Source: Flavobacterium litorale | GTDB taxonomy: Bacteria; Bacteroidota; Bacteroidia; Flavobacteriales; Flavobacteriaceae | Length of the DNA: 64,000 nucleotides | Assembly (NCBI RefSeq): GCF_019613795.1 | Contig: NZ_CP080429.1 | Coordinates: 773,501 to 837,500 of the forward strand | Direction: 5' to 3' | Shown: positions 1 through 64,000 of the stretch, one piece after another | Numbering within the stretch: position 1 is the stretch's first letter | How the letters are laid out: each line of letters starts with the position of its first letter | The notes under the pieces: model-generated | Told to the model about the DNA's origin: nothing | What the model saw: only the letters and a program-made list of their open reading frames with translations | The model's database searches: none | Position numbers and translations under genes: made by a program

Positions 1-118
1 GGTGAACGCCTGGGCTAGATTGTGCAAATGTTGAGGTTTGGTATACGGGTGGCATTACCGCCCCTGTAGCAGGATCGGGGTGTTGCCCCCCGTGTATGGT
101 TTTTGTATTAAATTTCAT
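1..118 (-). CDS. Cystathionine gamma-synthase-like PLP enzyme, N-terminal fragment cut by window edge
   Basis: An ATG at 118 reading leftward opens a frame that runs off the left edge after 39 codons. The visible protein begins MKFNTKTIHGGQ and continues through ATGAVMPPVYQTSTFAQ. This is the N-terminal signature of the Cys/Met-metabolism PLP-dependent family (cystathionine gamma-synthase, O-acyl-homoserine sulfhydrylase). The family makes cystathionine or homocysteine from activated homoserine in the cytosol. Substrate choice cannot be read from this fragment and the PLP lysine lies outside the window. It is divergent from the lipoprotein gene at 223. A TAnnTTTG-like element lies upstream on this strand (153-160). 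Confidence 0.85.
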   Translation of the reverse strand, partial: MKFNTKTIHGGQHPDPATGAVMPPVYQTSTFAQSSPGVH

Positions 119-222
119 ATAATTTAATTTCGTGATTGTTTTTATATTCAGACAAATTTACTGTAATTTGTTTACTGTTGTATACTGTTTACAGCTCCTT
201 TTACAAATCTATAACATTTATT

Positions 223-1017
223 ATGAAACACTATATTACAATAGCTTTTATAGCCCTTTTAATTACGGGGTGCGGAAAGGATAAGAAAGGCACTAATGAC
301 ATTGAAGATATGGATGCCGAACCGCCTGTAGCGCTAGCGTTGGAAACAAAGCAGTACAAAGCCACAACATCGTTACCGTGTAAGGATAAATGCCCTAAGG
401 TAGAAATAGCTGTACCCGTAGCTACAGGACCACAGCCTACTGCCGACAGTATTAATAAAAAGGTGTTTAATACCGTTAGGGAGATTATGTATTATGGTGA
501 AAGACCGTATGAGGCCACCAATTATGATGATTTAATGGCATCGTTTATAGGCTCGTACGAGGAATTGAAAAAGGAATTCCCGAAAGAGGCGTTGGAATGG
601 GAGGGTAAAGTAACTGCCAATGTAATACGCAAAACCGATAGCTTAATTAACATTGAGCTAAAGCATTATACCTACACAGGGGGTGCGCATGGTTACGAGG
701 GCTTACGCTCGTTGTTGTTTGACCCTGCAACAGGACATGCCTTTGCTTACCGCGATATTTTTAACGACTTAAATGGTTTTACCGATTATGCCGAAAAACG
801 TTTTAGAGGTAAACACAACATACCCGATGGGCAACCCATAAACAGTACTGGATTTATGTTTGAAGATGATACCTTTAAGCTACCCAATACTATATTTTTT
901 ATGGAAGATGGTTTGCTGCTGTATTACAATACCTACGAAATATCGTCGTACGCCGAAGGACCAAAAGAGTTGTTGTTACCGTATAGCGAGCTTACGGAAT
1001 ACTTAAAGTTTAAGTAA
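223..1017 (+). CDS. DUF3298-type (RsiV-like) lipoprotein
   Basis: The protein is about 264 residues. A short hydrophobic signal ends in a lipobox (LLITGC), so it should be a lipid-anchored envelope protein. The C-terminal half carries the pattern YTYTGGAHGYEG followed by LLFDPATGHAF, typical of DUF3298/RsiV-like extracytoplasmic domains. The open frame extends upstream to a TTG at 136, but the ATG at 223 is chosen because it places the signal peptide at the N-terminus. Its function is not known; related domains in RsiV bind lysozyme, which is not implied here. A hairpin repeat begins 17 bases after the stop. Confidence 0.75.
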   Translation: MKHYITIAFIALLITGCGKDKKGTNDIEDMDAEPPVALALETKQYKATTSLPCKDKCPKVEIAVPVATGPQPTADSINKKVFNTVREIMYYGERPYEATNYDDLMASFIGSYEELKKEFPKEALEWEGKVTANVIRKTDSLINIELKHYTYTGGAHGYEGLRSLLFDPATGHAFAYRDIFNDLNGFTDYAEKRFRGKHNIPDGQPINSTGFMFEDDTFKLPNTIFFMEDGLLLYYNTYEISSYAEGPKELLLPYSELTEYLKFK

Positions 1018-1034
1018 AAGAAATCCCACGCATT

Positions 1035-1215
1035 CCTGCAAGGTCTGTACGACCTTGTAGGTATAAAAACAAAATACATTTTAGTAAATTAGTCAGGGTA
1101 AAACCTACAAGGTTCCCAAAATCTTGTGGGCTATTATTATAGCAACCTCATCAAAAAATTTTGTTATTTATAGTATACCTACAAGATACCTACAAGGTTT
1201 TTAAAACCTTGCAGG
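1035..1215. repeat. REP-like hairpin cluster (three copies)
   Basis: Imperfect palindromes lie at 1035-1062, 1104-1130 (degenerate) and 1189-1215. The left outer arm is CCTGCAAGG, the inner arms are CCTACAAGG or its complement, and the right outer arm is CCTTGCAGG. This is the same family as the elements flanking the RAYT gene at 5714. The cluster fills the gap between the convergent lipoprotein and terC genes and could act as a bidirectional 3'-end structure. Confidence 0.9.
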
Positions 1216-1264
1216 AAAAAAGCAATACAATTTAGCCCCTTACCAAAAAGTAAATAATTGCTAA

Positions 1265-2260
1265 TTACGCTTTTTTTGCATCTGCTTTAGCAGGAAACAT
1301 AAACGACACTATTACCGAAATTACCAATATACCACCCACTACTGCTAACGATACGGGCGATGAGATATGGTAAAACGGACTGATGAGCATTTTTACCCCA
1401 ATAAACGATAGTATTATTGCCAAGCCATAGTGCAGCTTGCTAAACATGTGCATAAAGTTGGCAAGCAAAAAGTACAAAGCACGTAAACCAAGTATGGCAA
1501 ATATGTTGGAGGTATAAAGTATAAACGGGTCGTTGGGTGCTATGGCAAATATGGCAGGGATAGAATCTACAGCGAAAATAAGGTCGGTAAACTCAATAAC
1601 AGCAACTACTACCAATAATGGTGTTGCCACGCGCTTGCCTTGCTCATAAATAAAAAAACGGTCGCCCTCAAAGTTTTTGGTTACTTTAAACAGCTTATGA
1701 ATAACTTTTGCGCCTATACTATTAGAGAAATCTTTCTCTTCTTCATCTTCCTCCTCATTGGATGACCACGATTTTATACCCGCATATAGTAGGAATAACC
1801 CAAATATGGTTAGTACGGCGTTAATGCGTACATTCATACCAAATACTTCCATTTCGGGTAGGTAAGTGGCATTAATAAGCTCAACCCCCGCAAAAATAAA
1901 TATAGCCCTAAATAACAACGCGCCTATAATACCCCAAAATAATACTTTGTGGTGCAGGTACTTGGGTACTTTAAAAAAGCCAAAAACGAGTATAAATACA
2001 AATAGGTTGTCTACCGAAAGGGCTTTTTCTATCCAATACGCACTTTGGAACTGTGTAAACGACTCCCAGCCCATTACCCAATAAATAATACCGCTAAATA
2101 GCATGGATAGCGATATCCAGACTACTGACCATGTTAGTGCCTCTTTACTGGAAACTTCGTGACTGTTTTTATTAAAAACCCCAAGATCTAAAAGTAACAT
2201 AACAACTATTGCTATAGCAAACCCTGCTATGAGCCAAGGATGATTTATAAGACTATCCAT
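1265..2260 (-). CDS. TerC/Alx family integral membrane protein
   Basis: The protein is 331 residues with about eight to nine hydrophobic segments. It matches the TerC family: an N-terminal segment with LLLDLGVFN, then ALSVDNLFVFIL, then AVDSIPAIFAI, whose acidic residues sit inside membrane helices. An acidic cytoplasmic loop rich in Glu/Asp lies near residues 170-177. Members of the Alx/TerC group are associated with manganese efflux or metal homeostasis at the inner membrane; the substrate here is inferred. The gene lies 15 bases downstream of gpsA on the same strand and is probably co-transcribed with it. No yybP-ykoY-type riboswitch was recognised upstream. Confidence 0.85.
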   Translation of the reverse strand: MDSLINHPWLIAGFAIAIVVMLLLDLGVFNKNSHEVSSKEALTWSVVWISLSMLFSGIIYWVMGWESFTQFQSAYWIEKALSVDNLFVFILVFGFFKVPKYLHHKVLFWGIIGALLFRAIFIFAGVELINATYLPEMEVFGMNVRINAVLTIFGLFLLYAGIKSWSSNEEEDEEEKDFSNSIGAKVIHKLFKVTKNFEGDRFFIYEQGKRVATPLLVVVAVIEFTDLIFAVDSIPAIFAIAPNDPFILYTSNIFAILGLRALYFLLANFMHMFSKLHYGLAIILSFIGVKMLISPFYHISSPVSLAVVGGILVISVIVSFMFPAKADAKKA

Positions 2261-2275
2261 TATATTCCGTGAGTA

Positions 2276-3271
2276 TTAATCTAGTTTTTCGGTTAATTTT
2301 TTAAATACATTTTTGGCATCCTTGCCCTCGTATAGTATGCTATATACGGCATCTATAATAGGTGTTTTGGCATTGTACTCTTGGTTAAGGGTATAAGCAC
2401 TTTTGGTAGCATAGTAGCCTTCGGCAACCATACTCATTTCCATCATTGCCGATTTTACGGTGTATCCCTTCCCTATCATGTTACCAAACATACGGTTACG
2501 CGAAAATACGGAGTAGCCTGTTACCAATAAATCGCCTAAGTAGGCGGAGTTATTAATATTACGCTTCATGCGATGCACTTTACGGATGAATTTTTTCATC
2601 TCGCGGATGGCATTGCTCATTAATAGTGCCTGAAAGTTATCGCCGTACCCCAAACCATGTGCTATACCTGCAGCAATAGCGTATATGTTTTTAAGCATAG
2701 CAGCATATTCTGTACCAATAATATCATCGGATATTTTTGCATTAATGTAGTGGCTACTAAGGTTTTTGCTTACTACTTTGGCTTTCTTTTGGTCGCCACA
2801 CGCAACGGTTAGGTACGATAATCGTTCTAACGCCACCTCTTCGGCATGGCAAGGTCCTGTTAGTACACCAATATTATCGAATGGAATACCATATTCTTGG
2901 TGGAAGTGTTCGCCTACAATAAGGCTGGTTTCGGGTACTATACCCTTTATGGCAGAGAAGATAATTTTACCCTTTAAACTTGCAGTAAGTTTTTTGAGCT
3001 CACCACCTAAAAAAGCCGACGGTATGGCAAAAATAACATAGTCGGCATAGGCTACTGCCTCGTTAATATCGTTAGTAAGCCGTAGCTTTTTGGTATCAAA
3101 TTCTACAGAACTAAGGTAGTTGGGGTTGTGCTTTTGGAGTTTTATATGCTCTATAGCATAAACGTTGCGCATGTACCAAGCTATTTCTGGTACGTTTACA
3201 CAAAGCATTTTTGCAATAGCAGTTGCCCAGCTTCCGCCACCTATAACGGCGAACTTTGGATTCTCGTTCAT
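2276..3271 (-). CDS. gpsA: NAD(P)H-dependent glycerol-3-phosphate dehydrogenase
   Basis: The 331-residue cytosolic enzyme reduces dihydroxyacetone phosphate to sn-glycerol-3-phosphate for phospholipid synthesis. The N-terminal dinucleotide-binding loop GGGSWATA is at residues 11-18. The family motif GPCHAEE is at 139-145, and the expected catalytic lysine is in AAMLKNIYA (Lys194). Length is normal for the family. The ATG at 3271 is supported by a good promoter 22 bases upstream. terC follows at 15 bases. Confidence 0.95.
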   Translation of the reverse strand: MNENPKFAVIGGGSWATAIAKMLCVNVPEIAWYMRNVYAIEHIKLQKHNPNYLSSVEFDTKKLRLTNDINEAVAYADYVIFAIPSAFLGGELKKLTASLKGKIIFSAIKGIVPETSLIVGEHFHQEYGIPFDNIGVLTGPCHAEEVALERLSYLTVACGDQKKAKVVSKNLSSHYINAKISDDIIGTEYAAMLKNIYAIAAGIAHGLGYGDNFQALLMSNAIREMKKFIRKVHRMKRNINNSAYLGDLLVTGYSVFSRNRMFGNMIGKGYTVKSAMMEMSMVAEGYYATKSAYTLNQEYNAKTPIIDAVYSILYEGKDAKNVFKKLTEKLD

Positions 3272-3292
3272 GTTGGTTTAGTGTTTGTAAAG

Positions 3293-3324
3293 CAAAAGTA
3301 CTTAAAATTTATGCCCTATGCCAA
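3293..3324 (-). promoter_or_regulatory. Bacteroidota sigma-70 type promoter for gpsA-terC
   Basis: On the minus strand TACTTTTG (3293-3300) fits the -7 consensus TAnnTTTG. A TTG (-33) lies 21 bases upstream at 3322-3324, within the 17-23 range known for this phylum. The distance to the gpsA ATG leaves a short leader. Confidence 0.6.
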
Positions 3325-3503
3325 TTACAAGCAATTTCTTAAAGCATACGGGGTTAGCGTTGGTAGTTTGCAGCACTACATAAAGATTAACATTTTATTA
3401 TGATGCCTTACGCAATTTACAAAACGTGGTGCCGTTAGTATATAGAATTTTGTTTGAATAAACAGAATTACAAGGTTAGTTAAAATTTTTGTTTTTGGTG
3501 TTT

Positions 3504-3542
3504 AAAAGGCATTCGCTACATTAGTAACGAGTGCCTTTTTTT
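3504..3542 (-). terminator. Hairpin terminator downstream of the alcohol dehydrogenase gene
   Basis: The stem AAAAGGCATTCG pairs with CGAGTGCCTTTT around an unpaired loop. It lies just downstream of the minus-strand gene ending at 3550. The longer T-run is on the plus strand, so it may work in both directions. Confidence 0.6.
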
Positions 3543-3549
3543 ATACTAT

Positions 3550-4710
3550 TTAGTAACTAAGCTCTACTATTTCTTTCACTTTATCGGGGGTAATGTTTTG
3601 GCGTTCGCCAAGGGCTTTCCAGCCACGCTCTTCAAAGCGGTTTACTATAAAGCTGGCTGTTTTCTCGTAATCGTCGGTGTAATTGGATAGTTTGGTATCC
3701 ATCCCCATAGTATGGAAGAATGCTACTGTTTTCTCTATAGCTTGGGTTGCTGCATCATCTACAGTATCAGCATCAATATTCCAAACACGTTTTCCGTATT
3801 GTGCTAGTTTTTCTTTCTTACTATCAAACATTACACGGTACAGGTTGGGTGCTATTATGGCAAGCGTACGGGCGTGGTCTATATCATACAGGGCTGTAAG
3901 CTCGTGCCCTATCATGTGGGTAGCCCAATCGGTAGGTACCCCTTTTTGTATTAATCCGTTTAGTGCCATAGTACAGCTCCACATTAGGTTGGCTGCTAGT
4001 TTGTAATCGCTAGGGTCTTTGGCAACCTCAGGTCCTACTGTTATAAGTGTTTGCAGTATGCCTTCGGCAATTCTGTCTTGCAATAACGCATCGTGCGGAT
4101 AGGTTAGGTACTGCTCCAGCACATGGGTATAAGCATCTATAACACCGTTTTGCACTTGGCGCGTAGGTAACGATGCCATTACTTTAGGATCGCATATAGA
4201 GAATTGCGGGAATAGTGCTGGACCTCCAAAGGGTAGTTTTTCGTGTGTTTCTTCAATAGTTACTACAGAGCCTGAGTTCATTTCGCTCCCTGTTGCGGGT
4301 AGGGTAAGTACGGTACCAAATGGCAAGGCGTTATCCTCAATACGCATGCGTTTGCGTAATATTTCGGCTGCATCACCCTCGTAATTGGCTGCTGCCGAAA
4401 TGAATTTTACACCATCTATTACAGAGCCTCCTCCTACTGCTAAAATAAAGTCGATGTCTTTTTCTTTAACCTCCTTTACCGCTTTCATTAACGTTTCAAA
4501 GCGCGGGTTAGGTTCTACCCCACCAAACTCGGTAACAGTATGTTTTTTTAGTGCATCGGCTACTTGCTCGTGTATGCCATTTTTAAAAATACTCCCGCCA
4601 CCATATACCATTAGTACGTTAGCATCGGTAGGGATTAGTTTAGATAATTTGGCAATTTGCCCTTCGCCAAATACAAGGTTTACGGGGTTATAATATTCGA
4701 AATTTTGCAT
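3550..4710 (-). CDS. yqhD: Iron-containing (type III) alcohol dehydrogenase, YqhD-like
   Basis: The protein is 386 residues, almost the same length as E. coli YqhD, an NADPH-dependent aldehyde reductase that detoxifies short-chain aldehydes. Visible motifs are the nucleotide-binding AVGGGSVIDG (91-100), the conserved LTLPATGSE (136-143) and the four metal ligands expected from YqhD: Asp192, His196, His265 and His279. A TAGCTTTG -7 element lies at 4728-4735 on the minus strand, 18 bases before the ATG, but no clear -33 TTG accompanies it. The gene is a single unit between a terminator and a hairpin cluster. Confidence 0.9.
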   Translation of the reverse strand: MQNFEYYNPVNLVFGEGQIAKLSKLIPTDANVLMVYGGGSIFKNGIHEQVADALKKHTVTEFGGVEPNPRFETLMKAVKEVKEKDIDFILAVGGGSVIDGVKFISAAANYEGDAAEILRKRMRIEDNALPFGTVLTLPATGSEMNSGSVVTIEETHEKLPFGGPALFPQFSICDPKVMASLPTRQVQNGVIDAYTHVLEQYLTYPHDALLQDRIAEGILQTLITVGPEVAKDPSDYKLAANLMWSCTMALNGLIQKGVPTDWATHMIGHELTALYDIDHARTLAIIAPNLYRVMFDSKKEKLAQYGKRVWNIDADTVDDAATQAIEKTVAFFHTMGMDTKLSNYTDDYEKTASFIVNRFEERGWKALGERQNITPDKVKEIVELSY

Positions 4711-4804
4711 AATTTTTAATTTTTACACAAAGCTACAAATTATGAAAACCGACCTGTAATAAAGGAATGTTAAGACTGGGGAGTGATGCCATACTACTTT
4801 TAAT

Positions 4805-5008
4805 CCTGCAAGGTCTTAAAGACCTTGTAGGTATTGTTAGATTATAATAGCTATCCAAACCTACAAGGTTTTGGAGTGCTTGTTTGGTTTTAATGGCTAC
4901 TAAATTGAGCCTTATGTATACCTACAAGGTTTTGAGTGCTTGTAGGTCTAAGTAGCTACCAAATTACGCCTCTTATGTATACCTACAAGGTTTTGGAAAC
5001 CTTGCAGG
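4805..5008. repeat. REP-like hairpin cluster (four copies) filling the gap 4711-5017
   Basis: Copies lie at 4805-4832, about 4860-4887 (degenerate right arm), 4921-4947 (degenerate right arm) and 4982-5008. The outermost arms are the GC type (CCTGCAAGG at the left, CCTTGCAGG at the right). The internal copies appear to be a short tandem duplication of a right-hand hairpin plus the CTTATGTATA spacer. The right edge is nine bases from the nadD stop codon. Apart from the -7 element of yqhD, nothing else is visible in this gap. Confidence 0.9.
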
Positions 5009-5017
5009 AAGAAGGTA

Positions 5018-5599
5018 TTATTTTTTATAAAACAAGTTATGGTCTATGTACGCCCATACTTTTTGGGGTAGTAAGGGTTGTACGTTTTTACCTTGTTTTA
5101 TGTTGTTTCGGATAAAGGTTGACGATATCTCTATAACAGGTGCCTCTATACGGTGTATTTTTGGGTTTGCCAGTAACGTTGCATCGGCAACGGCACTATT
5201 AATACGTGGATACACATAAATATCGTGATTGGCTAGTAGTACCTCATAATTTTTCCATTTGTGTAATGAGTTGAGATTATCTTCGCCCATTATTAACGAA
5301 AATTGGTGCATGGGGTATTTTTCTAGTAAGTGCACTAGCGTATTTACGGTATAGTTGGGTTGTGGTAGGCTAAACTCAATATCGCTGGGGCGGATGGTAT
5401 CGTAATCTTCAGTAGCAAGGTGTACCATTTGTAACCTATGGCGATCGTCCAATAAAGTGCTTTTCTTTTTGTGTGGGTTATGGGGGGTTACCACCATCCA
5501 TATTTGGTCGAGGTCAGAATGCTCTGCCATGTGGTTCGCAATAATTAAATGCCCTGCGTGTATGGGGTTAAATGTACCAAAGTAAAGCCCTATTTTCAT
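5018..5599 (-). CDS. nadD: Nicotinate-nucleotide adenylyltransferase
   Basis: The 193-residue cytosolic enzyme joins nicotinate mononucleotide and ATP to deamido-NAD in NAD biosynthesis. The nucleotidyltransferase signature GTFNPIHAGH is at residues 8-17 and the second signature ISSTFIR is at 158-164. MGEDNL near 104-109 is also typical. Length and start are normal. It is in the same direction as the RAYT gene and gmk, but separated from them by hairpin repeats. Confidence 0.95.
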   Translation of the reverse strand: MKIGLYFGTFNPIHAGHLIIANHMAEHSDLDQIWMVVTPHNPHKKKSTLLDDRHRLQMVHLATEDYDTIRPSDIEFSLPQPNYTVNTLVHLLEKYPMHQFSLIMGEDNLNSLHKWKNYEVLLANHDIYVYPRINSAVADATLLANPKIHRIEAPVIEISSTFIRNNIKQGKNVQPLLPQKVWAYIDHNLFYKK

Positions 5600-5628
5600 T
5601 TTAATTGTATTTTTTACTTACGGTTGCA

Positions 5629-5710
5629 CCTGCAAGGTCTTTACGACCTTGTAGGTTTATTGGGTTAGTAGTTACAGTTAACACCTACAAGGTTTTGGAA
5701 ACCTTGCAGG
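5629..5710. repeat. REP-like hairpin pair on the 3' side of the RAYT gene
   Basis: Hairpin 1 is 5629-5656 (outer arm CCTGCAAGG, inner arm CCTTGTAGG). Hairpin 2 is 5684-5710 (inner arm CCTACAAGG, outer arm CCTTGCAGG). The spacer is 27 bases. The pair is a head-to-head inverted unit resembling a BIME. Its right edge lies three bases from the transposase stop codon. Confidence 0.93.
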
Positions 5711-5713
5711 AGA

Positions 5714-6265
5714 TTATTCTAATAAAAATTTCTCGTGTAAATCTAAATTTCTCTGTTGGTGTACAAAGATAAAATTATCTCGGTCGCCAAAATAGTTTAA
5801 TACCTCATCTCTTTTTAAAATAGTTGGTTTACTGCTCAAACACGCTTTATATGATGTGTATTTATACCGCTCAAAATCAATATTATAATGATGTTTTGGG
5901 TTAAGGTGTATATATACTATAAGTTGTTTCAAATACTCTTCGTTATGTATGGCAATCCGCTTAAAATGCTTTTCGAATAAACTCCCCGTACGATTTGTAG
6001 CTTTATTAAAAGCTTTAGCATACGCGTTAAAAAAGTTGGAAAAACTTTGTGTGACTTTTTCGGCAGGGTCATCTACACGAATAAGCAAATGAAAATGATT
6101 ATCCATTAAACAATAGGCGAAAACACTACAATGTGGTGCTACATATTTTGAGAGTAATTGTAAGAAGTAGTTTTTGTTTTCATCAGAAACAAAAATAGGG
6201 GTACTATTTATCCCTCTATTGTAAATATGATAAGTGTAACCCCGTTGTAATACCTCTAATTTCAC
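5714..6265 (-). CDS. REP-associated tyrosine transposase (RAYT, Y1_Tnp / IS200-like)
   Basis: The protein is 183 residues and belongs to the Y1 HUH transposase superfamily in its REP-associated branch. Visible features are the N-terminal YTYHIYNRGIN (10-20), the HUH metal site in YCLMDNHFHLL (51-61, His57 and His59), and the catalytic tyrosine region YLKQLIVYIHLNP (111-123, probably Tyr118). The family cleaves single-stranded REP hairpins. The start is a GTG at 6265, which gives the usual family N-terminus; no ATG fits. There are no IS-type terminal inverted repeats. Instead BIME-like hairpin pairs lie on both sides (5629-5710 and 6306-6394), as expected for a RAYT with its cognate repeats. 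The frame is intact. Confidence 0.9.
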   Translation of the reverse strand: MKLEVLQRGYTYHIYNRGINSTPIFVSDENKNYFLQLLSKYVAPHCSVFAYCLMDNHFHLLIRVDDPAEKVTQSFSNFFNAYAKAFNKATNRTGSLFEKHFKRIAIHNEEYLKQLIVYIHLNPKHHYNIDFERYKYTSYKACLSSKPTILKRDEVLNYFGDRDNFIFVHQQRNLDLHEKFLLE

Positions 6266-6305
6266 AAAAAGTACTTTTAACTATTGTACATTTTTTCGTA
6301 TATAT

Positions 6306-6394
6306 CCTGCAAGGTTCTAAAAACCTTGTAGGATTTTAATTTTATAATTCTCAATATAATCGTTAGACCTACAAGGTTTTGGAAACCTTGCAGG
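6306..6394. repeat. REP-like hairpin pair on the 5' side of the RAYT gene
   Basis: Hairpin 1 is 6306-6332 (CCTGCAAGG ... CCTTGTAGG) and hairpin 2 is 6368-6394 (CCTACAAGG ... CCTTGCAGG), with a 35-base spacer. It has the same polarity as the pair at 5629. Its right edge is nine bases from the gmk stop codon, so it may also be a 3'-end structure for gmk. It lies about 40 bases upstream of the RAYT start. Confidence 0.93.
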
Positions 6395-6403
6395 AGGGTA
6401 TTG

Positions 6404-6973
6404 TTAACGTATAAAATCCTCTACCAAATCGTGGGCTTCCTGCTTGGCAGTATCTAGGTCGTAGTTTTTAATAATAGTATCAAACTGCGGTGCGGTGGCT
6501 AACTCTACCGATGCTTTTGCAATACGCATGTTTATTTTATCGTCACTCTCGGTACTGCGCTTTTTAAGGCGAATTTTAAGCTCATCTACGCTTGGTGGCT
6601 TTACAAATACCGCCAATGTTTCTTCGGGGAATTTCTTTTTAATGCGCAGTCCGCCTGCAACATCAATATCAAAAATTACGTTTTTCCCTTTTGCCCAAAT
6701 ACGTTCTACTTCGCTTTTTAATGTGCCGTAAAAATTATCGCGGTATACCTCTTCCCACTCTACAAAATCTTCGGCTTTTATGTGTTTTTTAAACTCCTCT
6801 GTACTCATAAAGTAATAATCTTTACCATGCTGCTCTTCGCCACGAGGGCTACGGGTAGCCGCAGAGATAGAAAATTCTAGGTTAAGGTCTGCTTGCTCCA
6901 ACAGGTGCCTTACTATGGTGGTTTTACCCGAACCCGATGGTGCCGAGAATACGATGAGTTTACCTTTATTCAT
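6404..6973 (-). CDS. gmk: Guanylate kinase
   Basis: The 189-residue cytosolic enzyme phosphorylates GMP to GDP. The P-loop APSGSGKTT is at residues 11-19. The GMP-binding region includes the typical TRSPRGEEQHGKDYYF and the stretch FVEWEEVY. DIDVAGG is also characteristic. Length is normal. It is downstream of yicC on the same strand, a common pairing in bacteria. Confidence 0.95.
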   Translation of the reverse strand: MNKGKLIVFSAPSGSGKTTIVRHLLEQADLNLEFSISAATRSPRGEEQHGKDYYFMSTEEFKKHIKAEDFVEWEEVYRDNFYGTLKSEVERIWAKGKNVIFDIDVAGGLRIKKKFPEETLAVFVKPPSVDELKIRLKKRSTESDDKINMRIAKASVELATAPQFDTIIKNYDLDTAKQEAHDLVEDFIR

Positions 6974-7051
6974 TGTGTGTTATGTTGTTGTACCCAACAC
7001 GCCGTTTAGGGATGGCGCGTTAGGTATTTTTGTAGTTTTTTATACAATTGC

Positions 7052-7909
7052 TTACAATACGTTAAGCACCTGCTCTTTTATTTTTTCCAGCTCGTCTTTC
7101 ATCTGTACTACTAGCTTTTGCATTTGTGCGTGGTTGGCTTTAGAGCCCATAGTATTTATTTCGCGCCCCATCTCTTGGGTAATAAAACCTAACTTACGCC
7201 CATTGGCTTGGTTGCCCTCTAGGGTTTCTACAAAATAATTAAGGTGATTTTCCAAACGGACTTTCTCTTCCGTAATATCCATTTTTTCGAGGTAGTAAAT
7301 TAACTCCTGCTCAAAACGGTTTTCGTCTACATTTACCTTTAGCTCGGCTATGGCATTTTGCAGTCGGGTTTTTACACTTTCAATACGTTCGCCATCGTGG
7401 GCAACAGTTGCCTCCATTAAGGCTTTAATATTGGCTATGCGGGTAACAAAATCTTTTTGCAATGCTGCCCCTTCGCTTGCGCGGAAACTTTTTATGTTTA
7501 CCAACGCTTCGTCTACCACGCCTTGTATGGCTTTCCAATCGTTTTCATCTATCTCCTCGCGTTCGGTTTTTAAAGCATCGGGCATGCGTACTGCCATTTT
7601 TAGCAGTTCGGTAGCATCGCCATCTACTACTTCGCGAAGTTGGTTGATGTACGATTGTACTACGGGTGCATTAACTTTGGCTGTGGTTTCCTCGCCCGTA
7701 ACTTCTACAAAAAGCGAAAATTCTACTTTACCACGCTCTAGCTTTTGTGCTACTTGGTTGCGCAACCCGAGTTCCATTTCGCGGAATACGGAGGGCATCC
7801 TGAAATTAAGGTCGAGCCCTTTGCTGTTGAGTGATTTTATTTCGACTGTAACTTTTTTGTTGGGTAGTTGCAACGACGATTTGCCAAACCCCGTCATGGA
7901 TTGTATCAT
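7052..7909 (-). CDS. YicC family protein (putative endoribonuclease)
   Basis: The protein is 285 residues. It starts with the family hallmark MIQSMTGFGKS and has a C-terminal DUF1732 segment containing ITEEKVRLENHL and TQEMGREINTMGSKA. YicC proteins are reported as RNases affecting small RNA stability in enterobacteria; that activity is known for relatives and only inferred here. The gmk gene follows at 78 bases. The ATG at 7909 matches the family N-terminus. Confidence 0.9.
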   Translation of the reverse strand: MIQSMTGFGKSSLQLPNKKVTVEIKSLNSKGLDLNFRMPSVFREMELGLRNQVAQKLERGKVEFSLFVEVTGEETTAKVNAPVVQSYINQLREVVDGDATELLKMAVRMPDALKTEREEIDENDWKAIQGVVDEALVNIKSFRASEGAALQKDFVTRIANIKALMEATVAHDGERIESVKTRLQNAIAELKVNVDENRFEQELIYYLEKMDITEEKVRLENHLNYFVETLEGNQANGRKLGFITQEMGREINTMGSKANHAQMQKLVVQMKDELEKIKEQVLNVL

Positions 7910-8006
7910 GTAAAAAATTTAGAGGCACAAAGTTAAGAAAAAAATAGCGCGTAGGTACGTACAACCGTATCAGAAACAGGTACTATACCAACTACTTTAC
8001 TTTTGC

Positions 8007-8900
8007 TTACGCAATAGGCTTTTTTACAGGTCGGGTTACTAAATACACGCCTACAAATATTAGTGCTGCCGAGCCTACTTTTACCCAATCGAGATTATCT
8101 TTACCCAAACCTATAGCAAATAGGGTAGCAAAAAACGGTTGCAGGTAAATAAATACGGCTACGGTGGTAGGTTTTAGCTCGCGCATGGATAGCAGGTTAA
8201 GTAAGTAGGTTAAAAAGGTAGATAGTAGTACTACAAACCCTACTTTTAGGTAAATGTTGGTGGGGAGTAGTGCCCATTGTACCACCTCGAGCTGTTGCCA
8301 ACCAAAGGGTAATACCATAATAAAACCAAAAAGGTAAATCCACTTTACAAAGGCAAAGGCATTGTATTTATCCATTAGTTTTTTAACCAAAATGAGGTAC
8401 AAACCATAGGAAACGGCATTTACAAATACCAAAAAATTACCCCAAAGGGCATTATCAGCACCTTTTACCGATTTACCGTAAAGAATGAGGAGTACCGTAC
8501 CTATAAGCCCTAAAACAATACCAAAGGCTTTTTTGCCAATTATTTTCTCCTTCATGATAATAGCCGATAGTACGAGTACAATTATGGGTGTGGTTACCAT
8601 AAGTACCGATGCCATTATGGGCGATGTTTGGCTTAACCCCTCAAAAAAGGTGAGCATGTTAAAGGCTACACCAAAAAATGCGCTGGCAATAATACGCGGA
8701 AAATCGGCACGATCTATTTTTTGTTGGGAAAACAAAGGGGCTACTATCCAAAACAATACCGCCGATATGCCCACGCGCAAAGCAATAAAACCAAAGGGTT
8801 TTATGTAGGCAGGCATTACATCTTTAGCTATGGTAAAGGTTACACCGTATATTATGGATACTAGTGTTGCAGCAGCAAGGGCTAGGGTGCGTTTACTCAT
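8007..8900 (-). CDS. EamA/DMT superfamily transporter
   Basis: The protein is 297 residues with about ten hydrophobic segments arranged as two five-helix EamA repeats, the usual drug/metabolite transporter layout. Characteristic stretches are IALRVGISAVLFWI in the first half and PTTVAVFIYLQPFFATL in the second. It is an inner-membrane transporter of unknown substrate. Its start overlaps the stop of the upstream ArsC-like gene by eight bases (8893-8900), so translation is probably coupled. Confidence 0.85.
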   Translation of the reverse strand: MSKRTLALAAATLVSIIYGVTFTIAKDVMPAYIKPFGFIALRVGISAVLFWIVAPLFSQQKIDRADFPRIIASAFFGVAFNMLTFFEGLSQTSPIMASVLMVTTPIIVLVLSAIIMKEKIIGKKAFGIVLGLIGTVLLILYGKSVKGADNALWGNFLVFVNAVSYGLYLILVKKLMDKYNAFAFVKWIYLFGFIMVLPFGWQQLEVVQWALLPTNIYLKVGFVVLLSTFLTYLLNLLSMRELKPTTVAVFIYLQPFFATLFAIGLGKDNLDWVKVGSAALIFVGVYLVTRPVKKPIA

Positions 8901-9249
8901 TTTGCAGGTGTGCTATAGCAGCTTCTGTCATTTTTTTGCTGTTGCCTATAAATATGTTTTCGCCATCTACAATTACGGGGCGGCTTAAAAAAGTATAATG
9001 CTCTAAAATGTATTCTTTATAGGCGGCTTCTTCAAGCTGCATTTCTTTAAGTCCGCGCTGTTTGTATAGGGTAGCCCTACGGCTAAAAAGGGCTTCGTAG
9101 CTGCCTGCTAGGCGTTTCATCTCGTCCAGTTGTGCTACCGTTATAGGGTCTTTTTTAATGTCTTGTAAAACAAAATCGTCGGTGTTGGGCAACGCTTTTA
9201 GTATACGTTTACAAGTATCGCAGGTTTTTAGGTAAAATATAGTTTTCAT
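8893..9249 (-). CDS. ArsC/Spx family thioredoxin-fold protein
   Basis: The protein is 118 residues and belongs to the ArsC/YffB family. The N-terminal YLKTCDTCKRILKAL carries a CxxC pair at about residues 10-13 in the thioredoxin-fold position. The conserved FLSRPVIVDG with the cis-proline region is near residues 88-97. Family members are glutathione-dependent arsenate reductases or related thiol proteins; there are no other arsenic genes here, so arsenate reduction is not claimed. A TACCTTTG -7 element lies at 9273-9280 (minus strand). The gene overlaps the EamA gene. Confidence 0.85.
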   Translation of the reverse strand: MKTIFYLKTCDTCKRILKALPNTDDFVLQDIKKDPITVAQLDEMKRLAGSYEALFSRRATLYKQRGLKEMQLEEAAYKEYILEHYTFLSRPVIVDGENIFIGNSKKMTEAAIAHLQNE

Positions 9250-9360
9250 GGTGTTGGTTTGTAATGGTGCTGCAAAGGTATTTATTAGGCGGTAATTACA
9301 CTAATTTTTACATTTTCGATTTCCCATAAAAGGTGTACTTTTATCTGAAAATACAGTATA

Positions 9361-9816
9361 ATGGAAAATACATTTACAATTACTCGTAATAGCCGAAAGC
9401 TATTGTTGGCGTTTTTAGAAAGCCACTCGGTAAACCAACTTAACAAAATACCCAAAGGGTTTAATAACAATATTTTTTGGAATATTGCGCATATTGTGGT
9501 TACACAGCAACGCATTGTGTACTCGTTATCGGGTTTGCCCATGCAAATTAACGAGGCAATGGCAGACCGCTATAAAATAGGCACAAAACCAGAGTACGAT
9601 GCTACTGCAGATGAGGTTGCCGAACTAAAAACGCTACTAATTAGTACTATTGACAAAACGGAGGAAGATTTTAAGAATAACATTTTTGTGCATTACAAGG
9701 AGTATCCTACATCGGTAGGGTATACGTTGCGCAATGCTAAAGATGGTATGGAGTTTAACAACTACCACGAGGGGATACACCTAGGGGCTATACTGGCGTT
9801 GCGTAAGTTGGTTTAA
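9361..9816 (+). CDS. DinB family protein
   Basis: The protein is 151 residues and shows a four-helix DinB/YfiT-like pattern. NIFWNIAHIVVTQQR carries a His near residue 43, and the C-terminal NNYHEGIHLGAI carries two His residues, giving the usual three-His metal site. DinB-fold enzymes include bacillithiol- and mycothiol-dependent transferases; no function can be assigned here. The ATG at 9361 is preceded by AT-rich sequence. It is divergent from the ArsC-like gene. Confidence 0.85.
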   Translation: MENTFTITRNSRKLLLAFLESHSVNQLNKIPKGFNNNIFWNIAHIVVTQQRIVYSLSGLPMQINEAMADRYKIGTKPEYDATADEVAELKTLLISTIDKTEEDFKNNIFVHYKEYPTSVGYTLRNAKDGMEFNNYHEGIHLGAILALRKLV

Positions 9817-9835
9817 CTACGGTACAACAGCCCCT

Positions 9836-9923
9836 CTTGCGAGAAGGTACGGCGAAGCAATCTGTCCCGTAAACTTTAGCAATAATTATGTTAGATTGCT
9901 TCGTCGTACCTCCTCGCAATGAC
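9836..9923. repeat. Second palindromic repeat family (ends in GCAATGAC), copy 1
   Basis: The left half contains TTGCGAGAAGGTACGGCGAA and the right half contains TTCGTCGTACCTCCTCGCAA, which are almost reverse complements. About 35 bases lie between the innermost arms GCAATCTG and AGATTGC. The same family recurs at 62702, 62877 and 63158. It lies just after the DinB stop codon. Similar palindromes are common between genes in Flavobacteria and many other bacteria. Confidence 0.85.
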
Positions 9924-9960
9924 AGATGGGCTTTCCTTCTCCTGATGGCGAGTAACAATC

Positions 9961-9999
9961 AAAAAAGCAGCAACCCGATTACAAGTTGCTGCTTTTTTT
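9961..9999. terminator. Bidirectional hairpin terminator
   Basis: AAAAAAGCAGCAAC pairs with GTTGCTGCTTTTTT, with A and T runs on the two sides. It lies between the convergent DinB gene (ends 9816) and the gene ending at 10018. Confidence 0.85.
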
Positions 10000-10017
10000 A
10001 TATTGCGTAGTAAAGGG

Positions 10018-10425
10018 TTATTTTGCCATTACGCCATCTTTAAAAATAACGGGGATTTCTTGGTAATTTGCCTCGTCAATGCTATTGGCTTTAAACACAA
10101 AGTTTTTATCGTACAAAACGTCATCTTTAAAATACGTTACCATAAAACTGTTGTTTAGCGGTAGTACATTGTTTTCTACCAACTCTATGCGTACGGCGGT
10201 ATTGGGCAAAACTTCGGCAAAAACATGGCGTAGCATGGATGTTTTACGCTCTTCGCCATTAAGCATTCCTGATGCGTTGGATACCACTATTGCCGACTCT
10301 AGTTTTTGGTTGGTACCATTAACAAGGTAGGCGTACCACGTATTTTCCATAAAATCGTCGTTCCACTCGCGTAGTGCTACTACATATACGTTTTTTACCG
10401 CAGGTATTGTAATATCTTTTCTCAT
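10018..10425 (-). CDS. Conserved hypothetical protein next to pheS
   Basis: The protein is 135 residues with no signal peptide and no membrane segment. It starts MRKDITIPAVKNVYVVALRE and ends with EIPVIFKDGVMAK; its alternating hydrophobic pattern suggests a mainly beta fold. I do not recognise a named family beyond the impression that similar proteins accompany pheS in Bacteroidota. It is 24 bases downstream of pheS on the same strand, so it is probably co-transcribed. Function unknown. Confidence 0.7.
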   Translation of the reverse strand: MRKDITIPAVKNVYVVALREWNDDFMENTWYAYLVNGTNQKLESAIVVSNASGMLNGEERKTSMLRHVFAEVLPNTAVRIELVENNVLPLNNSFMVTYFKDDVLYDKNFVFKANSIDEANYQEIPVIFKDGVMAK

Positions 10426-10449
10426 ACTATAAAAAATTGTATGGTACGA

Positions 10450-11472
10450 TTATATACTCGATTTGAATTGCTCTAAGAAACGTACATCGTTCTCGTAAAA
10501 CATTCTAATATCGCCTATTTGGTACTGTAGCATGGCAATACGCTCTACGCCCATACCAAAGGCAAAACCGTTGTATTTATCGGCATCTATACCGCAATTT
10601 TTTAGCACGTTAGGGTCTACCATACCGCAACCGCCAATTTCCAACCAACCTGTACCTTTGGTAATACGGTAATCGGTTTCGGTTTTAAGCCCCCAGTAAA
10701 TATCAATTTCGGCACTAGGCTCAGTAAACGGAAAGTACGACGGACGCAAACGTATTTTGCTCTTACCAAACATTTCTTTGGTAAAATACAAAAGCGTTTG
10801 TTTTAAGTCAGCAAACGATACATCGGTATCAATATACAAGCCTTCTATTTGGTGGAATATACAGTGCGAACGTGCCGATATGGCTTCGTTACGGAATACT
10901 CTACCAGGCGATATGGTACGGATGGGTGGTTTATTCTCCTCCATGTAACGTACCTGTACCGATGAGGTGTGCGTACGCAACAATACATCGGGGTTGGTTT
11001 GTATAAAAAAGGTATCCTGCATATCGCGCGCAGGGTGGTATTCGGGCAGGTTTAATGCCGTAAAGTTGTGCCAATCGTCTTCAATTTCGGGTCCTTCGGA
11101 CACGTTGAAGCCAATATTGGCAAAAATATCTATAATCTGGTTTTTTATGATGGATATAGGGTGGCGCGAACCTGTAGTAAATGGCTCACCAGGGCGTGTT
11201 AAATCGCCGTAAATACCTTTAGCCTCCTCCTTGTTTTCCATAGCTTCCTGTAAGGCAGCTACTTTTTCTTCGGCGGTTTTTTTAAGGTTGTTTACTATTT
11301 GTCCAAACTCTTTCTTCTGCTCCTTAGGTACATTTTTAAACTCCGCAAAAAAGTCGTTAAGTATTCCTTTTTTACCTAAGTATTTAATTCGGAATGCTTC
11401 CAGTTCTTCTTTGGCTTGCGTGGTAAACGCTTCGGCTTCGGCTATATGACCTTTAATCTTGTCTATCATCAT
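10450..11472 (-). CDS. pheS: Phenylalanyl-tRNA synthetase alpha subunit
   Basis: The 340-residue cytosolic subunit charges tRNA-Phe together with PheT, which is not in the window. The N-terminal coiled coil contains [11 protein letters not shown]. The class II catalytic core has [12 protein letters not shown], the motif 2 region [19 protein letters not shown], and motif 3 [14 protein letters not shown]. Length is normal. Two adjacent ATG codons (11472 and 11469) are possible starts. A TAAATTTG -7 element lies at 11492-11499 on the minus strand. Confidence 0.96.
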
Positions 11473-11555
11473 TACTTAAACTAAGAGTGTGCAAATTTAG
11501 GTATTTTAATAATGCTGTGCTACCTATTTGTGTTGTATAATTGTGATGCTTGGGT

Positions 11556-11912
11556 TTAGGCAATTAGCCCATTCTCTATAAAATAATCTACTATTGCCCC
11601 TTTCATTAATATGCTTTGTTCGCCTGCTTTTAGGGTTGGCAATTGCTCTTTTACCGTGTAGTGTGGCCAACCATCGTCATCAAAATAATCAAACTCATAA
11701 TAGCCGTAGGGTTCTAACAATCGGCAAATGGCTATGTGCATTAGGTTGAGTTTATCGTCTTTCTTGAATTTACGGTTGAATTTACCCAGTTCCTGTACGC
11801 CTATTAGGTAAATTATGGCATCGAGGTCCAGCGTATCGCCATCGGCAAAACGGTCGGATAATAGTGTTACGAGCTGTTCCCAGCGTTCTTTTAATTGTTC
11901 GTCTCTAGACAT
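11556..11912 (-). CDS. Hypothetical acidic protein
   Basis: The protein is about 118 residues starting MSRDEQLKERWEQLVTLLSD. The frame opens further upstream at a TTG (11933), but the ATG at 11912 is more likely. It is soluble and acidic, with a distinctive FDYFDDDGWPHY segment near residue 75. No family was recognised beyond a Bacteroidota-like conserved appearance. It is a single gene, divergent from the CvpA gene and upstream of pheS on the same strand. Confidence 0.65.
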   Translation of the reverse strand: MSRDEQLKERWEQLVTLLSDRFADGDTLDLDAIIYLIGVQELGKFNRKFKKDDKLNLMHIAICRLLEPYGYYEFDYFDDDGWPHYTVKEQLPTLKAGEQSILMKGAIVDYFIENGLIA

Positions 11913-11973
11913 TGGGTTGTATTTATTGCGCAAAGATAGTGAGTTGAAAGTTATTCAGGGCAGCCTTTTATTT

Positions 11974-12003
11974 TTGAATTATTGAGCAGGACGTTTACCT
12001 TTG
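11974..12003 (+). promoter_or_regulatory. Bacteroidota promoter for the CvpA-family gene
   Basis: A TTG at 11974-11976, 19 bases of spacer, then TACCTTTG at 11996-12003 exactly match the TTG-N19-TAnnTTTG architecture. The predicted transcript would begin near 12010. This argues for the ATG at 12018 as start and against the more upstream TTG frame opening at 11982. Confidence 0.7.
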
Positions 12004-12017
12004 CTGCTATGGCTGTT

Positions 12018-12605
12018 ATGGATATTATTATATTGGGTTTGCTACTGTATGGCTTTATTAAAGGTATATGGCGGGGCTTTTTTATTGAGCTGGCAGCCTT
12101 TGTATCGTTATTTGTGGGGCTGTACGTTTCGGTAATGTTTTCGGACTATGCAGGCGCGTTTATTAGTGAATATGTTAGTTGGGAGGAAAAGTACATTAAA
12201 ATTACGGCTTTTGTAATTACGTTTGCGCTTGCTGTTGTTGGTGTTATCTTGTTAGGCAAGCTGCTTACCAAAATAGCTACGTTTACCCTTATGGGATGGC
12301 TTAATAAACTACTGGGTGGTATTTTTGGTTTCCTGAAATGGTTACTGATTTTGAGTGTGCTGGTACACCTGTTTACCAAACTAAATACGAATAATAATTT
12401 TGCTGATAAGAAAACACTCGACGAATCGTGGTGTTACAACCCTATACTGGATGTATATGGTGTTATAGCACCAATGTTCTCGGAATGGTCGGATAGTTTT
12501 TGGGAGCAATCGGAAACGGAGGAACAAGAGCAACAAACGCCTCCGCCAAACGAAGAAGAGGAAGATAACGACTCTTGGATTGATGAGCTTTATAAAAGTA
12601 TTTAA
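12018..12605 (+). CDS. CvpA family membrane protein
   Basis: The protein is about 195 residues with four transmembrane segments. The family start DIIILGLLLYGFIKGIWRG is followed by GFFIELAAFVSLFVGLYV. The C-terminus is a cytoplasmic tail rich in Glu, Gln and Pro. CvpA in E. coli is linked to colicin V production and envelope stress; its role here is unknown. The frame extends upstream to 11982, but the promoter position favours the ATG at 12018 (or 12009). A hairpin pair starts 20 bases after the stop. Confidence 0.8.
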   Translation: MDIIILGLLLYGFIKGIWRGFFIELAAFVSLFVGLYVSVMFSDYAGAFISEYVSWEEKYIKITAFVITFALAVVGVILLGKLLTKIATFTLMGWLNKLLGGIFGFLKWLLILSVLVHLFTKLNTNNNFADKKTLDESWCYNPILDVYGVIAPMFSEWSDSFWEQSETEEQEQQTPPPNEEEEDNDSWIDELYKSI

Positions 12606-12625
12606 CTGAAGAAGGTATTCACTAT

Positions 12626-12881
12626 CCTGCAAGGTCTTTGAGACCTTGTAGGTGTTTTGGAATTCCAAACTTAATTTTTAGACCTACAAGGTTTTGGAAA
12701 CCTTGCAGGTATATAATATTTAAGCCACCAAACTTTTCAGTACATTATACCTACAAGGTTTTAATCTAAAAGGTCATTTCATCTCCTGCGAGGTCTTTTT
12801 AAGACCTTGTAGGTATTCTGGAGTTCTCAAACTTAGTTAACGCTCACTTTTAAACCTACAAGGTTTTAGAAACCTTGTAGG
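12626..12881. repeat. REP-like hairpin cluster (two pairs plus a partial copy) in the gap 12606-12971
   Basis: Pair 1 is 12626-12653 with 12683-12709. A half-decayed copy lies near 12750-12775. Pair 2 is 12785-12814 with 12855-12881. Pair 1 keeps the rule that GC-type arms are outermost; the right arm of pair 2 has drifted (CCTTGTAGG). Downstream, 12898-12916 holds a remnant of the second repeat family (ACCTCCTCGTAATGA). Nothing else is visible in this gap. Confidence 0.9.
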
Positions 12882-12971
12882 ATAGTTGGTTTAGCGCACC
12901 TCCTCGTAATGATAATATGATTTTTTTAGACTTTGAGACATTACAAACTTTCCAATTTGTAAATTAGTCGC

Positions 12972-13718
12972 CTACTTTAGTTCTTTTATAGCATCTTTTT
13001 TAATCCAGCCTTCGGTATCGTCAGCAAGTTCAATTTTTTTGTAGTTGCCTAGTGTTTCCAAAACGTACACTTTTGTGCCTTCGTGCAGTATAAAAGCATC
13101 AGGTGCGCCATCAGTAGGTTCGCTTTTTACCGATACTACTTCGTTAAACACAATAGCGGGGCGTTGTTTGGCACTTTCTGCCTCTACAAATACTGCCGAA
13201 AGTATGGTTACTACAATACCCAAAAACATAAGTACCATACCCATAAAAAAGACACGTTTTAGCGTGGTAGTACCTGCAAAATAATACCCTATAAAACATA
13301 ATAAGAATAATACCGAACCTATTACGGCACCCCATGCCCAGACATCGTAATGGTAAGCACCTGTAAAGTTGTGTACTATTTTGCTGAAGCCTACTTCGGG
13401 TACTGCCTGTATGTCGTCTATCGTCATTTTTTGGGCATAGCCTAAGTTAATTTTAGCATCCTCGTAGTTGGGTTTTAGTAGCAATGCTTTTTCGTAATTG
13501 TAAATAGCAGGGGCTACCGCATCCATTTTATAATAGGCATTGGCAAGGTTAAAATACACCTCTGCCGATTGCTTACCATCATCTAAAATACTTTGGTAGG
13601 CTTTGGCTGCTTCGTTATACTTGCCCTCTTTATACAACGCATTGCCCTCATCAAAAGTTGATTGTGCAAAGCCTTGTACAAAAAATAAAGCTGTTAGTAT
13701 GTATAGTATTCTTTTCAT
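12972..13718 (-). CDS. batE: BatE: TPR and SH3-like protein of the Bat operon
   Basis: The protein is about 248 residues. It has a signal peptide (MKRILYILTALFFVQGFAQ), two to three TPR repeats (about 22-110), two transmembrane segments (about 130-190) and a C-terminal SH3-like segment containing EGTKVYVLETLGNYKKI. This is the BatE architecture. The frame continues upstream to a TTG inside the hairpin repeat at 13742, so the ATG at 13718 is the real start. It is the last gene of the leftward Bat operon, separated from batD by a hairpin pair. Confidence 0.85.
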   Translation of the reverse strand: MKRILYILTALFFVQGFAQSTFDEGNALYKEGKYNEAAKAYQSILDDGKQSAEVYFNLANAYYKMDAVAPAIYNYEKALLLKPNYEDAKINLGYAQKMTIDDIQAVPEVGFSKIVHNFTGAYHYDVWAWGAVIGSVLFLLCFIGYYFAGTTTLKRVFFMGMVLMFLGIVVTILSAVFVEAESAKQRPAIVFNEVVSVKSEPTDGAPDAFILHEGTKVYVLETLGNYKKIELADDTEGWIKKDAIKELK

Positions 13719-13741
13719 TGTGTACGTGCTAACTTTATACT

Positions 13742-13819
13742 CCTGCAAGGTTTTAAATACCTTGTAGGTTTTGCTATTGTATATTATTCATACCTACAAG
13801 GACTTAGATTCCTTGCAGG
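13742..13819. repeat. REP-like hairpin pair inside the bat operon
   Basis: Hairpins are 13742-13769 and 13793-13819 with a 23-base spacer. The right outer arm CCTTGCAGG ends two bases before the batD stop codon, and the left arm ends 23 bases before the batE start. This is an intra-operonic insertion that could alter batE expression relative to batD. Confidence 0.92.
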
Positions 13820-13821
13820 AG

Positions 13822-15576
13822 TTATATCTCTTTTTCCAGTTTTGTAATTACGCCAACTGCATGGTCGTAATCCTGTTGCATGGCTGCACCCGATGATGGT
13901 GCATAGCGTGCAAACTCGCAATTGTTCATTATCGTAATAAAATCGGTTACGGTTTCTTGTTGCGCGCCACGCGACAATAACAACTCCTGAATGTTTGGTT
14001 TTGTCATTTCGGATGTTTCAATACTCAATTTTGCTTTCAGGAAGTTGTGCAAGGCTTTCTCTAGCGAAACATAAAACGGCTCTTTGTTACCCAAATGCTT
14101 TTTGGCTTCGGATAAGTATTTTTTAGCCAACCTATTATTCTTCCTGATTTTATTGCCTGTAACATCGTTATCTCGGGCTTGTTTTTTCTTTTTCAGCAGC
14201 ATAATAATCGGTATCAGCACAAAGGGCATCAATAACAGTATGTAAAATAGTACCGACCTAAAAAAGTGTTGCTTGTTTTTGGGTTGCAGTGTAGTGTTAA
14301 GTGCTACAAAACGGAATTGCGCTGTAGTTTGTACCGCTTGCTTTTGTGCGCCCTGTGGCGTAACAGTAGCATCGGCAGTGGTGTTGGACACACTGAGTAC
14401 ATCGATTATTAACTCCTCCGAAGTAATGGTTTTATATCGTTTTTCGGATAAATCGAAATACGAAAATGCCATTTCTTTGATGGGGTACTTTCCTTTGTTT
14501 TGTGGGATTATCGCATACACATCCGAAATACTACCTTGCATACCCGATAGCGGAATGGAAATATCCTCGTTATGCTCGGGGTCGTACATCTCTAACGCAG
14601 CAGGTACAACAGGTTTGGGTAGGCTGAACAGTTTTAAATTCCCTTTACCCGAAACTTCGACAGTAAGTTGTAACGATTCACCATCACTTAACGTGGTTTT
14701 ACTTGGTGTTACTTTAAAAGTAAAGTCGCCTACCGCACCACTAAAATCGGCAGGTTTGCCTTGCTCTGGCAACGGTTTTACAGTAATGTATTTGGAGCCC
14801 GACGACATTACTTTTTGTGTTTGCGTCATTAGCGGGCGGTTAAAAAAGTCGCGCCTACCCGTAGGTACATCAATAGTAAGCTCCATGCTTAATGGCTCTA
14901 TTTCCAGTTTGCCACTTTTTTGAGGGTACAATACCACTTTTTTAAGTTCGATGTAACGGTAGCTCTCGCCGTTATACGTACCTTGTTTTATGGTATTACC
15001 CGATGCATTTATATCCTGACTCCAAAAGTCGTTAAACTGGGGGATATCCATTTGGCGGGTACCGCGTACGCTGGAATCTTGGCTTACATACAGCTTATAC
15101 ACCACAGTAATAGGCTCATTTACATAGGGATTATAATTGCTAACCTCTGCTACTACATGGATGCCTTTACCTGCATTTTCTGTTGCGGCTGCCAAAGGAT
15201 CGTTAGGTTTATCTACGGCTGCAGTAACGGTAACTTTAAACGGAATGGTTTTGTAGGTTTTTCCGTCAACCTCTATGCTTGCCTGCCCTACGGTAAACGT
15301 ACCACGTGCGGTAGGGGTTAACACATAGGTATAGGTTTTACTAAAACTGCGTTTGTTGTTTACCCACGAGTTGCTTATCATTTGGCTTGGTCCTGCAGCA
15401 TTAAACCCATCAAATGGGGGTGGGTTGAAATTATCGCCATCTGCCGTCATGGTAAACTCTACACGCAACCGTTCATTAAGCCCTAATTTGGTTTTACTGG
15501 GCGTAGCGGTAAATTCTACCTGAGCGTAAAGCCCCTGCAAACAACATAATAGTAGTAGTACTAAATACTTCTTCAT
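13822..15576 (-). CDS. batD: BatD: large secreted/membrane protein of the Bat operon
   Basis: The protein is 584 residues with a signal peptide (MKKYLVLLLLCCLQGLYAQ). A long extracytoplasmic region of beta-sandwich type follows, containing NDPLAAATENAGKG, SSVRGTRQMDIPQF and FTFKVTPSKTTLSDG. One transmembrane helix lies at about 440-460, before a cytoplasmic basic and helical tail. This is the BatD (oxygen tolerance) layout. The Bat proteins act with MoxR ATPases; the complex has been linked to envelope stress or oxygen tolerance in Bacteroides and Leptospira. It follows batC in the operon after 66 bases. Confidence 0.9.
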   Translation of the reverse strand: MKKYLVLLLLCCLQGLYAQVEFTATPSKTKLGLNERLRVEFTMTADGDNFNPPPFDGFNAAGPSQMISNSWVNNKRSFSKTYTYVLTPTARGTFTVGQASIEVDGKTYKTIPFKVTVTAAVDKPNDPLAAATENAGKGIHVVAEVSNYNPYVNEPITVVYKLYVSQDSSVRGTRQMDIPQFNDFWSQDINASGNTIKQGTYNGESYRYIELKKVVLYPQKSGKLEIEPLSMELTIDVPTGRRDFFNRPLMTQTQKVMSSGSKYITVKPLPEQGKPADFSGAVGDFTFKVTPSKTTLSDGESLQLTVEVSGKGNLKLFSLPKPVVPAALEMYDPEHNEDISIPLSGMQGSISDVYAIIPQNKGKYPIKEMAFSYFDLSEKRYKTITSEELIIDVLSVSNTTADATVTPQGAQKQAVQTTAQFRFVALNTTLQPKNKQHFFRSVLFYILLLMPFVLIPIIMLLKKKKQARDNDVTGNKIRKNNRLAKKYLSEAKKHLGNKEPFYVSLEKALHNFLKAKLSIETSEMTKPNIQELLLSRGAQQETVTDFITIMNNCEFARYAPSSGAAMQQDYDHAVGVITKLEKEI

Positions 15577-15642
15577 CTTTTTTTACTTCCTTAACTTGAA
15601 TACGGTTTGGTTTTCAAATTAGTCGCCATAATGGTACAACTG

Positions 15643-16470
15643 TTACCAGTCTTTCTCCTGTTGTTTGGGTTGTACCTTTACTTTTTTGGCATTTATTTTA
15701 TCCTGAACTTTCTTTTCTTCTTTATTCATGGCATCCAGCACACGTTGCATTTGCTGTTTGCCCGGTGTGGGTCCTTCTTCCTCTTTGCCATCGCCTTTGC
15801 CTCCTTTATCCTTTTGGTCGTCACCCTGCTTTTTGTCCTGTTTGTCGCCATCGCCACCCCCTTTGTCTTTTTGGTCGCCCTTATCATCTTTATCCCCCTT
15901 ATCTTTCTGGTCACCTTGGTCGCCTTTGTCCTTGTTATCGCCTTCGTCTTTGGGCTTCTGGCTTTTGTCCTCCTTATTCTTATCTTTATCCTTGTCGTCG
16001 TTTTTATCGTCTTTTGGTGGCGGTGGCGGTGGATTTTTCTCCAGCATTTCTTTGGCTAAAGCAAAGTTATAGCGCGTTTCCTCATCATACGGGTTGTTAC
16101 GTAAGGCATTTTTGTACGCCTCTACGGCTTGCTGGTAATTTTTTTCTTTCATTAAGGCATTGCCTATGTTGTGGTATGCCTTGTGTTTTTGCGCTTTGGT
16201 TTCGGCATTTTCTATCGCTTTTAGGTAGGCGTACATCGACTCTCTGGGTTGGTCTTGCCTGTAAATAGCGTTGCCTAAATTGTAGGCTGCATCTGCCTTG
16301 GCTGGGGTTTTAGATTGCGCTATACGGTAATCAGCCTCCGCAGCAGCGTACTGCTTTTCGGAAAATGCTTTATTGCCTTTCGGCAGAAAAGTATCGTCGC
16401 TTTTTTCTTCTTCCTGCGAGAAAGCGAATACCGTAAAAAACAACAGGATGTAGGTAAGTTGTACTTTCAT
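15643..16470 (-). CDS. batC: BatC: TPR protein with Asp/Lys-rich low-complexity tail
   Basis: The protein is 275 residues. It has a signal peptide ending near residue 19, TPR repeats at about 28-140 (including AYHNIGNALMKEKNYQQAVE), and a very hydrophilic repeat region at about 148-235 made of Lys, Asp, Gly and Gln. A PTPGKQQMQRVLDAMNKEEK segment lies near the end. The low-complexity region creates long open frames on the opposite strand that are artefacts. The start lies one base after the batB stop codon. It is periplasmic and probably scaffolds the VWA proteins. Confidence 0.9.
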   Translation of the reverse strand: MKVQLTYILLFFTVFAFSQEEEKSDDTFLPKGNKAFSEKQYAAAEADYRIAQSKTPAKADAAYNLGNAIYRQDQPRESMYAYLKAIENAETKAQKHKAYHNIGNALMKEKNYQQAVEAYKNALRNNPYDEETRYNFALAKEMLEKNPPPPPPKDDKNDDKDKDKNKEDKSQKPKDEGDNKDKGDQGDQKDKGDKDDKGDQKDKGGGDGDKQDKKQGDDQKDKGGKGDGKEEEGPTPGKQQMQRVLDAMNKEEKKVQDKINAKKVKVQPKQQEKDW

Positions 16471-16471
16471 T

Positions 16472-17506
16472 TTATTCTTTTTCGTTAAACAGGTTTAATT
16501 TTCTAATCCATGCCGTACGGCGTTCCAACAGGAACATTTCGATGAACAACAGCAAAAATGCTGCGCCTAAAAACCATTGGTATTGCGACTCGTATAAGGA
16601 TACTTCTTTCGATTCGAATTCTGTTTTTTCGATGTTCTCCAAAGCATTCTTCACGTAGTCGGACACTTTGCGGGTACTGTTGCCGTACACATAACCTCCT
16701 TTTGTAATTTCAGCTATGGTTTTTAACTGGTCGGGATACATTTTGGTTACTACCACCTCGCCTGCGTTATCACGTTTAAAAGTCTGGGTTATACCATTTC
16801 GCTTTAGCGGAATAGTACCTCCTTTTTTTGTTCCTACTCCTACGGTAATAATTTTAATGCCTGCTTCTTCGGCTGCTTGTGCCGCTTCGGCACTGCCCTC
16901 GCCGTGGTCTTCGCCATCGGAAATTAAAATAACGAGTTTACTGGTTTGCGGGTCATCAAAAAAGGTGGTGGCAAGTTCCAACGCATCGCTAATAGCCGTT
17001 CCCTGCGACGATACCATATCGGTATTCATGCTTTGCAGAAACATTTTTGCCACACTATAATCAGACGTTATGGGCAGTACGGGGTAGGCACTCCCTGCAT
17101 AGCCTACAATACCAATCCTGTCGTTACCCAACTGGTTTATAGTTTGCGAAACTATTTGTTTTGCTTTTTCCAGTCGGCTGGGTTTTACGTCTTCTGCCAA
17201 CATACTTTTAGATACGTCTATGGCAAAAACAATATCGATACCCTCACGCTTTACCGTTTCGGTTTTTGTACCTATTTTCGGGTTTACCAGTGCAATAATT
17301 ATGCCCGACAGCCCCAATAATAACAATATGAGTTTGGCAACGGGTTTAAATACCGAACGCTCGGGCGTTAGTTTTTTTACCAGTTCGGGGTTACCCAACG
17401 CACGCTGCTTTTTGCGCTGCCAGTACAGGTTGCCTAAAAAGAGCAACAGTACTACGGGGAGCACGGCAAAGAGATACAGGTATTTTGATTCGTCTAATTC
17501 GTACAT
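16472..17506 (-). CDS. batB: BatB: von Willebrand factor A membrane protein
   Basis: The protein is 344 residues with two N-terminal transmembrane segments (about 8-25 and 57-75), a VWA domain (about 90-280) and a C-terminal transmembrane segment (about 310-328). The metal-ion site motif DxSxS is at residues 97-101 (DVSKS), and LVILISDGEDHGEG supplies the later acidic residue. It is predicted to be anchored in the inner membrane with the VWA domain between helices. It lies two bases from batA and one base from batC. Confidence 0.92.
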   Translation of the reverse strand: MYELDESKYLYLFAVLPVVLLLFLGNLYWQRKKQRALGNPELVKKLTPERSVFKPVAKLILLLLGLSGIIIALVNPKIGTKTETVKREGIDIVFAIDVSKSMLAEDVKPSRLEKAKQIVSQTINQLGNDRIGIVGYAGSAYPVLPITSDYSVAKMFLQSMNTDMVSSQGTAISDALELATTFFDDPQTSKLVILISDGEDHGEGSAEAAQAAEEAGIKIITVGVGTKKGGTIPLKRNGITQTFKRDNAGEVVVTKMYPDQLKTIAEITKGGYVYGNSTRKVSDYVKNALENIEKTEFESKEVSLYESQYQWFLGAAFLLLFIEMFLLERRTAWIRKLNLFNEKE

Positions 17507-17508
17507 AA

Positions 17509-18513
17509 TTAAATAAAGCTTCTGTAAATGGTTTTGCGCAACAGTACCTCAACAAGGAGTAAACCAAGGGCTATTAATACCCATGGGCGATACTTCTCGT
17601 CGTAATTATAAAATTTCATTTCGTTTATCTCGGTGGTTTCGAGTTTGTTTATCTCATCATAAATAGACTTTAATTTGCTGTTACTGGTAGCTCTAAAATA
17701 TTGCCCATCGGTTTTTTCGGCAATTTCTTTCATCAGATTTTCATCAATTTCTACCTTCATGTTGCGGTATAAAAGGCGTCCGTTGGGAGCTTTAGCATAC
17801 GGGAATGGGGCGTTGCCGTTTGTACCTAAACCTATGGTATATACTTTTATGCCATACTCTTTAGCAATGTCGGCAGCCATACGGGGGTCTATAAACCCTG
17901 CGTTGTTTACCCCATCGGTAAGCAATATAATAATACGGCTTTTGGCTTTGCTTTCTTTCAGCCTGTTAATGGCGGTGGCAAGCCCTACGCCTATACCTGT
18001 ACCGTCTTGTAGTACGGTATCGTCGTATGCTACGGATTTTATTGCTTCTTTTACCAACTGTTTGTCGCTGGTAACGGGTGTTTTGGTGTAGCTTTCGCCT
18101 GCATATACTACTAAACCTATCCTATCGTTAAGGCGGTTATCTACAAAGGTACCTGCTACCTCTTTAAGCGCTTCCAGCCTATTGGGTTTTAAATCTTTTG
18201 CCAGCATACTACCTGATACATCCATTGCCATAACAATATCAATACCGCGTGTGGTTTTGGTTCGGCTGCTTACATCTACGCTACGTGGGCGCGCTAAGGC
18301 CACTATTATGGCGCTAAGGGCAAGTAGGCGCAAGGCAAAAAGCACAGGCTTTAGCTTGGCTACTACCGATGGTTTTACTTTAAACCCATTTAGGGTGCTT
18401 ATGGTAAGGGTTGCTGTTTGTTGCTTTCGTTTCCAAATGTACCAGCCTATTGCCAATGGCAACAGCAGGAACAGCCAAAAGAAAGCAGGATGTAAAAAAG
18501 TAACGTCTCCCAT
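17509..18513 (-). CDS. batA: BatA: von Willebrand factor A membrane protein
   Basis: The protein is 334 residues with the same plan as BatB: N-terminal helices at about 8-26 and 57-75, a VWA domain (90-285) and a C-terminal helix (about 309-325). The metal-ion site is DVSGS (98-102) and IILLTDGVNNAG is the second conserved stretch. BatA and BatB are paralogues in tandem. It lies three bases from the upstream gene ending at 18517. Confidence 0.92.
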   Translation of the reverse strand: MGDVTFLHPAFFWLFLLLPLAIGWYIWKRKQQTATLTISTLNGFKVKPSVVAKLKPVLFALRLLALSAIIVALARPRSVDVSSRTKTTRGIDIVMAMDVSGSMLAKDLKPNRLEALKEVAGTFVDNRLNDRIGLVVYAGESYTKTPVTSDKQLVKEAIKSVAYDDTVLQDGTGIGVGLATAINRLKESKAKSRIIILLTDGVNNAGFIDPRMAADIAKEYGIKVYTIGLGTNGNAPFPYAKAPNGRLLYRNMKVEIDENLMKEIAEKTDGQYFRATSNSKLKSIYDEINKLETTEINEMKFYNYDEKYRPWVLIALGLLLVEVLLRKTIYRSFI

Positions 18514-18516
18514 GTT

Positions 18517-20154
18517 TTAATTTATCTTAGTCAATTCTATCGAATTCTTAACTCTGTCCAACAGTTGCGGGGCATACTCATCGCCCTCGCGGTACATTAT
18601 GTTTACTTGTTGCAAGCCGTTATCTTGTTTAAACAGCAGTAACTCGTAGTACATACGCACCGACTTTTTAGTAACAAGATTGAGCATGGATAAGTTACCA
18701 TAGGCACGCAAGCCGTTTATACCATTTGGGGTACTAAACGATTCGGTTTTTACCAACACATTGGTTGCGCCTTGTGCCTCCATTGTTTTAAGGGTAGCAT
18801 CGGCTACTTGCTCTAACGGTATGTCTTTTTTCTCTTTGTAGTGCATGGTGCTTAGTACTACATAAAAATCGTCTGCCATAGCACCGTAGCTAAACAGTTG
18901 CATATCTTTTAATACCGCCATTGCCTCTTTGGGTAGTATCTTTTCGGGGTCTTGCCTCTTGAGTACTTCTGGCGTTTCTATCGTTATGGGTGGGCTACCG
19001 TAGTTGCTTTTTACCCACTCGCCATCCAATAGCTCTTTGGTGGGGATGCCTGTTACGTACTCGCGCATTATGTTTCTACCCAAAAAGTAGAATAATGCGC
19101 CCGCCACTACTACAACGGTAGCAATACTAATAATTAGGTTGCGTTTACGGCGTTCGCGCTTTTCTTTTTTGCGTTGGGCATTTAGCCATGCTAAGGTATG
19201 CTCTTCGTCCTCCTCTTTTTCTTCGGGTATGCTTTGGTCGATAACCACTATTGTTTTTTCGATACGACTACGGTCGTCAGCAATTTCGTGTGCTACGGGG
19301 CGCATTTTGGCAAACTTTACCAAATCGGCATTGCGCAAAACCCGTTCTAGTTGCTCAAACGTTTCTTGGCTGAGCTTCATGTTTTTTCGGCGCACTGCCG
19401 TACGCATGGCATTAATTAGCTCGCTCGTGGTGCTTTCCATAGCGGGTATGTGTATTGCCTCCTCAATATAAGTACGGGCAATATCGGTTAACTCGCTATA
19501 GTAGTTTTTAACTTCGCCTTTATCTAATAGGGCTTTATTTTCGAGTACTTGTAGTTGCGTGGTTGCTTTTTCTATAGGCGATGCGTGGAATTCTTCTTCA
19601 GGTTCGGGTGCTGGTTGTTTACGTTTTTTTAGGTACCACCATACGCCAAAACCAATACCTGCCGCGAGCAGTATGCCTAACACAATCCAGAGCCATAACA
19701 AACTATTACTTTCGGCAGTAGCTACATCTTTAATATCGTACATTTTTTGCTTGAGGGTATCGACTACCACTGGGGTAACCTCAATAGCTAACGAATCGGT
19801 ACGGATGTTTTTATTGTTGATGAATACGGATAGGCGCGGAATGATATATCGCCCTGAATCGAACTGGGTAAGTCCGTATTTTTTTACAAGCTCGTATTGG
19901 GCGTTGTTTTCCTCGTTCCGAACGGTATCTACAGGATACGATTCCAGTACCTCTAGTAGCCCGAAGTTTTTCCCTTCGGGGAAGTTGACTTGGGCGGTGG
20001 TATCTACGGTTGTTTTTAGGGTTAGGTTAAACTGCGACCCTATTTTTATTTGCGTAGAATCAATACTCGTAGCTACTTTGGGTTGCTGTGCAAAGGCGGT
20101 GGCAGCAACCAGTAGCAAGAGTAGTGTATAGTGTTTTATTTTGGTGTGTTTCAT
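18517..20154 (-). CDS. Bat-operon BatD-like membrane protein
   Basis: The protein is 545 residues. It has a signal peptide (MKHTKIKHYTLLLLLVAATA), an extracytoplasmic domain (about 25-140) resembling the N-terminal beta domain of BatD (IDSTQIKIGSQFNLTLKT), a transmembrane helix at about 151-172, and a cytoplasmic helical region. A second helix lies near 340-357, followed by a C-terminal domain of about 180 residues. A protein of this type occurs between DUF58 and batA in flavobacterial Bat operons, where it is often left as hypothetical or BatD family. Function is inferred from context only. Confidence 0.8.
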   Translation of the reverse strand: MKHTKIKHYTLLLLLVAATAFAQQPKVATSIDSTQIKIGSQFNLTLKTTVDTTAQVNFPEGKNFGLLEVLESYPVDTVRNEENNAQYELVKKYGLTQFDSGRYIIPRLSVFINNKNIRTDSLAIEVTPVVVDTLKQKMYDIKDVATAESNSLLWLWIVLGILLAAGIGFGVWWYLKKRKQPAPEPEEEFHASPIEKATTQLQVLENKALLDKGEVKNYYSELTDIARTYIEEAIHIPAMESTTSELINAMRTAVRRKNMKLSQETFEQLERVLRNADLVKFAKMRPVAHEIADDRSRIEKTIVVIDQSIPEEKEEDEEHTLAWLNAQRKKEKRERRKRNLIISIATVVVVAGALFYFLGRNIMREYVTGIPTKELLDGEWVKSNYGSPPITIETPEVLKRQDPEKILPKEAMAVLKDMQLFSYGAMADDFYVVLSTMHYKEKKDIPLEQVADATLKTMEAQGATNVLVKTESFSTPNGINGLRAYGNLSMLNLVTKKSVRMYYELLLFKQDNGLQQVNIMYREGDEYAPQLLDRVKNSIELTKIN

Positions 20155-20172
20155 CGTTATTCAGCTATATAT

Positions 20173-21036
20173 TTATCTTGCCTTAAAATAGCCAAGCAAC
20201 TTGGTTACATACGATTCGTCTGTACGGGTAGTTACGGTACCTGCCCCGCAACGGCTAAAGGTTTCTTTAAAATACTGCACTTTATCGCGGTAGTATTTTT
20301 GGTATTGCAGCCTAATATCTTTGGAGCCTGTATTTACCAATTGTGTTTCGCCTGTTTCGGCATCCGTCATGTTTACAATACCCAAATTAGGAATGTGCTC
20401 CTCGCTATGGTCGTACACGCGTACGCCTGTAATATCGTGGCGTTTGGCAGTTATTTTTAGGGTATGCTCATAATCGCCTGCCATAAAATCGGATATTAAA
20501 AATACAATGGCTTTCTTTTTTTGTACGCCCGACAGGAATTTTAATGCCTGTGCTACATCGGTTTTTTTACTTTTGGGATGAAACTCAATAAGCTCCCGAA
20601 TAATGCGCAATACGTGCGATTTTCCTTTTTTGGGCGGTATAAAAAGCTCTATAGTATCTGAAAATAAAATCAGCCCAATTTTATCGTTGTTCTGGGTTGC
20701 CGAAAATGCCATGGTAGCAGCAATTTCTGTAACTATATCTTTTTTAAAGGCGTTTTGTGTACCAAAGCTTTGCGAGCCGCTTACATCTACCATTAGCATC
20801 ATGGTAAGTTCGCGCTCTTCTTCAAATACTTTTATGTGGGGTTCGTTATAACGTGCGGTAACGTTCCAATCTATAGCACGCACATCGTCGCCAAACTGGT
20901 ATTGACGCACCTCGCTAAACGTCATTCCCCGCCCTTTAAAGGATGTATGGTATTCGCCCGAAAAGATATGATCGCTCAACCTTCGGGTTTTAATTTCTAT
21001 TTTACGTACTTTTTTTAGTATCTCTTTTGTATCCAT
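20173..21036 (-). CDS. DUF58 domain protein of the MoxR/Bat operon
   Basis: The protein is 287 residues, soluble, with the DUF58 signature FSEVRQYQFGDDVRAIDWN (about 40-58) and a degenerate VWA-like core containing MMLMVDVSGSQSFG with DVSGS. ARYNEPHIKVFEEERE is typical. It is expected to act as a cytosolic partner of the MoxR ATPase. It is the second gene of the operon, after a 95-base gap filled by a GC-rich palindromic repeat. Confidence 0.9.
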   Translation of the reverse strand: MDTKEILKKVRKIEIKTRRLSDHIFSGEYHTSFKGRGMTFSEVRQYQFGDDVRAIDWNVTARYNEPHIKVFEEERELTMMLMVDVSGSQSFGTQNAFKKDIVTEIAATMAFSATQNNDKIGLILFSDTIELFIPPKKGKSHVLRIIRELIEFHPKSKKTDVAQALKFLSGVQKKKAIVFLISDFMAGDYEHTLKITAKRHDITGVRVYDHSEEHIPNLGIVNMTDAETGETQLVNTGSKDIRLQYQKYYRDKVQYFKETFSRCGAGTVTTRTDESYVTKLLGYFKAR

Positions 21037-21040
21037 TTGT

Positions 21041-21131
21041 CCTCCCCTAACCCCTCCAAAGGAGGGGAAATTTGACGATTATTACTTGGTTTCACCCACC
21101 CGCTCCCCTCCTTTGGAGGGGCTGGGGGAGG
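21041..21131. repeat. GC-rich palindromic repeat (GGAGGGG type) between moxR and the DUF58 gene
   Basis: The left copy (21041-21068) contains CCCCTCCAAAGGAGGGG, a near-perfect hairpin. The right copy (21103-21131) contains CCCCTCCTTTGGAGGGG plus a GGGGGAGG end complementary to the left edge. The whole is a nested inverted repeat, much richer in G and C than the neighbourhood. It ends directly at the moxR stop codon. Such elements are common between genes in Flavobacteriaceae. Confidence 0.85.
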
Positions 21132-22136
21132 TTATGGCACTTCAACCTCATTAACTATTTTATTAATGATGTCGATAGAGGTTACATTTTCGGCTTCTGC
21201 CTCGTAGGTTATACCAATACGGTGGCGGAGCACATCGTGTACTACAGCCCTTACATCTTCGGGTACTACATAGCCCCTGCGTTTTATAAATGCATAACAT
21301 TTTGCCGCGTTGGCTAAGTTAATACTACCCCTTGGCGACGACCCAAAACTAATGAGTGGTTTTAGATTCTCTAAATTGTATTTTTCGGGATAACGGGTTG
21401 CAAAGATGAGGTCGAGAATGTATTTTTCTATCTTCTCGTCCATATATACCTCGCGTACGGCTTGTTGCGCACGCAAAATTTGGTCTACCGATACTACTGG
21501 GTTTACTTTCTCAAAACTGCCTTTTAGGTTGTTACGCATTACCAAACGCTCATCTTCAATTTTAGGATAATCGATAACCGCTTTTAGCATAAAACGATCT
21601 ACCTGTGCTTCGGGTAGTGGGTACGTACCTTCTTGCTCTACAGGGTTCATGGTTGCCATTACTAAAAAAGGTTTTTCTAAGGTAAAAGTTTCCTCGCCAA
21701 TGGTTACTTGTTTCTCTTGCATGGCTTCTAGCAGTGCACTTTGCACTTTGGCGGGTGCACGGTTTATCTCATCGGCAAGTACAAAGTTGGCAAAAATGGG
21801 TCCCTTTTTTATGGTAAACTCATTTTGCTTCATGTTGTATATCATAGTACCTACTACATCGGCAGGTAACAAATCGGGCGTAAACTGTATACGGCTAAAG
21901 CTACCTTGCACAGCTTGGGATAGTGTGTTAATAGCTAGCGTTTTTGCTAGCCCTGGCACACCCTCAAGCAATATATGCCCTTGCCCTAGTAAACCTATAA
22001 GCAAGCGTTCTATCATGTACTTTTGCCCCACAATTACCTTGTTCATTTCCATAACAAGCAGGTCTATAAAAGCACTTTCACGCTCTATCTTTTCATTAAT
22101 CGCCCTGATGTCTAAAGCAGCGGTATTTTCTTCCAT
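21132..22136 (-). CDS. MoxR family AAA+ ATPase
   Basis: The protein is about 334 residues. Walker A is GVPGLAKT (59-66), Walker B is FVLADEINRAP with Asp122/Glu123, and ATMNPVEQEGTYPLPEAQ carries sensor 1 and the following conserved segment. The ATG at 22136 is chosen; the frame opens further upstream but the extra 30 residues are not family-like. MoxR ATPases act as chaperones for VWA proteins. This is the first gene of the operon that continues with DUF58, the BatD-like gene and batA to batE. Confidence 0.93.
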   Translation of the reverse strand: MEENTAALDIRAINEKIERESAFIDLLVMEMNKVIVGQKYMIERLLIGLLGQGHILLEGVPGLAKTLAINTLSQAVQGSFSRIQFTPDLLPADVVGTMIYNMKQNEFTIKKGPIFANFVLADEINRAPAKVQSALLEAMQEKQVTIGEETFTLEKPFLVMATMNPVEQEGTYPLPEAQVDRFMLKAVIDYPKIEDERLVMRNNLKGSFEKVNPVVSVDQILRAQQAVREVYMDEKIEKYILDLIFATRYPEKYNLENLKPLISFGSSPRGSINLANAAKCYAFIKRRGYVVPEDVRAVVHDVLRHRIGITYEAEAENVTSIDIINKIVNEVEVP

Positions 22137-22391
22137 ACGTATGTTTATTTTTGGTGGTGTGAAGTTAACAATGCTAATGTAACGATGCAAATTGAAATTT
22201 AATATATGTTTTGTTGTTAACGACATGTTAAATGTAGCGGATTGGTATGGGGATGCCCTGCCTTACATCGGCAATTTTTTGCTACTTTTAGCATCGCAAT
22301 GGCAAAACGGTAGTAACATCTAACACGTGTTAGGTTTACCATTTTAAGCTCTTTGCAAAAAGCACACAATACTAAAATACAAACACATTAC

Positions 22392-23261
22392 ATGAACATT
22401 ACACTATCGCCTATTGTTGCAGGAGTTATGAGTTGGGGCATTTGGGGCAAAAAAATGAACACAAGCCAAATGACGGAGCTTATGCATGCTTGCCTTGAAT
22501 ATGGTATTACTACGTTTGACCACGCCGATATTTATGGTGGTTATACTACCGAAGCTGAATTTGGTACTGCCTTGGCAACCAATAGTATTACTAGGGAGGA
22601 TATACAATTAATATCAAAGTGTGGTATACAACATACCGATGGTAATCGTAATAATACAATAAAGCATTACAACTACAGTAAGGAGTACATTATACAATCG
22701 GCAGAAGGGTCGTTGCAGAACTTACAAACCGATTATTTGGATGTACTTTTACTGCACCGCCCTAGCCCATTAATGCAACCCGACGAAATTGCCGAAGCGG
22801 TAGCACAGCTACAAAAAGACGGTAAGATTAAAGCCTTCGGGGTATCGAACTTTACCAATACGCAAACCGATTTAATTAGGAGCCGTACCGAGGTGTTTTG
22901 CAACCAAATAGAGTTTTCGGCTACGCAACACAGCGCAATGCTAGATGGCTCTTTAGATTATATGCAGGTAAATAATATAAAACCATTGGCATGGAGCCCC
23001 TTAGGGAGTATTTTTAAAACCGATACTAAGCAAACACAACGCCTAAAAGAGTTGTTAATGACATTGGTTATAAAATATGAGGTTACTGCCGATGTTATAC
23101 TACTGGCGTGGATAATGCAACACCCCGCAGGTATTGTACCTGCAACGGGATCGACCAATCCCGACAGATTGAAAAACCAGATGAAAGCAGCTAATTTAAC
23201 TTTAGAGCTAGAGGACTGGTTTGCTATTTGGACGGAGAGTATGGGGCATAAAGTGCCTTAA
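22392..23261 (+). CDS. Aldo/keto reductase
   Basis: The protein is about 289 residues of the (beta/alpha)8 AKR family, closest in look to E. coli YdhF-type oxidoreductases. The catalytic tetrad is visible: Asp and Tyr in FDHADIYGGY, Lys in LISKCGIQ, and His in DVLLLHRPSPLM. GKIKAFGVSNFT and the NADPH-binding VPATGSTNPDRL are conserved. The frame opens at a TTG (22353), but the ATG at 22392 gives the normal start. The substrate is unknown. Confidence 0.88.
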   Translation: MNITLSPIVAGVMSWGIWGKKMNTSQMTELMHACLEYGITTFDHADIYGGYTTEAEFGTALATNSITREDIQLISKCGIQHTDGNRNNTIKHYNYSKEYIIQSAEGSLQNLQTDYLDVLLLHRPSPLMQPDEIAEAVAQLQKDGKIKAFGVSNFTNTQTDLIRSRTEVFCNQIEFSATQHSAMLDGSLDYMQVNNIKPLAWSPLGSIFKTDTKQTQRLKELLMTLVIKYEVTADVILLAWIMQHPAGIVPATGSTNPDRLKNQMKAANLTLELEDWFAIWTESMGHKVP

Positions 23262-23271
23262 TTGAGTTGTA

Positions 23272-23325
23272 AAGTTTGAAAGTTCAATGTTTAAAGTTGC
23301 TCCGAGTAACTTTTTAAACTTTCAA
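23272..23325. repeat. Short AT-rich inverted repeat between the AKR and SDR genes
   Basis: AAAGTTTGAAAGTT on the left and AACTTTTTAAACTTTCAA on the right can pair around a short GC-containing loop (GCTCCGAGT). It could be a weak terminator or one of the small intergenic palindromes seen elsewhere in Flavobacteria. Confidence 0.45.
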
Positions 23326-23367
23326 CATTACGACATTTAAACGAATAATAAAAGATACTAAAAAAAG

Positions 23368-24120
23368 ATGAAAACAGCATTAATAACAGGTGCAACCAGT
23401 GGTATAGGTAGGGCAACAGCCCACCACTTTGCCAAACACAATTTTAAATTAATACTATGCGGCAGGCGTAACGATAGGCTAAAAGCCCTACAAAATGAGC
23501 TAAGCACACAAACGCAAGTATACACACTAAACTTTGATGTTAGGGATAAGCAAGCGGTGGATAGCGCTATAGCTAGCATTCCTGCCGAGTTTACTACTAT
23601 TGATATATTGGTAAACAACGCAGGCAACGCACATGGGTTAGACCCGATACAAAATGGCGATACTAACGATTGGGATGCTATGATTGATATTAACGTTAAA
23701 GGGCTACTCTATGTGTCTAAAGCTATCATCCCGAGCATGATAGTGCGTAAACAGGGACATATTATTAATATAGGCTCAATAGCTGGTAAAGAGGTATATA
23801 CCAACGGTAACGTATATTGCGCCAGCAAGCACGCCGTAGATGCTATTAACCAAGGTATGCGCATGGATTTGAACCAATACGGCATCCGTGTAGGAGCAAT
23901 TAACCCTGGTTTGGTAGCCACCGAGTTTAGCGAAGTGCGCTTTAAAGGCGATGTTGAAAGAGCCACCGATGTATATAAAGGGTACGAACCTTTACAAGCC
24001 GATGATATTGCCGATATTATTACCTTCGTGGTAACACGACCGTATCATGTTAATATTGCCGACCTTATGGTACTGCCTACAGCACAGGCAGGAGCAACTA
24101 TTTTAAATAAAGATAATTAA
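23368..24120 (+). CDS. SDR family NAD(P)-dependent oxidoreductase (YdfG-like)
   Basis: The protein is 250 residues of the classical SDR type. The cofactor loop is TGATSGIGRA (7-16), NNAGNAHG follows, and the catalytic Ser, Tyr and Lys are in INIGSIAGKEVY and VYCASKHAVDA. The C-terminal part resembles YdfG 3-hydroxy acid dehydrogenases (NPGLVATEFSEVRFKGD). Substrates are not certain. A tandem hairpin array begins five bases after the stop codon. Confidence 0.9.
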   Translation: MKTALITGATSGIGRATAHHFAKHNFKLILCGRRNDRLKALQNELSTQTQVYTLNFDVRDKQAVDSAIASIPAEFTTIDILVNNAGNAHGLDPIQNGDTNDWDAMIDINVKGLLYVSKAIIPSMIVRKQGHIINIGSIAGKEVYTNGNVYCASKHAVDAINQGMRMDLNQYGIRVGAINPGLVATEFSEVRFKGDVERATDVYKGYEPLQADDIADIITFVVTRPYHVNIADLMVLPTAQAGATILNKDN

Positions 24121-24125
24121 AACAT

Positions 24126-24734
24126 CCTGCAAGGTCTTTGAGACCTTGTAGGTCTGAATTGTAAGTCGGCTGTAAGAATAAATACCTACGAGGTTTTGTA
24201 AACCTCGTAGGATAAAGAGCTTCAACTGGTAATAAGTGAAATACTTACCCGTGAGAGAACTATTTGAATATAGCTAATTAAACAAGTCCTGCAAGGTCTG
24301 TAGCACCTTGTAGGTCTGAACAAAAAGCTACATATATAATTGATATAATAATAAATACCTACAAGGTTTTGTAAACCTTGTAGGATAAAGGGCTTAAACT
24401 GGTAATAAATGAAATGCTTACCCGTAAAAAGCCATTTGGATATAGCTAACTAAACAAGTCCTGCAAGGTCTGTAGCACCTTGTAGGTCTAAATTGTAAGT
24501 CGGCTGTAAGTAATAAATACCTACGAGGTTTTGTAAACCTCGCAGGATAAAGAGCTTCAATTGGTAATAAGTGAAATACTTACCCGTAAAAAGCCATTTG
24601 TATATAGCTAGCTAAACAAATCCTGTAAGGTCTGTAGTACCTTGTAGGTATGAATAAAAAGCTGTATTTATAATTGATATAATAATGAATACCTACAAGG
24701 TACTACAGACCTTACAGGATAGAGAGCTTAAATA
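24126..24734. repeat. Tandem array of four REP-like hairpin pairs (period 162-172 bp)
   Basis: Eight hairpins form four head-to-head pairs: 24126/24185, 24288/24358, 24460/24520 and 24622/24692 (start positions of left/right hairpins). Pairs recur at 162, 172 and 162 bases. Between pairs lies a conserved segment that begins ATAAAG(A/G)GCTT and contains GCTTACCCGTAAAAAG or close variants. The fourth unit ends inside the start of the gene at 24735, whose own first codons resemble the same segment. Left hairpins are nearly invariant; right hairpins show paired arm changes (ACGAGG with CCTCGT). The array fills the gap 24121-24734. Confidence 0.93.
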
Positions 24735-25874
24735 ATGATAAACAAACGCTTACTCATAAAAAACTTACTGGCTCACAATGATGAGAGTAGTTTTTATGAT
24801 AAAAAGCGACAGTTAAATTTACATACTAAAGAGGGCAAAGGTAAATTCGTAAAACACATCTGTGCGCTCTCCAACTCCAACCCTTCCAATAACTCGTATA
24901 TTGTAGTAGGTGTTGAGGATAAAGACAACGAAATTCGGGGCGCCGATTTTTACGACGATAGCCGTATACAAAACCTAGTAAACGCCTACTTGGATAATCC
25001 GCCCAGAATACAATACGAAAACGTACCTTTCCCTAACTTGCCCAAGCACAAAGTAGTAGGTTTGGTAACCATACGCCCCAACAATAAAATATCGTCCTTT
25101 AAAAAATTTATACATAACATTCCGTATGGGGCTGTTTTTATGCGGCGTGGGAGCAACTCTATTCCTGTAGACCGTAATGAGGAAATGAATTACCAAAATA
25201 CGGCTACGGTTATTGATATTGAGAACAGTTCGCACAACAGCATAGCCCACACCCTAGAGGGCGTTATTGATTTCCTGAACAACCACAAAAAAAACATGGT
25301 GGCAGAGTATAAAGTCTTTAAAGAGTTGTTTATTGTATGCTGGGCAGGAAACAAAAAGATGGTTCGTGGTAAAACCTACTATTCGCGCGTGGATATTGAG
25401 TTGATAAACGAACAAGTGAAGCTGTTTTACTCTACACTTGATGAGGTGCAAATTGAGTACGATGAAAGTAATTTTTCGATTACCGAATATGTTTCGTTAG
25501 GGCTTAACGACCGTACGAGTTATTACCCGTTAGAGAAAGTAACTATTAACTTTCACGATAATGGCTACTATAAAATAAACTCTACCCTACTTTTTGACCC
25601 TCCGCAGTACAACCGTAAAATGATGCACCACATTTATAACGCTAACTTGGCACTTATTGCAAAACTGCAAAAGGGGTTACCCCTATCCGAACGCGAGGAT
25701 AGAGATATGAATAATCTACCCCATACGCTTATGATTTGTTACCTCAACGGTTTTGATGATGCCAAACAAAAACTAATAGAGGCAAAACCACTACTAAAAG
25801 CGCACCCTGATAAAAACGTGTATATTTCGTTTAAAGAAGCCATGCGTGTACTACGTAAAATGAAATACGCCTAA
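24735..25874 (+). CDS. AlbA_2-type (Schlafen-like) putative DNA-binding/ATP-binding protein
   Basis: The protein is 379 residues. The N-terminal 150 residues look like an AlbA_2 domain: KEGKGKFVKHICALSNS, then NNSYIVVGVEDKDNEIRG, then PYGAVFMRRGSNSIPVD. Such domains occur in transcriptional regulators and in some phage-defence proteins. The C-terminal 200 residues have no recognised family. The start ATG is directly after the last unit of the hairpin array, so its promoter must lie within or before the array. It has no obvious partner. Function unknown. Confidence 0.75.
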   Translation: MINKRLLIKNLLAHNDESSFYDKKRQLNLHTKEGKGKFVKHICALSNSNPSNNSYIVVGVEDKDNEIRGADFYDDSRIQNLVNAYLDNPPRIQYENVPFPNLPKHKVVGLVTIRPNNKISSFKKFIHNIPYGAVFMRRGSNSIPVDRNEEMNYQNTATVIDIENSSHNSIAHTLEGVIDFLNNHKKNMVAEYKVFKELFIVCWAGNKKMVRGKTYYSRVDIELINEQVKLFYSTLDEVQIEYDESNFSITEYVSLGLNDRTSYYPLEKVTINFHDNGYYKINSTLLFDPPQYNRKMMHHIYNANLALIAKLQKGLPLSEREDRDMNNLPHTLMICYLNGFDDAKQKLIEAKPLLKAHPDKNVYISFKEAMRVLRKMKYA

Positions 25875-25881
25875 AAGCAAT

Positions 25882-25909
25882 AAGCCAAAACAATTAAATG
25901 CTTTGGCTT
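25882..25909. terminator. Hairpin between convergent genes
   Basis: AAGCCAAA pairs with TTTGGCTT around a 12-base loop. It lies eight bases after the AlbA_2 gene stop, in the gap to the convergent lipoprotein gene. There is only a short T-run, so efficiency is uncertain. Confidence 0.5.
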
Positions 25910-25955
25910 AGTTTGTATAAACTACTTTGGGTGTTTATAATTGTATTACAATAAC

Positions 25956-26765
25956 TTAATTTTCAAAATTATTCCAATAGTTAGATGAACTTCTTGCTAC
26001 TGAAAAAGCAGAGAATAAAGCTACTTTATCCGAATGTGTTAACTCATTAGATTCGTACACCGTTTGCGAATAATACTCTAAAATAGCGGTAATTTCAGAA
26101 TCAGATGATGTTTCGAAGAAAGCTTCTGAAAATAGTGATAATACAACTCTTACATTCTCAGAAATTAAACCATGCTCTCTGTATGCAGTTGATAAGTAAG
26201 ATGGTCCGTAATCTCCTTCTATGTAAGCATTTGTAACCTCAATTGCTATATTTTTGTTATTTTGATAAGCATCAGAATTATAATGTACTAAAAATTCTTC
26301 ACCATAGGTATCTACCAAATAATCTTCCATTGCGGTATCACCAAAAAAAACGTTTGATAAAAAATCATTGTGCTGTTGTCCTATATCTGATGTTTCTACA
26401 AATTCTTCTGGAACTTCGTAAATAACATTAAAATCACCGTGCATAGGAGGTGGAATATCTATATCTCCATTTTCATTGGGACGACCAACAGCATACGAAG
26501 CCCAAGCAGCAGTAGAACCATTAGGTGGGTATTCAGAATAATAAATAGATTCAAATGATGCTGCTTCAAAATCAGCCGAAATAATTTGTTGCAGTTTCTT
26601 AACACTTAATTTTGGTCGAGGTGTTGATGAATTGAAGAAGGCATCATTGTAATCACTAAGTGCCTTTTCAATTTCCAAACTCTGGTTTGACGTTTCTACA
26701 TCGTTGTTTTCCGAACATGAGAATAGGAAAACCAAGCACAAGGCTGTGCCGATAACTTTTTTCAT
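25956..26765 (-). CDS. Hypothetical lipoprotein
   Basis: The protein is 269 residues with a lipobox signal (LVFLFSC) near residue 17, so it should be envelope-anchored. The mature part is acidic, with a Pro-rich GDIDIPPPMHGD segment and a helical second half. I do not recognise a family. Base use is more AT-rich than the neighbouring enzymes, which may suggest later acquisition. A TAAATTTG -7 element lies at 26821-26828 on the minus strand. Confidence 0.7.
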   Translation of the reverse strand: MKKVIGTALCLVFLFSCSENNDVETSNQSLEIEKALSDYNDAFFNSSTPRPKLSVKKLQQIISADFEAASFESIYYSEYPPNGSTAAWASYAVGRPNENGDIDIPPPMHGDFNVIYEVPEEFVETSDIGQQHNDFLSNVFFGDTAMEDYLVDTYGEEFLVHYNSDAYQNNKNIAIEVTNAYIEGDYGPSYLSTAYREHGLISENVRVVLSLFSEAFFETSSDSEITAILEYYSQTVYESNELTHSDKVALFSAFSVARSSSNYWNNFEN

Positions 26766-26978
26766 AATAGTAATGTTTTAATTGAAATTAATATCTCGAA
26801 TATAATTAATTTTCTTTATTCAAATTTATCAAATTGTTATTTTTAATGTTAAAAAATAGCATGCGACTATATTATATTTAAATATTTGCAGCAAAATTTA
26901 AATTATAATTAAAGAATGTGTTTTTTGAAGTACACAAATCTTTTCGTTACTTTACTCAAAACGATTTTTATAATAACA

Positions 26979-27707
26979 ATGAGCAGAACTTTAGTAATTG
27001 GCGATATACACGGTGCCTATATAGCGTTGCAACAAATTTTGGAGCGGGCTAATGTAACTACGGATGATACCCTTGTTTTTTTGGGCGATTATGTTGACGG
27101 CTGGAGTCAATCAATACAGGTAATTGATTTTTTATTGGAGCTTAGGCTAACGCACAATTGCATATTTATGCGGGGTAATCATGATGAGTTATTGCTAAAC
27201 TGGATGAAAACTGGAAAGCATAACGAATTGTGGTTTAAACATGGTGGTAAAATTACGGCAGAAGTGTATGCTAAGGTGGCAGAAGAAAAAAAAGCCATAC
27301 ACCAAGCGTTTTTGGAGGAATTAGAGGATTACTACCTCAACGATAATAATAAATTGTTTTTACACGCTGGTTTTACCAACTTGCACGGTGTAGCAAACGA
27401 ATTTGCCCCGCATATGTTTTACTGGGACAGAACTCTTTGGGAAACTGCGCTGGCACTTGATGATCGTTTGGATAGAGACGACCCAGTGTATCCTAAACGC
27501 TTAAAGGTATACAACGAAATTTTTATAGGGCATACCGCTGTAACACGTATTGGCAAAACTACACCTATAAATAAGGCCAATGTTTGGAATATTGATACGG
27601 GGGCTGCCCACAAAGGGCCACTTACTATTATAGATGCTGAAACGAAGCGGTATTGGCAAAGCGAACCTGTGTATACCTTATATCCTGATGAAGATGGGAG
27701 AAATTAA
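26979..27707 (+). CDS. Metallophosphoesterase (PPP-type phosphatase/ApaH-like)
   Basis: The protein is about 242 residues with the PPP signature motifs GDIHGAY (near residue 8), GDYVDG and RGNHDE, which bind a dimetal centre. The later His residues are in LFLHAGFTN and IFIGHTAV. Relatives dephosphorylate Ser/Thr residues or hydrolyse diadenosine tetraphosphate; the real substrate is unknown. The frame opens at 26916, but MSRTLVIGDIHG at 26979 is the family-type start. A TTG at 26925 and a TACTTTAC element at 26948 (20-base spacer) lie in between and support this. Confidence 0.88.
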   Translation: MSRTLVIGDIHGAYIALQQILERANVTTDDTLVFLGDYVDGWSQSIQVIDFLLELRLTHNCIFMRGNHDELLLNWMKTGKHNELWFKHGGKITAEVYAKVAEEKKAIHQAFLEELEDYYLNDNNKLFLHAGFTNLHGVANEFAPHMFYWDRTLWETALALDDRLDRDDPVYPKRLKVYNEIFIGHTAVTRIGKTTPINKANVWNIDTGAAHKGPLTIIDAETKRYWQSEPVYTLYPDEDGRN

Positions 27708-27726
27708 ATAATATTATATCAATTTT

Positions 27727-28170
27727 ATGAGAACATTTATTTTATGCTTAGCTCTTACATCAATTATTTTACATGGATGTTCGTCACCCCGAATAAAATT
27801 TGCTGAGTATGAATGGACATTAAGTGATGATAGTAGAAATAAGTTTTTAGATGACTTCAAAGCTAAAGACTCTATCTTTTCCATTATTATTTTCACAAGT
27901 GTTTTCAAAAAAGATTTAATAAGGGTAGAAACTCGTAACAAAATTTTATTTAATGATACTATAAAAAGTGATCGTTCACTAGGGCTAGCTAAAATTGTAC
28001 GTATAAATAATACTTTTGATGTAAAAGTTACTGATTTAAGTTTAAATTATTCTTTTAACCTAAAAAAGAAACACAACGTAAATTATAAATATATTTATAT
28101 CCAAAGAAAAAGATATGATGGTAATAAATACGTAGTGACCTACAGCAATACTCTAAGACAATTTAAATAA
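27727..28170 (+). CDS. Small hypothetical lipoprotein
   Basis: The protein is 147 residues with a signal ending in a lipobox (ILHGC). The mature region is basic, rich in Lys, Asn and Tyr, and probably beta-stranded. No family was recognised. It starts 19 bases after the phosphatase gene and ends in a strong terminator, so the two may form one unit. AT-rich composition sets it apart from the phosphatase. Confidence 0.65.
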   Translation: MRTFILCLALTSIILHGCSSPRIKFAEYEWTLSDDSRNKFLDDFKAKDSIFSIIIFTSVFKKDLIRVETRNKILFNDTIKSDRSLGLAKIVRINNTFDVKVTDLSLNYSFNLKKKHNVNYKYIYIQRKRYDGNKYVVTYSNTLRQFK

Positions 28171-28197
28171 AAAGCCGCCCCAGTTGGGGCGGTTTTT
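28171..28197. terminator. Strong bidirectional terminator
   Basis: AAAGCCGCCCC pairs with GGGGCGGTTTTT around a four-base loop (AGTT), immediately after the lipoprotein stop codon and before the convergent TPR gene end at 28202. Confidence 0.9.
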
Positions 28198-28201
28198 AGT
28201 A

Positions 28202-28744
28202 TCAGGATGTTTTTTTGGCTTTCTTGTTTTTACCAGACGATTTTTTAACCCTTTTTTTAGCGAGTGCTTTTTTCTTTTTTACTCGTTTAATATTATCGTC
28301 CATGGCATCCATAAAGGTATTACAAAGGCATAGCATTTTTGCCTCGTTAAAGTAACCTATAGCCGTACCATACATTTGGAATTTTTCGTATAATACTCCT
28401 TTGTACGACACTAAAATTGCCTCATCTATTCCTGATACTTTTAGTCCAATTTCAATAATTTTGAGGGCTTCCTCAAACCTGTTCAATTCTATAAGCAAGG
28501 CTACGTATTTGTAGTATACAGGGGTATAGTGTTTATCTAAGTACAACGTCATCCTGTAGTAATATTCGGCTTGTTTATAGTCTTGCAACTGCTCGTCGTA
28601 TATTTGTCCCATTAGGCAATGTGCTCCTGCATGCTCATCATCAGCAGCAATTACATATTGCAATTTTTCTATACATTCATGTACATCGTAAGGGTAATTA
28701 TCCTTTGCTTGTATGTACATTACTTCGTAGGTGTTAATTCCCAT
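28202..28744 (-). CDS. TPR protein with Lys-rich C-terminus
   Basis: The protein is 180 residues without a signal peptide. About three TPR-like units span residues 15-150 (for example DYKQAEYYYRMTLYLDKHY and NRFEEALKIIEIGLKV). The last 25 residues are almost all Lys, Ala, Arg and Ser, a highly basic tail that could bind nucleic acid or acidic partners. It lies 92 bases downstream of the PcfJ-like gene on the same strand. Function unknown. Confidence 0.75.
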   Translation of the reverse strand: MGINTYEVMYIQAKDNYPYDVHECIEKLQYVIAADDEHAGAHCLMGQIYDEQLQDYKQAEYYYRMTLYLDKHYTPVYYKYVALLIELNRFEEALKIIEIGLKVSGIDEAILVSYKGVLYEKFQMYGTAIGYFNEAKMLCLCNTFMDAMDDNIKRVKKKKALAKKRVKKSSGKNKKAKKTS

Positions 28745-28794
28745 TGTTATTTTTTGTTTGCCTTTACAGGCGATTAATTTTTTGTTTTTAAGTA

Positions 28795-28817
28795 GCAGGG
28801 CAGGTAAGCTGCCCTGC
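28795..28817. other. GC-rich hairpin between the PcfJ-like and TPR genes
   Basis: GCAGGGCAG pairs with CTGCCCTGC around a five-base loop. It lies 20 bases after the PcfJ-like stop. The minus strand lacks a T-run after the stem, so it may be a 3'-end stabiliser and not a classical terminator. Confidence 0.5.
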
Positions 28818-28836
28818 TTTTAATTTTAGCTGGGTA

Positions 28837-30165
28837 TTAGGCTACACAACCTCTAATTAATAATACAATTATAGCCCCTAATGCTATACACCAACCATTA
28901 ATAGTTACAGTGTATTGCTCTTCCCGAACCTCTTCTGTTGGGGGCTCATAAAAGCCATCGTAATACTCGCAACTAAAAGTTAGCTTTTCTTTTGCTGCCC
29001 ACTCTTTTACAAGTTTATCTTCCTCTTGGGTAGGCATTTCGTTATACTTACCTTTAGCTTCTAGTATATCGTTTGTTTTAAGGCATACCTCTATGGTTAG
29101 TATTCTCCTAAAATCGGTATCGGTAGCGTTACTATTGTATGCTCGTAACGAGAATATCGCTGCTTCTCCCAATGCGCAATCGTCGGTAAATTCAGCAATA
29201 CAGTGGTTCATTTCGTATCCTTCTTCATACAATGCTTCTGATGATGTAAGTTGTACGGTTCGGTACACTACATTACCTTCTGCTTTATAAAAATCTGTTA
29301 TCTCGGCAGGCTTCCATTGCATATAACCTGCTGCATCGTTACGTTTTACCATTTCGGCTTTCCACATTTCAGCTTGTCGTAACAATGCATCCCATGTTCT
29401 GCCTTTCATGTTTATGTCGGGCTGTTGTACTCTAAGCGCTTCCAAATGTTCCAGTACTACTTGCAACTTATCAAGCGATACCTCTTCTTTTACTTTGGCT
29501 ACAAATTGTACCACTTTTGCCCAAAACACTTCATTTTCAAAACCATTTGCCAGTACCGACCATGCTATAACCTCAGCTCTTTCGGTCGTTGCGCCGTACC
29601 CTAGTGCTTGTGCGCGGCGTATGGCTTGGGGTACAGTATAGGTTGGCGGTGTAAGCCTAAACCAGTGTGCCATACTACTGGTGTAGCTTACAGGAAAACC
29701 GCTTAGTGCCAAAACACTATCGCCCCTACCTAGCTGTATGTACCAGTACATGTGTACTTTTTTATCGGTATTAAATACATGCTCCAAAAATTCGGGTACG
29801 GGGTATTTTGCAAAGCTGTACCTTATTAGGCTTGCTAGTTGTGCTTCGGGCACAGCGGTTTCTTTTTTCCAACCTTGTATGTCGCGTACTGTTTTGTTAC
29901 CAAAGGCACTAATGTTTGCCAAAACTGCTATAAAGCCTGGGTTTTTAAGTAGTGTAAAGCAGCCCTCTGCATGCAATTGCAATAGCAACGCACGAAACGT
30001 ATCGCGCTTCCATACGTTGTTTTGCAGACTCATTTGTGCAAAGTGGCTGGTTATTACACTTGCTAGTGTACCCTTGTTACCTTGCAATAGGGGTGGGGTG
30101 GTGTAGGCGCGTTCTACCATTTTGGCAAAAGCGGTTTTACTCATTACTGTTATTTGCTTTTCCAT
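28837..30165 (-). CDS. PcfJ-like protein with C-terminal membrane anchor
   Basis: The protein is 442 residues. The long N-terminal region is helical. The segment at about residues 310-390 has the PcfJ-type pattern YEEGYEMNHCIAEFTDDC followed by AIFSLR and ILTIEVCLKTNDILEAKGKYN. The extreme C-terminus is one hydrophobic helix (WCIALGAIIVLLIRG), predicting a tail anchor. PcfJ-like genes were first named on conjugative plasmids but are also chromosomal; their role is unclear. Starts at 30165 or 30144 are both possible. A 734-base non-coding region lies upstream. Confidence 0.7.
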   Translation of the reverse strand: MEKQITVMSKTAFAKMVERAYTTPPLLQGNKGTLASVITSHFAQMSLQNNVWKRDTFRALLLQLHAEGCFTLLKNPGFIAVLANISAFGNKTVRDIQGWKKETAVPEAQLASLIRYSFAKYPVPEFLEHVFNTDKKVHMYWYIQLGRGDSVLALSGFPVSYTSSMAHWFRLTPPTYTVPQAIRRAQALGYGATTERAEVIAWSVLANGFENEVFWAKVVQFVAKVKEEVSLDKLQVVLEHLEALRVQQPDINMKGRTWDALLRQAEMWKAEMVKRNDAAGYMQWKPAEITDFYKAEGNVVYRTVQLTSSEALYEEGYEMNHCIAEFTDDCALGEAAIFSLRAYNSNATDTDFRRILTIEVCLKTNDILEAKGKYNEMPTQEEDKLVKEWAAKEKLTFSCEYYDGFYEPPTEEVREEQYTVTINGWCIALGAIIVLLIRGCVA

Positions 30166-30287
30166 AGCGTTACGTGTTTTGGCTACACTTGCTTGTTGGT
30201 TTACGTGAAGCCTGTTGTTCTTTTTATCATCTAATTATTTATTGTTCTGTTGTATGCTCTGTTGTTTTTCATTCCACCGCCCAGCAT

Positions 30288-30322
30288 AAAAAAAGCCCGA
30301 TTCTGTTTCAGAACCGGGCTTT
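30288..30322 (-). terminator. Minus-strand intrinsic terminator
   Basis: Read on the minus strand, AAAGCCCGGTTCTG pairs with CAGAATCGGGCTTT and is followed by a run of seven T. No long gene ends here, so it should close a small transcript that begins upstream (to the right). Confidence 0.8.
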
Positions 30323-30460
30323 GCACAATGCAAAGGCATTATTCCTCCTTTCAACAGGGAATATCCGGTTTACCGCATGGTAGTACAAGCCCAAATAGTG
30401 GGTTGTTGCATGGCTGAATGTGTATTTTTTTATATGCTATTATCATACTATGTTGTGCAT

Positions 30461-30493
30461 AAAAAAACCCAGAGCTTTTTCAAGTCTGGGTTT
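30461..30493 (-). terminator. Minus-strand intrinsic terminator after the micro-ORF
   Basis: Read on the minus strand, AAACCCAGACTTG pairs with the later CTCTGGGTTT around an A-rich loop, followed by seven T. It lies 23 bases downstream of the micro-ORF at 30516. Confidence 0.85.
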
Positions 30494-30515
30494 GTATATT
30501 TTTAAAAATAGATTG

Positions 30516-30611
30516 TTATCTAAAACTAAAATTATCTATTAAACCCGACCTGAATGCACGAACACCGTCCGCTGCACACTCTTGCTTATATGTCGAATTT
30601 ATAAATAACAT
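30516..30611 (-). CDS. Candidate 31-residue micro-protein (or small RNA)
   Basis: The ORF has 31 codons from ATG at 30611 to TAA at 30516. The peptide begins MLFINSTYKQECAAD and ends GLIDNFSFR, with one Cys and no clear hydrophobic helix. What makes it credible is its surroundings: an exact TTG-N19-TAGCTTTG promoter ending 38 bases upstream, an A-rich leader typical of Bacteroidota initiation, and a strong terminator just after the stop. The whole unit would give an RNA of about 180 nt, so it could equally be a regulatory RNA. No relative is known to me. Confidence 0.45.
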   Translation of the reverse strand: MLFINSTYKQECAADGVRAFRSGLIDNFSFR

Positions 30612-30649
30612 GATTTCTATCTTTTTTACTTTTCTGTTTGTTTGCAGTG

Positions 30650-30679
30650 CAAAGCTAAAGTAAATGTTTAAAAATCCAA
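30650..30679 (-). promoter_or_regulatory. Consensus Bacteroidota promoter of the micro-gene
   Basis: On the minus strand TTG (30677-30679), exactly 19 bases, then TAGCTTTG (30650-30657). This is a full match to TTG-N19-TAnnTTTG and one of the best promoters in the window, although no long gene follows it. Confidence 0.75.
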
Positions 30680-30899
30680 ACGTACGGAGCTATTTGTACT
30701 AAATCTAATTTATTACTGGCTTACAACGGGCAGGTTGCCATAAATTTTATAAATTGTAGTCAATTCGGGTGTAAACGGGCTTTTGTATTAGTTTTACATT
30801 GTTTATCGCAACAATTGTTATTTTTTGGTTAAAAAAGACAGTCCGAAGTATTCTGCTAGGCATAATTTGTAATTTTAAAATCTATTACCTCTTACAAAA

Positions 30900-32048
30900 A
30901 TGACTCTTTTAGACACATATACCACCGTAAGGCAGCATACTGAAGCGATATGCAGATTACTGCAAACAGAAGATTATGTACCACAACCTGCAGCTTTTGT
31001 TAGCCCACCCAAATGGCACTTAGCCCATACCACTTGGTTTTTTGAGCAGTTTATACTCACACAGCACTTACCCAACTATAAGGTATACAACCCCGATTTT
31101 TGTTTCCTGTTTAACAGCTACTACAATAATGTGGGCGACCGCACTTTTAGAGCCGACAGGGGTGCCATAACTCGCCCTGGTGTAGAAGAAATATATGCCT
31201 ACCGCAAGTATGTAGACATACACATGGAGTTGGTACTACAACTAAAAAACGAAGCCGTACACAGCTTAGCAACACTCGGGATTAACCACGAGCAACAACA
31301 CCAAGAACTTTTACTTACCGATATAAAATACATACTTAGTTGCAACCCAACATTCCCTATTTATAACGAGGATATTAATTGGGAGCAGCAAACCAATAGC
31401 CATTTAGGATTTATAACCATACCCGAAGGGGTGTACGAAATTGGTTGTAATACCAATGGTTTTAGTTACGATAACGAGCATGGCAGGCACAAAACCTACC
31501 TGCACGAGTTTGATATAGCCATTAACCTAGTAACCAATGCCGAGTACATGGAATTTATGGAGGCAGGCGGTTATACCAATTTTAACTATTGGCTGGACGA
31601 GGGTTGGGCATGGGTAAACCAAAACAACATTAACGCCCCGCTGTACTGGCACAACATAAACGGCAAATGGCAACAATTTACTATGGTAGGCTTACACGAT
31701 GTAAACCCCAATGCCATAGTAACCCACATTAGTTTTTACGAAGCTGCTGCCTATGCCGAATGGAAAGGGATGCGATTGCCTACCGAACAGGAGTGGGAAA
31801 CAGCATCTAACAAGTTGGACTGGGGGCAACGTTGGGAATGGACAAATAGTGCCTACCTGCCCTACCCCAATTACAACAAACCCGATGGTGCTGTGGGTGA
31901 GTATAATGGTAAGTTTATGATTAACCAAATGGTACTCCGTGGGGCATCGTGTGCTACAAGCCCCGAGCACAGCCGTAACACCTACCGCAACTTTTTTCAC
32001 CCCAACGAACGTTGGCAATTTAATGGCATTCGCCTTGTAAAAAAATAA
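30900..32048 (+). CDS. egtB: Ergothioneine biosynthesis sulfoxide synthase EgtB
   Basis: The protein is 382 residues. An N-terminal DinB_2 domain carries the three-His iron site by analogy with mycobacterial EgtB: WHLAH (His43) and NHEQQHQE (His130, His134). A C-terminal formylglycine-generating-enzyme-like domain follows, with MRLPTEQEWE, RWEWTNSAYLPYP and VLRGASCATSPEHSRNTYRN. EgtB joins hercynine to a sulfur donor using oxygen. The stop is directly followed by the egtD start codon (zero spacing). Whether the donor is cysteine or gamma-glutamyl-cysteine cannot be told from the sequence. Confidence 0.92.
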   Translation: MTLLDTYTTVRQHTEAICRLLQTEDYVPQPAAFVSPPKWHLAHTTWFFEQFILTQHLPNYKVYNPDFCFLFNSYYNNVGDRTFRADRGAITRPGVEEIYAYRKYVDIHMELVLQLKNEAVHSLATLGINHEQQHQELLLTDIKYILSCNPTFPIYNEDINWEQQTNSHLGFITIPEGVYEIGCNTNGFSYDNEHGRHKTYLHEFDIAINLVTNAEYMEFMEAGGYTNFNYWLDEGWAWVNQNNINAPLYWHNINGKWQQFTMVGLHDVNPNAIVTHISFYEAAAYAEWKGMRLPTEQEWETASNKLDWGQRWEWTNSAYLPYPNYNKPDGAVGEYNGKFMINQMVLRGASCATSPEHSRNTYRNFFHPNERWQFNGIRLVKK

Positions 32049-33008
32049 ATGGACAAAGCAACAGAGATACCCGTAAACTCCTTTGCAGCCGATGTGCTTA
32101 AGGGACTTACTGACGAGAAAAAACACCTATCATCCAAATACTTTTACGATGATAACGGCAGCCGTATTTTTATGGAAATCATGAAAATGCCCGAATATTA
32201 CCCTACAGGATGTGAGTTCGAAATACTATCGCAGCAATCGGGTAACATATTAAACGAGTTGCCTTTTAACGAGCGTTTTAATATTGTGGAATTTGGTAGT
32301 GGCGATGGCGTAAAAACCAAACAACTGCTAAGCACTTTTATGGAGAAAGGGGCTGATTTTACGTATGTACCTATCGATATATCGCAAGAGGCTATAGATG
32401 CCCTCGAAAAGAATATTACCAGCGTACTACCCAACATAAAAATGAAGCCTAAAACGGGCGATTATTTTAAAGTGCTGGAAACCCTGAGTAAAGATACCAC
32501 CCCTAACCTATTCCTGTTTTTAGGCGGTAATATAGGCAACTACCTGCGCCAAGATGCCTTAGGCTTGTTACGAAAGTTTAATGCGGGCATGAAAAAAGGT
32601 GATATGCTGCTTATGGGTATGGATTTAAAAAAGAATCCGCATATTATACAAAAAGCCTACGACGATGCACAGGGTATAACCAAAGCCTTTAATATGAACT
32701 TACTGAGCCGTATAAATAACGAGTTGGATGCTGATATTAAACTGGACCAGTTTGATTTTTATAGCAATTACAGCCCAAAAACAGGCGAGGTAAACAGCTA
32801 CTTGGTAAGTTTAAAGCAACAACACTTTCATAGTATGGTGCTAGACACTACATTCCATTTTGAGAAAGATGAGTTAATTTGGACGGAGCTTTCGCAGAAA
32901 TATAGTTTTGAGGATATTGATATTCTTGCTAACGAGGCAGGCTTTACCGTTACCAAAAACTTTATGGATTGCAAATACTACTTTACCGATAGTTTGTGGG
33001 TGAAATAG
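32049..33008 (+). CDS. egtD: L-histidine N-alpha-methyltransferase EgtD
   Basis: The protein is 319 residues of the Methyltransf_33 family. EgtD trimethylates histidine to hercynine with SAM, the substrate for EgtB. Visible motifs are the N-terminal KYFYDDNGSRIFMEIMKMPE, YYPTGCEFEIL, the SAM loop EFGSGDGVKT (81-90), LFLGGNIGNY and the C-terminal DELIWTELSQKY. Length is normal. It is translationally coupled to egtB. No egtA, egtC or egtE homologue is nearby. Confidence 0.93.
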   Translation: MDKATEIPVNSFAADVLKGLTDEKKHLSSKYFYDDNGSRIFMEIMKMPEYYPTGCEFEILSQQSGNILNELPFNERFNIVEFGSGDGVKTKQLLSTFMEKGADFTYVPIDISQEAIDALEKNITSVLPNIKMKPKTGDYFKVLETLSKDTTPNLFLFLGGNIGNYLRQDALGLLRKFNAGMKKGDMLLMGMDLKKNPHIIQKAYDDAQGITKAFNMNLLSRINNELDADIKLDQFDFYSNYSPKTGEVNSYLVSLKQQHFHSMVLDTTFHFEKDELIWTELSQKYSFEDIDILANEAGFTVTKNFMDCKYYFTDSLWVK

Positions 33009-33101
33009 TACTTATATAGAATCACCTTATAGGGTAATTAAAATATTACCCTGTAACCTTTTATTATAAACATCGTCATATAGGCAGTTAAAAACAATTA
33101 T

Positions 33102-33818
33102 ATGCCTATTGAACAAAAAGGAGATGCTAATGGTTTGATAAAACCAGCTAATCGTCTAGGAGTTTTATTCGACCTAACTATCTACATATCAACAATGTTT
33201 CTGATAAGGGAACTCTATTTTCCAGAGGTTGGTTTTATTATAAATGGGCTCTTTTGGTCGCTTTCAACTTTAATTATTGCTACTTGGAGAATGAAAGCTC
33301 GCAATGTATCGTGGAAAGATTTAGGACTTCGAAAACCTGAAAGCATAAAAAAAACGCTATTAACTTCTGCCGGAATTTTAGCAGCCACTATTTTATCAAT
33401 ATTATTTTTTCAGATTGTAAAGGACTACTTACCTTTTTCTTTCGAATCAAATAATTATTCTGAAAATTCAACTTCTAAGTTTGGGGAGTTAAAAGGGAAT
33501 TGGTTGCTTTTCTTCGCAATTATGCCAGCAGTTTCACTTGAATCGATGCTAGAAGAATTATTAGACCGAGGATTTTTAATAAATTGGTTTGAAAAGTTCT
33601 TTTCGCAAATCTCTATAGCTACAATTCTTGCTGTGGTTTTACAAGCTGCAATTTTTGGATTCAGACATTCATATGATTTATCAGAAAGATCTATTACAGT
33701 AGGAATTATTGGTTTAGTTATGGGAATAGCCTATGTAAAATTTGGGCGAAATTTATGGGCGTTAATTATTGCACATTGTATACTAAACACAATGTCTATG
33801 ATAGACAGGGTACAGTAA
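33102..33818 (+). CDS. CPBP family intramembrane glutamic endopeptidase
   Basis: The protein is 238 residues with about seven hydrophobic segments. The CPBP (CAAX protease/Abi) motifs are present: LEELLDRGF with Glu151, Glu152 and Arg156, then FGFRHS with His189, and a third motif IIAHCILN with His225. Members process prenylated proteins, bacteriocins or anti-sigma factors; the substrate is unknown. The gene is more AT-rich than egtBD and ends in a strong terminator. Confidence 0.88.
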   Translation: MPIEQKGDANGLIKPANRLGVLFDLTIYISTMFLIRELYFPEVGFIINGLFWSLSTLIIATWRMKARNVSWKDLGLRKPESIKKTLLTSAGILAATILSILFFQIVKDYLPFSFESNNYSENSTSKFGELKGNWLLFFAIMPAVSLESMLEELLDRGFLINWFEKFFSQISIATILAVVLQAAIFGFRHSYDLSERSITVGIIGLVMGIAYVKFGRNLWALIIAHCILNTMSMIDRVQ

Positions 33819-33830
33819 TATATAAAAACA

Positions 33831-33864
33831 AAAAACCGCTTCAGTTTCCTGAAGCGGTTTTTTT
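33831..33864. terminator. Strong bidirectional terminator
   Basis: AAAAACCGCTTCAG pairs with CTGAAGCGGTTTTT around a four-base loop, between the CPBP gene and the convergent aldehyde dehydrogenase gene. Confidence 0.92.
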
Positions 33865-33902
33865 ATAAACACTTTATAAAAGTAAGATTGAATTAGTTAC
33901 GA

Positions 33903-35450
33903 TTATAGGTCGAAACTAATACCTTGTGCTAGTGGTAACTCTGTACCGTAGTTAATGGTATTGGTTTGTCTTCTCATATAGGCTTTCCAAGCATCCGAGC
34001 CACTTTCACGACCGCCACCTGTTTCTTTCTCGCCACCAAAAGCACCACCAATTTCAGCACCCGATGTACCAATGTTTACATTGGCAATACCACAGTCTGA
34101 ACCTACTTGCGATAGGAATAATTCCATTTCTCGCATACTGTTTGTAAATAATGCAGAAGAAAGTCCTTGTGGTACATCGTTTTGCATTGCAATAGCATCC
34201 TCTAAGTTGCTGTACTTCATAATGTAAAGTACGGGTGCAAATGTTTCGTTTTGTACAATTTCAAAGTGGTTTTCTGCTTCAATAATACAAGGCTTAACGT
34301 AGCATCCGCTCTCGTAACCTTCGCCTTCCATAACACCACCTTCTACAATTACGTTACCGCCTTCTTCTTTCGCTTTCGCTATGGCGTTAAGGTAGTTGTT
34401 TACAGCATCTTTATCAATAAGTGGTCCTACGTGGTTGTTGCTATCTAATGGGTTACCAATTTTAAGCTGTGCGTACGCCTTTTTAAGTACTTCTACCACT
34501 TTATCATAAATACTATCGTGTATAATAAGTCGTCTTGTTGTAGTACAACGTTGTCCTGCCGTACCTACTGCACCAAATACAGCCCCTACTAATACCATGT
34601 TAATATCGGCTTGGTCAGAAACAATAATAGCATTGTTACCGCCTAGCTCTAGGATGGTGTTACCAAAACGCTCGGCTACTGTTTTAGATACGTGGCGTCC
34701 TACTTTTGTAGAGCCTGTAAACGATACCAATGGTAAACGCTTGTCGTTATTCATACGGTCGCCATTATCTCTACCGTTAATTAAACAACTAACACCTTCG
34801 GGTACGTTGTTTCTTTCTAGTACGGTTTGTATAATGTTTTGGCATGCTATACCACATATTGGTGCTTTTTCGCTTGGTTTCCAAATGCAAACATCGCCAC
34901 ATACCCATGCCAGCATCGAGTTCCAACTCCATACGGCTACTGGGAAGTTAAATGCCGATATAATACCTACAATACCTACTGGGTGGTACTGCTCGTACAT
35001 GCGGTGCATTGGGCGCTCGCTGTGCATGGTAAGTCCGTAAAGCTGACGCGATAAACCTACAGCAAAGTCGCAAATGTCAATCATTTCCTGCACTTCGCCT
35101 AAACCTTCTTGTAGGCTTTTACCCATTTCGTACGAAACAAGTTGCCCTAGTGGCTCTTTATATTTACGGAGCTCATCGCCCATTTGGCGTACAATTTCGC
35201 CTCTTTTTGGTGCTGGCATTAAACGCCATTCTTTAAAGGCTTTGCCTGCTTTTTCCATTGCTGCTTCGTAGTCTGCCTCGGTAGAAGCTTGTACTTTGGC
35301 AATAAGCGTACCATCTACGGGTGAGTACGATTCTATTATTTCGCCATTTGCAAAAGAGTTGCTCCCTGTAGAGGTTCCTTTGTTTACTTCCTTTATACCT
35401 AGTTTTGACAAGGCTTCTTGGATACCAAATTGTTCGGTGGTTGTTGCCAT
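33903..35450 (-). CDS. ALDH7-type aldehyde dehydrogenase (aminoadipate-semialdehyde dehydrogenase-like)
   Basis: The protein is 515 residues. The catalytic Cys302 is in TAGQRCTTTRR and the general base Glu268 is in ILELGGNN, both at the classical ALDH numbers. The NAD-binding FTGSTKVGRHV is at 244-254. The C-terminal IGGAFGGEKETGGGRESGS is a hallmark of the ALDH7/antiquitin branch, which oxidises 2-aminoadipate semialdehyde (piperideine-6-carboxylate) in lysine breakdown. The specific substrate is inferred from this motif. It is cytosolic, a single gene between terminators. Confidence 0.9.
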   Translation of the reverse strand: MATTTEQFGIQEALSKLGIKEVNKGTSTGSNSFANGEIIESYSPVDGTLIAKVQASTEADYEAAMEKAGKAFKEWRLMPAPKRGEIVRQMGDELRKYKEPLGQLVSYEMGKSLQEGLGEVQEMIDICDFAVGLSRQLYGLTMHSERPMHRMYEQYHPVGIVGIISAFNFPVAVWSWNSMLAWVCGDVCIWKPSEKAPICGIACQNIIQTVLERNNVPEGVSCLINGRDNGDRMNNDKRLPLVSFTGSTKVGRHVSKTVAERFGNTILELGGNNAIIVSDQADINMVLVGAVFGAVGTAGQRCTTTRRLIIHDSIYDKVVEVLKKAYAQLKIGNPLDSNNHVGPLIDKDAVNNYLNAIAKAKEEGGNVIVEGGVMEGEGYESGCYVKPCIIEAENHFEIVQNETFAPVLYIMKYSNLEDAIAMQNDVPQGLSSALFTNSMREMELFLSQVGSDCGIANVNIGTSGAEIGGAFGGEKETGGGRESGSDAWKAYMRRQTNTINYGTELPLAQGISFDL

Positions 35451-35618
35451 ATTTTAACTTTTATGCTATTTAATGTTATATTTTACAAATATACTTCTTT
35501 TTTGCTTTTTTGATAATTTTGAGCCGTTTATCCTATTACCAAATGGTTATTTTGCAACGATAAGCAAAACAAACCCAGTAATTTGCAATAAATGGGCTGT
35601 TAGTGGCGTAGTGTTTTA

Positions 35619-36305
35619 TTATACGAAACGTTCCTCAAACATTGTTTTTGTCACCTTTTCCTTTGCTTCTTTAAAGAAGCTAATGTATGGTTTATACTCA
35701 TTCCAAAGATCATAACTATATAGCCTCGAACAAGTATCAACCTCTTTGTCTGTATTCAAACATTCATAAATGAAATAAAATATTTCTTCACCGTGAATAT
35801 ATTTATATCCTCCTACTTCCCATTTATTTAATGAAGGACAAAAAAAAGTAAACTTGAATGTGAATTTACCAATTGATAAATCATCTTTACAAAATGTTGC
35901 AAAATCAGTTAGGTCTTTATTCGAATGATAATTCAAATACTCTTTAAATTTTTTTATTATTTCATCATTATTATCGGAAACACCAACCCACTTTACAAGT
36001 TTTTCTATACTAGAATCATTATTTTTCAAACCTTTATTAAATTTTACTTTATTTGGATTACTAGTGTTTTTTACATCTGCTACAATAATTTCAATTCTTT
36101 CATTAGAACTTTTTAGATAATCGACAACATTAACCTTTCTATCATCTTGTGAGTGATGAGGCATTCTAATTCCCAAAATATCAAGCTCTGACTCATTATT
36201 ACCTATTTTCTCAGAGTGTATAATTAGGTTTGTAACAAAATATCCCTTAAGTCTTAAATAGAGTCTAGATAAATTCTCGTAATGTTTATTTAATCCCTCG
36301 TTCAT
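35619..36305 (-). CDS. Orphan protein with PD-(D/E)xK nuclease-like motif
   Basis: The protein is 228 residues and has no signal peptide. Near the N-terminus NNESELDILGIR (36-47) with Glu40 and Asp42 is followed by IEIIVADVKNT (71-81) with Asp77 and Lys79. This spacing resembles the Mrr/VRR-like PD-(D/E)xK core (acidic residue, then DxK on the next strand). The rest has no known family. It is markedly AT-rich against haaO and the ALDH, starts 11 bases after haaO, and may be a late insertion. Function unknown. Confidence 0.6.
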   Translation of the reverse strand: MNEGLNKHYENLSRLYLRLKGYFVTNLIIHSEKIGNNESELDILGIRMPHHSQDDRKVNVVDYLKSSNERIEIIVADVKNTSNPNKVKFNKGLKNNDSSIEKLVKWVGVSDNNDEIIKKFKEYLNYHSNKDLTDFATFCKDDLSIGKFTFKFTFFCPSLNKWEVGGYKYIHGEEIFYFIYECLNTDKEVDTCSRLYSYDLWNEYKPYISFFKEAKEKVTKTMFEERFV

Positions 36306-36316
36306 TTAATATGATT

Positions 36317-36850
36317 TTACTTTACAAACCGCTTATCAGCTTCCATAACGGTACCACAATTATTGCACGTTCGTAATGCCTCCGAGCCATAAAAATGCTG
36401 AAAATGGGGTAAAAAATCCTTTTCTATATCGTGTAATTCAAAATATACTTCGTGTAGCTTGTGGTTGCAGTTATCGCAATGCCACAGCAAACCATCTGTA
36501 AACCCTTTGCCAGCACGTACACGCTCTACTACCAAACCTATAGAGCCTTCGGCTCTGGAGGGCGAATGGGGCGTTTTGGCGGGGTGCAGGTACATATCGC
36601 CTGCATTTAATGTCATTTCTTTACGTTTGCCTTCGTGTTGTACTACTACGGTTATGGTACCCTCTAATTGGTAAAACAACTCTTCGGTTTCATTGTAGTG
36701 ATAATCCTTGCGGGCGTTGGGTCCTGCTACTACCATTACAATGTAATCGTCGGATAGTGGGTAAATGTTTTTATTGCCTACGGGTGGCTTTAATAAATGG
36801 CGGTTATCTTCTATCCATTTATTAAGGTTAAAGGGTGGTGTTAGCGCCAT
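36317..36850 (-). CDS. haaO: 3-hydroxyanthranilate 3,4-dioxygenase
   Basis: The protein is 177 residues, a cupin enzyme that opens 3-hydroxyanthranilate on the kynurenine route to quinolinate and NAD. The catalytic iron ligands fall at the known positions: His51, Glu57 and His95. The bacterial second, rubredoxin-like iron site is also intact: CDNC (125-128) and CNNC (162-165). Length matches the Cupriavidus enzyme closely. No other kynurenine gene is in the window. Confidence 0.95.
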   Translation of the reverse strand: MALTPPFNLNKWIEDNRHLLKPPVGNKNIYPLSDDYIVMVVAGPNARKDYHYNETEELFYQLEGTITVVVQHEGKRKEMTLNAGDMYLHPAKTPHSPSRAEGSIGLVVERVRAGKGFTDGLLWHCDNCNHKLHEVYFELHDIEKDFLPHFQHFYGSEALRTCNNCGTVMEADKRFVK

Positions 36851-36890
36851 GTTGGTGTGCTTTAAATTTGGTACTAAAGGTACTAAATAA

Positions 36891-36915
36891 AAAAGGTTAG
36901 CCGAAGCTAACCTTT
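36891..36915 (-). terminator. Terminator downstream of the secreted endonuclease gene
   Basis: On the minus strand AAAGGTTAGC pairs with GCTAACCTTT around a TTCG tetraloop-like centre and is followed by a T-rich stretch. It lies 33 bases after the stop at 36948. Confidence 0.85.
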
Positions 36916-36947
36916 GTATAAACTTTGTGGTAAAAACAGGGTTGTTT

Positions 36948-38039
36948 TTACATCTCTTTTATTAGGTATAGGTATACCGGGAAGTGGTCGCTGTACCCTG
37001 GTACACCATTCCAGTTTCGTTTTGGGTAGCCTTTAAAACGTCCTGATGTTTGCATAAGGTAGGGTTTGTTGAATACGCCTGCTTTCCAGAATGAGAATGT
37101 TGTAAAATCTTTTCGGATAAGTGGCTCCGATACTATCATTTGGTCAAACAAATCCCAAGCATCGCGGTAAGCTAATGTACCAATCCCTCTGTCCGACATT
37201 TCTTCCATAGGGTTGTACAATCCTTTTTCCTTAACACTCTCTTTTTTGGCTTTTGCACCAAGTACCTTTTTTACACTCTTGTTATAAGGTCCGTCGTTAA
37301 GGTCGCCCATAGTAATAATTTTAGCATCGGCGTTTATGCTGTACAACGAGTCGATAATTTTTTTATTAAGTGCAGCAGCAGCTTCTCTAAAAGGGCTACT
37401 CCTTTTTTGCCCTCCCGAGCGCGATGGCCAGTGGTTTACAATAATATTTATTTCTTCGCCATCCAATAAACCTGTTACTACCAGTTGGTCACGCGTATAT
37501 ATTCTGCCCGAATCATCTGCTTCCAGCTTATCATCACTTTTCTCTTCGTCCTTTTTCGCTTTTCCTTTAGCACTATCCTTATATATAATAAGCGGTACAT
37601 TTTTATAGCTTGTAGGTATAAAGTGGTCTTTTTGGTACAGTAAGGCAACATCTATCCCTCGTTTATCTGGCGAGTCAAAATGTACAATGCCGTAGCCTTT
37701 GCCCTGTAGTTGGGGTTGCGCTATTAAATCCTCTAATACGCCTCTGTTTTCCACTTCGCATACGCCCAAAATGGTAGGCGAGTTGGGGTTGTTGGCTGTA
37801 CCTATTTCTGCTATTACCTTAGCAAGGTTCTGTAATTTCTTCTGGTATTTCTCAGGAGTCCAGCTCTGTCCTCCCGTAGGCAGCCACTCCTCATCATTAA
37901 TCTTAGTGTCGTCCGTAGTATCAAACAAATTTTCAAAATTGTAAAAGGCAACAGTATGCACTTTGTACTTCTTTTGCTGCGCTGTAGCGACTGAGAGTGT
38001 GAAGAGAAGAACAAGTAAAGTAATCGATTTTTTAAACAT
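36948..38039 (-). CDS. Secreted endonuclease/exonuclease/phosphatase family protein
   Basis: The protein is 363 residues with an N-terminal signal peptide (cleavage near TAQQ, residue 20). The EEP fold motifs are visible: VAFYNFENLFD, LGVCEVENRGVLEDL (catalytic Glu), IIVNHWPSRSGGQ and IITMGDLNDGPYN, and GVPGYSDHFPVYLYL with the final Asp-His pair. It is expected to cleave nucleic acid or phosphoesters outside the cytoplasm. It is divergent from a TonB receptor and DUF5689 lipoprotein pair, a combination that suggests uptake of breakdown products. Confidence 0.88.
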   Translation of the reverse strand: MFKKSITLLVLLFTLSVATAQQKKYKVHTVAFYNFENLFDTTDDTKINDEEWLPTGGQSWTPEKYQKKLQNLAKVIAEIGTANNPNSPTILGVCEVENRGVLEDLIAQPQLQGKGYGIVHFDSPDKRGIDVALLYQKDHFIPTSYKNVPLIIYKDSAKGKAKKDEEKSDDKLEADDSGRIYTRDQLVVTGLLDGEEINIIVNHWPSRSGGQKRSSPFREAAAALNKKIIDSLYSINADAKIITMGDLNDGPYNKSVKKVLGAKAKKESVKEKGLYNPMEEMSDRGIGTLAYRDAWDLFDQMIVSEPLIRKDFTTFSFWKAGVFNKPYLMQTSGRFKGYPKRNWNGVPGYSDHFPVYLYLIKEM

Positions 38040-38116
38040 TATATAACAAATATTAATTTAACATCAAATTTTATAACAAAACAGGTGCCAAAAGTAGTTA
38101 TTATTTTTAAATACTG

Positions 38117-38124
38117 TACATTTG
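38117..38124 (+). promoter_or_regulatory. -7 promoter element of the TonB receptor gene
   Basis: TACATTTG fits TAnnTTTG and lies about 55 bases before the ATG at 38179. The position 19 bases upstream reads TAG in place of TTG, so only the -7 half is convincing. Confidence 0.5.
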
Positions 38125-38178
38125 CGCCCGTTAAGAAATATTTAACTTAACGGATAAGAAAATAATTTAATTTTATCT

Positions 38179-40998
38179 ATGAAAAAACTAGTATTCAGCC
38201 TTTTAGTAGTTATGCAGGTTATGGTCGCATGGTCACAGCAGGTAACTTCTGTAAAAGGTAAAGTAGTCGATTCTAAATCGCAACAGCCCCTAAAGAACGT
38301 TGTAGCTACGATGGAGGGCACCAACCGTACGGTGGTAACAGATGCAGAAGGTGTGTTTGTTTTTGAAAACATTGCCAATGGCAACCTAACCCTAACTATA
38401 GGCAGTACAGGGTTTGTTACACAAACCTTTGCCCTTGAAGTTGCCGAAGGTGAAACGGTTGATGTAGGTGTAATTGCCCTTGTAGAGGATATTACTACAG
38501 AGCAGCAATTGAGCCTTATTACCCTTACTGAGAATGATTTGGGAGATGATAATGGTAACTCGGAAAGTACAGCAGGATTACTACAAGCATCGCGCGATGT
38601 ATTTATGCAAGCTGCGGCTTTTGATTTTGGACAAGCACGTTTTAGAGTACGTGGTTTGGACAATGAGTACGGTAAAACAATGATAAATGGTGTACCAATG
38701 GATAAGATTTACGATGGTAGACCACAATGGAGCAACTGGGGCGGACTTAACGATGCTACCAGAAACCAAGAATTTACAATAGGTTCGGATGCATCCGATT
38801 ATACTTTTGGTAGTATATTAGGTACGCAAGAAATTAATACAAGAGCTTCTACCTACCGCCCAGGGAGTAGAGTTTCTTTCTCTGGAACAAACACCAACTA
38901 CAGCTGGAGAGCTATGGCTACCCATGCATCGGGTATGAGTACTAGCGGCTGGGCTTATGTAGTATCGGGCTCCAGAAGATGGGCAGAAGAAGGTTACTTT
39001 GAAGGTAGCGACTACAGTGCTAACTCGTTATTTATAAGTGTTGAAAAGAAAATAAACGACAAGCATAGTATAGATTTTACAGGTATATATGCACAAAACA
39101 GTCGTGGTAAAACATCGCCAAATACACAGGAGATTACCGACCTTGCTGGCGAGCGTTACAACTCGTACTGGGGATGGCAAGATGGCAAAAAAAGAAACTC
39201 GCGTGATAAAGATGTTGAGGAGCCTATATTAATGCTTAGCCACTACTGGCAATTAAACGAAAACTCATCGTTAAACACTAATATTGCTTACCAATTTGGT
39301 AAAATTGCAAACAGTAGGTTAGATTTTAACTTTACACGTAACCCCGACCCTACGTACTACAGAAACTTACCAAGTTTTTACACTACACAGCACGACTTTA
39401 ATGTAATTGGTGATGATGGAGCACCCGTTTACGTAGGCGATAGCCAACGAAATTTAGATGGGGCAGCTGCAGTACGAGAGGACTTTTTAGAAGATAGACA
39501 AATAGACTGGGATAACCTTTACGAAGATAACATTGAAAATGGCGAAAGTTTAGCCGTATTGTACGAGGACAGAACAGACGATAACCTATTTACAGCAAAC
39601 TCCATACTTAACTCGCAACTTACAGACCATATTGTACTTAATGCAGGTATTACCTACAGAAACCTAGAGTCGCACAACTACCAAAACCTTATTGACCTTT
39701 TGGGGGGTAGCGGTTACCTTGATATAGACCCTTTTCTTATTGGAGATGCTAGGCAGAGCGACCTTAACAACCCTAACAGAATTGTAGGCGAAGGCGACGA
39801 TTTTGGATACAACTATAAGTTATTTGCCAATGTAGTTGATGCCTTTACGCAGTTTAGGTTTAACTACGGTAAATTAGATTTTTATGTAGCACAAAACGTA
39901 ACATGGTCGCAGTACCAACGAGAGGGAATTTACCGTAACGGTAACTACGCCGATAACTCGTTTGGAAAAAGCGAGAAGGTAGACTTTACTAACTTTGGTT
40001 TTAAAGGAGGGGCTACCTACAAAATTACAGGACGCCACATATTAGGCTTTAACGCACTTTATATGGGTAAAGCACCAACGTTACGAAATTCTTTGCCTAA
40101 TGCAAGATTAAATAATAACTTTGTAGAAGGACTTGAAAGCGAGACCATTATGGGTGCAGATGCCAGCTACATTATTAGAGCTCCAAAATTAAAAGCACGT
40201 TTTACAGGGTACTACTCTAAAATTACCGATGCTACCGATATTGGTTTTTATTTTGCCGAAGGTTTAGGTGTACTTACTGCTGACGGCAGACAAATATCGT
40301 CTAACGGTAACGCATTCGTATCCGAAACGGTTACAGGTTTAGATAGAGTAAATATGGGTGTTGAGCTTGGTTTAGAGTACCAACTTACCTCTACCATAAA
40401 AGCCATTGCAGTAGCAGCTTACGGGCAATACACGTACGATAGTAACCCTAACGTTAAACTAAATGTAGATAATATCCGTTCTACTGTTGACTTTGGACGT
40501 GCTACTATGAAAGATTACAAACAACCTGGTATGCCACAACAAGCGTACTCGTTTGAGTTAGAGTACAGAGACCCGCATTACTGGTGGGTAAGCGCAAGTG
40601 TTAGTTACCTTGCCGATAGCTACCTGGATATATCTCCGTTATTACGAACAGATAACTTCTTTATTAATGATAGAGATCCTGATGGTTTCCCATTCCCAGA
40701 AGCAACAGAGGAAGGCGCAAGAGAATTTTTAAAACAAGAACGTTTGGACCCTGCTACACTTATTAACCTAACAGGTGGTAAATCTTGGAGAATTAGCTAC
40801 GGTAAAACAATAGGTATTTTTGCAACTATTAATAACGTGTTCGATTTCTCATACAAAACAGGTGGATTTGAACAAGCAAGAAACGCGAATTACAGACAAG
40901 TAAATCAGGATTTTGCAGGACCTACGCGTTCATTCGGTCCTAAATATTTTTATGGTTACGGCAGAAACTTCTTCGTAAACTTATACTACAACTTCTAA
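38179..40998 (+). CDS. TonB-dependent outer-membrane receptor with carboxypeptidase-like N-domain
   Basis: The protein is 939 residues. It has a signal peptide (residues 1-20) and a CarboxypepD_reg-like beta domain (about 25-110) starting VKGKVVDSKSQQPLKNV. A plug domain contains ARFRVRGLDNEYGKTMINGV, and a long beta-barrel ends in the aromatic NFFVNLYYNF. It should import a bulky substrate across the outer membrane with TonB energy. It is 16 bases upstream of the DUF5689 lipoprotein gene, its likely surface partner, and divergent from the secreted nuclease. The substrate is inferred, not shown. Confidence 0.9.
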   Translation: MKKLVFSLLVVMQVMVAWSQQVTSVKGKVVDSKSQQPLKNVVATMEGTNRTVVTDAEGVFVFENIANGNLTLTIGSTGFVTQTFALEVAEGETVDVGVIALVEDITTEQQLSLITLTENDLGDDNGNSESTAGLLQASRDVFMQAAAFDFGQARFRVRGLDNEYGKTMINGVPMDKIYDGRPQWSNWGGLNDATRNQEFTIGSDASDYTFGSILGTQEINTRASTYRPGSRVSFSGTNTNYSWRAMATHASGMSTSGWAYVVSGSRRWAEEGYFEGSDYSANSLFISVEKKINDKHSIDFTGIYAQNSRGKTSPNTQEITDLAGERYNSYWGWQDGKKRNSRDKDVEEPILMLSHYWQLNENSSLNTNIAYQFGKIANSRLDFNFTRNPDPTYYRNLPSFYTTQHDFNVIGDDGAPVYVGDSQRNLDGAAAVREDFLEDRQIDWDNLYEDNIENGESLAVLYEDRTDDNLFTANSILNSQLTDHIVLNAGITYRNLESHNYQNLIDLLGGSGYLDIDPFLIGDARQSDLNNPNRIVGEGDDFGYNYKLFANVVDAFTQFRFNYGKLDFYVAQNVTWSQYQREGIYRNGNYADNSFGKSEKVDFTNFGFKGGATYKITGRHILGFNALYMGKAPTLRNSLPNARLNNNFVEGLESETIMGADASYIIRAPKLKARFTGYYSKITDATDIGFYFAEGLGVLTADGRQISSNGNAFVSETVTGLDRVNMGVELGLEYQLTSTIKAIAVAAYGQYTYDSNPNVKLNVDNIRSTVDFGRATMKDYKQPGMPQQAYSFELEYRDPHYWWVSASVSYLADSYLDISPLLRTDNFFINDRDPDGFPFPEATEEGAREFLKQERLDPATLINLTGGKSWRISYGKTIGIFATINNVFDFSYKTGGFEQARNANYRQVNQDFAGPTRSFGPKYFYGYGRNFFVNLYYNF

Positions 40999-41014
40999 AT
41001 AAATAAAAATTAAT

Positions 41015-42424
41015 ATGAAAACAAATTTTGTAAAATCGATTTTAATGATGGCGTTGGCAGCTGGATCTCTTACAAGCTGCGTTAATGACGATGATTACTC
41101 TATTCCTAATATAGAATGTAATGAGCCTAATATTACTGCGAATACTACCGTACAAGAAATATTTGATATGGCAACCGAAACGGCAACCCTTTACGAAGGT
41201 GATGCTGTTATTGAAGCCGTAGTAGTATCGAGCGACAGAGGAGGTAACTTCTTTAAATCTATGTACGCTAACAATATTGTTACTGGTAATGACGGCGAGC
41301 TTCGTGCTGGCGAAATAGGTTTCTCATTACAAATAGATGAGTCTGACCTATTTACTGATTACGGTTTAGGTAGAAAAATATATATTAAGCTAGACGGGCT
41401 TTACACACAAATACGAAGCAATACCTTACAAATAGGTGCGCTTAACGATGGTAATGTAGGTCGTATACCAGCATTTGAGTACGAAGACCACATTCTTAGA
41501 GCGTGTACTATTATACCAGAAGAAAACCTTGTTAATGTTGTTACTGACCTTACGGCAGTTAATGATGCTTTACTGGGCAGACTTGTTCGATTTGAAGGCG
41601 TACAATTTAGCGATGCTTCACTTAACCAAACGTATTATAATGCTGGTAATGTAGATGGTGGCGGACAAACACTTACGTACATAGTAAACTCTGAGGCAGA
41701 AGAAGTAAGCATTCCTTTCAGAACAAGTTCGTTTGCTGACTATGCAGGTACAGAGGTATCGCCAAACAGCGGTACAATAACAGGTATACTTACTAAATTT
41801 AGTACTACCTACCAGTTTGTAGCTCGTTTTACCGAGGATATTAACCTTACTGAAGAGCGTATTGGTGGCGAGCCAGTAGACCCAGGTACACCATTTTTTA
41901 CAGAAGATTTTGAGGATGCTGTAGATAATACTGATTTTGATTTCCCAGGATGGTTTAACATCATCGAAACAGGTTCAAGAAAATGGAGCGAGCAAGTTTT
42001 CCCACCAGATGGAGATACTAATGGTTACGCTGAGTTTAGCTCGTTTAACTCGGGTAACGCTGTTAACGAGGCTTGGTTAATTACACCAGCTATTGATATG
42101 GATGCTAGTACTAATGTTACTATGCAGTTTGAAACGGCACAGCACCACCTTGATGGCGATACTGATGGTAACAAGCTTGAAATATTTGTATTAACTGGCT
42201 TTGATGGGGTAGACCTTGCGAGTGCTACGCAAAACAACGTTACTAGCCAAGTAACACTACCAACATCTAGTACATCTTGGTATGAGTTTATTAACTCTGG
42301 TGTTATAAACCTTTCTGGTTATACAGGGCAGGTACACATCGGGTTTAAATTTACAGGTTCAGGTACTGATACTGCTAATGACGGTGCTTTCCAAGTAGAT
42401 AATCTTGTGCTTAGCGGTAACTAA
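41015..42424 (+). CDS. DUF5689 lipoprotein with choice-of-anchor J domain
   Basis: The protein is 469 residues. The N-terminus has a lipoprotein signal (AAGSLTSC, Cys near 22). Residues about 45-290 match DUF5689 style: VIEAVVVSSDRGGNFFKSMY, RKIYIKLDGLYTQI and ILTKFSTTYQFVARF, an OB-like domain found beside TonB receptors in Bacteroidota. Residues about 300-469 are a choice-of-anchor J beta-jelly-roll (EDFEDAVDNTDFDFPGW to DGAFQVDNLVL). It is likely surface exposed. It is co-transcribed with the receptor and ends in a terminator. Confidence 0.88.
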   Translation: MKTNFVKSILMMALAAGSLTSCVNDDDYSIPNIECNEPNITANTTVQEIFDMATETATLYEGDAVIEAVVVSSDRGGNFFKSMYANNIVTGNDGELRAGEIGFSLQIDESDLFTDYGLGRKIYIKLDGLYTQIRSNTLQIGALNDGNVGRIPAFEYEDHILRACTIIPEENLVNVVTDLTAVNDALLGRLVRFEGVQFSDASLNQTYYNAGNVDGGGQTLTYIVNSEAEEVSIPFRTSSFADYAGTEVSPNSGTITGILTKFSTTYQFVARFTEDINLTEERIGGEPVDPGTPFFTEDFEDAVDNTDFDFPGWFNIIETGSRKWSEQVFPPDGDTNGYAEFSSFNSGNAVNEAWLITPAIDMDASTNVTMQFETAQHHLDGDTDGNKLEIFVLTGFDGVDLASATQNNVTSQVTLPTSSTSWYEFINSGVINLSGYTGQVHIGFKFTGSGTDTANDGAFQVDNLVLSGN

Positions 42425-42446
42425 TAGTTACACACACAACAACCAT

Positions 42447-42478
42447 AAAAAAGGCGGAGCTATTAGCTCCGCCTTTTT
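42447..42478 (+). terminator. Intrinsic terminator of the TonB receptor operon
   Basis: AAAAAAGGCGGAGCT pairs with AGCTCCGCCTTTTT around a four-base loop, 22 bases after the DUF5689 stop codon. The convergent hflX gene ends at 42533 and may share it. Confidence 0.93.
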
Positions 42479-42532
42479 GTTTTTATAAGTAGCCCCTGTT
42501 TGCTTAACTAAGCATTAGGTAAAGCCATAGTA

Positions 42533-43756
42533 TTATTCGGCAGCATCGTTTTCGTTATAATCAGGGTATAAAAAGTTATTGTACGGAAAACGGGTAATGT
42601 GTATTTGCCTAACGGCCTGGTACACCTTTTTCCTGAATTCCTCAAAATTCTCTTTGTTGGTTGCCGATATAAAAAGGGCGTTATCCTCGCCAACATTACC
42701 CATCCAAGTAGCCTTCCATTCGGCTATGGTATTATGCATTGGTGTTTTATCGGTTACCAAATCATCCTCATCAATAGTTAGGGGTTGGTAGGCATCAATT
42801 TTATTAAACACCATAATTGTAGGCTTATCCATACTATCAATATCCTGTAGTATACTGTTTACGGATGCAATATGGTCTTCAAAATCAGGGTGCGATATAT
42901 CTACCACATGTAAAAGTAAATCAGCCTCACGCACCTCGTCTAACGTACTTTTAAACGATTCTACCAACTGCGTGGGTAGCTTTCGTATAAATCCAACAGT
43001 ATCCGAAAGTAAAAAAGGTAAATTTTTAATTACCACCTTGCGCACTGTAGTATCTAGCGTTGCAAAAAGTTTATTTTCTACAAACACCTCACTTTTGCTA
43101 ATTACATTCATTAAGGTAGATTTTCCTACGTTGGTATACCCAACCAAAGCTACACGTACCAGCGCACCTCGGTTGCTACGCTGCACAGCCATCTGCCTGT
43201 CTATATTACGTATCTTATCCTTTAACAAGGCAATCCTGTCGCGTACAATACGTCTGTCCGTTTCAATTTCCGTTTCACCAGGTCCTCGCATACCAATACC
43301 ACCACGCTGTCGTTCAAGGTGCGTCCATAACCCCGTAAGCCTTGGTAGCATGTACTGGTACTGTGCCAACTCAACCTGTGTACGCGCATACGATGTTTCG
43401 GCACGTTGGGCAAAAATATCCAGTATAAGGTTAGTTCTGTCCAGCACCTTACAATCCAGTATCTTATTCAGGTTTTTTTGTTGCGCAGGGCTAAGTTCAT
43501 CATCAAAAATAATCGTCTTTACATCGTGTTCCTTAATGTATTCGTGTATTTGGTCTATTTTACCCGCACCTAAAAACGTTTTAGGGTTGGGGCGATCCAT
43601 TTTTTGTGAGAAACGCTTTATAACTTCACCCCCTGCCGTATAGGTTAAAAACTCCAATTCGTCCAAATATTCCGATAATTTATCTTCGTCTTGGTCTTGT
43701 GTAATAATACCCGCCAATACGGTTTTTTCAAAATTTATAGTTTCTTTCTCTAGCAT
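42533..43756 (-). CDS. hflX: Ribosome-associated GTPase HflX
   Basis: The protein is about 407 residues. The N-terminal HflX domain contains NPKTFLGAGKIDQI, LSPAQQKNL and the conserved QRGGIGMRGPGETEIETDRR. The G domain has GYTNVGKSTL (G1), DTVGFIRKLP (G3) and NKID (G4). HflX splits or rescues stalled 70S ribosomes under stress. The frame opens at a TTG (43783), but the ATG at 43756 (MLEKETINFEK) is the natural start. Confidence 0.93.
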   Translation of the reverse strand: MLEKETINFEKTVLAGIITQDQDEDKLSEYLDELEFLTYTAGGEVIKRFSQKMDRPNPKTFLGAGKIDQIHEYIKEHDVKTIIFDDELSPAQQKNLNKILDCKVLDRTNLILDIFAQRAETSYARTQVELAQYQYMLPRLTGLWTHLERQRGGIGMRGPGETEIETDRRIVRDRIALLKDKIRNIDRQMAVQRSNRGALVRVALVGYTNVGKSTLMNVISKSEVFVENKLFATLDTTVRKVVIKNLPFLLSDTVGFIRKLPTQLVESFKSTLDEVREADLLLHVVDISHPDFEDHIASVNSILQDIDSMDKPTIMVFNKIDAYQPLTIDEDDLVTDKTPMHNTIAEWKATWMGNVGEDNALFISATNKENFEEFRKKVYQAVRQIHITRFPYNNFLYPDYNENDAAE

Positions 43757-43881
43757 AGTTTTGTTTATCGTACAAAAATACAAAATAACGAGTTTTATAT
43801 TTTATATATGTTTTATAAAGAAACTTTACAGTTTTTTTATGTTAAATTTCACTAAAATGTTATAAATAAGTTATATTTTTC

Positions 43882-43889
43882 TAAATTTG
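43882..43889 (+). promoter_or_regulatory. -7 promoter element of the giant adhesin operon
   Basis: TAAATTTG matches TAnnTTTG and lies 30 bases before the ATG at 43919. The -33 position (43860-43862) reads TTA in place of TTG, so the call rests on the -7 element. Confidence 0.5.
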
Positions 43890-43918
43890 AGAATTAAAAT
43901 TAGCTAAATCATTAACCT

Positions 43919-46900
43919 ATGAAGAGAATTACTTTCTTATTTTTCATGTCATTGGTGTCTTTGTGCGGATTTGCACAGATGCCCCTACAAGGGTTTGACG
44001 ACACTGGTGTATTCCCACCAACAGACTGGGAAGTACACGATAATGGCATAGGACCTTTATGGTCTTGGGGACAGGCTTTAGGAGCTGGTCCTCAGCCAGC
44101 CTACGAAGGGCTGCACGCTGCATACATTAACAGAGAAAATGTAGCAGTAGGACTGCCAGAAGACTGGCTGGTAACTGAACAGTTTAACGTACCTACCAAT
44201 CCGCAACTCCGATTTTGGTCGAGATTGACTATTGGTGGTGACGATGGAACGCTTTACCGTATATACATAACGGACGACCCTGGCGTTGCTTTTGACCCTC
44301 TTAACTACGATCAGATTCAAGAGTGGACAGAGCTACAAATTAACCCTGCACAAACAGTTTATACTGAGCAAGTAGTTGATATCCCTGCAATTTATGTAGG
44401 GCAAGACGTACGCCTTGCTTTTGTTATGATTGGCGACAACGGAGACCGTTGGTTGGTTGATAGCGCAAGCGTTGTATCACAATGTCTTGACCCTGAAAAC
44501 TTAAGTGCTGCCCCTGGCATTGATAATGCTGACCTTAGCTGGGATAACCCAAGTGGTGCTACAGAGTGGGAGATTGAAGTGTTAGCTGCTGCTGCAATAC
44601 CAAATGGTGTTGGTATTACATACAATGGTACTTTACCATACGAAGCAACAACAACAGATGATGGTGTTACAGCACTTACAGAAAATACAGATTATAAGTA
44701 TTATGTACGTGCATTGTGTGACGATGGCGGAACTAGTGAATGGGTTGGTCCATTCCTGTTTAGCACTGTAGCCTTAGGAGCTACTTGTGAAGCTGCTATT
44801 GAAATTACAGCTTTACCGTATACAACAACAGATAATACTGGAGATTATGACGATGATTATAGTGGTAGCCCAGGTGCTGCAGGTTGTGGTACTACATCGG
44901 GTTACCTTAACGGTGATGATGTGGTATACGAGTATACAGCTACTACTGATGGTACAATTAGTATTGATATGACAGATAACGGCGCATGGTCGGGTATGTT
45001 TATATACGACGATTGTGCCGATATTGGTACTGAGTGTATTGGCGGTGGTCCTGGCGGAGGTGCAGGTAACGATGTATCTGTTCCAGCACTTGCAGTTACT
45101 GCAGGACAAACATATTACATTGTAATATCTACATTTGCTGCGCCACAAACTACACCGTATACGCTAACGATACAACAAGTATTTTGTGATCCTCCAGTAG
45201 GACTTCCTGCAACCAATGCAGACGAAGACTCTGTTGACCTTTCTTGGACAAATCCAAGTGGAGCAACTTCATGGGAAATTGTAGTACAAAACCCTGGCGA
45301 CGGTATTCCTGCTGGTGCAGGTACTACGGTAGCTACCAATACAGAATATAATGTTGACTCATTAACCGAAGCAACAAACTACGAATATTATGTAAGAGCT
45401 GATTGTAACGATGGTAACTTTAGTGCGTGGGCAGGTCCTTATCCTTTCTCTACCACACAAGTAGCTGCAACAATGGATTACTCGCAAGATTTTGAGGGTG
45501 TCAACTCAGGCTTCTCTCTGAGTAACGGTACTGCAACAAACCAATGGGCTATAGGTAGTGCCATTGCAAATGGTGGTACACAATCATTATACATCTCTAA
45601 CGATAATGGTGTAAGTAACGAGTATACTAATAACTCTACGTCAGTAGTGCACGCATACAGAGACATTCAAATGCCAGCAGTAGTAGACCAAGCATTGGTT
45701 TCTTTTGACTGGAATGTTGACGGTGAAAACTGTTGTGATTATGTAAGAGTTTGGGTAGTACCTGCATCTTTTACACCTACAACAGGAACATTAATAAACG
45801 CAGGTGCCGCAGGTGCTAACGCTATACAAATAGGAGGTAACTTTAACGACTCTAATGGGTGGGAAACTCAAAACAATGTTGTTGATTTATCTGCCTATGC
45901 AAATCAGGTAATGCGATTAGTATTTGAGTGGAGAAACGATGGTAGTGTTGGTCAGGCACCCGCAGCTATCGATAATATAGATGTTTCACTTATTACTTGT
46001 CCATCACCATCAGATTTAGCAATAGCAGACCTACAAGAAGAGGAAGTTACTTTTACATGGACTGCTCCTACATCTGTAACACCTACATTCGATTACTATT
46101 TTGCTACCGATACTACTGCTCCTGATGATGCAACGCCACCAACAGGAAATGTGGCTGTAAGTACCGTAAACATAGGTTTACTCACACCCTCTACTCAGTA
46201 TTCATTCTGGGTAAGAAGTAACTGTGGGGTTGGCGATACCAGTTTCTGGGTTGGTCCATTAACCTTTACTACGCCACAAATACCCGCAACAATTGATTAT
46301 GAAGAAGATTTTGAAGGTACAATAGAATGGACTTTAAGTAATGGTACACAAACCAACCAGTGGGTAATAGACGAAGCTATTAGTAGCTCACCAACACACT
46401 CACTTTACATCTCTAACGATAACGGTGTAAGTAGTGCATATACTAATAACAGTTCATCTGTAGTACATGCTTACAGAGATATTGCTATACCTACAGGGGC
46501 GGCAGATGCCGATTTGAGTTTTGATTACAATGTTGATGGAGAAAACTGCTGTGATTACGTAAGAGTATGGGTAGTGCCAATAACATTTATACCTACACCA
46601 GGCGCATTAATTAACGGAGGTGCTGCTGGAGACGATGCTTTCCAGGTAGGAGGAAACTTTAATAACACTGCTGATTGGCAAACAGAAAATACTGTAATTA
46701 ATGTGGCTGCCTACGCAGACGGAGTAATGCGATTGGTATTTGAGTGGAGAAATGATGGTAGTGTTGGACAAGCACCAGCAGGTATTGATAACGTAAACGT
46801 ATCGATAATTACATGCCCTCAACCACTAGACCTTGCTGTTTCAGATATTGGCGAAACAGGAGCTACAATAGCTTGGACTAACCAAGGTACAGCAGCCGAG

Positions 46901-49900
46901 TGGGAAGTGTACATTGTATCAGCAGGCGACCCTGCACCTACAGATGCTACTGTAGGTATTACAACTACAGATAACCCCTATGTGGCAACAGGACTAGATG
47001 ATAGTACAGAGTATGATGTATATGTAAGAGCAATTTGCGACCCTACAGACTCTAGTAACTGGACGGGACCTGCTAACTTCCAAACACAATGTGGTTCGTT
47101 CGGCGTTCCTTTCTTCGAAGGGTTTAATACGGACTCAACAACACAATTGTGTTGGACGGTATTAAATGATAACGGAGACTTTGATGCTTGGAATATGGAT
47201 TATAACCCTAACCCATTTGAAGGCGATCAATCCGCAGCTATAACTACCGATTTTAATAATGGTAACAACGACGATTGGTTGATTTCACCAACTATTGACC
47301 TTGATAGTGGAAATAAAAGATTAAAATTCCATCAAAGAGTACAATCATCATTCGAACCAAATGATTTCCAAGTACTATTGTCAGTAGAAGGAGCTGATAT
47401 TGCTGACTTTACAGCACCAACAGCAGTAACATTAATCCCGCTTGCAGAGTATGATAATACAGAGTACATTGAGTACGAAGTATTCCTCGAAGATGCTGGT
47501 GGTACATCTATTACAGGTGAGGTTAACATTGCTTGGCACATACCAGATGGCGGATTAGACGGATGGCGTTTGTACATTGATAACGTAATTATCGAAGATA
47601 TACCTTCGTGTCCGCAACCTACAGACCTTGCTGTATCATCAGTTGGAGATACTACAGTAACACTAGAGTGGACAGAAGTAGGACCAGCAACAGCTTGGGA
47701 AGTATACGTAATACCAACAGGTGGTGATGCACCAATAGATACTACAACAGAAGGTGTAGTTGCTGCGGACAGTAACCCATTTGTTTACGATATTGACCTT
47801 GAAGCAGGAATTGTTTATGATTTTTATGTGAAAGCTGTTTGTGGACCTGACGACGAAAGTTTCTGGTCTGGACCATTCACATTCAATACAGCATTATGTC
47901 CGTTAGAGGACCAATGTAACTACGAATTTGTAATGTCTGATACAGGTGGTAACACTTGGAACGGTAATACAATGACCGTATCGCAAGGTGGTATAGACAT
48001 AGCTACCCTAACAGGACCAACTAATGCAGATGGTACTGACCCTATAACGCAAATTGTACCACTATGTGCAGGTATACCATTTGAGTTATACTGGAATGAT
48101 GCCGGATTCTCTGATCAGCAAGTAGCCATATCAATTATTAACCCATTTGATAGCGAAACTGTATTTGACAAGCCAGCAGGTGAAGGAAGTGATAATACGC
48201 TACTATACACAGGCATACCTTTCTGTTCAGAAATTACATGTCCGCAACCAACTGATTTAGTTGCAGAAGGATATAATTACATCGACTCTATACTACTAGG
48301 ATGGACTCCAGGTGGTACAGAAACAGAGTGGGAAGTAATTGTACAAGATGCAGGAGGTACCTACCCTGGAAATGACCCAGACCCTACAACAATTGTAACT
48401 GTTACGGGTGACCCAGAGTATATTGCTGGCGATTTAGTTCCAGACGATTTCTATGAGTACTACGTAAGAGCAATTTGTGGACCAGATGATGCAAGTTTCT
48501 GGACAGGACCATTTGAGTTTAGTATTTTTGCACCACCAGGATGTGCTGCAGTAGAAGTACTTGACGAATTAACGCTAGAGATAATTGTACCTAACTCAGA
48601 AGTTAGCCTTTGTCCTGAAGACGAAGCATGTTATGAGCTTAGCGCTAACTACTACCAATTAAAAGGTACAGATAGCTACGCAGTAGAATCTATCGATTAT
48701 GCTCCACCATACCCATTCCTTGGCGGAACAGAGTTAAACGTAAACACAGATGATATTTGGTCTCCAGTAGTAGACCTACCATTCGAATTCTGTTTCTATG
48801 GCGAAACCTATAACGAAGCAAAAGTAGGATCTAACGGAGTAGTACAATTTGGAGAAAACATGACTGACGGAGGATTCTGTCCATGGTCGTTCGACGAATC
48901 AGTACCAGATGCGAACTTCCCAATACTAAACGCTATATACGGCGTTTACCAAGACGTTAACCCTAACGTAGCAGGAAGTGAAGTAAACATAAACTACCAA
49001 GTACTAGGTAGCTACCCATGTAGAGCATTGGTAGTAAACTACTTTGATGTACCACAATTCTCATGTGGACTAAACGTAGGAACACAAACTACACAAATAG
49101 TAATCTATGAGATATCTAACATTATAGATGTATATGTGGAAAGCAGAACACCTTGTACAGGATGGCAAAACGGTGCTGGTGTAATCGGTATCCAAAATGC
49201 CGATGGTACAGAGGGTATTACGCCTCCAGACCGTAACACAGGTGATTGGACAGCTACTGAAGAAGCATGGCGATTTACACCAGATGGTGAAGATTTAAAT
49301 GTAGTATTTGAGTGGTTACAAGATGATGTATTTGTAACAAACGATACCGACTTACAAGTTTGTCCTACAGAATCAACAAACTTAAAAGCACGTGTAACAT
49401 ACACTACATGTTCTGGTGAGGAACTCATTAGAGAAAACAACTTTACTATAAACGTTGCAACTCCAATTATAATCATTAACGACCCACAAGACTTAAGTGC
49501 ATGTTCTACAGGTGAAGCTGTTGAATTTGACCTTACAGATAGTTTAGAAGGTATAATGGACGACACGACAGGGTTTACATTTACATTCTATGCAACAGAA
49601 GAGGCTGCTGATTTAGGATTAGATGATAATTTACCCGATTTATACACTACCGATACCAATGAAACAATTTGGATTAGAGTAATGGAAGATGGATTTGATT
49701 GTTACATAACAGCTTCATTTGAACTGACATTAAGCAACATTCCACCAGAATTTACAGCTAGTGATGATATAAGTATTTGTGAAGGTACGGATACAACATT
49801 AGAGGTATTTGCAGGTAACTTTGACCCTAACTCTCCAGATGTATCCTATACATGGACGCTTGATGGTAACGATACTGGCTTAACAACACAAGCCATAACA

Positions 49901-51376
49901 GTAACAGCAGGTGGTACGTACGAAGTAACAGTTAACAACGCAGGTTGTGTTGGAAGCGAAGAAATAGTAGTAACAGTAGTACCAGTACCAGTAGCTGATG
50001 TACTAGCAGACGCAACCGTATGCGACAGTTATGAGTTACCCGTATTAACCATAGGAAACTACTTTACCCAAACAGGCGGTCAAGGAGCAGCCCTAAGTGC
50101 CGGTGATATGATAACCAGCACGCAGGAAATCTACATCTATGCCGTATCAGCCGACAATGCCGACTGTACCAACGAAAGCTCATTTACCATAACCGTGAAT
50201 GACAGCCCAGAAGTAAGCACACCAGGCAATCAAACCGCATGCGACAGCTACACCCTACCCGCGTTAACCCTAGGAAACTACTACACCCAGACCGGAGGAG
50301 CAGGCACCATGCTAAACCCAGGCGACGCCATAACAAGCACCCAAACCCTGTACATATACGCAGAAACAGGCACCACGCCAAACTGTACAGGCGAAGAAAG
50401 CTTTGAAGTAACCATAATCGACAGCCCAGAAGCCCAAGTACTAGCCGACGTCACCTCATGTGACAGCTACGTACTAGAAGCCCTAGACGCCGATAACAAT
50501 TACTTCACCGCACCAGGCGGTACAGGCACAGCCCTAAGCGCAGGCGATGTAATCACCAGCACCCAAACCCTCTACATCTACGCACAAACCGGTACCACAC
50601 CCAACTGTACCGACGAAAGCACCTTTGTAGTCAACATCATAGACAGCCCAGCCTTCAGTCTAGGCGGACCCTACAACACCTGCGTTGCAAACAATGTAAC
50701 CATCAACGTAGAGCCAGCCAACTTCAACACCGCTGAAGCCACCTATGCATGGACCCTTAACGGAACACCCTTAGCCGACACCGGCGCAAGCGTTGTACCA
50801 ACAAACTTCGGTACCTACGAAGTAACCGTAACCGTAGGCATTTGTACCAGCGTACAAAGTATAGCCGTAACACAAGACACCAACGCCATAGCCGTAATGT
50901 TTGAAGAAGGCTGTGAAGGAGGCGACTACATGATAACCATAATGGACGTAGACGGATCATTCAACCCAGACAACGCAACCTACGTATGGAGTGGCGAGGG
51001 AGGCTTTACAGCCACTACACAAACCGTAACCGTACCCGGCGCAGGAAACTATACCGTAACCGTAACCACACAAGACGGATGTATAGGCGGAACCACCGTT
51101 AATGTACTCGATACAAGCTGCTCGATACCAAGAGGTATCTCGCCCAATAACGACGACAGAAACGACAAGTTTGACCTAACCTCACTCGATGTACGCCAAA
51201 TCAGTATCTTCAACCGTTACGGAAAAGAAGTATTCAGCTACGGCGCTTACACCGACCAGTGGCACGGACAAACCAACGACGGTGATGAACTACCAACAGG
51301 TACGTACTTCTACTCGATAGAACGTAGCAATGGAGAGAGCAAAACTGGATGGGTTTACATTAACCGAGAAGAATAA
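43919..51376 (+). CDS. Giant multidomain cell-surface protein with T9SS type B sorting domain
   Basis: The protein is 2485 residues with a signal peptide (1-20). Domains in order: choice-of-anchor J (about 20-185), six fibronectin III-like domains with the pattern CPQPTDL ... WEVYV ... FYVKAVCGPDD, two near-identical 180-residue jelly-roll repeats (about 518-696 and 790-967), and a further anchor J domain (1058-1231). A nidogen-like domain (1558-1795) and Ig-like segments follow, then three tandem repeats beginning CDSY (about 2035, 2108, 2180). The C-terminal type B domain (2400-2485) contains IPRGISPNNDDRNDKF and LPTGTYFYSIER. It should be exported by the type IX system and act as an adhesin or gliding-related surface protein. 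It is followed by sprF and ompA genes. Confidence 0.93.
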   Translation: MKRITFLFFMSLVSLCGFAQMPLQGFDDTGVFPPTDWEVHDNGIGPLWSWGQALGAGPQPAYEGLHAAYINRENVAVGLPEDWLVTEQFNVPTNPQLRFWSRLTIGGDDGTLYRIYITDDPGVAFDPLNYDQIQEWTELQINPAQTVYTEQVVDIPAIYVGQDVRLAFVMIGDNGDRWLVDSASVVSQCLDPENLSAAPGIDNADLSWDNPSGATEWEIEVLAAAAIPNGVGITYNGTLPYEATTTDDGVTALTENTDYKYYVRALCDDGGTSEWVGPFLFSTVALGATCEAAIEITALPYTTTDNTGDYDDDYSGSPGAAGCGTTSGYLNGDDVVYEYTATTDGTISIDMTDNGAWSGMFIYDDCADIGTECIGGGPGGGAGNDVSVPALAVTAGQTYYIVISTFAAPQTTPYTLTIQQVFCDPPVGLPATNADEDSVDLSWTNPSGATSWEIVVQNPGDGIPAGAGTTVATNTEYNVDSLTEATNYEYYVRADCNDGNFSAWAGPYPFSTTQVAATMDYSQDFEGVNSGFSLSNGTATNQWAIGSAIANGGTQSLYISNDNGVSNEYTNNSTSVVHAYRDIQMPAVVDQALVSFDWNVDGENCCDYVRVWVVPASFTPTTGTLINAGAAGANAIQIGGNFNDSNGWETQNNVVDLSAYANQVMRLVFEWRNDGSVGQAPAAIDNIDVSLITCPSPSDLAIADLQEEEVTFTWTAPTSVTPTFDYYFATDTTAPDDATPPTGNVAVSTVNIGLLTPSTQYSFWVRSNCGVGDTSFWVGPLTFTTPQIPATIDYEEDFEGTIEWTLSNGTQTNQWVIDEAISSSPTHSLYISNDNGVSSAYTNNSSSVVHAYRDIAIPTGAADADLSFDYNVDGENCCDYVRVWVVPITFIPTPGALINGGAAGDDAFQVGGNFNNTADWQTENTVINVAAYADGVMRLVFEWRNDGSVGQAPAGIDNVNVSIITCPQPLDLAVSDIGETGATIAWTNQGTAAEWEVYIVSAGDPAPTDATVGITTTDNPYVATGLDDSTEYDVYVRAICDPTDSSNWTGPANFQTQCGSFGVPFFEGFNTDSTTQLCWTVLNDNGDFDAWNMDYNPNPFEGDQSAAITTDFNNGNNDDWLISPTIDLDSGNKRLKFHQRVQSSFEPNDFQVLLSVEGADIADFTAPTAVTLIPLAEYDNTEYIEYEVFLEDAGGTSITGEVNIAWHIPDGGLDGWRLYIDNVIIEDIPSCPQPTDLAVSSVGDTTVTLEWTEVGPATAWEVYVIPTGGDAPIDTTTEGVVAADSNPFVYDIDLEAGIVYDFYVKAVCGPDDESFWSGPFTFNTALCPLEDQCNYEFVMSDTGGNTWNGNTMTVSQGGIDIATLTGPTNADGTDPITQIVPLCAGIPFELYWNDAGFSDQQVAISIINPFDSETVFDKPAGEGSDNTLLYTGIPFCSEITCPQPTDLVAEGYNYIDSILLGWTPGGTETEWEVIVQDAGGTYPGNDPDPTTIVTVTGDPEYIAGDLVPDDFYEYYVRAICGPDDASFWTGPFEFSIFAPPGCAAVEVLDELTLEIIVPNSEVSLCPEDEACYELSANYYQLKGTDSYAVESIDYAPPYPFLGGTELNVNTDDIWSPVVDLPFEFCFYGETYNEAKVGSNGVVQFGENMTDGGFCPWSFDESVPDANFPILNAIYGVYQDVNPNVAGSEVNINYQVLGSYPCRALVVNYFDVPQFSCGLNVGTQTTQIVIYEISNIIDVYVESRTPCTGWQNGAGVIGIQNADGTEGITPPDRNTGDWTATEEAWRFTPDGEDLNVVFEWLQDDVFVTNDTDLQVCPTESTNLKARVTYTTCSGEELIRENNFTINVATPIIIINDPQDLSACSTGEAVEFDLTDSLEGIMDDTTGFTFTFYATEEAADLGLDDNLPDLYTTDTNETIWIRVMEDGFDCYITASFELTLSNIPPEFTASDDISICEGTDTTLEVFAGNFDPNSPDVSYTWTLDGNDTGLTTQAITVTAGGTYEVTVNNAGCVGSEEIVVTVVPVPVADVLADATVCDSYELPVLTIGNYFTQTGGQGAALSAGDMITSTQEIYIYAVSADNADCTNESSFTITVNDSPEVSTPGNQTACDSYTLPALTLGNYYTQTGGAGTMLNPGDAITSTQTLYIYAETGTTPNCTGEESFEVTIIDSPEAQVLADVTSCDSYVLEALDADNNYFTAPGGTGTALSAGDVITSTQTLYIYAQTGTTPNCTDESTFVVNIIDSPAFSLGGPYNTCVANNVTINVEPANFNTAEATYAWTLNGTPLADTGASVVPTNFGTYEVTVTVGICTSVQSIAVTQDTNAIAVMFEEGCEGGDYMITIMDVDGSFNPDNATYVWSGEGGFTATTQTVTVPGAGNYTVTVTTQDGCIGGTTVNVLDTSCSIPRGISPNNDDRNDKFDLTSLDVRQISIFNRYGKEVFSYGAYTDQWHGQTNDGDELPTGTYFYSIERSNGESKTGWVYINREE

Positions 51377-51702
51377 AAATTATAACAATTATAAAAAGGA
51401 AAAAGTCCCGCCGCAACAGGCGGGGGTTTTCCTTTTATTATTTCAATAGTAAACAACAATAACACAAAACAAGAAACAGCAAAACAAATATGCACCCGTG
51501 TACCACAAACTACACACCCCTTGTTTTATATTGTTTTTCCAGAGTAGAAACAGTACTTAGCCCATATACAACACATAAAAAGGAAAAAAGCAACAACAGA
51601 ACATTTTTATGTTAATTTAATGCCCACAACCCTTGTATGTTGTATTTATTAAGTATCTTCAACTTTGGGAAAAATAATTGAATATTTAGTTAACACACAC
51701 AC
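51377..51702. other. 326-bp gap between the adhesin and sprF/porP genes
   Basis: It contains a terminator at 51394-51436. The rest is A- and C-rich and unassigned, except a weak promoter-like TTG (near 51634) with TATCTTCA 18 bases downstream, before the sprF/porP ATG. No ORF of note was seen. Confidence 0.5.
51394..51436 (+). terminator. Intrinsic terminator after the adhesin gene
   Basis: AAAAGGAAAA with CCCGCC pairs with GGCGGG and TTTTCCTTTT, forming a long stem 18 bases after the stop codon. Read-through into sprF/porP would need to pass it, so sprF-ompA probably has its own promoter too. Confidence 0.85.
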
Positions 51703-52638
51703 ATGAAGAAACTATACTTAGCCGCCTTAGTAGCCCTTTGGGGCATAGGCGAAGCCACGGCGCAGCAAGACCCGCACTACACACAGTACATGTACAACAT
51801 GAACGTGATTAACCCAGCCTATGCGGGTTCTAAAGAAAATCTTGCCTTCGGACTTTTATATCGTGCCCAGTGGGTGGATGTAGATGGTGCTCCTAATACG
51901 GGTACTTTCTCGGGCCACACACCTGTGGGTAAAAATGTAGGACTGGGTCTATCGGCTATTGTTGATGAGATTGGTCCGGTTCAGGAAACTAATGTTTATG
52001 CTGACTTTTCGTATACGCTAAAACTAGGGGGTGAACACCGCTTGGCTTTTGGGGTAAAGGCAGGGGCTACCTTCCACGATGTGGGGCTCTTTAGTGAAAT
52101 TGGTAATGGTTTTGTACCTGCACCGGATGATCCTGCTTTTAGCGAGAACGTAAACGAAACGTATTTTAATGTTGGGGCAGGGTTCTTTTACTACACGGAT
52201 AATTACTATGTAGCTTTATCGGTTCCGAACATGCTTGAGGCCAAACACCTTGATGTAACGGATAATGGTACGGCCTATGAGTTTGGTTCGGAAACCCAGC
52301 ACTACTTCTTAACGGGGGGGTATGTATTCCAGCTTTCTCCTAATACCAAGATGAAGCCTTCGTTTATGTTGAAGTCGTCTTTTGATGTGGCGCCTTCGAT
52401 TGATGGTTCGTTGAACTTCTTGTTCTTTGAGAAGTTTGAGATTGGGGCTACTTACCGACTGGATGATAGTTTTGGGGGGATGGTGAATTATGCTATTACT
52501 CCGAATTTACGTATTGGATATGCTTATGATCATATTATATCGGATTTGGATGTTACTACGCCATCTTCGCATGAGATTATGCTGCTATTTGATGTAAACT
52601 TCCCTAAAAAAGTATCCCGTTCACCGCGTTATTTCTAA
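51703..52638 (+). CDS. PorP/SprF family type IX secretion membrane protein
   Basis: The protein is 311 residues with a signal peptide (about 1-20) followed directly by the family start QDPHYTQYMYNMNVINPAYAG (Bacteroidota PorP/SprF outer-membrane barrel). Conserved stretches NVGLGLSAIVDEIGPVQ and NLRIGYAYDHIISDL follow, and the protein ends in aromatic residues (SPRYF). SprF-like proteins are needed to export or anchor type B-sorted adhesins such as SprB. Its place after the giant type B protein fits that pairing. Confidence 0.93.
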   Translation: MKKLYLAALVALWGIGEATAQQDPHYTQYMYNMNVINPAYAGSKENLAFGLLYRAQWVDVDGAPNTGTFSGHTPVGKNVGLGLSAIVDEIGPVQETNVYADFSYTLKLGGEHRLAFGVKAGATFHDVGLFSEIGNGFVPAPDDPAFSENVNETYFNVGAGFFYYTDNYYVALSVPNMLEAKHLDVTDNGTAYEFGSETQHYFLTGGYVFQLSPNTKMKPSFMLKSSFDVAPSIDGSLNFLFFEKFEIGATYRLDDSFGGMVNYAITPNLRIGYAYDHIISDLDVTTPSSHEIMLLFDVNFPKKVSRSPRYF

Positions 52639-52658
52639 CCTAAAAGCGACATAAGAAA

Positions 52659-54539
52659 ATGAAGAACTTATATATTACCCTTAGTTTTATGCTCGCCACT
52701 ACGGCAGTAATAGCACAAAACAAAGATACCAAGACCGCAGACAAGCATTTTGACCGTTTTGAATACGTAGAAGCTGCCGAAGAATACCTAGAACTGGTAA
52801 ACGATGGCAAAGCCGATGGTTACGTATACCAGCGCCTAGCCGATAGTTACTACAATGTATTTAATTACAAAGAGGCTGTAAAATATTACGACAAAGCGGT
52901 AGCCGCTGGTGTTGCCGATAGTGAAACCCACTACCGTTATGCACAAATGCTAAAAGCTGCAGGACGTTATGAGGAGTCCAATACCCAAATGCGCAAGTTT
53001 GCACAGCTGGTACCATCGGACAAACGTGCGATGCTGTTTATGGAAGATCCCAACTACCTTCCGAAACTCAGAAAACAAAACAAACTCTTTGATGAGAAGC
53101 TATTGGAGATTAACTCAGAAGAATACGGATCGTTTGGTCCTGTATTAACAGATGACAATACCCTGTACTTTACCAGTGCCCGTAACACAGCACGTAAAAC
53201 GTACGAATGGAACGACCAACCGTACCTGGACCTGTACATGGCTACATACAATGCTAATGGCACCTTTAGTGAGCCAGTACCTGTAGACGGTATAAACAGC
53301 AAGTGGCACGATGGTCCTGCTGCTGTTACCGCTGATGGGAAGGTAATGTACTTTTCGAGTGAGAGTTTTAAAGAGAGTAAGCAATTTGAGCGCGATAAAG
53401 ACGCCAATGCTAAAATCGGGCAAGTATACCTATACAAGGCCACCAAACAAGGCGATAGCTGGGGCAATGTACAACCTTTACCGTTTAACGATAAGCGTTG
53501 GAGTACAGGTAACCCAAGTATCAGTAAAGATGGTAAAACACTCTACTTTACATCCGATAGAGAAGGATCTGTAGGCGATACCGATATCTGGATGGTAGAA
53601 GTAAAAGGCGGCAACAGTTATGGTGAGCCTGTAAACTTAGGAAGCAATATTAATACCGAAGGAAAAGAAACGTTCCCGTTTATTACGGAAGACAACCACT
53701 TGTATTTTTCTTCGAATGCACGTCCTGGATTTGGTGGGCATGATATTTATATGGTAGACCTTGATGAGGGTGGTGCTCCTATGAATGTAGGTGCTCCAAT
53801 AAACTCACCACAGGACGACTTCTCGTTTAGCTACAACGTAGGTAAGAAAATGGGCTACTTTGCTTCGAATAGAAGCGGAGTGGATAAGTTATACAGTGCT
53901 ACGCCCATATGTGGTGTAGAGGCTATTGTAATGGTAAAAGATGCCAATACAGGCAAACCCCTAGCTTCGGCTAAAGTGGCCATACTGGATGAGGAGAACA
54001 ATGTAATTGAGGGTAAAATGACGGGTGCTGATGGTAAGGTAACCTACAATATTGATTGTGACAGGGCTTATACCGTACAAGCCATTACCAAAGGGTATGA
54101 GGGCAACAGCTTCCCTGTAGCCGAAACCGATGGTGGTAAAGTAACTATAAACGCCGAACTGAAACCGATTGAGGAGATTGTGGTACCACCAGTTATTGTA
54201 CTGAATCCGATCTTCTTTGAGTTTGATAAGAGCAACATTACCCAACAGGCGGCTTTTGAGCTGGATAAAGTGGTGCAGCTAATGCAGGAGAACGAGGATA
54301 TGGTAGTGATGGTAAAAGCACATACGGATAACCGTGGTAGTGATAAGTACAACATGCGTTTATCGAATCGTAGAGCCAAATCATCGGTACAGTATATTAT
54401 CTCGAAAGGGATTGCTAAGAGCCGTATATCGGGCGAAGGTTTTGGTGAGAGCCAACCGAAAGTGGATTGTGGTACTGACTGCTCTGAAGAGCAACACGCC
54501 GAGAACAGAAGAAGTGAATTTATTATCGTAAAGAAATAA
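52659..54539 (+). CDS. OmpA family protein with TPR and PD40 repeats
   Basis: The protein is 626 residues: signal peptide (1-20), TPR-like region (about 25-120), a PD40/WD-like propeller region (about 155-420) with repeats such as TLYFTSDREGSVGDTDIW and HLYFSSNARPGFGGHDIYM. A carboxypeptidase-regulatory-like domain (about 425-500) and a C-terminal OmpA peptidoglycan-binding domain (about 510-626, FFEFDKSNI and AHTDNRGSDKYNMRLS) follow. It is 20 bases after sprF/porP. Such proteins are standard third partners of adhesin-SprF units and tie the complex to the cell wall. Confidence 0.93.
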   Translation: MKNLYITLSFMLATTAVIAQNKDTKTADKHFDRFEYVEAAEEYLELVNDGKADGYVYQRLADSYYNVFNYKEAVKYYDKAVAAGVADSETHYRYAQMLKAAGRYEESNTQMRKFAQLVPSDKRAMLFMEDPNYLPKLRKQNKLFDEKLLEINSEEYGSFGPVLTDDNTLYFTSARNTARKTYEWNDQPYLDLYMATYNANGTFSEPVPVDGINSKWHDGPAAVTADGKVMYFSSESFKESKQFERDKDANAKIGQVYLYKATKQGDSWGNVQPLPFNDKRWSTGNPSISKDGKTLYFTSDREGSVGDTDIWMVEVKGGNSYGEPVNLGSNINTEGKETFPFITEDNHLYFSSNARPGFGGHDIYMVDLDEGGAPMNVGAPINSPQDDFSFSYNVGKKMGYFASNRSGVDKLYSATPICGVEAIVMVKDANTGKPLASAKVAILDEENNVIEGKMTGADGKVTYNIDCDRAYTVQAITKGYEGNSFPVAETDGGKVTINAELKPIEEIVVPPVIVLNPIFFEFDKSNITQQAAFELDKVVQLMQENEDMVVMVKAHTDNRGSDKYNMRLSNRRAKSSVQYIISKGIAKSRISGEGFGESQPKVDCGTDCSEEQHAENRRSEFIIVKK

Positions 54540-54557
54540 ATACACCTATCTAATATT

Positions 54558-54587
54558 AAAAAGCCCCACTATATGTGGGGCTTTTTT
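54558..54587. terminator. Bidirectional terminator
   Basis: AAAAAGCCCCAC pairs with GTGGGGCTTTTTT around a short loop, between the ompA-family gene and the convergent DUF3078 gene. Confidence 0.93.
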
Positions 54588-54610
54588 ATTGGCATATAAT
54601 ACATAATGGC

Positions 54611-55498
54611 TTAAAAACCGTAGTTTGCTGCTACACCAAATACTTGGCGTATTTGGAAGCCTTTAAAGGCATTATCGTCGTATATGGTTTGGAACGATAG
54701 ATTTGTGGTTAGGTAACGGTTAATTTTCATTACAATGTTTAACTGATAATCAATATCTACGTTTTGAGGATCTTCGAGGTAGTTGGAGTATAGGTTAACA
54801 ATATTCTCGAAGGTTACATTAGCAATAACCCCCAATTTGTAATATGCCGAGGCATTAAAACCAAGCTCGTAACGCATTGTTTTCCCTTCTTCTACACCAA
54901 AGTAGGCTTCATCGGGTAACGTAAAAGCTTTATCTACGAAAGTGAACTTTGATGTTGCCGGCGATAGGTTAAATTTAAAATTATCGTCTTTTTTATACAA
55001 AAAACCGGGACCTACTAGTAAATAGGCTGGCGATAGGAAGTTAGTATATTCCTCACGTACCTCTGCCCCATTTTCGTCTTGAGAATAGTTGTAGCCTTTG
55101 GCAAATTGGGTACGGAAGTTAAGGAATGCCGAATAGTTCCAACGTTCGGTAATGCTTTTACCTAAGGTAGAGTTAAACTCTATACGGTCGTCTGTTTTTT
55201 TAGCAAATGCACTTGTTCGGGTTTTAACTATACCGTAGGAGGCTATAAGCTTGTTATCCCAACTCCATTCGCCTTTCTTATAATTAATATCGTAATTAAG
55301 CCCCGCATTACCCGAAATGTTGTTTTCACCACCTGCTAACCAATTATCGAAGGTAGATTGGTTGAATAAAAACGATGCATTTCCTTTTGCTTTCCAAGCA
55401 CTAATGGTGTCGTTGGCGGTATTTGCCGAATCTTGGTCTTGAGCGTTAACGCCCATCATGCATAAAGCACTACACAATAAAATAAAGTTTTTTTTCAT
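54611..55498 (-). CDS. DUF3078 domain protein (outer-membrane barrel-like)
   Basis: The protein is about 295 residues with a signal peptide (MKKNFILLCSALCMMGVNA). The mature part has the DUF3078 start WKAKGNASFLFNQSTFDNW and a regular alternation of aromatic and polar strands ending in VAANYGF, as in a small outer-membrane beta-barrel. The frame runs on upstream to 55630, but the ATG at 55498 sets the signal peptide. It is the last gene of the leftward suf group. Function unknown. Confidence 0.85.
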   Translation of the reverse strand: MKKNFILLCSALCMMGVNAQDQDSANTANDTISAWKAKGNASFLFNQSTFDNWLAGGENNISGNAGLNYDINYKKGEWSWDNKLIASYGIVKTRTSAFAKKTDDRIEFNSTLGKSITERWNYSAFLNFRTQFAKGYNYSQDENGAEVREEYTNFLSPAYLLVGPGFLYKKDDNFKFNLSPATSKFTFVDKAFTLPDEAYFGVEEGKTMRYELGFNASAYYKLGVIANVTFENIVNLYSNYLEDPQNVDIDYQLNIVMKINRYLTTNLSFQTIYDDNAFKGFQIRQVFGVAANYGF

Positions 55499-55568
55499 GA
55501 CTATAGTTATACGATTTTGTACAAATATAGCCAAATACGCATTTATGCTATGCAGTACTACTAAAAAG

Positions 55569-56078
55569 CTACTTTTTCTTGTATAAAGGTACTGCCGAGC
55601 AGGCTTCACCAAACATAATACTTTTGGCAAAAGGTAGCAGTTTTTGTGCTGCTAGTACGTAGGCTTCTTCGGGTACGGGTTTGTGCGCGCAGCCTTTTAT
55701 TATTACGGGTTTGCCTGTGTAGGGTGTATAGTCGATACCCGAAAGTATATCTTGGTACAATAGGGTGTTTAACTGAGCTGTACTGCCCTGTACTATTTTT
55801 TTAGCATACGGTTGCAGGTGTACAGTTATTAATATGTATGCCCAAGCGGGTACAATGGCATCGGTACTGCAATGCAGGGCTACGTACTGCCCGTTGTATT
55901 GCTCCCAATTGTGCTCTTTTAACGCCGCTCTAAACTCTTTTTCGCGCAATACAAAGCCTTCCAAAAGCCATTGGGCAATATCTATTGTGTTGCGTGCACC
56001 TTCGGGATAGTATTCTTCTAGGTCGAATACTTGGAGTACGCTATTGGCAACACGGTTTACTATTTCTTTCTCTTCCAT
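55569..56078 (-). CDS. DUF2480 family protein
   Basis: The protein is 169 residues, soluble. It contains LEEYYPEGARNTIDIAQWL and VALHCSTDAIVPAWAYILI and ends with GEACSAVPLYKKK, the pattern of DUF2480, a Bacteroidota family almost always found with SUF or DUF59 genes. Two Cys residues (KGCAHKPVP and GEACSAVPL) could bind a cluster or metal, which is my inference. It lies 51 bases after the DUF59 gene. Confidence 0.85.
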   Translation of the reverse strand: MEEKEIVNRVANSVLQVFDLEEYYPEGARNTIDIAQWLLEGFVLREKEFRAALKEHNWEQYNGQYVALHCSTDAIVPAWAYILITVHLQPYAKKIVQGSTAQLNTLLYQDILSGIDYTPYTGKPVIIKGCAHKPVPEEAYVLAAQKLLPFAKSIMFGEACSAVPLYKKK

Positions 56079-56129
56079 AGTTCTTTTAGGTTTTGAAACT
56101 GTTTACTGATACTGAGCACCGTAAACTTT

Positions 56130-56453
56130 TTACAACATTCCTAGCTCTAACTTCGCCTCTTCGCTCATTAAATCGCGTGTCCAAGGTGGATCAAACGTAA
56201 TTTCTACCTCAGCCGATTTTATGCCCTCAATGGCTACTACTTTATCTTCTACCTCCTTGGGTAAACTTTCGGCAACAGGGCAGTTGGGCGATGTAAGCGT
56301 CATGAGTATTTTTACCTCATTATCGGTATTTACCATTACATCGTAAATTAAACCAAGTTCGTATATATCTACAGGAATTTCGGGATCGTAAATGCTTTTA
56401 AGTGTTTTTACAATCTCTTCTCCTAATTGTGCGGTATCTATTTGTGTATCCAT
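56130..56453 (-). CDS. DUF59/MIP18 family Fe-S assembly factor (SufT-like)
   Basis: The protein is 107 residues. It contains the family motifs YDPEIPVDIYELGLIYDV and LTSPNCPVAESLP with a conserved Cys, ending in TFDPPWTRDLMSEEAK. Such proteins help mature Fe-S proteins in the cytosol. It lies five bases downstream of sufE and is clearly in the same operon. Confidence 0.92.
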   Translation of the reverse strand: MDTQIDTAQLGEEIVKTLKSIYDPEIPVDIYELGLIYDVMVNTDNEVKILMTLTSPNCPVAESLPKEVEDKVVAIEGIKSAEVEITFDPPWTRDLMSEEAKLELGML

Positions 56454-56458
56454 AGTAA

Positions 56459-56878
56459 TTAGTTTTTTGCCTGAAATGCTAAGGCATACATTTTTATCTG
56501 TTTAATCATTGATACGAGCCCATTGGCACGTGTTGGCGAAAGGTGCTCTTTTAAGCCTATCTCATCAATAAAAGCGGTATCAGCTTCTAGTATGGCAGCA
56601 GGTTCTTGGTTAGAGAATACTCTGATGAGTATGGCTATAATGCCTTTGGTTAAAATAGCGTCGCTGTCGGCAGTAAAAACAATTTTATTGTCCTGTTGCT
56701 CACCGTGCAGCCAAACCTTGCTCTGGCAGCCTTTAATAATGTTTTCGTCGGTTTTATACTGTTCGGCTACAAGTGGTAATGTTTTACCAAGGTCTATAAC
56801 GTATTGGTAACGCTCATCCCAATCATCAAACATCGAAAATTCGTCTATTATCTCCTCTTGTATTGCTTTTATGCTCAT
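56459..56878 (-). CDS. sufE: SufE sulfur-transfer protein
   Basis: The protein is 139 residues. The sulfur-accepting Cys51 is in IIKGCQSKVWL, the SufE active-site loop. SufE takes persulfide from SufS and passes it to the Fe-S scaffold. It is six bases downstream of the small lipoprotein gene and five bases upstream of the DUF59 gene. Confidence 0.93.
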   Translation of the reverse strand: MSIKAIQEEIIDEFSMFDDWDERYQYVIDLGKTLPLVAEQYKTDENIIKGCQSKVWLHGEQQDNKIVFTADSDAILTKGIIAILIRVFSNQEPAAILEADTAFIDEIGLKEHLSPTRANGLVSMIKQIKMYALAFQAKN

Positions 56879-56884
56879 GGTGTA

Positions 56885-57331
56885 TTATCTCTTATTTTTA
56901 AGTGCCGAAGCGTTTACAATTTTAGTAACCAGTTCTTTTATTTCGGCAGGCGGGTTGCCGTGGTCAAAAACGGCACTCCTGTAGGTTGTATTGTTTTTTA
57001 TAATGGTAAGGTTAGCTGCGGGTGCAGCATCGCTGGCATACCCTGCACTGGGTGCTTTTAGTTTACTTACCTTATCCAACTCCACTTTTTCAAGGGCGGT
57101 AAGCATTTTATTCCACTCCCCATTTTTTAATCCTGTTGTTACGGCATCTTTTACAGCTCTGGAGGTAAATGTAATAACAGTATCTTGTTTTACAATTACC
57201 TTGTTGTAGCCCATCATAGTTACGGCTTCGTACTCAAAAGCAATACGTTCGCTGTCTTTTTTTAGTTTAGATGACGAACATCCAACGGCAAAAAACAGCG
57301 TTACAAATAATAATGGCAGTAGTTTTTTCAT
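56885..57331 (-). CDS. Small lipoprotein inside the suf operon
   Basis: The protein is about 148 residues with a lipobox signal (LFFAVGC). The ATG at 57331 is preferred to the one at 57337 because it gives MKKLLPLLF. The mature part is small and mixed alpha/beta, with ITFTSRAVKDAVTTGLKNGEW and KLKAPSAGYASDAAPA. I do not know its function. Lipoproteins of this kind are often seen between sufS and sufE in Flavobacteria. It is 12 bases after sufS if the upstream ATG is used. Confidence 0.75.
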   Translation of the reverse strand: MKKLLPLLFVTLFFAVGCSSSKLKKDSERIAFEYEAVTMMGYNKVIVKQDTVITFTSRAVKDAVTTGLKNGEWNKMLTALEKVELDKVSKLKAPSAGYASDAAPAANLTIIKNNTTYRSAVFDHGNPPAEIKELVTKIVNASALKNKR

Positions 57332-57349
57332 AATCATAAATATGTTGTA

Positions 57350-58564
57350 TTAACTCAGCATACGCTGTGCTTTTAGTACCGATGCTACTAGGGCATCTAT
57401 TTCTTGTTTAGTATTGTAAAACGAGAACGACGCACGTACAGTACCAGGTATCTTAAAAAAGTCCATTACAGGTTGTGTACAATGGTGTCCTGTACGTACG
57501 GCAATCCCCATTTTATCGACTATCGCGCCAATATCGTACGGGTGAATGTTACCAACGTTAAATGATATTACGGATGTTTTATTTTGGGCAGTACCGTATA
57601 TTTTAAGTCCTTCGATTTCTAATAATTTTTTGGTGCCGTATTCTAGCAATTCTTGCTCGTATGCCATAATATTATCCAACCCTACCGAGTTAAGATACTC
57701 TATAGCGGTACCGAGTACAATGCCGCCAGCTATATTGGGTGTTCCTGCTTCAAATTTATGGGGTAAATCGGCATAGGTGGTTTTTTCAAACGTTACCTCT
57801 TTTATCATTTCGCCCCCACCTTGGTAAGGTGGCATTTTGTTAAGCCATTCTTCTTTACCGTATAGTATTCCGCTGCCTGTTGGTCCGCATACTTTGTGAC
57901 CTGAAAAAGTGTAAAAATCACAATCTAACGCTTGCACATCAGGGCGCAGGTGTGGTGCCGATTGCGCACCGTCTATCAGTACCGCTGCTCCTACGGCATG
58001 GGCTTTGGTTATAATATGCTCAATGGGGTTTATAGTACCCAACGAGTTGGAAATATGGTTTACGGCTACGAGTTTTACTTTTTCGGTAAGAAGTTTCTCA
58101 AACGCATCCATTAGTAGCTCGCCCTTATCATTCATCGGGATTACCAATAAATCGGCTCCTACCCTTTCGCATAACATTTGCCATGGTACTATATTGCTGT
58201 GGTGCTCCATTGCCGATATTAGTATGGCATCGCCTTGTTTTACAAACGGTGCAAAGCCATTGGCAACAAGGTTAATACCATGTGTAGTACCGTTGGTAAA
58301 CAGCACCTCGTGGCTGTGCTTGGCGTTAATATGCTGCTGTATTTTTTGCCTCGAAATTTCGTAGGCATCCGTAGCCAACTGGCTTAGGGTATGTACCCCA
58401 CGGTGTATGTTGGAGTTTATGGTAGCATAGTAGTTTGCAACCGCATCTATAACCACTTGTGGTTTTTGCGATGTGGCAGCATTATCAAAATATACAAGGG
58501 GCTTTCCGTTTACTTTTTCGTTAAGTATCGGGAAATCTGCCCTAACTTTATTTATATCCAGCAT
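57350..58564 (-). CDS. sufS: SufS cysteine desulfurase
   Basis: The protein is 404 residues, a PLP enzyme that takes sulfur from cysteine. The PLP Lys224 is in FYTFSGHKVCGPTG and the catalytic Cys362 is in RTGHHCTQPVM. HRGVHTLSQLAT and GTTHGINLVA are typical of the SufS/CsdA branch (group II). Length is normal. It is first in a leftward operon with the lipoprotein, sufE, the DUF59, DUF2480 and DUF3078 genes. sufBCD are not in the window. Confidence 0.95.
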   Translation of the reverse strand: MLDINKVRADFPILNEKVNGKPLVYFDNAATSQKPQVVIDAVANYYATINSNIHRGVHTLSQLATDAYEISRQKIQQHINAKHSHEVLFTNGTTHGINLVANGFAPFVKQGDAILISAMEHHSNIVPWQMLCERVGADLLVIPMNDKGELLMDAFEKLLTEKVKLVAVNHISNSLGTINPIEHIITKAHAVGAAVLIDGAQSAPHLRPDVQALDCDFYTFSGHKVCGPTGSGILYGKEEWLNKMPPYQGGGEMIKEVTFEKTTYADLPHKFEAGTPNIAGGIVLGTAIEYLNSVGLDNIMAYEQELLEYGTKKLLEIEGLKIYGTAQNKTSVISFNVGNIHPYDIGAIVDKMGIAVRTGHHCTQPVMDFFKIPGTVRASFSFYNTKQEIDALVASVLKAQRMLS

Positions 58565-58728
58565 TATAATCGTTTCAGTTATATAAAATGTGCTTATCTG
58601 TAGGTGCTTATCCTACATAATAATACGTTATGCAAAGTTACAGCTTGTTTTTTTAAAAACAGATTTTTAGCATGGATTTAAGACGGTAGAAATTTTCAAC
58701 TTTTAACGCCTTATTTTTTCTCATTCTA

Positions 58729-58765
58729 AATAAATCTGTTAGATTTGCAGTAATTTAGATTTATT
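58729..58765 (+). promoter_or_regulatory. Candidate iron-repressor operator overlapping the hmuTUVS promoter
   Basis: AAATCT-GTT-AGATTT (58732-58746) is a perfect 6-3-6 inverted repeat that overlaps the -7 element TAGATTTG (58740-58747). A third half-site, AGATTTATT (58757-58765), pairs with AATAAATCT (58729-58737). The dyad sits where a Fur- or DtxR-like repressor would block transcription of heme uptake genes. The regulator is not identified. Confidence 0.5.
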
Positions 58766-58786
58766 AAAAATAGTAATTCCCTACCC

Positions 58787-59686
58787 ATGAAGCATATAAC
58801 TAAAACACTAGCATTGGCACTTATAGTGTTAACCACAATATCGTGTAAAAACGAGAAAGAAAAAACCGACGAGACGACCACTACAACCGATAGTATTGCT
58901 GTAGTAAAAACGCAACGTATTATATCGTTAAACGGTGCACTTACCGAAATTGTAGCAGGATTGGGGCATCGTGACGAAATTGTAGGTGTAGATGTTACCA
59001 GCAGTTACCCCGAAGCCATTAAAGAAACGGCACAAGATTTAGGGCACGTACGAAGCATATCGGTAGAAGCAATAATGGCACTAAAGCCAACACTTGTGCT
59101 AGCTACTAACAGAGATATTAGCCCAGAACTGGCACAAAAAATTGAATTGGCGGGGGTCACCACACAAATATTTGAACGAGAATACACACCGTATGGTGCT
59201 AAAAAAACAATAGAGGAAGTTGCAAACATATTGGAAGACGATGGCGCCGAACAACTTAAAAAGCAAATTGATAACGGACTTGAAAAGGTTAACGTATTAA
59301 AGCAACAACCTAAAGTGCTGTTTATTTATGCGCGTAGCGCAGGCGCGCTAATGGTAAGTGGTAAAAATACACCTGTAGATAAAATAATAACACTAGCAGG
59401 CGGTGTTAATGCCATAGATGGTTTTGACGATTACAAACCCCTTACACCCGAAGCGGTGGTAAAAGCCAACCCCGATGTAATATTAATGTTCAACTCGGGT
59501 ATTCAAAGCCTTGGCGGTGTAGAAGGTGCTATGGCACAAATACAGGGTATTGATAAAACCAACGCAGGAAAGAACAAAAAAATTATTGCCATGGATGGTG
59601 GGCTACTCTCTGGGTTTGGTCCGCGTTTGGGCGAAGCAGCAGCCCAGCTAAACAGCAAGTTGGCACAAAGCACCAATGCAAAATAA
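58787..59686 (+). CDS. hmuT: Heme ABC transporter substrate-binding lipoprotein
   Basis: The protein is 299 residues with a lipobox (LTTISC). The periplasmic-binding class III fold is seen in QRIISLNGALTEIVAGLGHRDEI, ALKPTLVLATNR, GGVNAIDGFDDYKPLT and NPDVILMFNSG. This matches HmuT-like heme carriers. The gene overlaps hmuU by 11 bases, and an operator-like dyad lies upstream. It passes heme from the outer membrane to the HmuUV permease. Confidence 0.9.
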   Translation: MKHITKTLALALIVLTTISCKNEKEKTDETTTTTDSIAVVKTQRIISLNGALTEIVAGLGHRDEIVGVDVTSSYPEAIKETAQDLGHVRSISVEAIMALKPTLVLATNRDISPELAQKIELAGVTTQIFEREYTPYGAKKTIEEVANILEDDGAEQLKKQIDNGLEKVNVLKQQPKVLFIYARSAGALMVSGKNTPVDKIITLAGGVNAIDGFDDYKPLTPEAVVKANPDVILMFNSGIQSLGGVEGAMAQIQGIDKTNAGKNKKIIAMDGGLLSGFGPRLGEAAAQLNSKLAQSTNAK

Positions 59687-60710
59687 GTTACCCTTATACC
59701 TGCTACTTAGCATACTGCTCCTTATTGTATTGGCAGCAGTATCGTTATACATGGGGGTATATACTTTTGAGAAAGAATCGTTTACCGCCTTACTAAAAGG
59801 GGTTATTAGTAATGACAATAACATATCGGACAGTGACCGTTTTGTTATGATGGATTTACGCCTGCCCCGCATTAGTATGGCAATATTAATAGGCAGCGCA
59901 CTCGCAGTATCGGGTACGTGCTTGCAGGGGATGTTTAAAAACCCGCTTGCCACCCCCGATTTAATCGGGATAACATCGGGAGCATCGTTATTTGCAGCCA
60001 TTACTATAGTGTTGGGTAGTGCTATAAAGCCCTACCTGCCCGAAGTAGTACAGTTTTCGCTACTCAGTATAATGGCATTTGTAGGGGCGTTACTTACCAT
60101 GATTTTGGTGTATCGTATCTCTACCTCCAACGGTAAAACAAACGTAATTGTAATGCTCCTTTCGGGCGTGGCCATAACAGCATTAGGTTTTGCCATTACG
60201 GGGTTTTTAATTTATATTTCTAAAGAAGAACAATTGCGCGACCTTACCTTTTGGAACTTAGGGAGCCTAGCAGGTGTCACATGGACAAAAAATGCAATCC
60301 TGCTGGTTATAATAGCTATATCGTACCTGTTTTTAATTAATAAAGGAAAAGCCCTTAACGCCATGATGCTTGGCGAGCGTGATGCGCAGCATTTGGGCAT
60401 ACCCGTAGAGCGCATTAAAAAACAAATAGTATTGCTAACCGCATTAATGGTAGGTACATCGGTAGCATTTGCAGGTACTATAGGTTTTGTTGGGTTAATA
60501 GTACCGTACATTTTACGGCTCATATTCAAATCCAACTACCACATTATACTACCCATGTCGGCAGTATTGGGTAGTGTATTATTACTAACCGCCGATACCA
60601 TTAGCCGTACCATAGCAGCACCCTCCGAGGTGCCTATTGGAATACTAACCGCCTTTATGGGAGCACCCATATTTATAGTAATACTCATCCGAAATAGAAA
60701 ATCAATGTAG
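59676..60710 (+). CDS. hmuU: Heme ABC transporter permease (FecCD family)
   Basis: The protein is 344 residues with about nine to ten membrane helices. FecCD motifs are DLRLPRISMAILIGSALAVS, GTCLQGMFKNPLATPDLIGI and GFVGLIVPYILRLIF. It forms the inner-membrane channel together with HmuV. The start overlaps hmuT by 11 bases and the stop is five bases before hmuV. Confidence 0.93.
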   Translation: MQNKLPLYLLLSILLLIVLAAVSLYMGVYTFEKESFTALLKGVISNDNNISDSDRFVMMDLRLPRISMAILIGSALAVSGTCLQGMFKNPLATPDLIGITSGASLFAAITIVLGSAIKPYLPEVVQFSLLSIMAFVGALLTMILVYRISTSNGKTNVIVMLLSGVAITALGFAITGFLIYISKEEQLRDLTFWNLGSLAGVTWTKNAILLVIIAISYLFLINKGKALNAMMLGERDAQHLGIPVERIKKQIVLLTALMVGTSVAFAGTIGFVGLIVPYILRLIFKSNYHIILPMSAVLGSVLLLTADTISRTIAAPSEVPIGILTAFMGAPIFIVILIRNRKSM

Positions 60711-60715
60711 TTGCC

Positions 60716-61492
60716 ATGTTACAAGCAGAAAAAATATCGTACGCACACCGCAAGTTTACCATATTGGAAGACATTGATGTTTTGGTAAATACTGGCGAAC
60801 TATTGGTAATAGTAGGACCAAACGGGGCAGGAAAATCGACACTCCTGAACCTTTTAGCCAATGAGATGGACGATAGTAACGATAGCATCTTCTTTAAAGA
60901 AAAAACCTTTGAGGCGTGGGACAAAAAAGAACTCCCCCACCACAAAGCCAAATTCTCGCAAAGCAATAGCCACGATATACCCCTATCAGTAAAAGATGTA
61001 GTAATGATGGGGCGTTACCCTTACTTTAACACTACACCTCAAAAACAAGATAGCGAAGCCGCAGCCAAAGCTATGGCAGAAACCGATGTAGCTGCACTGG
61101 CACTACGCGATTATAACCAACTATCGGGAGGCGAAAAACAACGCGTACACCTAGCACGTGTACTGGCACAGTTGGATAATGAGGTAACCAATAAACTCGT
61201 TTTTTTAGATGAGCCACTAAACAACCTCGATGTACTGCACCAACACCGCATACTACACACCGTAAAAAACTTTACCGAACGGGGCAACACCGCCGTAATG
61301 GTACTGCACGACCTTAACCTTGCAGCACAATTTGCCGATAGCGTAATGCTGCTTAAAAACGGAAAAATAGTACGCCACGATATCCCCGATAAGGTATTTA
61401 CCCGCGAAATTATTAGCAGCGTGTACAACTTTCCGTGTACCATATGCCCCAACCCCGTAAATAAAAATCCGTTAATCATATTTGGAACCTAA
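60716..61492 (+). CDS. hmuV: Heme ABC transporter ATP-binding protein
   Basis: The protein is 258 residues. The Walker A is GPNGAGKST (34-42), the signature is LSGGEKQRVHLAR, the Walker B is KLVFLDEPLNNLD, and the switch His is in MVLHDLNLAAQF. It energises heme import. It lies between hmuU (five bases) and hmuS (17 bases). Confidence 0.95.
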   Translation: MLQAEKISYAHRKFTILEDIDVLVNTGELLVIVGPNGAGKSTLLNLLANEMDDSNDSIFFKEKTFEAWDKKELPHHKAKFSQSNSHDIPLSVKDVVMMGRYPYFNTTPQKQDSEAAAKAMAETDVAALALRDYNQLSGGEKQRVHLARVLAQLDNEVTNKLVFLDEPLNNLDVLHQHRILHTVKNFTERGNTAVMVLHDLNLAAQFADSVMLLKNGKIVRHDIPDKVFTREIISSVYNFPCTICPNPVNKNPLIIFGT

Positions 61493-61509
61493 CATAAAAT
61501 AGAACAATT

Positions 61510-62547
61510 ATGGACACTATAACCAATACATTAAAATCGCAGTGGGAGGCGCTTAAAGCAGAAAACCCACACATACGCATTCGTAACGCTGCCAAAGAAT
61601 TAGGCGTTAGCGAAGCCGAATTACTAGCCACACAAGTAGGCGACACCGTTACCCGCCTTAAACCTGAGTTTGCAGCGATACTTACCGATGTTGAAACATT
61701 AGGCAAAGTAATGGCACTAACCCGTAATGAGGAATGTGTACATGAGCGTAAGGGTACTTACCTTAACCCCGACTTTAGCAGCCCGTATGCAGGCTTATTT
61801 GTAGGCGAGGATATCGATTTACGAATTTTCCATATGCATTGGGAAAAGGCATTTGCCGTAAACGAACATAGCCAGCATGGTAGCCGTAAAAGCCTTCAGT
61901 TTTTTGGTAAAGATGGACTTGCTATGCACAAAATATACTTAACACCCGATAGTAACGAGAAAGCTTTTGATACTTTGGTAGCAAAATACAAATCGGACAA
62001 CCAAAGTACTAATGAAACGGCTGTAGAAATACCATTGAGTATTGAAGAAAAAGCTGATAGCAGTATTGATGTTGTTGCCTTTAGAGAAGAGTGGATAAAC
62101 CTTAAAGATACCCACGACTTTTTTGGAATGCTTAAAAAATACGGCGTAACCCGTACCCAAGCCCTACGCCTTGCCCCCGAAGGCAACTATGCCGAGCAAA
62201 TAGATAAATTGGCTATTGTAACCATGCTAGAGGGTGCTGCCGAGCAAAAACTACCTATAATGGTATTTACAGGCAACAGAGGTAATATACAAATACATAC
62301 AGGACCCATACGCAAAACCATGTGGCACAACGACTGGTATAACGTTATGGATCCTGATTTTAATATGCATTTGGATATGAGCAAAATTGCTCAGGTATGG
62401 ATAGTGCGCAAACCTACCGAAGATGGTATGGTTACTGCCATTGAGGTGTTTAACGAGCTGGGCGAAATTATTGTACAGTTTTTTGGTAAAAGAAAACCTG
62501 GTATTCCTGAGTTACAAGGCTGGAGGGATTTAGTTGCCTCGTTGTAA
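61510..62547 (+). CDS. hmuS: Hemin-degrading factor HmuS/HemS
   Basis: The protein is 345 residues made of two ChuX/HemS repeats. The first repeat includes SQHGSRKSLQFFGKDG and the second includes RGNIQIHTGPIRKTMWHN and NMHLDMSKIAQVWIVRKPT. These cytosolic proteins bind or break down imported heme and release iron. It is the last gene of the hmuTUVS operon and is followed by a terminator. Confidence 0.92.
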   Translation: MDTITNTLKSQWEALKAENPHIRIRNAAKELGVSEAELLATQVGDTVTRLKPEFAAILTDVETLGKVMALTRNEECVHERKGTYLNPDFSSPYAGLFVGEDIDLRIFHMHWEKAFAVNEHSQHGSRKSLQFFGKDGLAMHKIYLTPDSNEKAFDTLVAKYKSDNQSTNETAVEIPLSIEEKADSSIDVVAFREEWINLKDTHDFFGMLKKYGVTRTQALRLAPEGNYAEQIDKLAIVTMLEGAAEQKLPIMVFTGNRGNIQIHTGPIRKTMWHNDWYNVMDPDFNMHLDMSKIAQVWIVRKPTEDGMVTAIEVFNELGEIIVQFFGKRKPGIPELQGWRDLVASL

Positions 62548-62573
62548 GCCCCCTATTTTATACGTTTAGTTTG

Positions 62574-62606
62574 AAACCGCTTCTTTCTTTAGGAGCGGTT
62601 TTTTAT
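62574..62606 (+). terminator. Intrinsic terminator of hmuTUVS
   Basis: AAACCGCT pairs with AGCGGTTT around a 14-base loop, followed by TTTTATT, 26 bases after the hmuS stop codon. Confidence 0.8.
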
Positions 62607-62645
62607 TGTAACTATGCGTGTTTATTGCAACTATACATAGCGACA

Positions 62646-62672
62646 CCTACAAGGTTTTAAAAACCTTGTAGG
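62646..62672. repeat. Single REP-like hairpin
   Basis: CCTACAAGG and CCTTGTAGG flank a TTTTAAAAA centre, a perfect palindrome of the family without a partner hairpin. The preceding bases (ATTGCAACTATACATAGCGACA) resemble the left flank of the hairpin at 63111. Confidence 0.88.
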
Positions 62673-62701
62673 TGTGTTTGTTTTAGAATCAGAGCCTCAA
62701 C

Positions 62702-62773
62702 GTCGTTACGAGCGTAGTGGAACGGAGCGTGGCAATCTGTTGAGATTGCTTCGTCGTACCTCCTCGCAATGAC
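62702..62773. repeat. Second palindromic repeat family, copy 2
   Basis: A degenerate left half (TTACGAGCGTAGTGGAACGG, then GCGTGGCAATCTG) faces a right half AGATTGCTTCGTCGTACC with the end TCCTCGCAATGAC. It is related to the elements at 9836, 62877 and 63158. Confidence 0.85.
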
Positions 62774-62829
62774 GCTTAATCTGTAATAAGAAACAAAAGA
62801 AAGTTCGTTCAAAAATCTATCCTACAATA

Positions 62830-63083
62830 CCTACAAGGCTTTAAAAACCTTGTAGGTGTCAGTTCATAAATACAGTGTCATTGCGAGCGGAGCGCGGCAA
62901 TCCGAATTAGATTGCTTCGTCGTGCCTCCTCGCAATGACATGTGCCACAACTCCAGAAAATGCATACATTATAAAACAAAAACCCGATAGTGCACTTACA
63001 CACTATCGGGCTTACTCAAACAAACATTGGAAGTTCAGAAAATACTTAACATTAAAGCTTATATTACTTTATAATAAGCTGTC
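62830..63083. repeat. Direct duplication, copy 1 (hairpin, palindrome and terminator)
   Basis: This segment repeats at an exact offset of 281 bases: hairpin 62830 against 63111, palindrome 62877 against 63158, terminator stem 62983 against 63264, and ACATTAA near 63050 against 63331. Similarity fades after TTATAATAA, which in copy 2 is the hmuY stop region. It includes a REP-like hairpin (62830-62856) and a member of the second palindromic family (62877-62939). Confidence 0.9.
62979..63014 (-). terminator. Terminator copy 1 (duplicated)
   Basis: On the minus strand CCCGATAGTG pairs with CACTATCGGG, followed by TTTTTGTTTT. The stem is perfect, unlike copy 2. It is a spare terminator downstream of hmuY. 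Confidence 0.8.
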
Positions 63084-63110
63084 TTTTTATTGTAACTATA
63101 TATGGCAACA

Positions 63111-63363
63111 CCTGCAAGGTTTTAAAAACCTTGTAGGTATCAGTTAATAAATACGGTGTCATTGCGAGCGAAGCGTGGCAATCCGAATTAGATTGCTTCG
63201 TCGTGCCTCCTCGCAATGACACGTGCCACAACTCCAGAAAATACATAAATCATAAAATAAAAACCCGATAGTGCACTTACACACCATCGGGCTTACTCAA
63301 ACAAACATTGGAAGTTCAGAAAATACTTAACATTAAAACTTCTACTACTATCTTATAATAACT
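63111..63363. repeat. Direct duplication, copy 2, overlapping the hmuY 3' end
   Basis: The second copy of the 62830 segment includes a REP-like hairpin (63111-63138), a palindrome (63158-63220) and a terminator. It reaches the last codons of hmuY at 63353, so it is probably the ancestral copy and the segment at 62830 the derived one. Confidence 0.9.
63259..63295 (-). terminator. Intrinsic terminator of hmuY (copy 2)
   Basis: On the minus strand CCCGATGGTG pairs with CACTATCGGG with one G-T wobble, followed by TTTTTATTTT. It lies about 60 bases after the hmuY stop codon. Confidence 0.82.
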
Positions 63364-64000
63364 TGTACTGAAATAGCGGGAAACCACGCTCGCCATCCGT
63401 ATTAAGCATCGATATAAATTTTATTTTATAGATGTTGCCTGTGCCATCGCGTAGCACAAAAAAAACATCGTTATATACTTGTACGGGCAATACACTACGC
63501 CAGTTAACACCTATAGCACGTTGGTCGTTGCTAAAAGTATAATCGCCTGCCTCTAGGGTTGCTCTGGTAAAGGTTTCATAAGCTGCCGTATCACCCTCTA
63601 CCATTAAAGCGGTTACCCCTGCTACGGTATTGGTAACAATAAAATCGGAATAAAAATACGCTCCTGCTGATGCTCCCGAGTTATCGAAAACTTCATTAGT
63701 AAACGTAGTTAATTTCATATCCCACTGGTCTTTTTGTGGCTCAACGTTTACAATACTCTCCGAAGTAAAACTGAAAAAAGTGTAGTTATAAGCTGGGCTT
63801 TTAGGTATAGTTACCTCTTGGTAGGCACCTACGGCAATATCGCCATACTGCATGGTATAGCTTGTACCATCTTGCCAAATTTTTACCTTTTTCCAACCGC
63901 GTGCATCGCCTGCTGTATTTACCGAGCCTGTTGCTGGTGCGGTAGTAGGCACCTCGTTACCTAGGTTTACTAAAAATACTTTAGCGGTTTCTTCGCTAGT
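63353..64000 (-). CDS. hmuY: HmuY family heme-binding protein, C-terminal part (5' end outside window)
   Basis: The frame is open from the right edge to the stop at 63353 (216 residues visible). The GTG near 63952 is an internal Val, not the start, because in-frame codons continue upstream (TSEETAKVFLVNLGNEV). The HmuY pattern is present: KVFLVNLG, YTFFSFTSES, KDQWDMKLTTFTN and a C-terminus GERGFPLFQYKLL. HmuY proteins bind heme at the cell surface and hand it to a TonB receptor (HmuR), expected just beyond the right edge. It is convergent with hmuTUVS, which completes a heme-use locus. Confidence 0.85.
   Translation of the reverse strand, partial: TSEETAKVFLVNLGNEVPTTAPATGSVNTAGDARGWKKVKIWQDGTSYTMQYGDIAVGAYQEVTIPKSPAYNYTFFSFTSESIVNVEPQKDQWDMKLTTFTNEVFDNSGASAGAYFYSDFIVTNTVAGVTALMVEGDTAAYETFTRATLEAGDYTFSNDQRAIGVNWRSVLPVQVYNDVFFVLRDGTGNIYKIKFISMLNTDGERGFPLFQYKLL

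Follow-up and report, generated by a model that had tools for sequence, protein, structure and literature searches.

The window, a stretch of 64,000 nucleotides of the Flavobacterium litorale genome, contains a gene whose product is a RAYT (a TnpA_REP-like Y1/HUH protein) with, according to its structural model, Escherichia coli TnpA_REP as the closest solved fold. We read it as a single-copy, domesticated RAYT of a non-GTAG type and the hairpins around it as its cognate REPs, which it would bind, recognise by a core within the stem and spread; for this reading, proposed mechanism included, we estimate a probability of roughly 0.7 from sequence comparison. The RAYT/REP pair itself is of a known kind, and the added interest lies in a match between the hairpin core and a dipeptide of the protein and in a fusion of the RAYT to HemF.

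The RAYT gene and its flanking hairpins

The gene occupies positions 5714..6265 (minus strand) between gmk, its upstream neighbour (6404..6973, minus strand, TIGR03263), and nadD, its downstream neighbour (5018..5599, minus strand, TIGR00482). As originally predicted, the Y1/HUH reading frame is intact, encoding 183 amino acids from a GTG start with zero internal stops, and the start is credible as aligned relatives begin at the same residue. The predicted assignment of Tyr118 (codon at 5912..5914, minus strand) as catalytic residue was supported likewise, since this tyrosine is invariant in 54/54 aligned rows together with N56, H57 and H59 of the HUH motif N56-H57-F58-H59 (6089..6100, minus strand, computed from the ORF), and a Tyr is found at position 118 in 255/256 RAYT loci. 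The protein belongs to the Y1 HUH nuclease fold family with one catalytic tyrosine, its activity being predicted. Pfam PF01797 (Y1_Tnp) recognises it at 25.9 bits, barely above the cut-off of 23, and NCBIfam NF047646 (REP_Tyr_transpos) at an E-value of 2e-13 and 50.5 bits, which is below the curated cut-off of 80 and sets it apart from the TnpA_REP family model. An AlphaFold2 model based on the 54-row alignment (mean pLDDT 94) has as top PDB match 4er8, E. coli TnpA_REP bound to a REP hairpin (E 6e-8, TM 0.60/0.66), followed by the IS608 transposase 2vjv (E 3e-5), with ISDra2 also ranking behind 4er8. A search with the RAYT family profile recovers 4er8 by sequence (E 2e-5); the only match of a single-sequence PDB search was an unrelated protein at E 0.17. 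The RAYT is the single match in its own genome, and it is thus not a multi-copy insertion sequence. A phage or defence origin was considered and rejected, PHROGs and PADLOC giving no match for the window protein.

Head-to-head hairpin pairs with exact arms flank the gene on both sides as predicted, their inner ends lying 3 nt after the stop and 40 nt before the GTG. Downstream, a plus-form hairpin (CCTGCAAGG..CCTTGTAGG, with a G.T mispair; 5629..5655, plus strand) forms a REPIN-like pair with a minus-form hairpin (5684..5710, minus strand) that ends next to the RAYT stop; upstream, a plus-form hairpin (6306..6332, plus strand) is paired with a minus-form one (6368..6394, minus strand). The order within each pair is CCTGCAAGG..CCTTGTAGG, then CCTACAAGG..CCTTGCAGG, the arms of all four read CCT[A/G]CAAGG/CCTTG[C/T]AGG, and as plus-strand single-stranded DNA each hairpin folds better than 200/200 shuffles (z -4.3 to -6.7).

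The window holds 20 exact copies of the hairpin in total; if up to three arm mismatches are allowed the number rises to 28, of which 24 lie away from the RAYT. The chance level is 1 match in 20 base-shuffled windows at up to two arm mismatches. About 29 copies had been claimed elsewhere in the window; we counted 16 exact ones and 20, 23 and 24 at up to one, two and three arm mismatches, respectively, so that the earlier number was an overcount even at the most permissive threshold. Genome-wide (one contig, 2.73 Mb) 43 hairpins have exact arms, the reversed-pattern control giving 0. Most copies are polar, the plus form carrying the G.T mispair, and pairs run mostly plus then minus. Dispersed REPs, given here irrespective of strand, lie at 1035..1215 (exact copies at 1035 and 1189 and a degenerate one at 1104), 4805..5008 (exact at 4805 and 4982, degenerate between), 12626..12881 (the 12626/12683 pair and 12855), 13742..13819 (a pair), 24126..24718 (an array of eight, among which are some where a change in one arm is compensated in the other) and 62646..63137 (three REPs). 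They are intergenic, several of them in convergent gaps, with a 7-nt overlap with one predicted ORF as the exception in the window, and inverted REP pairs flanking the gene with further copies dispersed between genes are the arrangement by which RAYT/TnpA_REP systems are recognised. The array of eight was seen to sit between two co-directional genes, its paired arm changes being CCTACGAGG/CCTCGTAGG and others.

For the structure of the hairpin we used 368 distinct hairpins from the loci compared, chosen by arm pattern. Compensatory paired changes are present in 12/34 hairpins with two changed arm positions, the polarity pair being set aside, and the second loop-side pair is T-A in 137 and C-G in 46 of 191 exact copies; these changes are support and not proof, because the pattern-based selection favours intact arms. 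The polarity pair is G.T in 191/221 hairpins, and a T..T foot is found in 147/200 plus-form hairpins. The base immediately before CCTGCAAGG is T in 155 and G in 0 of 200 plus-form hairpins, which excludes a GT[AG]G foot, the 5' mark of canonical (GTAG) REPs, and GTAG occurs in these hairpins only inside the 3' arm (CCTTGTAGG). Across this set, comparison shows that stem pairing is kept through paired changes and that the G.T mispair and the T.T foot confer strand polarity.

Hairpin and RAYT clade in other genomes

We searched 199 genomes, the own one included, and found the exact-arm hairpin in 62, namely the window genome and 61/120 genus relatives; it was found in none of the 78 genomes outside the genus. 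The RAYTs of the genus that are closest to the window protein (L017-L030, 51-62% identity) are flanked by the hairpin in 14/14 cases, and the next 15 relatives (L031-L045) in 0/15 at up to two mismatches, with one match at three. Among the best 80 of 255 loci, where the nearest named relatives of the window RAYT are from Flavobacterium, the hairpin recurs beside RAYTs of Flavobacterium, Paenimyroides, Aquimarina, Polaribacter, Aequorivita, Gelidibacter and others. A quick tree of 100 RAYTs, from which eight genus loci that had not been parsed were left out, places the hairpin in 60/66 rows of one clade, starred in the tree, versus 1/34 rows outside it. Together with the fold match to 4er8 this distribution upholds the predicted reading as a RAYT with cognate REPs, here of a non-GTAG family, and comparison shows RAYT clade and hairpin family travelling together across Flavobacteriaceae, the hairpin being nearly absent outside the clade.

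The count in relatives with and without the RAYT, proposed in the original prediction as a check, spoke for it: in the genus, 14/14 genomes with an orthologue carry the hairpin (median 16 copies), compared with 46/105 without one (median 0; p 2e-8 by Mann-Whitney and 5e-5 by Fisher test, the ambiguous genome G003 being excluded). Equal hairpin numbers in close relatives that never had a RAYT had been named as evidence against the prediction, and in part this may apply, as 12 of the 105 genomes have at least ten. One genus relative without a RAYT match at E 1e-5 (G008) carries 66 exact hairpins, a large number of them arranged as tidy pairs, and nine occur in the single-contig genome G103, for which no RAYT match was recorded either. 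REP pairs were noticed in both of these genomes without a detectable RAYT of this family, those of G008 being near-identical. When 18 hemF loci were examined (17 from genomes without this RAYT and that of the window genome), six were found to keep REPs upstream of hemF, counted at up to one arm mismatch, and in the five of these that were read by eye the REPs come just after the end of hemE. We infer that REPs after hemE in RAYT-less genomes are leftovers of RAYT loss.

Retention of hairpins in some genomes without a RAYT, the intergenic location and the presence of several copies in convergent gaps are what one would expect if the hairpins were common intergenic sequences that terminate transcription in both directions or stabilise mRNA, the RAYT having merely landed among them. 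A conserved G.T mispair, a T.T foot and head-to-head pairing are, however, unexpected of terminators, and the hairpin tracks one RAYT clade while other RAYT clades have another core, which leaves this explanation very improbable.

Hairpin core and residues 99-100

Hairpins of sister clades share the frame CC[T/C]-NNNN-GG..CC-nnnn-[A/G]GG and differ in the core, which is, for example, AACA in a second Flavobacterium clade, CACA in the Gelidibacter/Bizionia group, GTCA in Flavivirga and TAAA in Anaerolineales. Searching the flanks of 256 RAYT loci from Bacteroidota and Chloroflexota (L017-L125, L213-L358 and the window) for this frame yielded 310 hairpins in 217,223 bp versus 0 in 4.34 Mb of base-shuffled flanks. 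A core was assigned at 143/256 loci, both numbers counting the window gene twice (WIN and L252) and a few others as well (e.g. L027/L067); in this flank search no framed hairpin was found at 113/256 loci, among them 7 of the 71 with KH at residues 99-100. An unbiased hairpin finder, stricter than the frame search, detected recurrent flanking hairpins at 104/256 loci, 89 of them framed and 15 unframed. Beside distant RAYTs (L315, L334, L337-L339 and others) we noticed recurrent flanking hairpins of other frames, e.g. AGACATCCAATGTC.

Residues 99-100 of the RAYT are variable inside an otherwise conserved R-x-G-x-L-F context and are K99-H100 in the window protein (codons at 5966..5971, minus strand). 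At the labelled loci KH goes with RCAA (64/64), EH with AACA (13/13), RP with GACA or GTCA (18/19), HP with TAAA or TAAG (6/6), PN with CCAA (4/4) and DR/NR with CACA or CACG (6/6), counts that include some genes fetched twice; core labels were scripted, and only in the earliest dipeptide table had up to five RCAA labels been set by hand. Loci added after the dipeptide match had first been noticed (L213-L358) comprise 43 labelled ones, 23 of which, the own genome left out, have a dipeptide that had already been labelled before. The full core agreed in 17/23 (GACA and GTCA both being accepted for RP) and the third base in 23/23, although these loci include close kin of earlier ones and are therefore not independent.

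As a control for kinship, pairs of 134 distinct proteins (the 143 minus identical ones) were sorted into bands of identity computed without residues 98-100; the locus pairs are not independent, and identity bands take the place of a phylogenetic model. At 35-40% identity, pairs with the same dipeptide have the core in common in 0/12 and the third base in 12/12 cases, compared with 4/1350 and 486/1350 for pairs with different dipeptides. The corresponding values at 40-45% identity are 37/76 and 74/76 for the same versus 11/2620 and 775/2620 for different dipeptides, at 45-50% the core is common in 231/244 same-dipeptide versus 44/1789 different-dipeptide pairs, and at 60% identity or more pairs with different dipeptides have a common core in just 9/43 cases. 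Single linkage at 50% identity gave nine clusters, too few for permutation, the sole cluster pair with the same dipeptide being that of GACA and GTCA.

The contrast between same- and different-dipeptide pairs within identity bands speaks against the alternative that RAYT and REPs are cognate but that residues 99-100 merely mark ancestry, core choice being set elsewhere in the protein. This alternative, which we consider unlikely but deserving of weight, draws on the fact that other positions are informative too. When adjacent residue pairs were ranked for predicting a common core, 99-100 came first (MCC 0.85, all rows) and residues 3-4 were the best non-overlapping pair (MCC 0.72, all rows; residue 3 alone 0.65); for the third base the lead of 99-100 is small (MCC 0.40 versus 0.36 for residue 55 alone and 0.31 for residue 99 alone). 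It is also favoured by the TT cluster, which holds one dipeptide while the first two core bases vary (GTCA, TTCA, ATCA and AACA, with the terminal CA alone common). With the RCAA rows removed, however, 99-100 still rank first (MCC 0.53), the best non-overlapping pair reaching 0.12 and residues 3-4 falling outside the top ten (at most 0.08), and the four GTCA/RP rows do not group together in the tree but form two sets apart from each other, L082/L109 and L092/L114. The dipeptides KP, ER and KN are each split over different cores, and such splits together with the 0/12 at 35-40% identity indicate that the dipeptide does not fix all four core bases. A per-base code leading from dipeptide to core was sought by eye, and none is claimed.

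The aligned position of the dipeptide also argues against a mere marker of ancestry. In the alignment with 4er8, from which the numbering was counted, F97-E98-K99-H100 stand opposite W94-Q95-P96-R97, so that K99-H100 are aligned to P96-R97 and lie beside W94-Q95. The GTAG-recognition region of TnpA_REP includes W94, Q95, E100, H101 and R104 and is described as not conserved in subclass 2.6 in the available text of PMC6006769. Comparison shows the core to follow residues 99-100. In the alignment these stand next to the residues with which E. coli TnpA_REP reads GTAG, so that the variable core is probably the counterpart of GTAG. Our literature search, which did not extend to subscription papers and preprints, found no report of frame-plus-core hairpins or of the dipeptide match.

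Gene sites, HemF fusion and proposed mechanism

Among the best 80 of 255 loci the commonest site of the RAYT is hemE, which it directly follows in 19/80 named loci; it was also found between hemD and hemE, next to hemA/hemH and ahead of fumarase, neighbour families being named from one scanned member each. The site changes at least ten times across 54 located rows of the tree (L052 placed by its upstream neighbour alone). The window copy occupies the gap between gmk and nadD, two genes that are adjacent in 29/29 genus relatives compared (of 57 with a nadD match), and no REP lies between them in any of those 29. This gap measures 434-517 nt in L158, L159, L165, L167, L169 and L175, and on visual inspection a small ORF, of a single family, appears to be present there in several Flavobacterium genomes. 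The repeated changes of neighbourhood and the occupation of a gap that is REP-free in relatives would suit an autonomous, insertion-sequence-like mobile element made up of the gene and its outer hairpins, with the dispersed pairs as deletion derivatives, as would the plus REP upstream and minus REP downstream of the gene in many orthologues. Since the window genome has one copy and any relative at most four matches, several of them fragments, we regard such an element as quite improbable and prefer the single-copy, domesticated RAYT.

The REPs of the window genome crowd around the RAYT. Counting exact copies merged within 1 kb as one locus and excluding the RAYT's own, 19/20 REP loci lie within 350 kb of the gene, where about five are expected (KS p 1e-10), and 20/22 do so if copies with one mismatch are added. 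The crowd spans 436-1042 kb of the contig, probably in the middle of a replication arm as dnaA is located at 0.4 kb; its centre is best placed at 720 kb, the RAYT itself being located at 779 kb, and 3% of positions are equally central. Crowding as a general rule was rejected, none being seen in the single-contig genomes G022 (p 0.35) and G042 (p 0.46; 0.13 and 0.42 in an earlier run), both of which have the gene. The composition of the REP-rich arm is a GC content of 0.390 in eight stretches inside versus 0.366 in 12 outside (tetranucleotide p 0.021). Local spread from a recently moved RAYT and a segment with its own history would both fit the crowding.

Many Flavobacteriaceae of marine origin have a RAYT that continues in frame into coproporphyrinogen III oxidase (HemF), as seen in 12/80 named loci among the best 80 of 255 (L088, L090, L092, L095-L098, L103-L105, L110 and L114), resulting in proteins of 490-577 amino acids. 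PF01218 was detected in the seven fusions scanned with E-values of 7e-133 to 2e-135, and the HemF part is the only full HemF match in 12/12 fusion genomes, one of which has an extra short fragment. An in-frame REP with RCAA core, counted at up to one arm mismatch, forms part of the linker in 5/12 fusions, and in L092 a GTCA-type hairpin is found there. A protein search with one fusion gave at least 120 matches, all but four of those listed spanning the whole query. Of the 120, 118 have the HUH pattern and 114 the Tyr pattern, and a REP-like linker peptide is present in 56; the HemF start is recognisable in 117, and in 65 of them none of the five residues preceding it is Met. One fusion was modelled, with lower overall confidence (mean pLDDT 75, pTM 0.52), as two folded halves joined by a loose linker (residues 182-223, pLDDT below 50). 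Exact plus-form REPs number four to 36 in six of the 12 fusion genomes, one in two and none in four, the lone REP of the two being by position the copy beside the gene itself. All 12 fusions form one side of a branch with a support of 52 only in the quick tree, so that a single origin is the simplest count and not shown. Unexpectedly long TnpA_REP proteins, taken as fusions or annotation errors, were discarded in an earlier survey, as far as its available text goes (PMC6006769). Some JGI entries bear the automatic name 'coproporphyrinogen III oxidase/REP element-mobilizing transposase RayT', indicating that annotation pipelines have seen the architecture; no report of a RAYT-HemF fusion was found in the literature search, subscription papers and preprints being outside its scope.

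IS608 and ISDra2 TnpA are insertion-sequence transposases. The window RAYT has the Y1/HUH fold in common with these IS200/IS605 proteins, but here one gene is accompanied by dispersed hairpins. The REPs of Pseudomonas REPIN/RAYT systems are of a different type from those of the window. Inverted REP pairs as the dispersed unit and a single-copy, vertically inherited RAYT, as portrayed in the available text of PMC8049555, are found here as well, whereas the fusion of one RAYT branch to a heme enzyme distinguishes our family from those systems. E. coli TnpA_REP with its GTAG-tagged REPs (4er8) resembles the window system in fold, HUH motif with one tyrosine, inverted REP pairs flanking the gene and a stem mispair, which E. 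coli REPs also need (a bulge; available text of PMC8266576). Unlike there, the window hairpins have no 5' GT[AG]G foot, the protein has F97-E98 in place of W94-Q95, and a variable four-base core lies within the stem. Another closely similar described group is TnpA_REP subclass 2.6 of Bacteroidetes, with proteins of 179 amino acids, 'atypical secondary structures' and copies elsewhere in the genome (PMC6006769). Taxon, length (179 versus 183 amino acids), non-GTAG hairpins flanking the gene and dispersed copies agree with the window family, but the subclass motifs NH[LIV]H, WQ and YIH[QN]NP are replaced by NHFH, FE and YIHLNP; we compared the two by the description, whose available text gives no hairpin frame or core match. 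PMC6006769 was also the only paper found on TnpA_REP and palindromes in Bacteroidetes, and nothing was found on REP-associated tyrosine transposases in Flavobacterium or on RAYT/REP specificity in Bacteroidetes, within a search that left subscription papers and preprints aside.

We propose that the RAYT acts on single-stranded DNA, probably at the replication fork, by binding the plus-form hairpin, whose T.T foot and G.T mispair would tell it the strand. The loop F97-R103 would read the core, K99-H100 favouring GCAA, and H57, H59 and Y118 would nick beside the hairpin and join ends, so that head-to-head pairs (REPINs) may spread into intergenic DNA. A joint change of dipeptide and core would found a separate new REP family. 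A bolder reading, to which we give slightly less than even odds, is that residues 99-100 are a swappable two-residue reading head that chooses the core in a fixed frame, REP families in Bacteroidota and Chloroflexota arising by joint dipeptide/core change, and that in one large branch the RAYT has been firmly joined to an essential heme enzyme, its own REP being translated as the linker in some cases.

These results bear on the choice of REPs by TnpA_REP proteins that lack the GTAG system and on the origin of new REP families. Frame-plus-core hairpins with a matching dipeptide reduce the choice of REPs to a simple swap question on one small protein, and local spread of REPs from their RAYT, should it occur in this genome, would inform how REPs move. 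The RAYT-HemF fusion, finally, is a route by which a transposase can get tied to an essential gene and thereby be kept.
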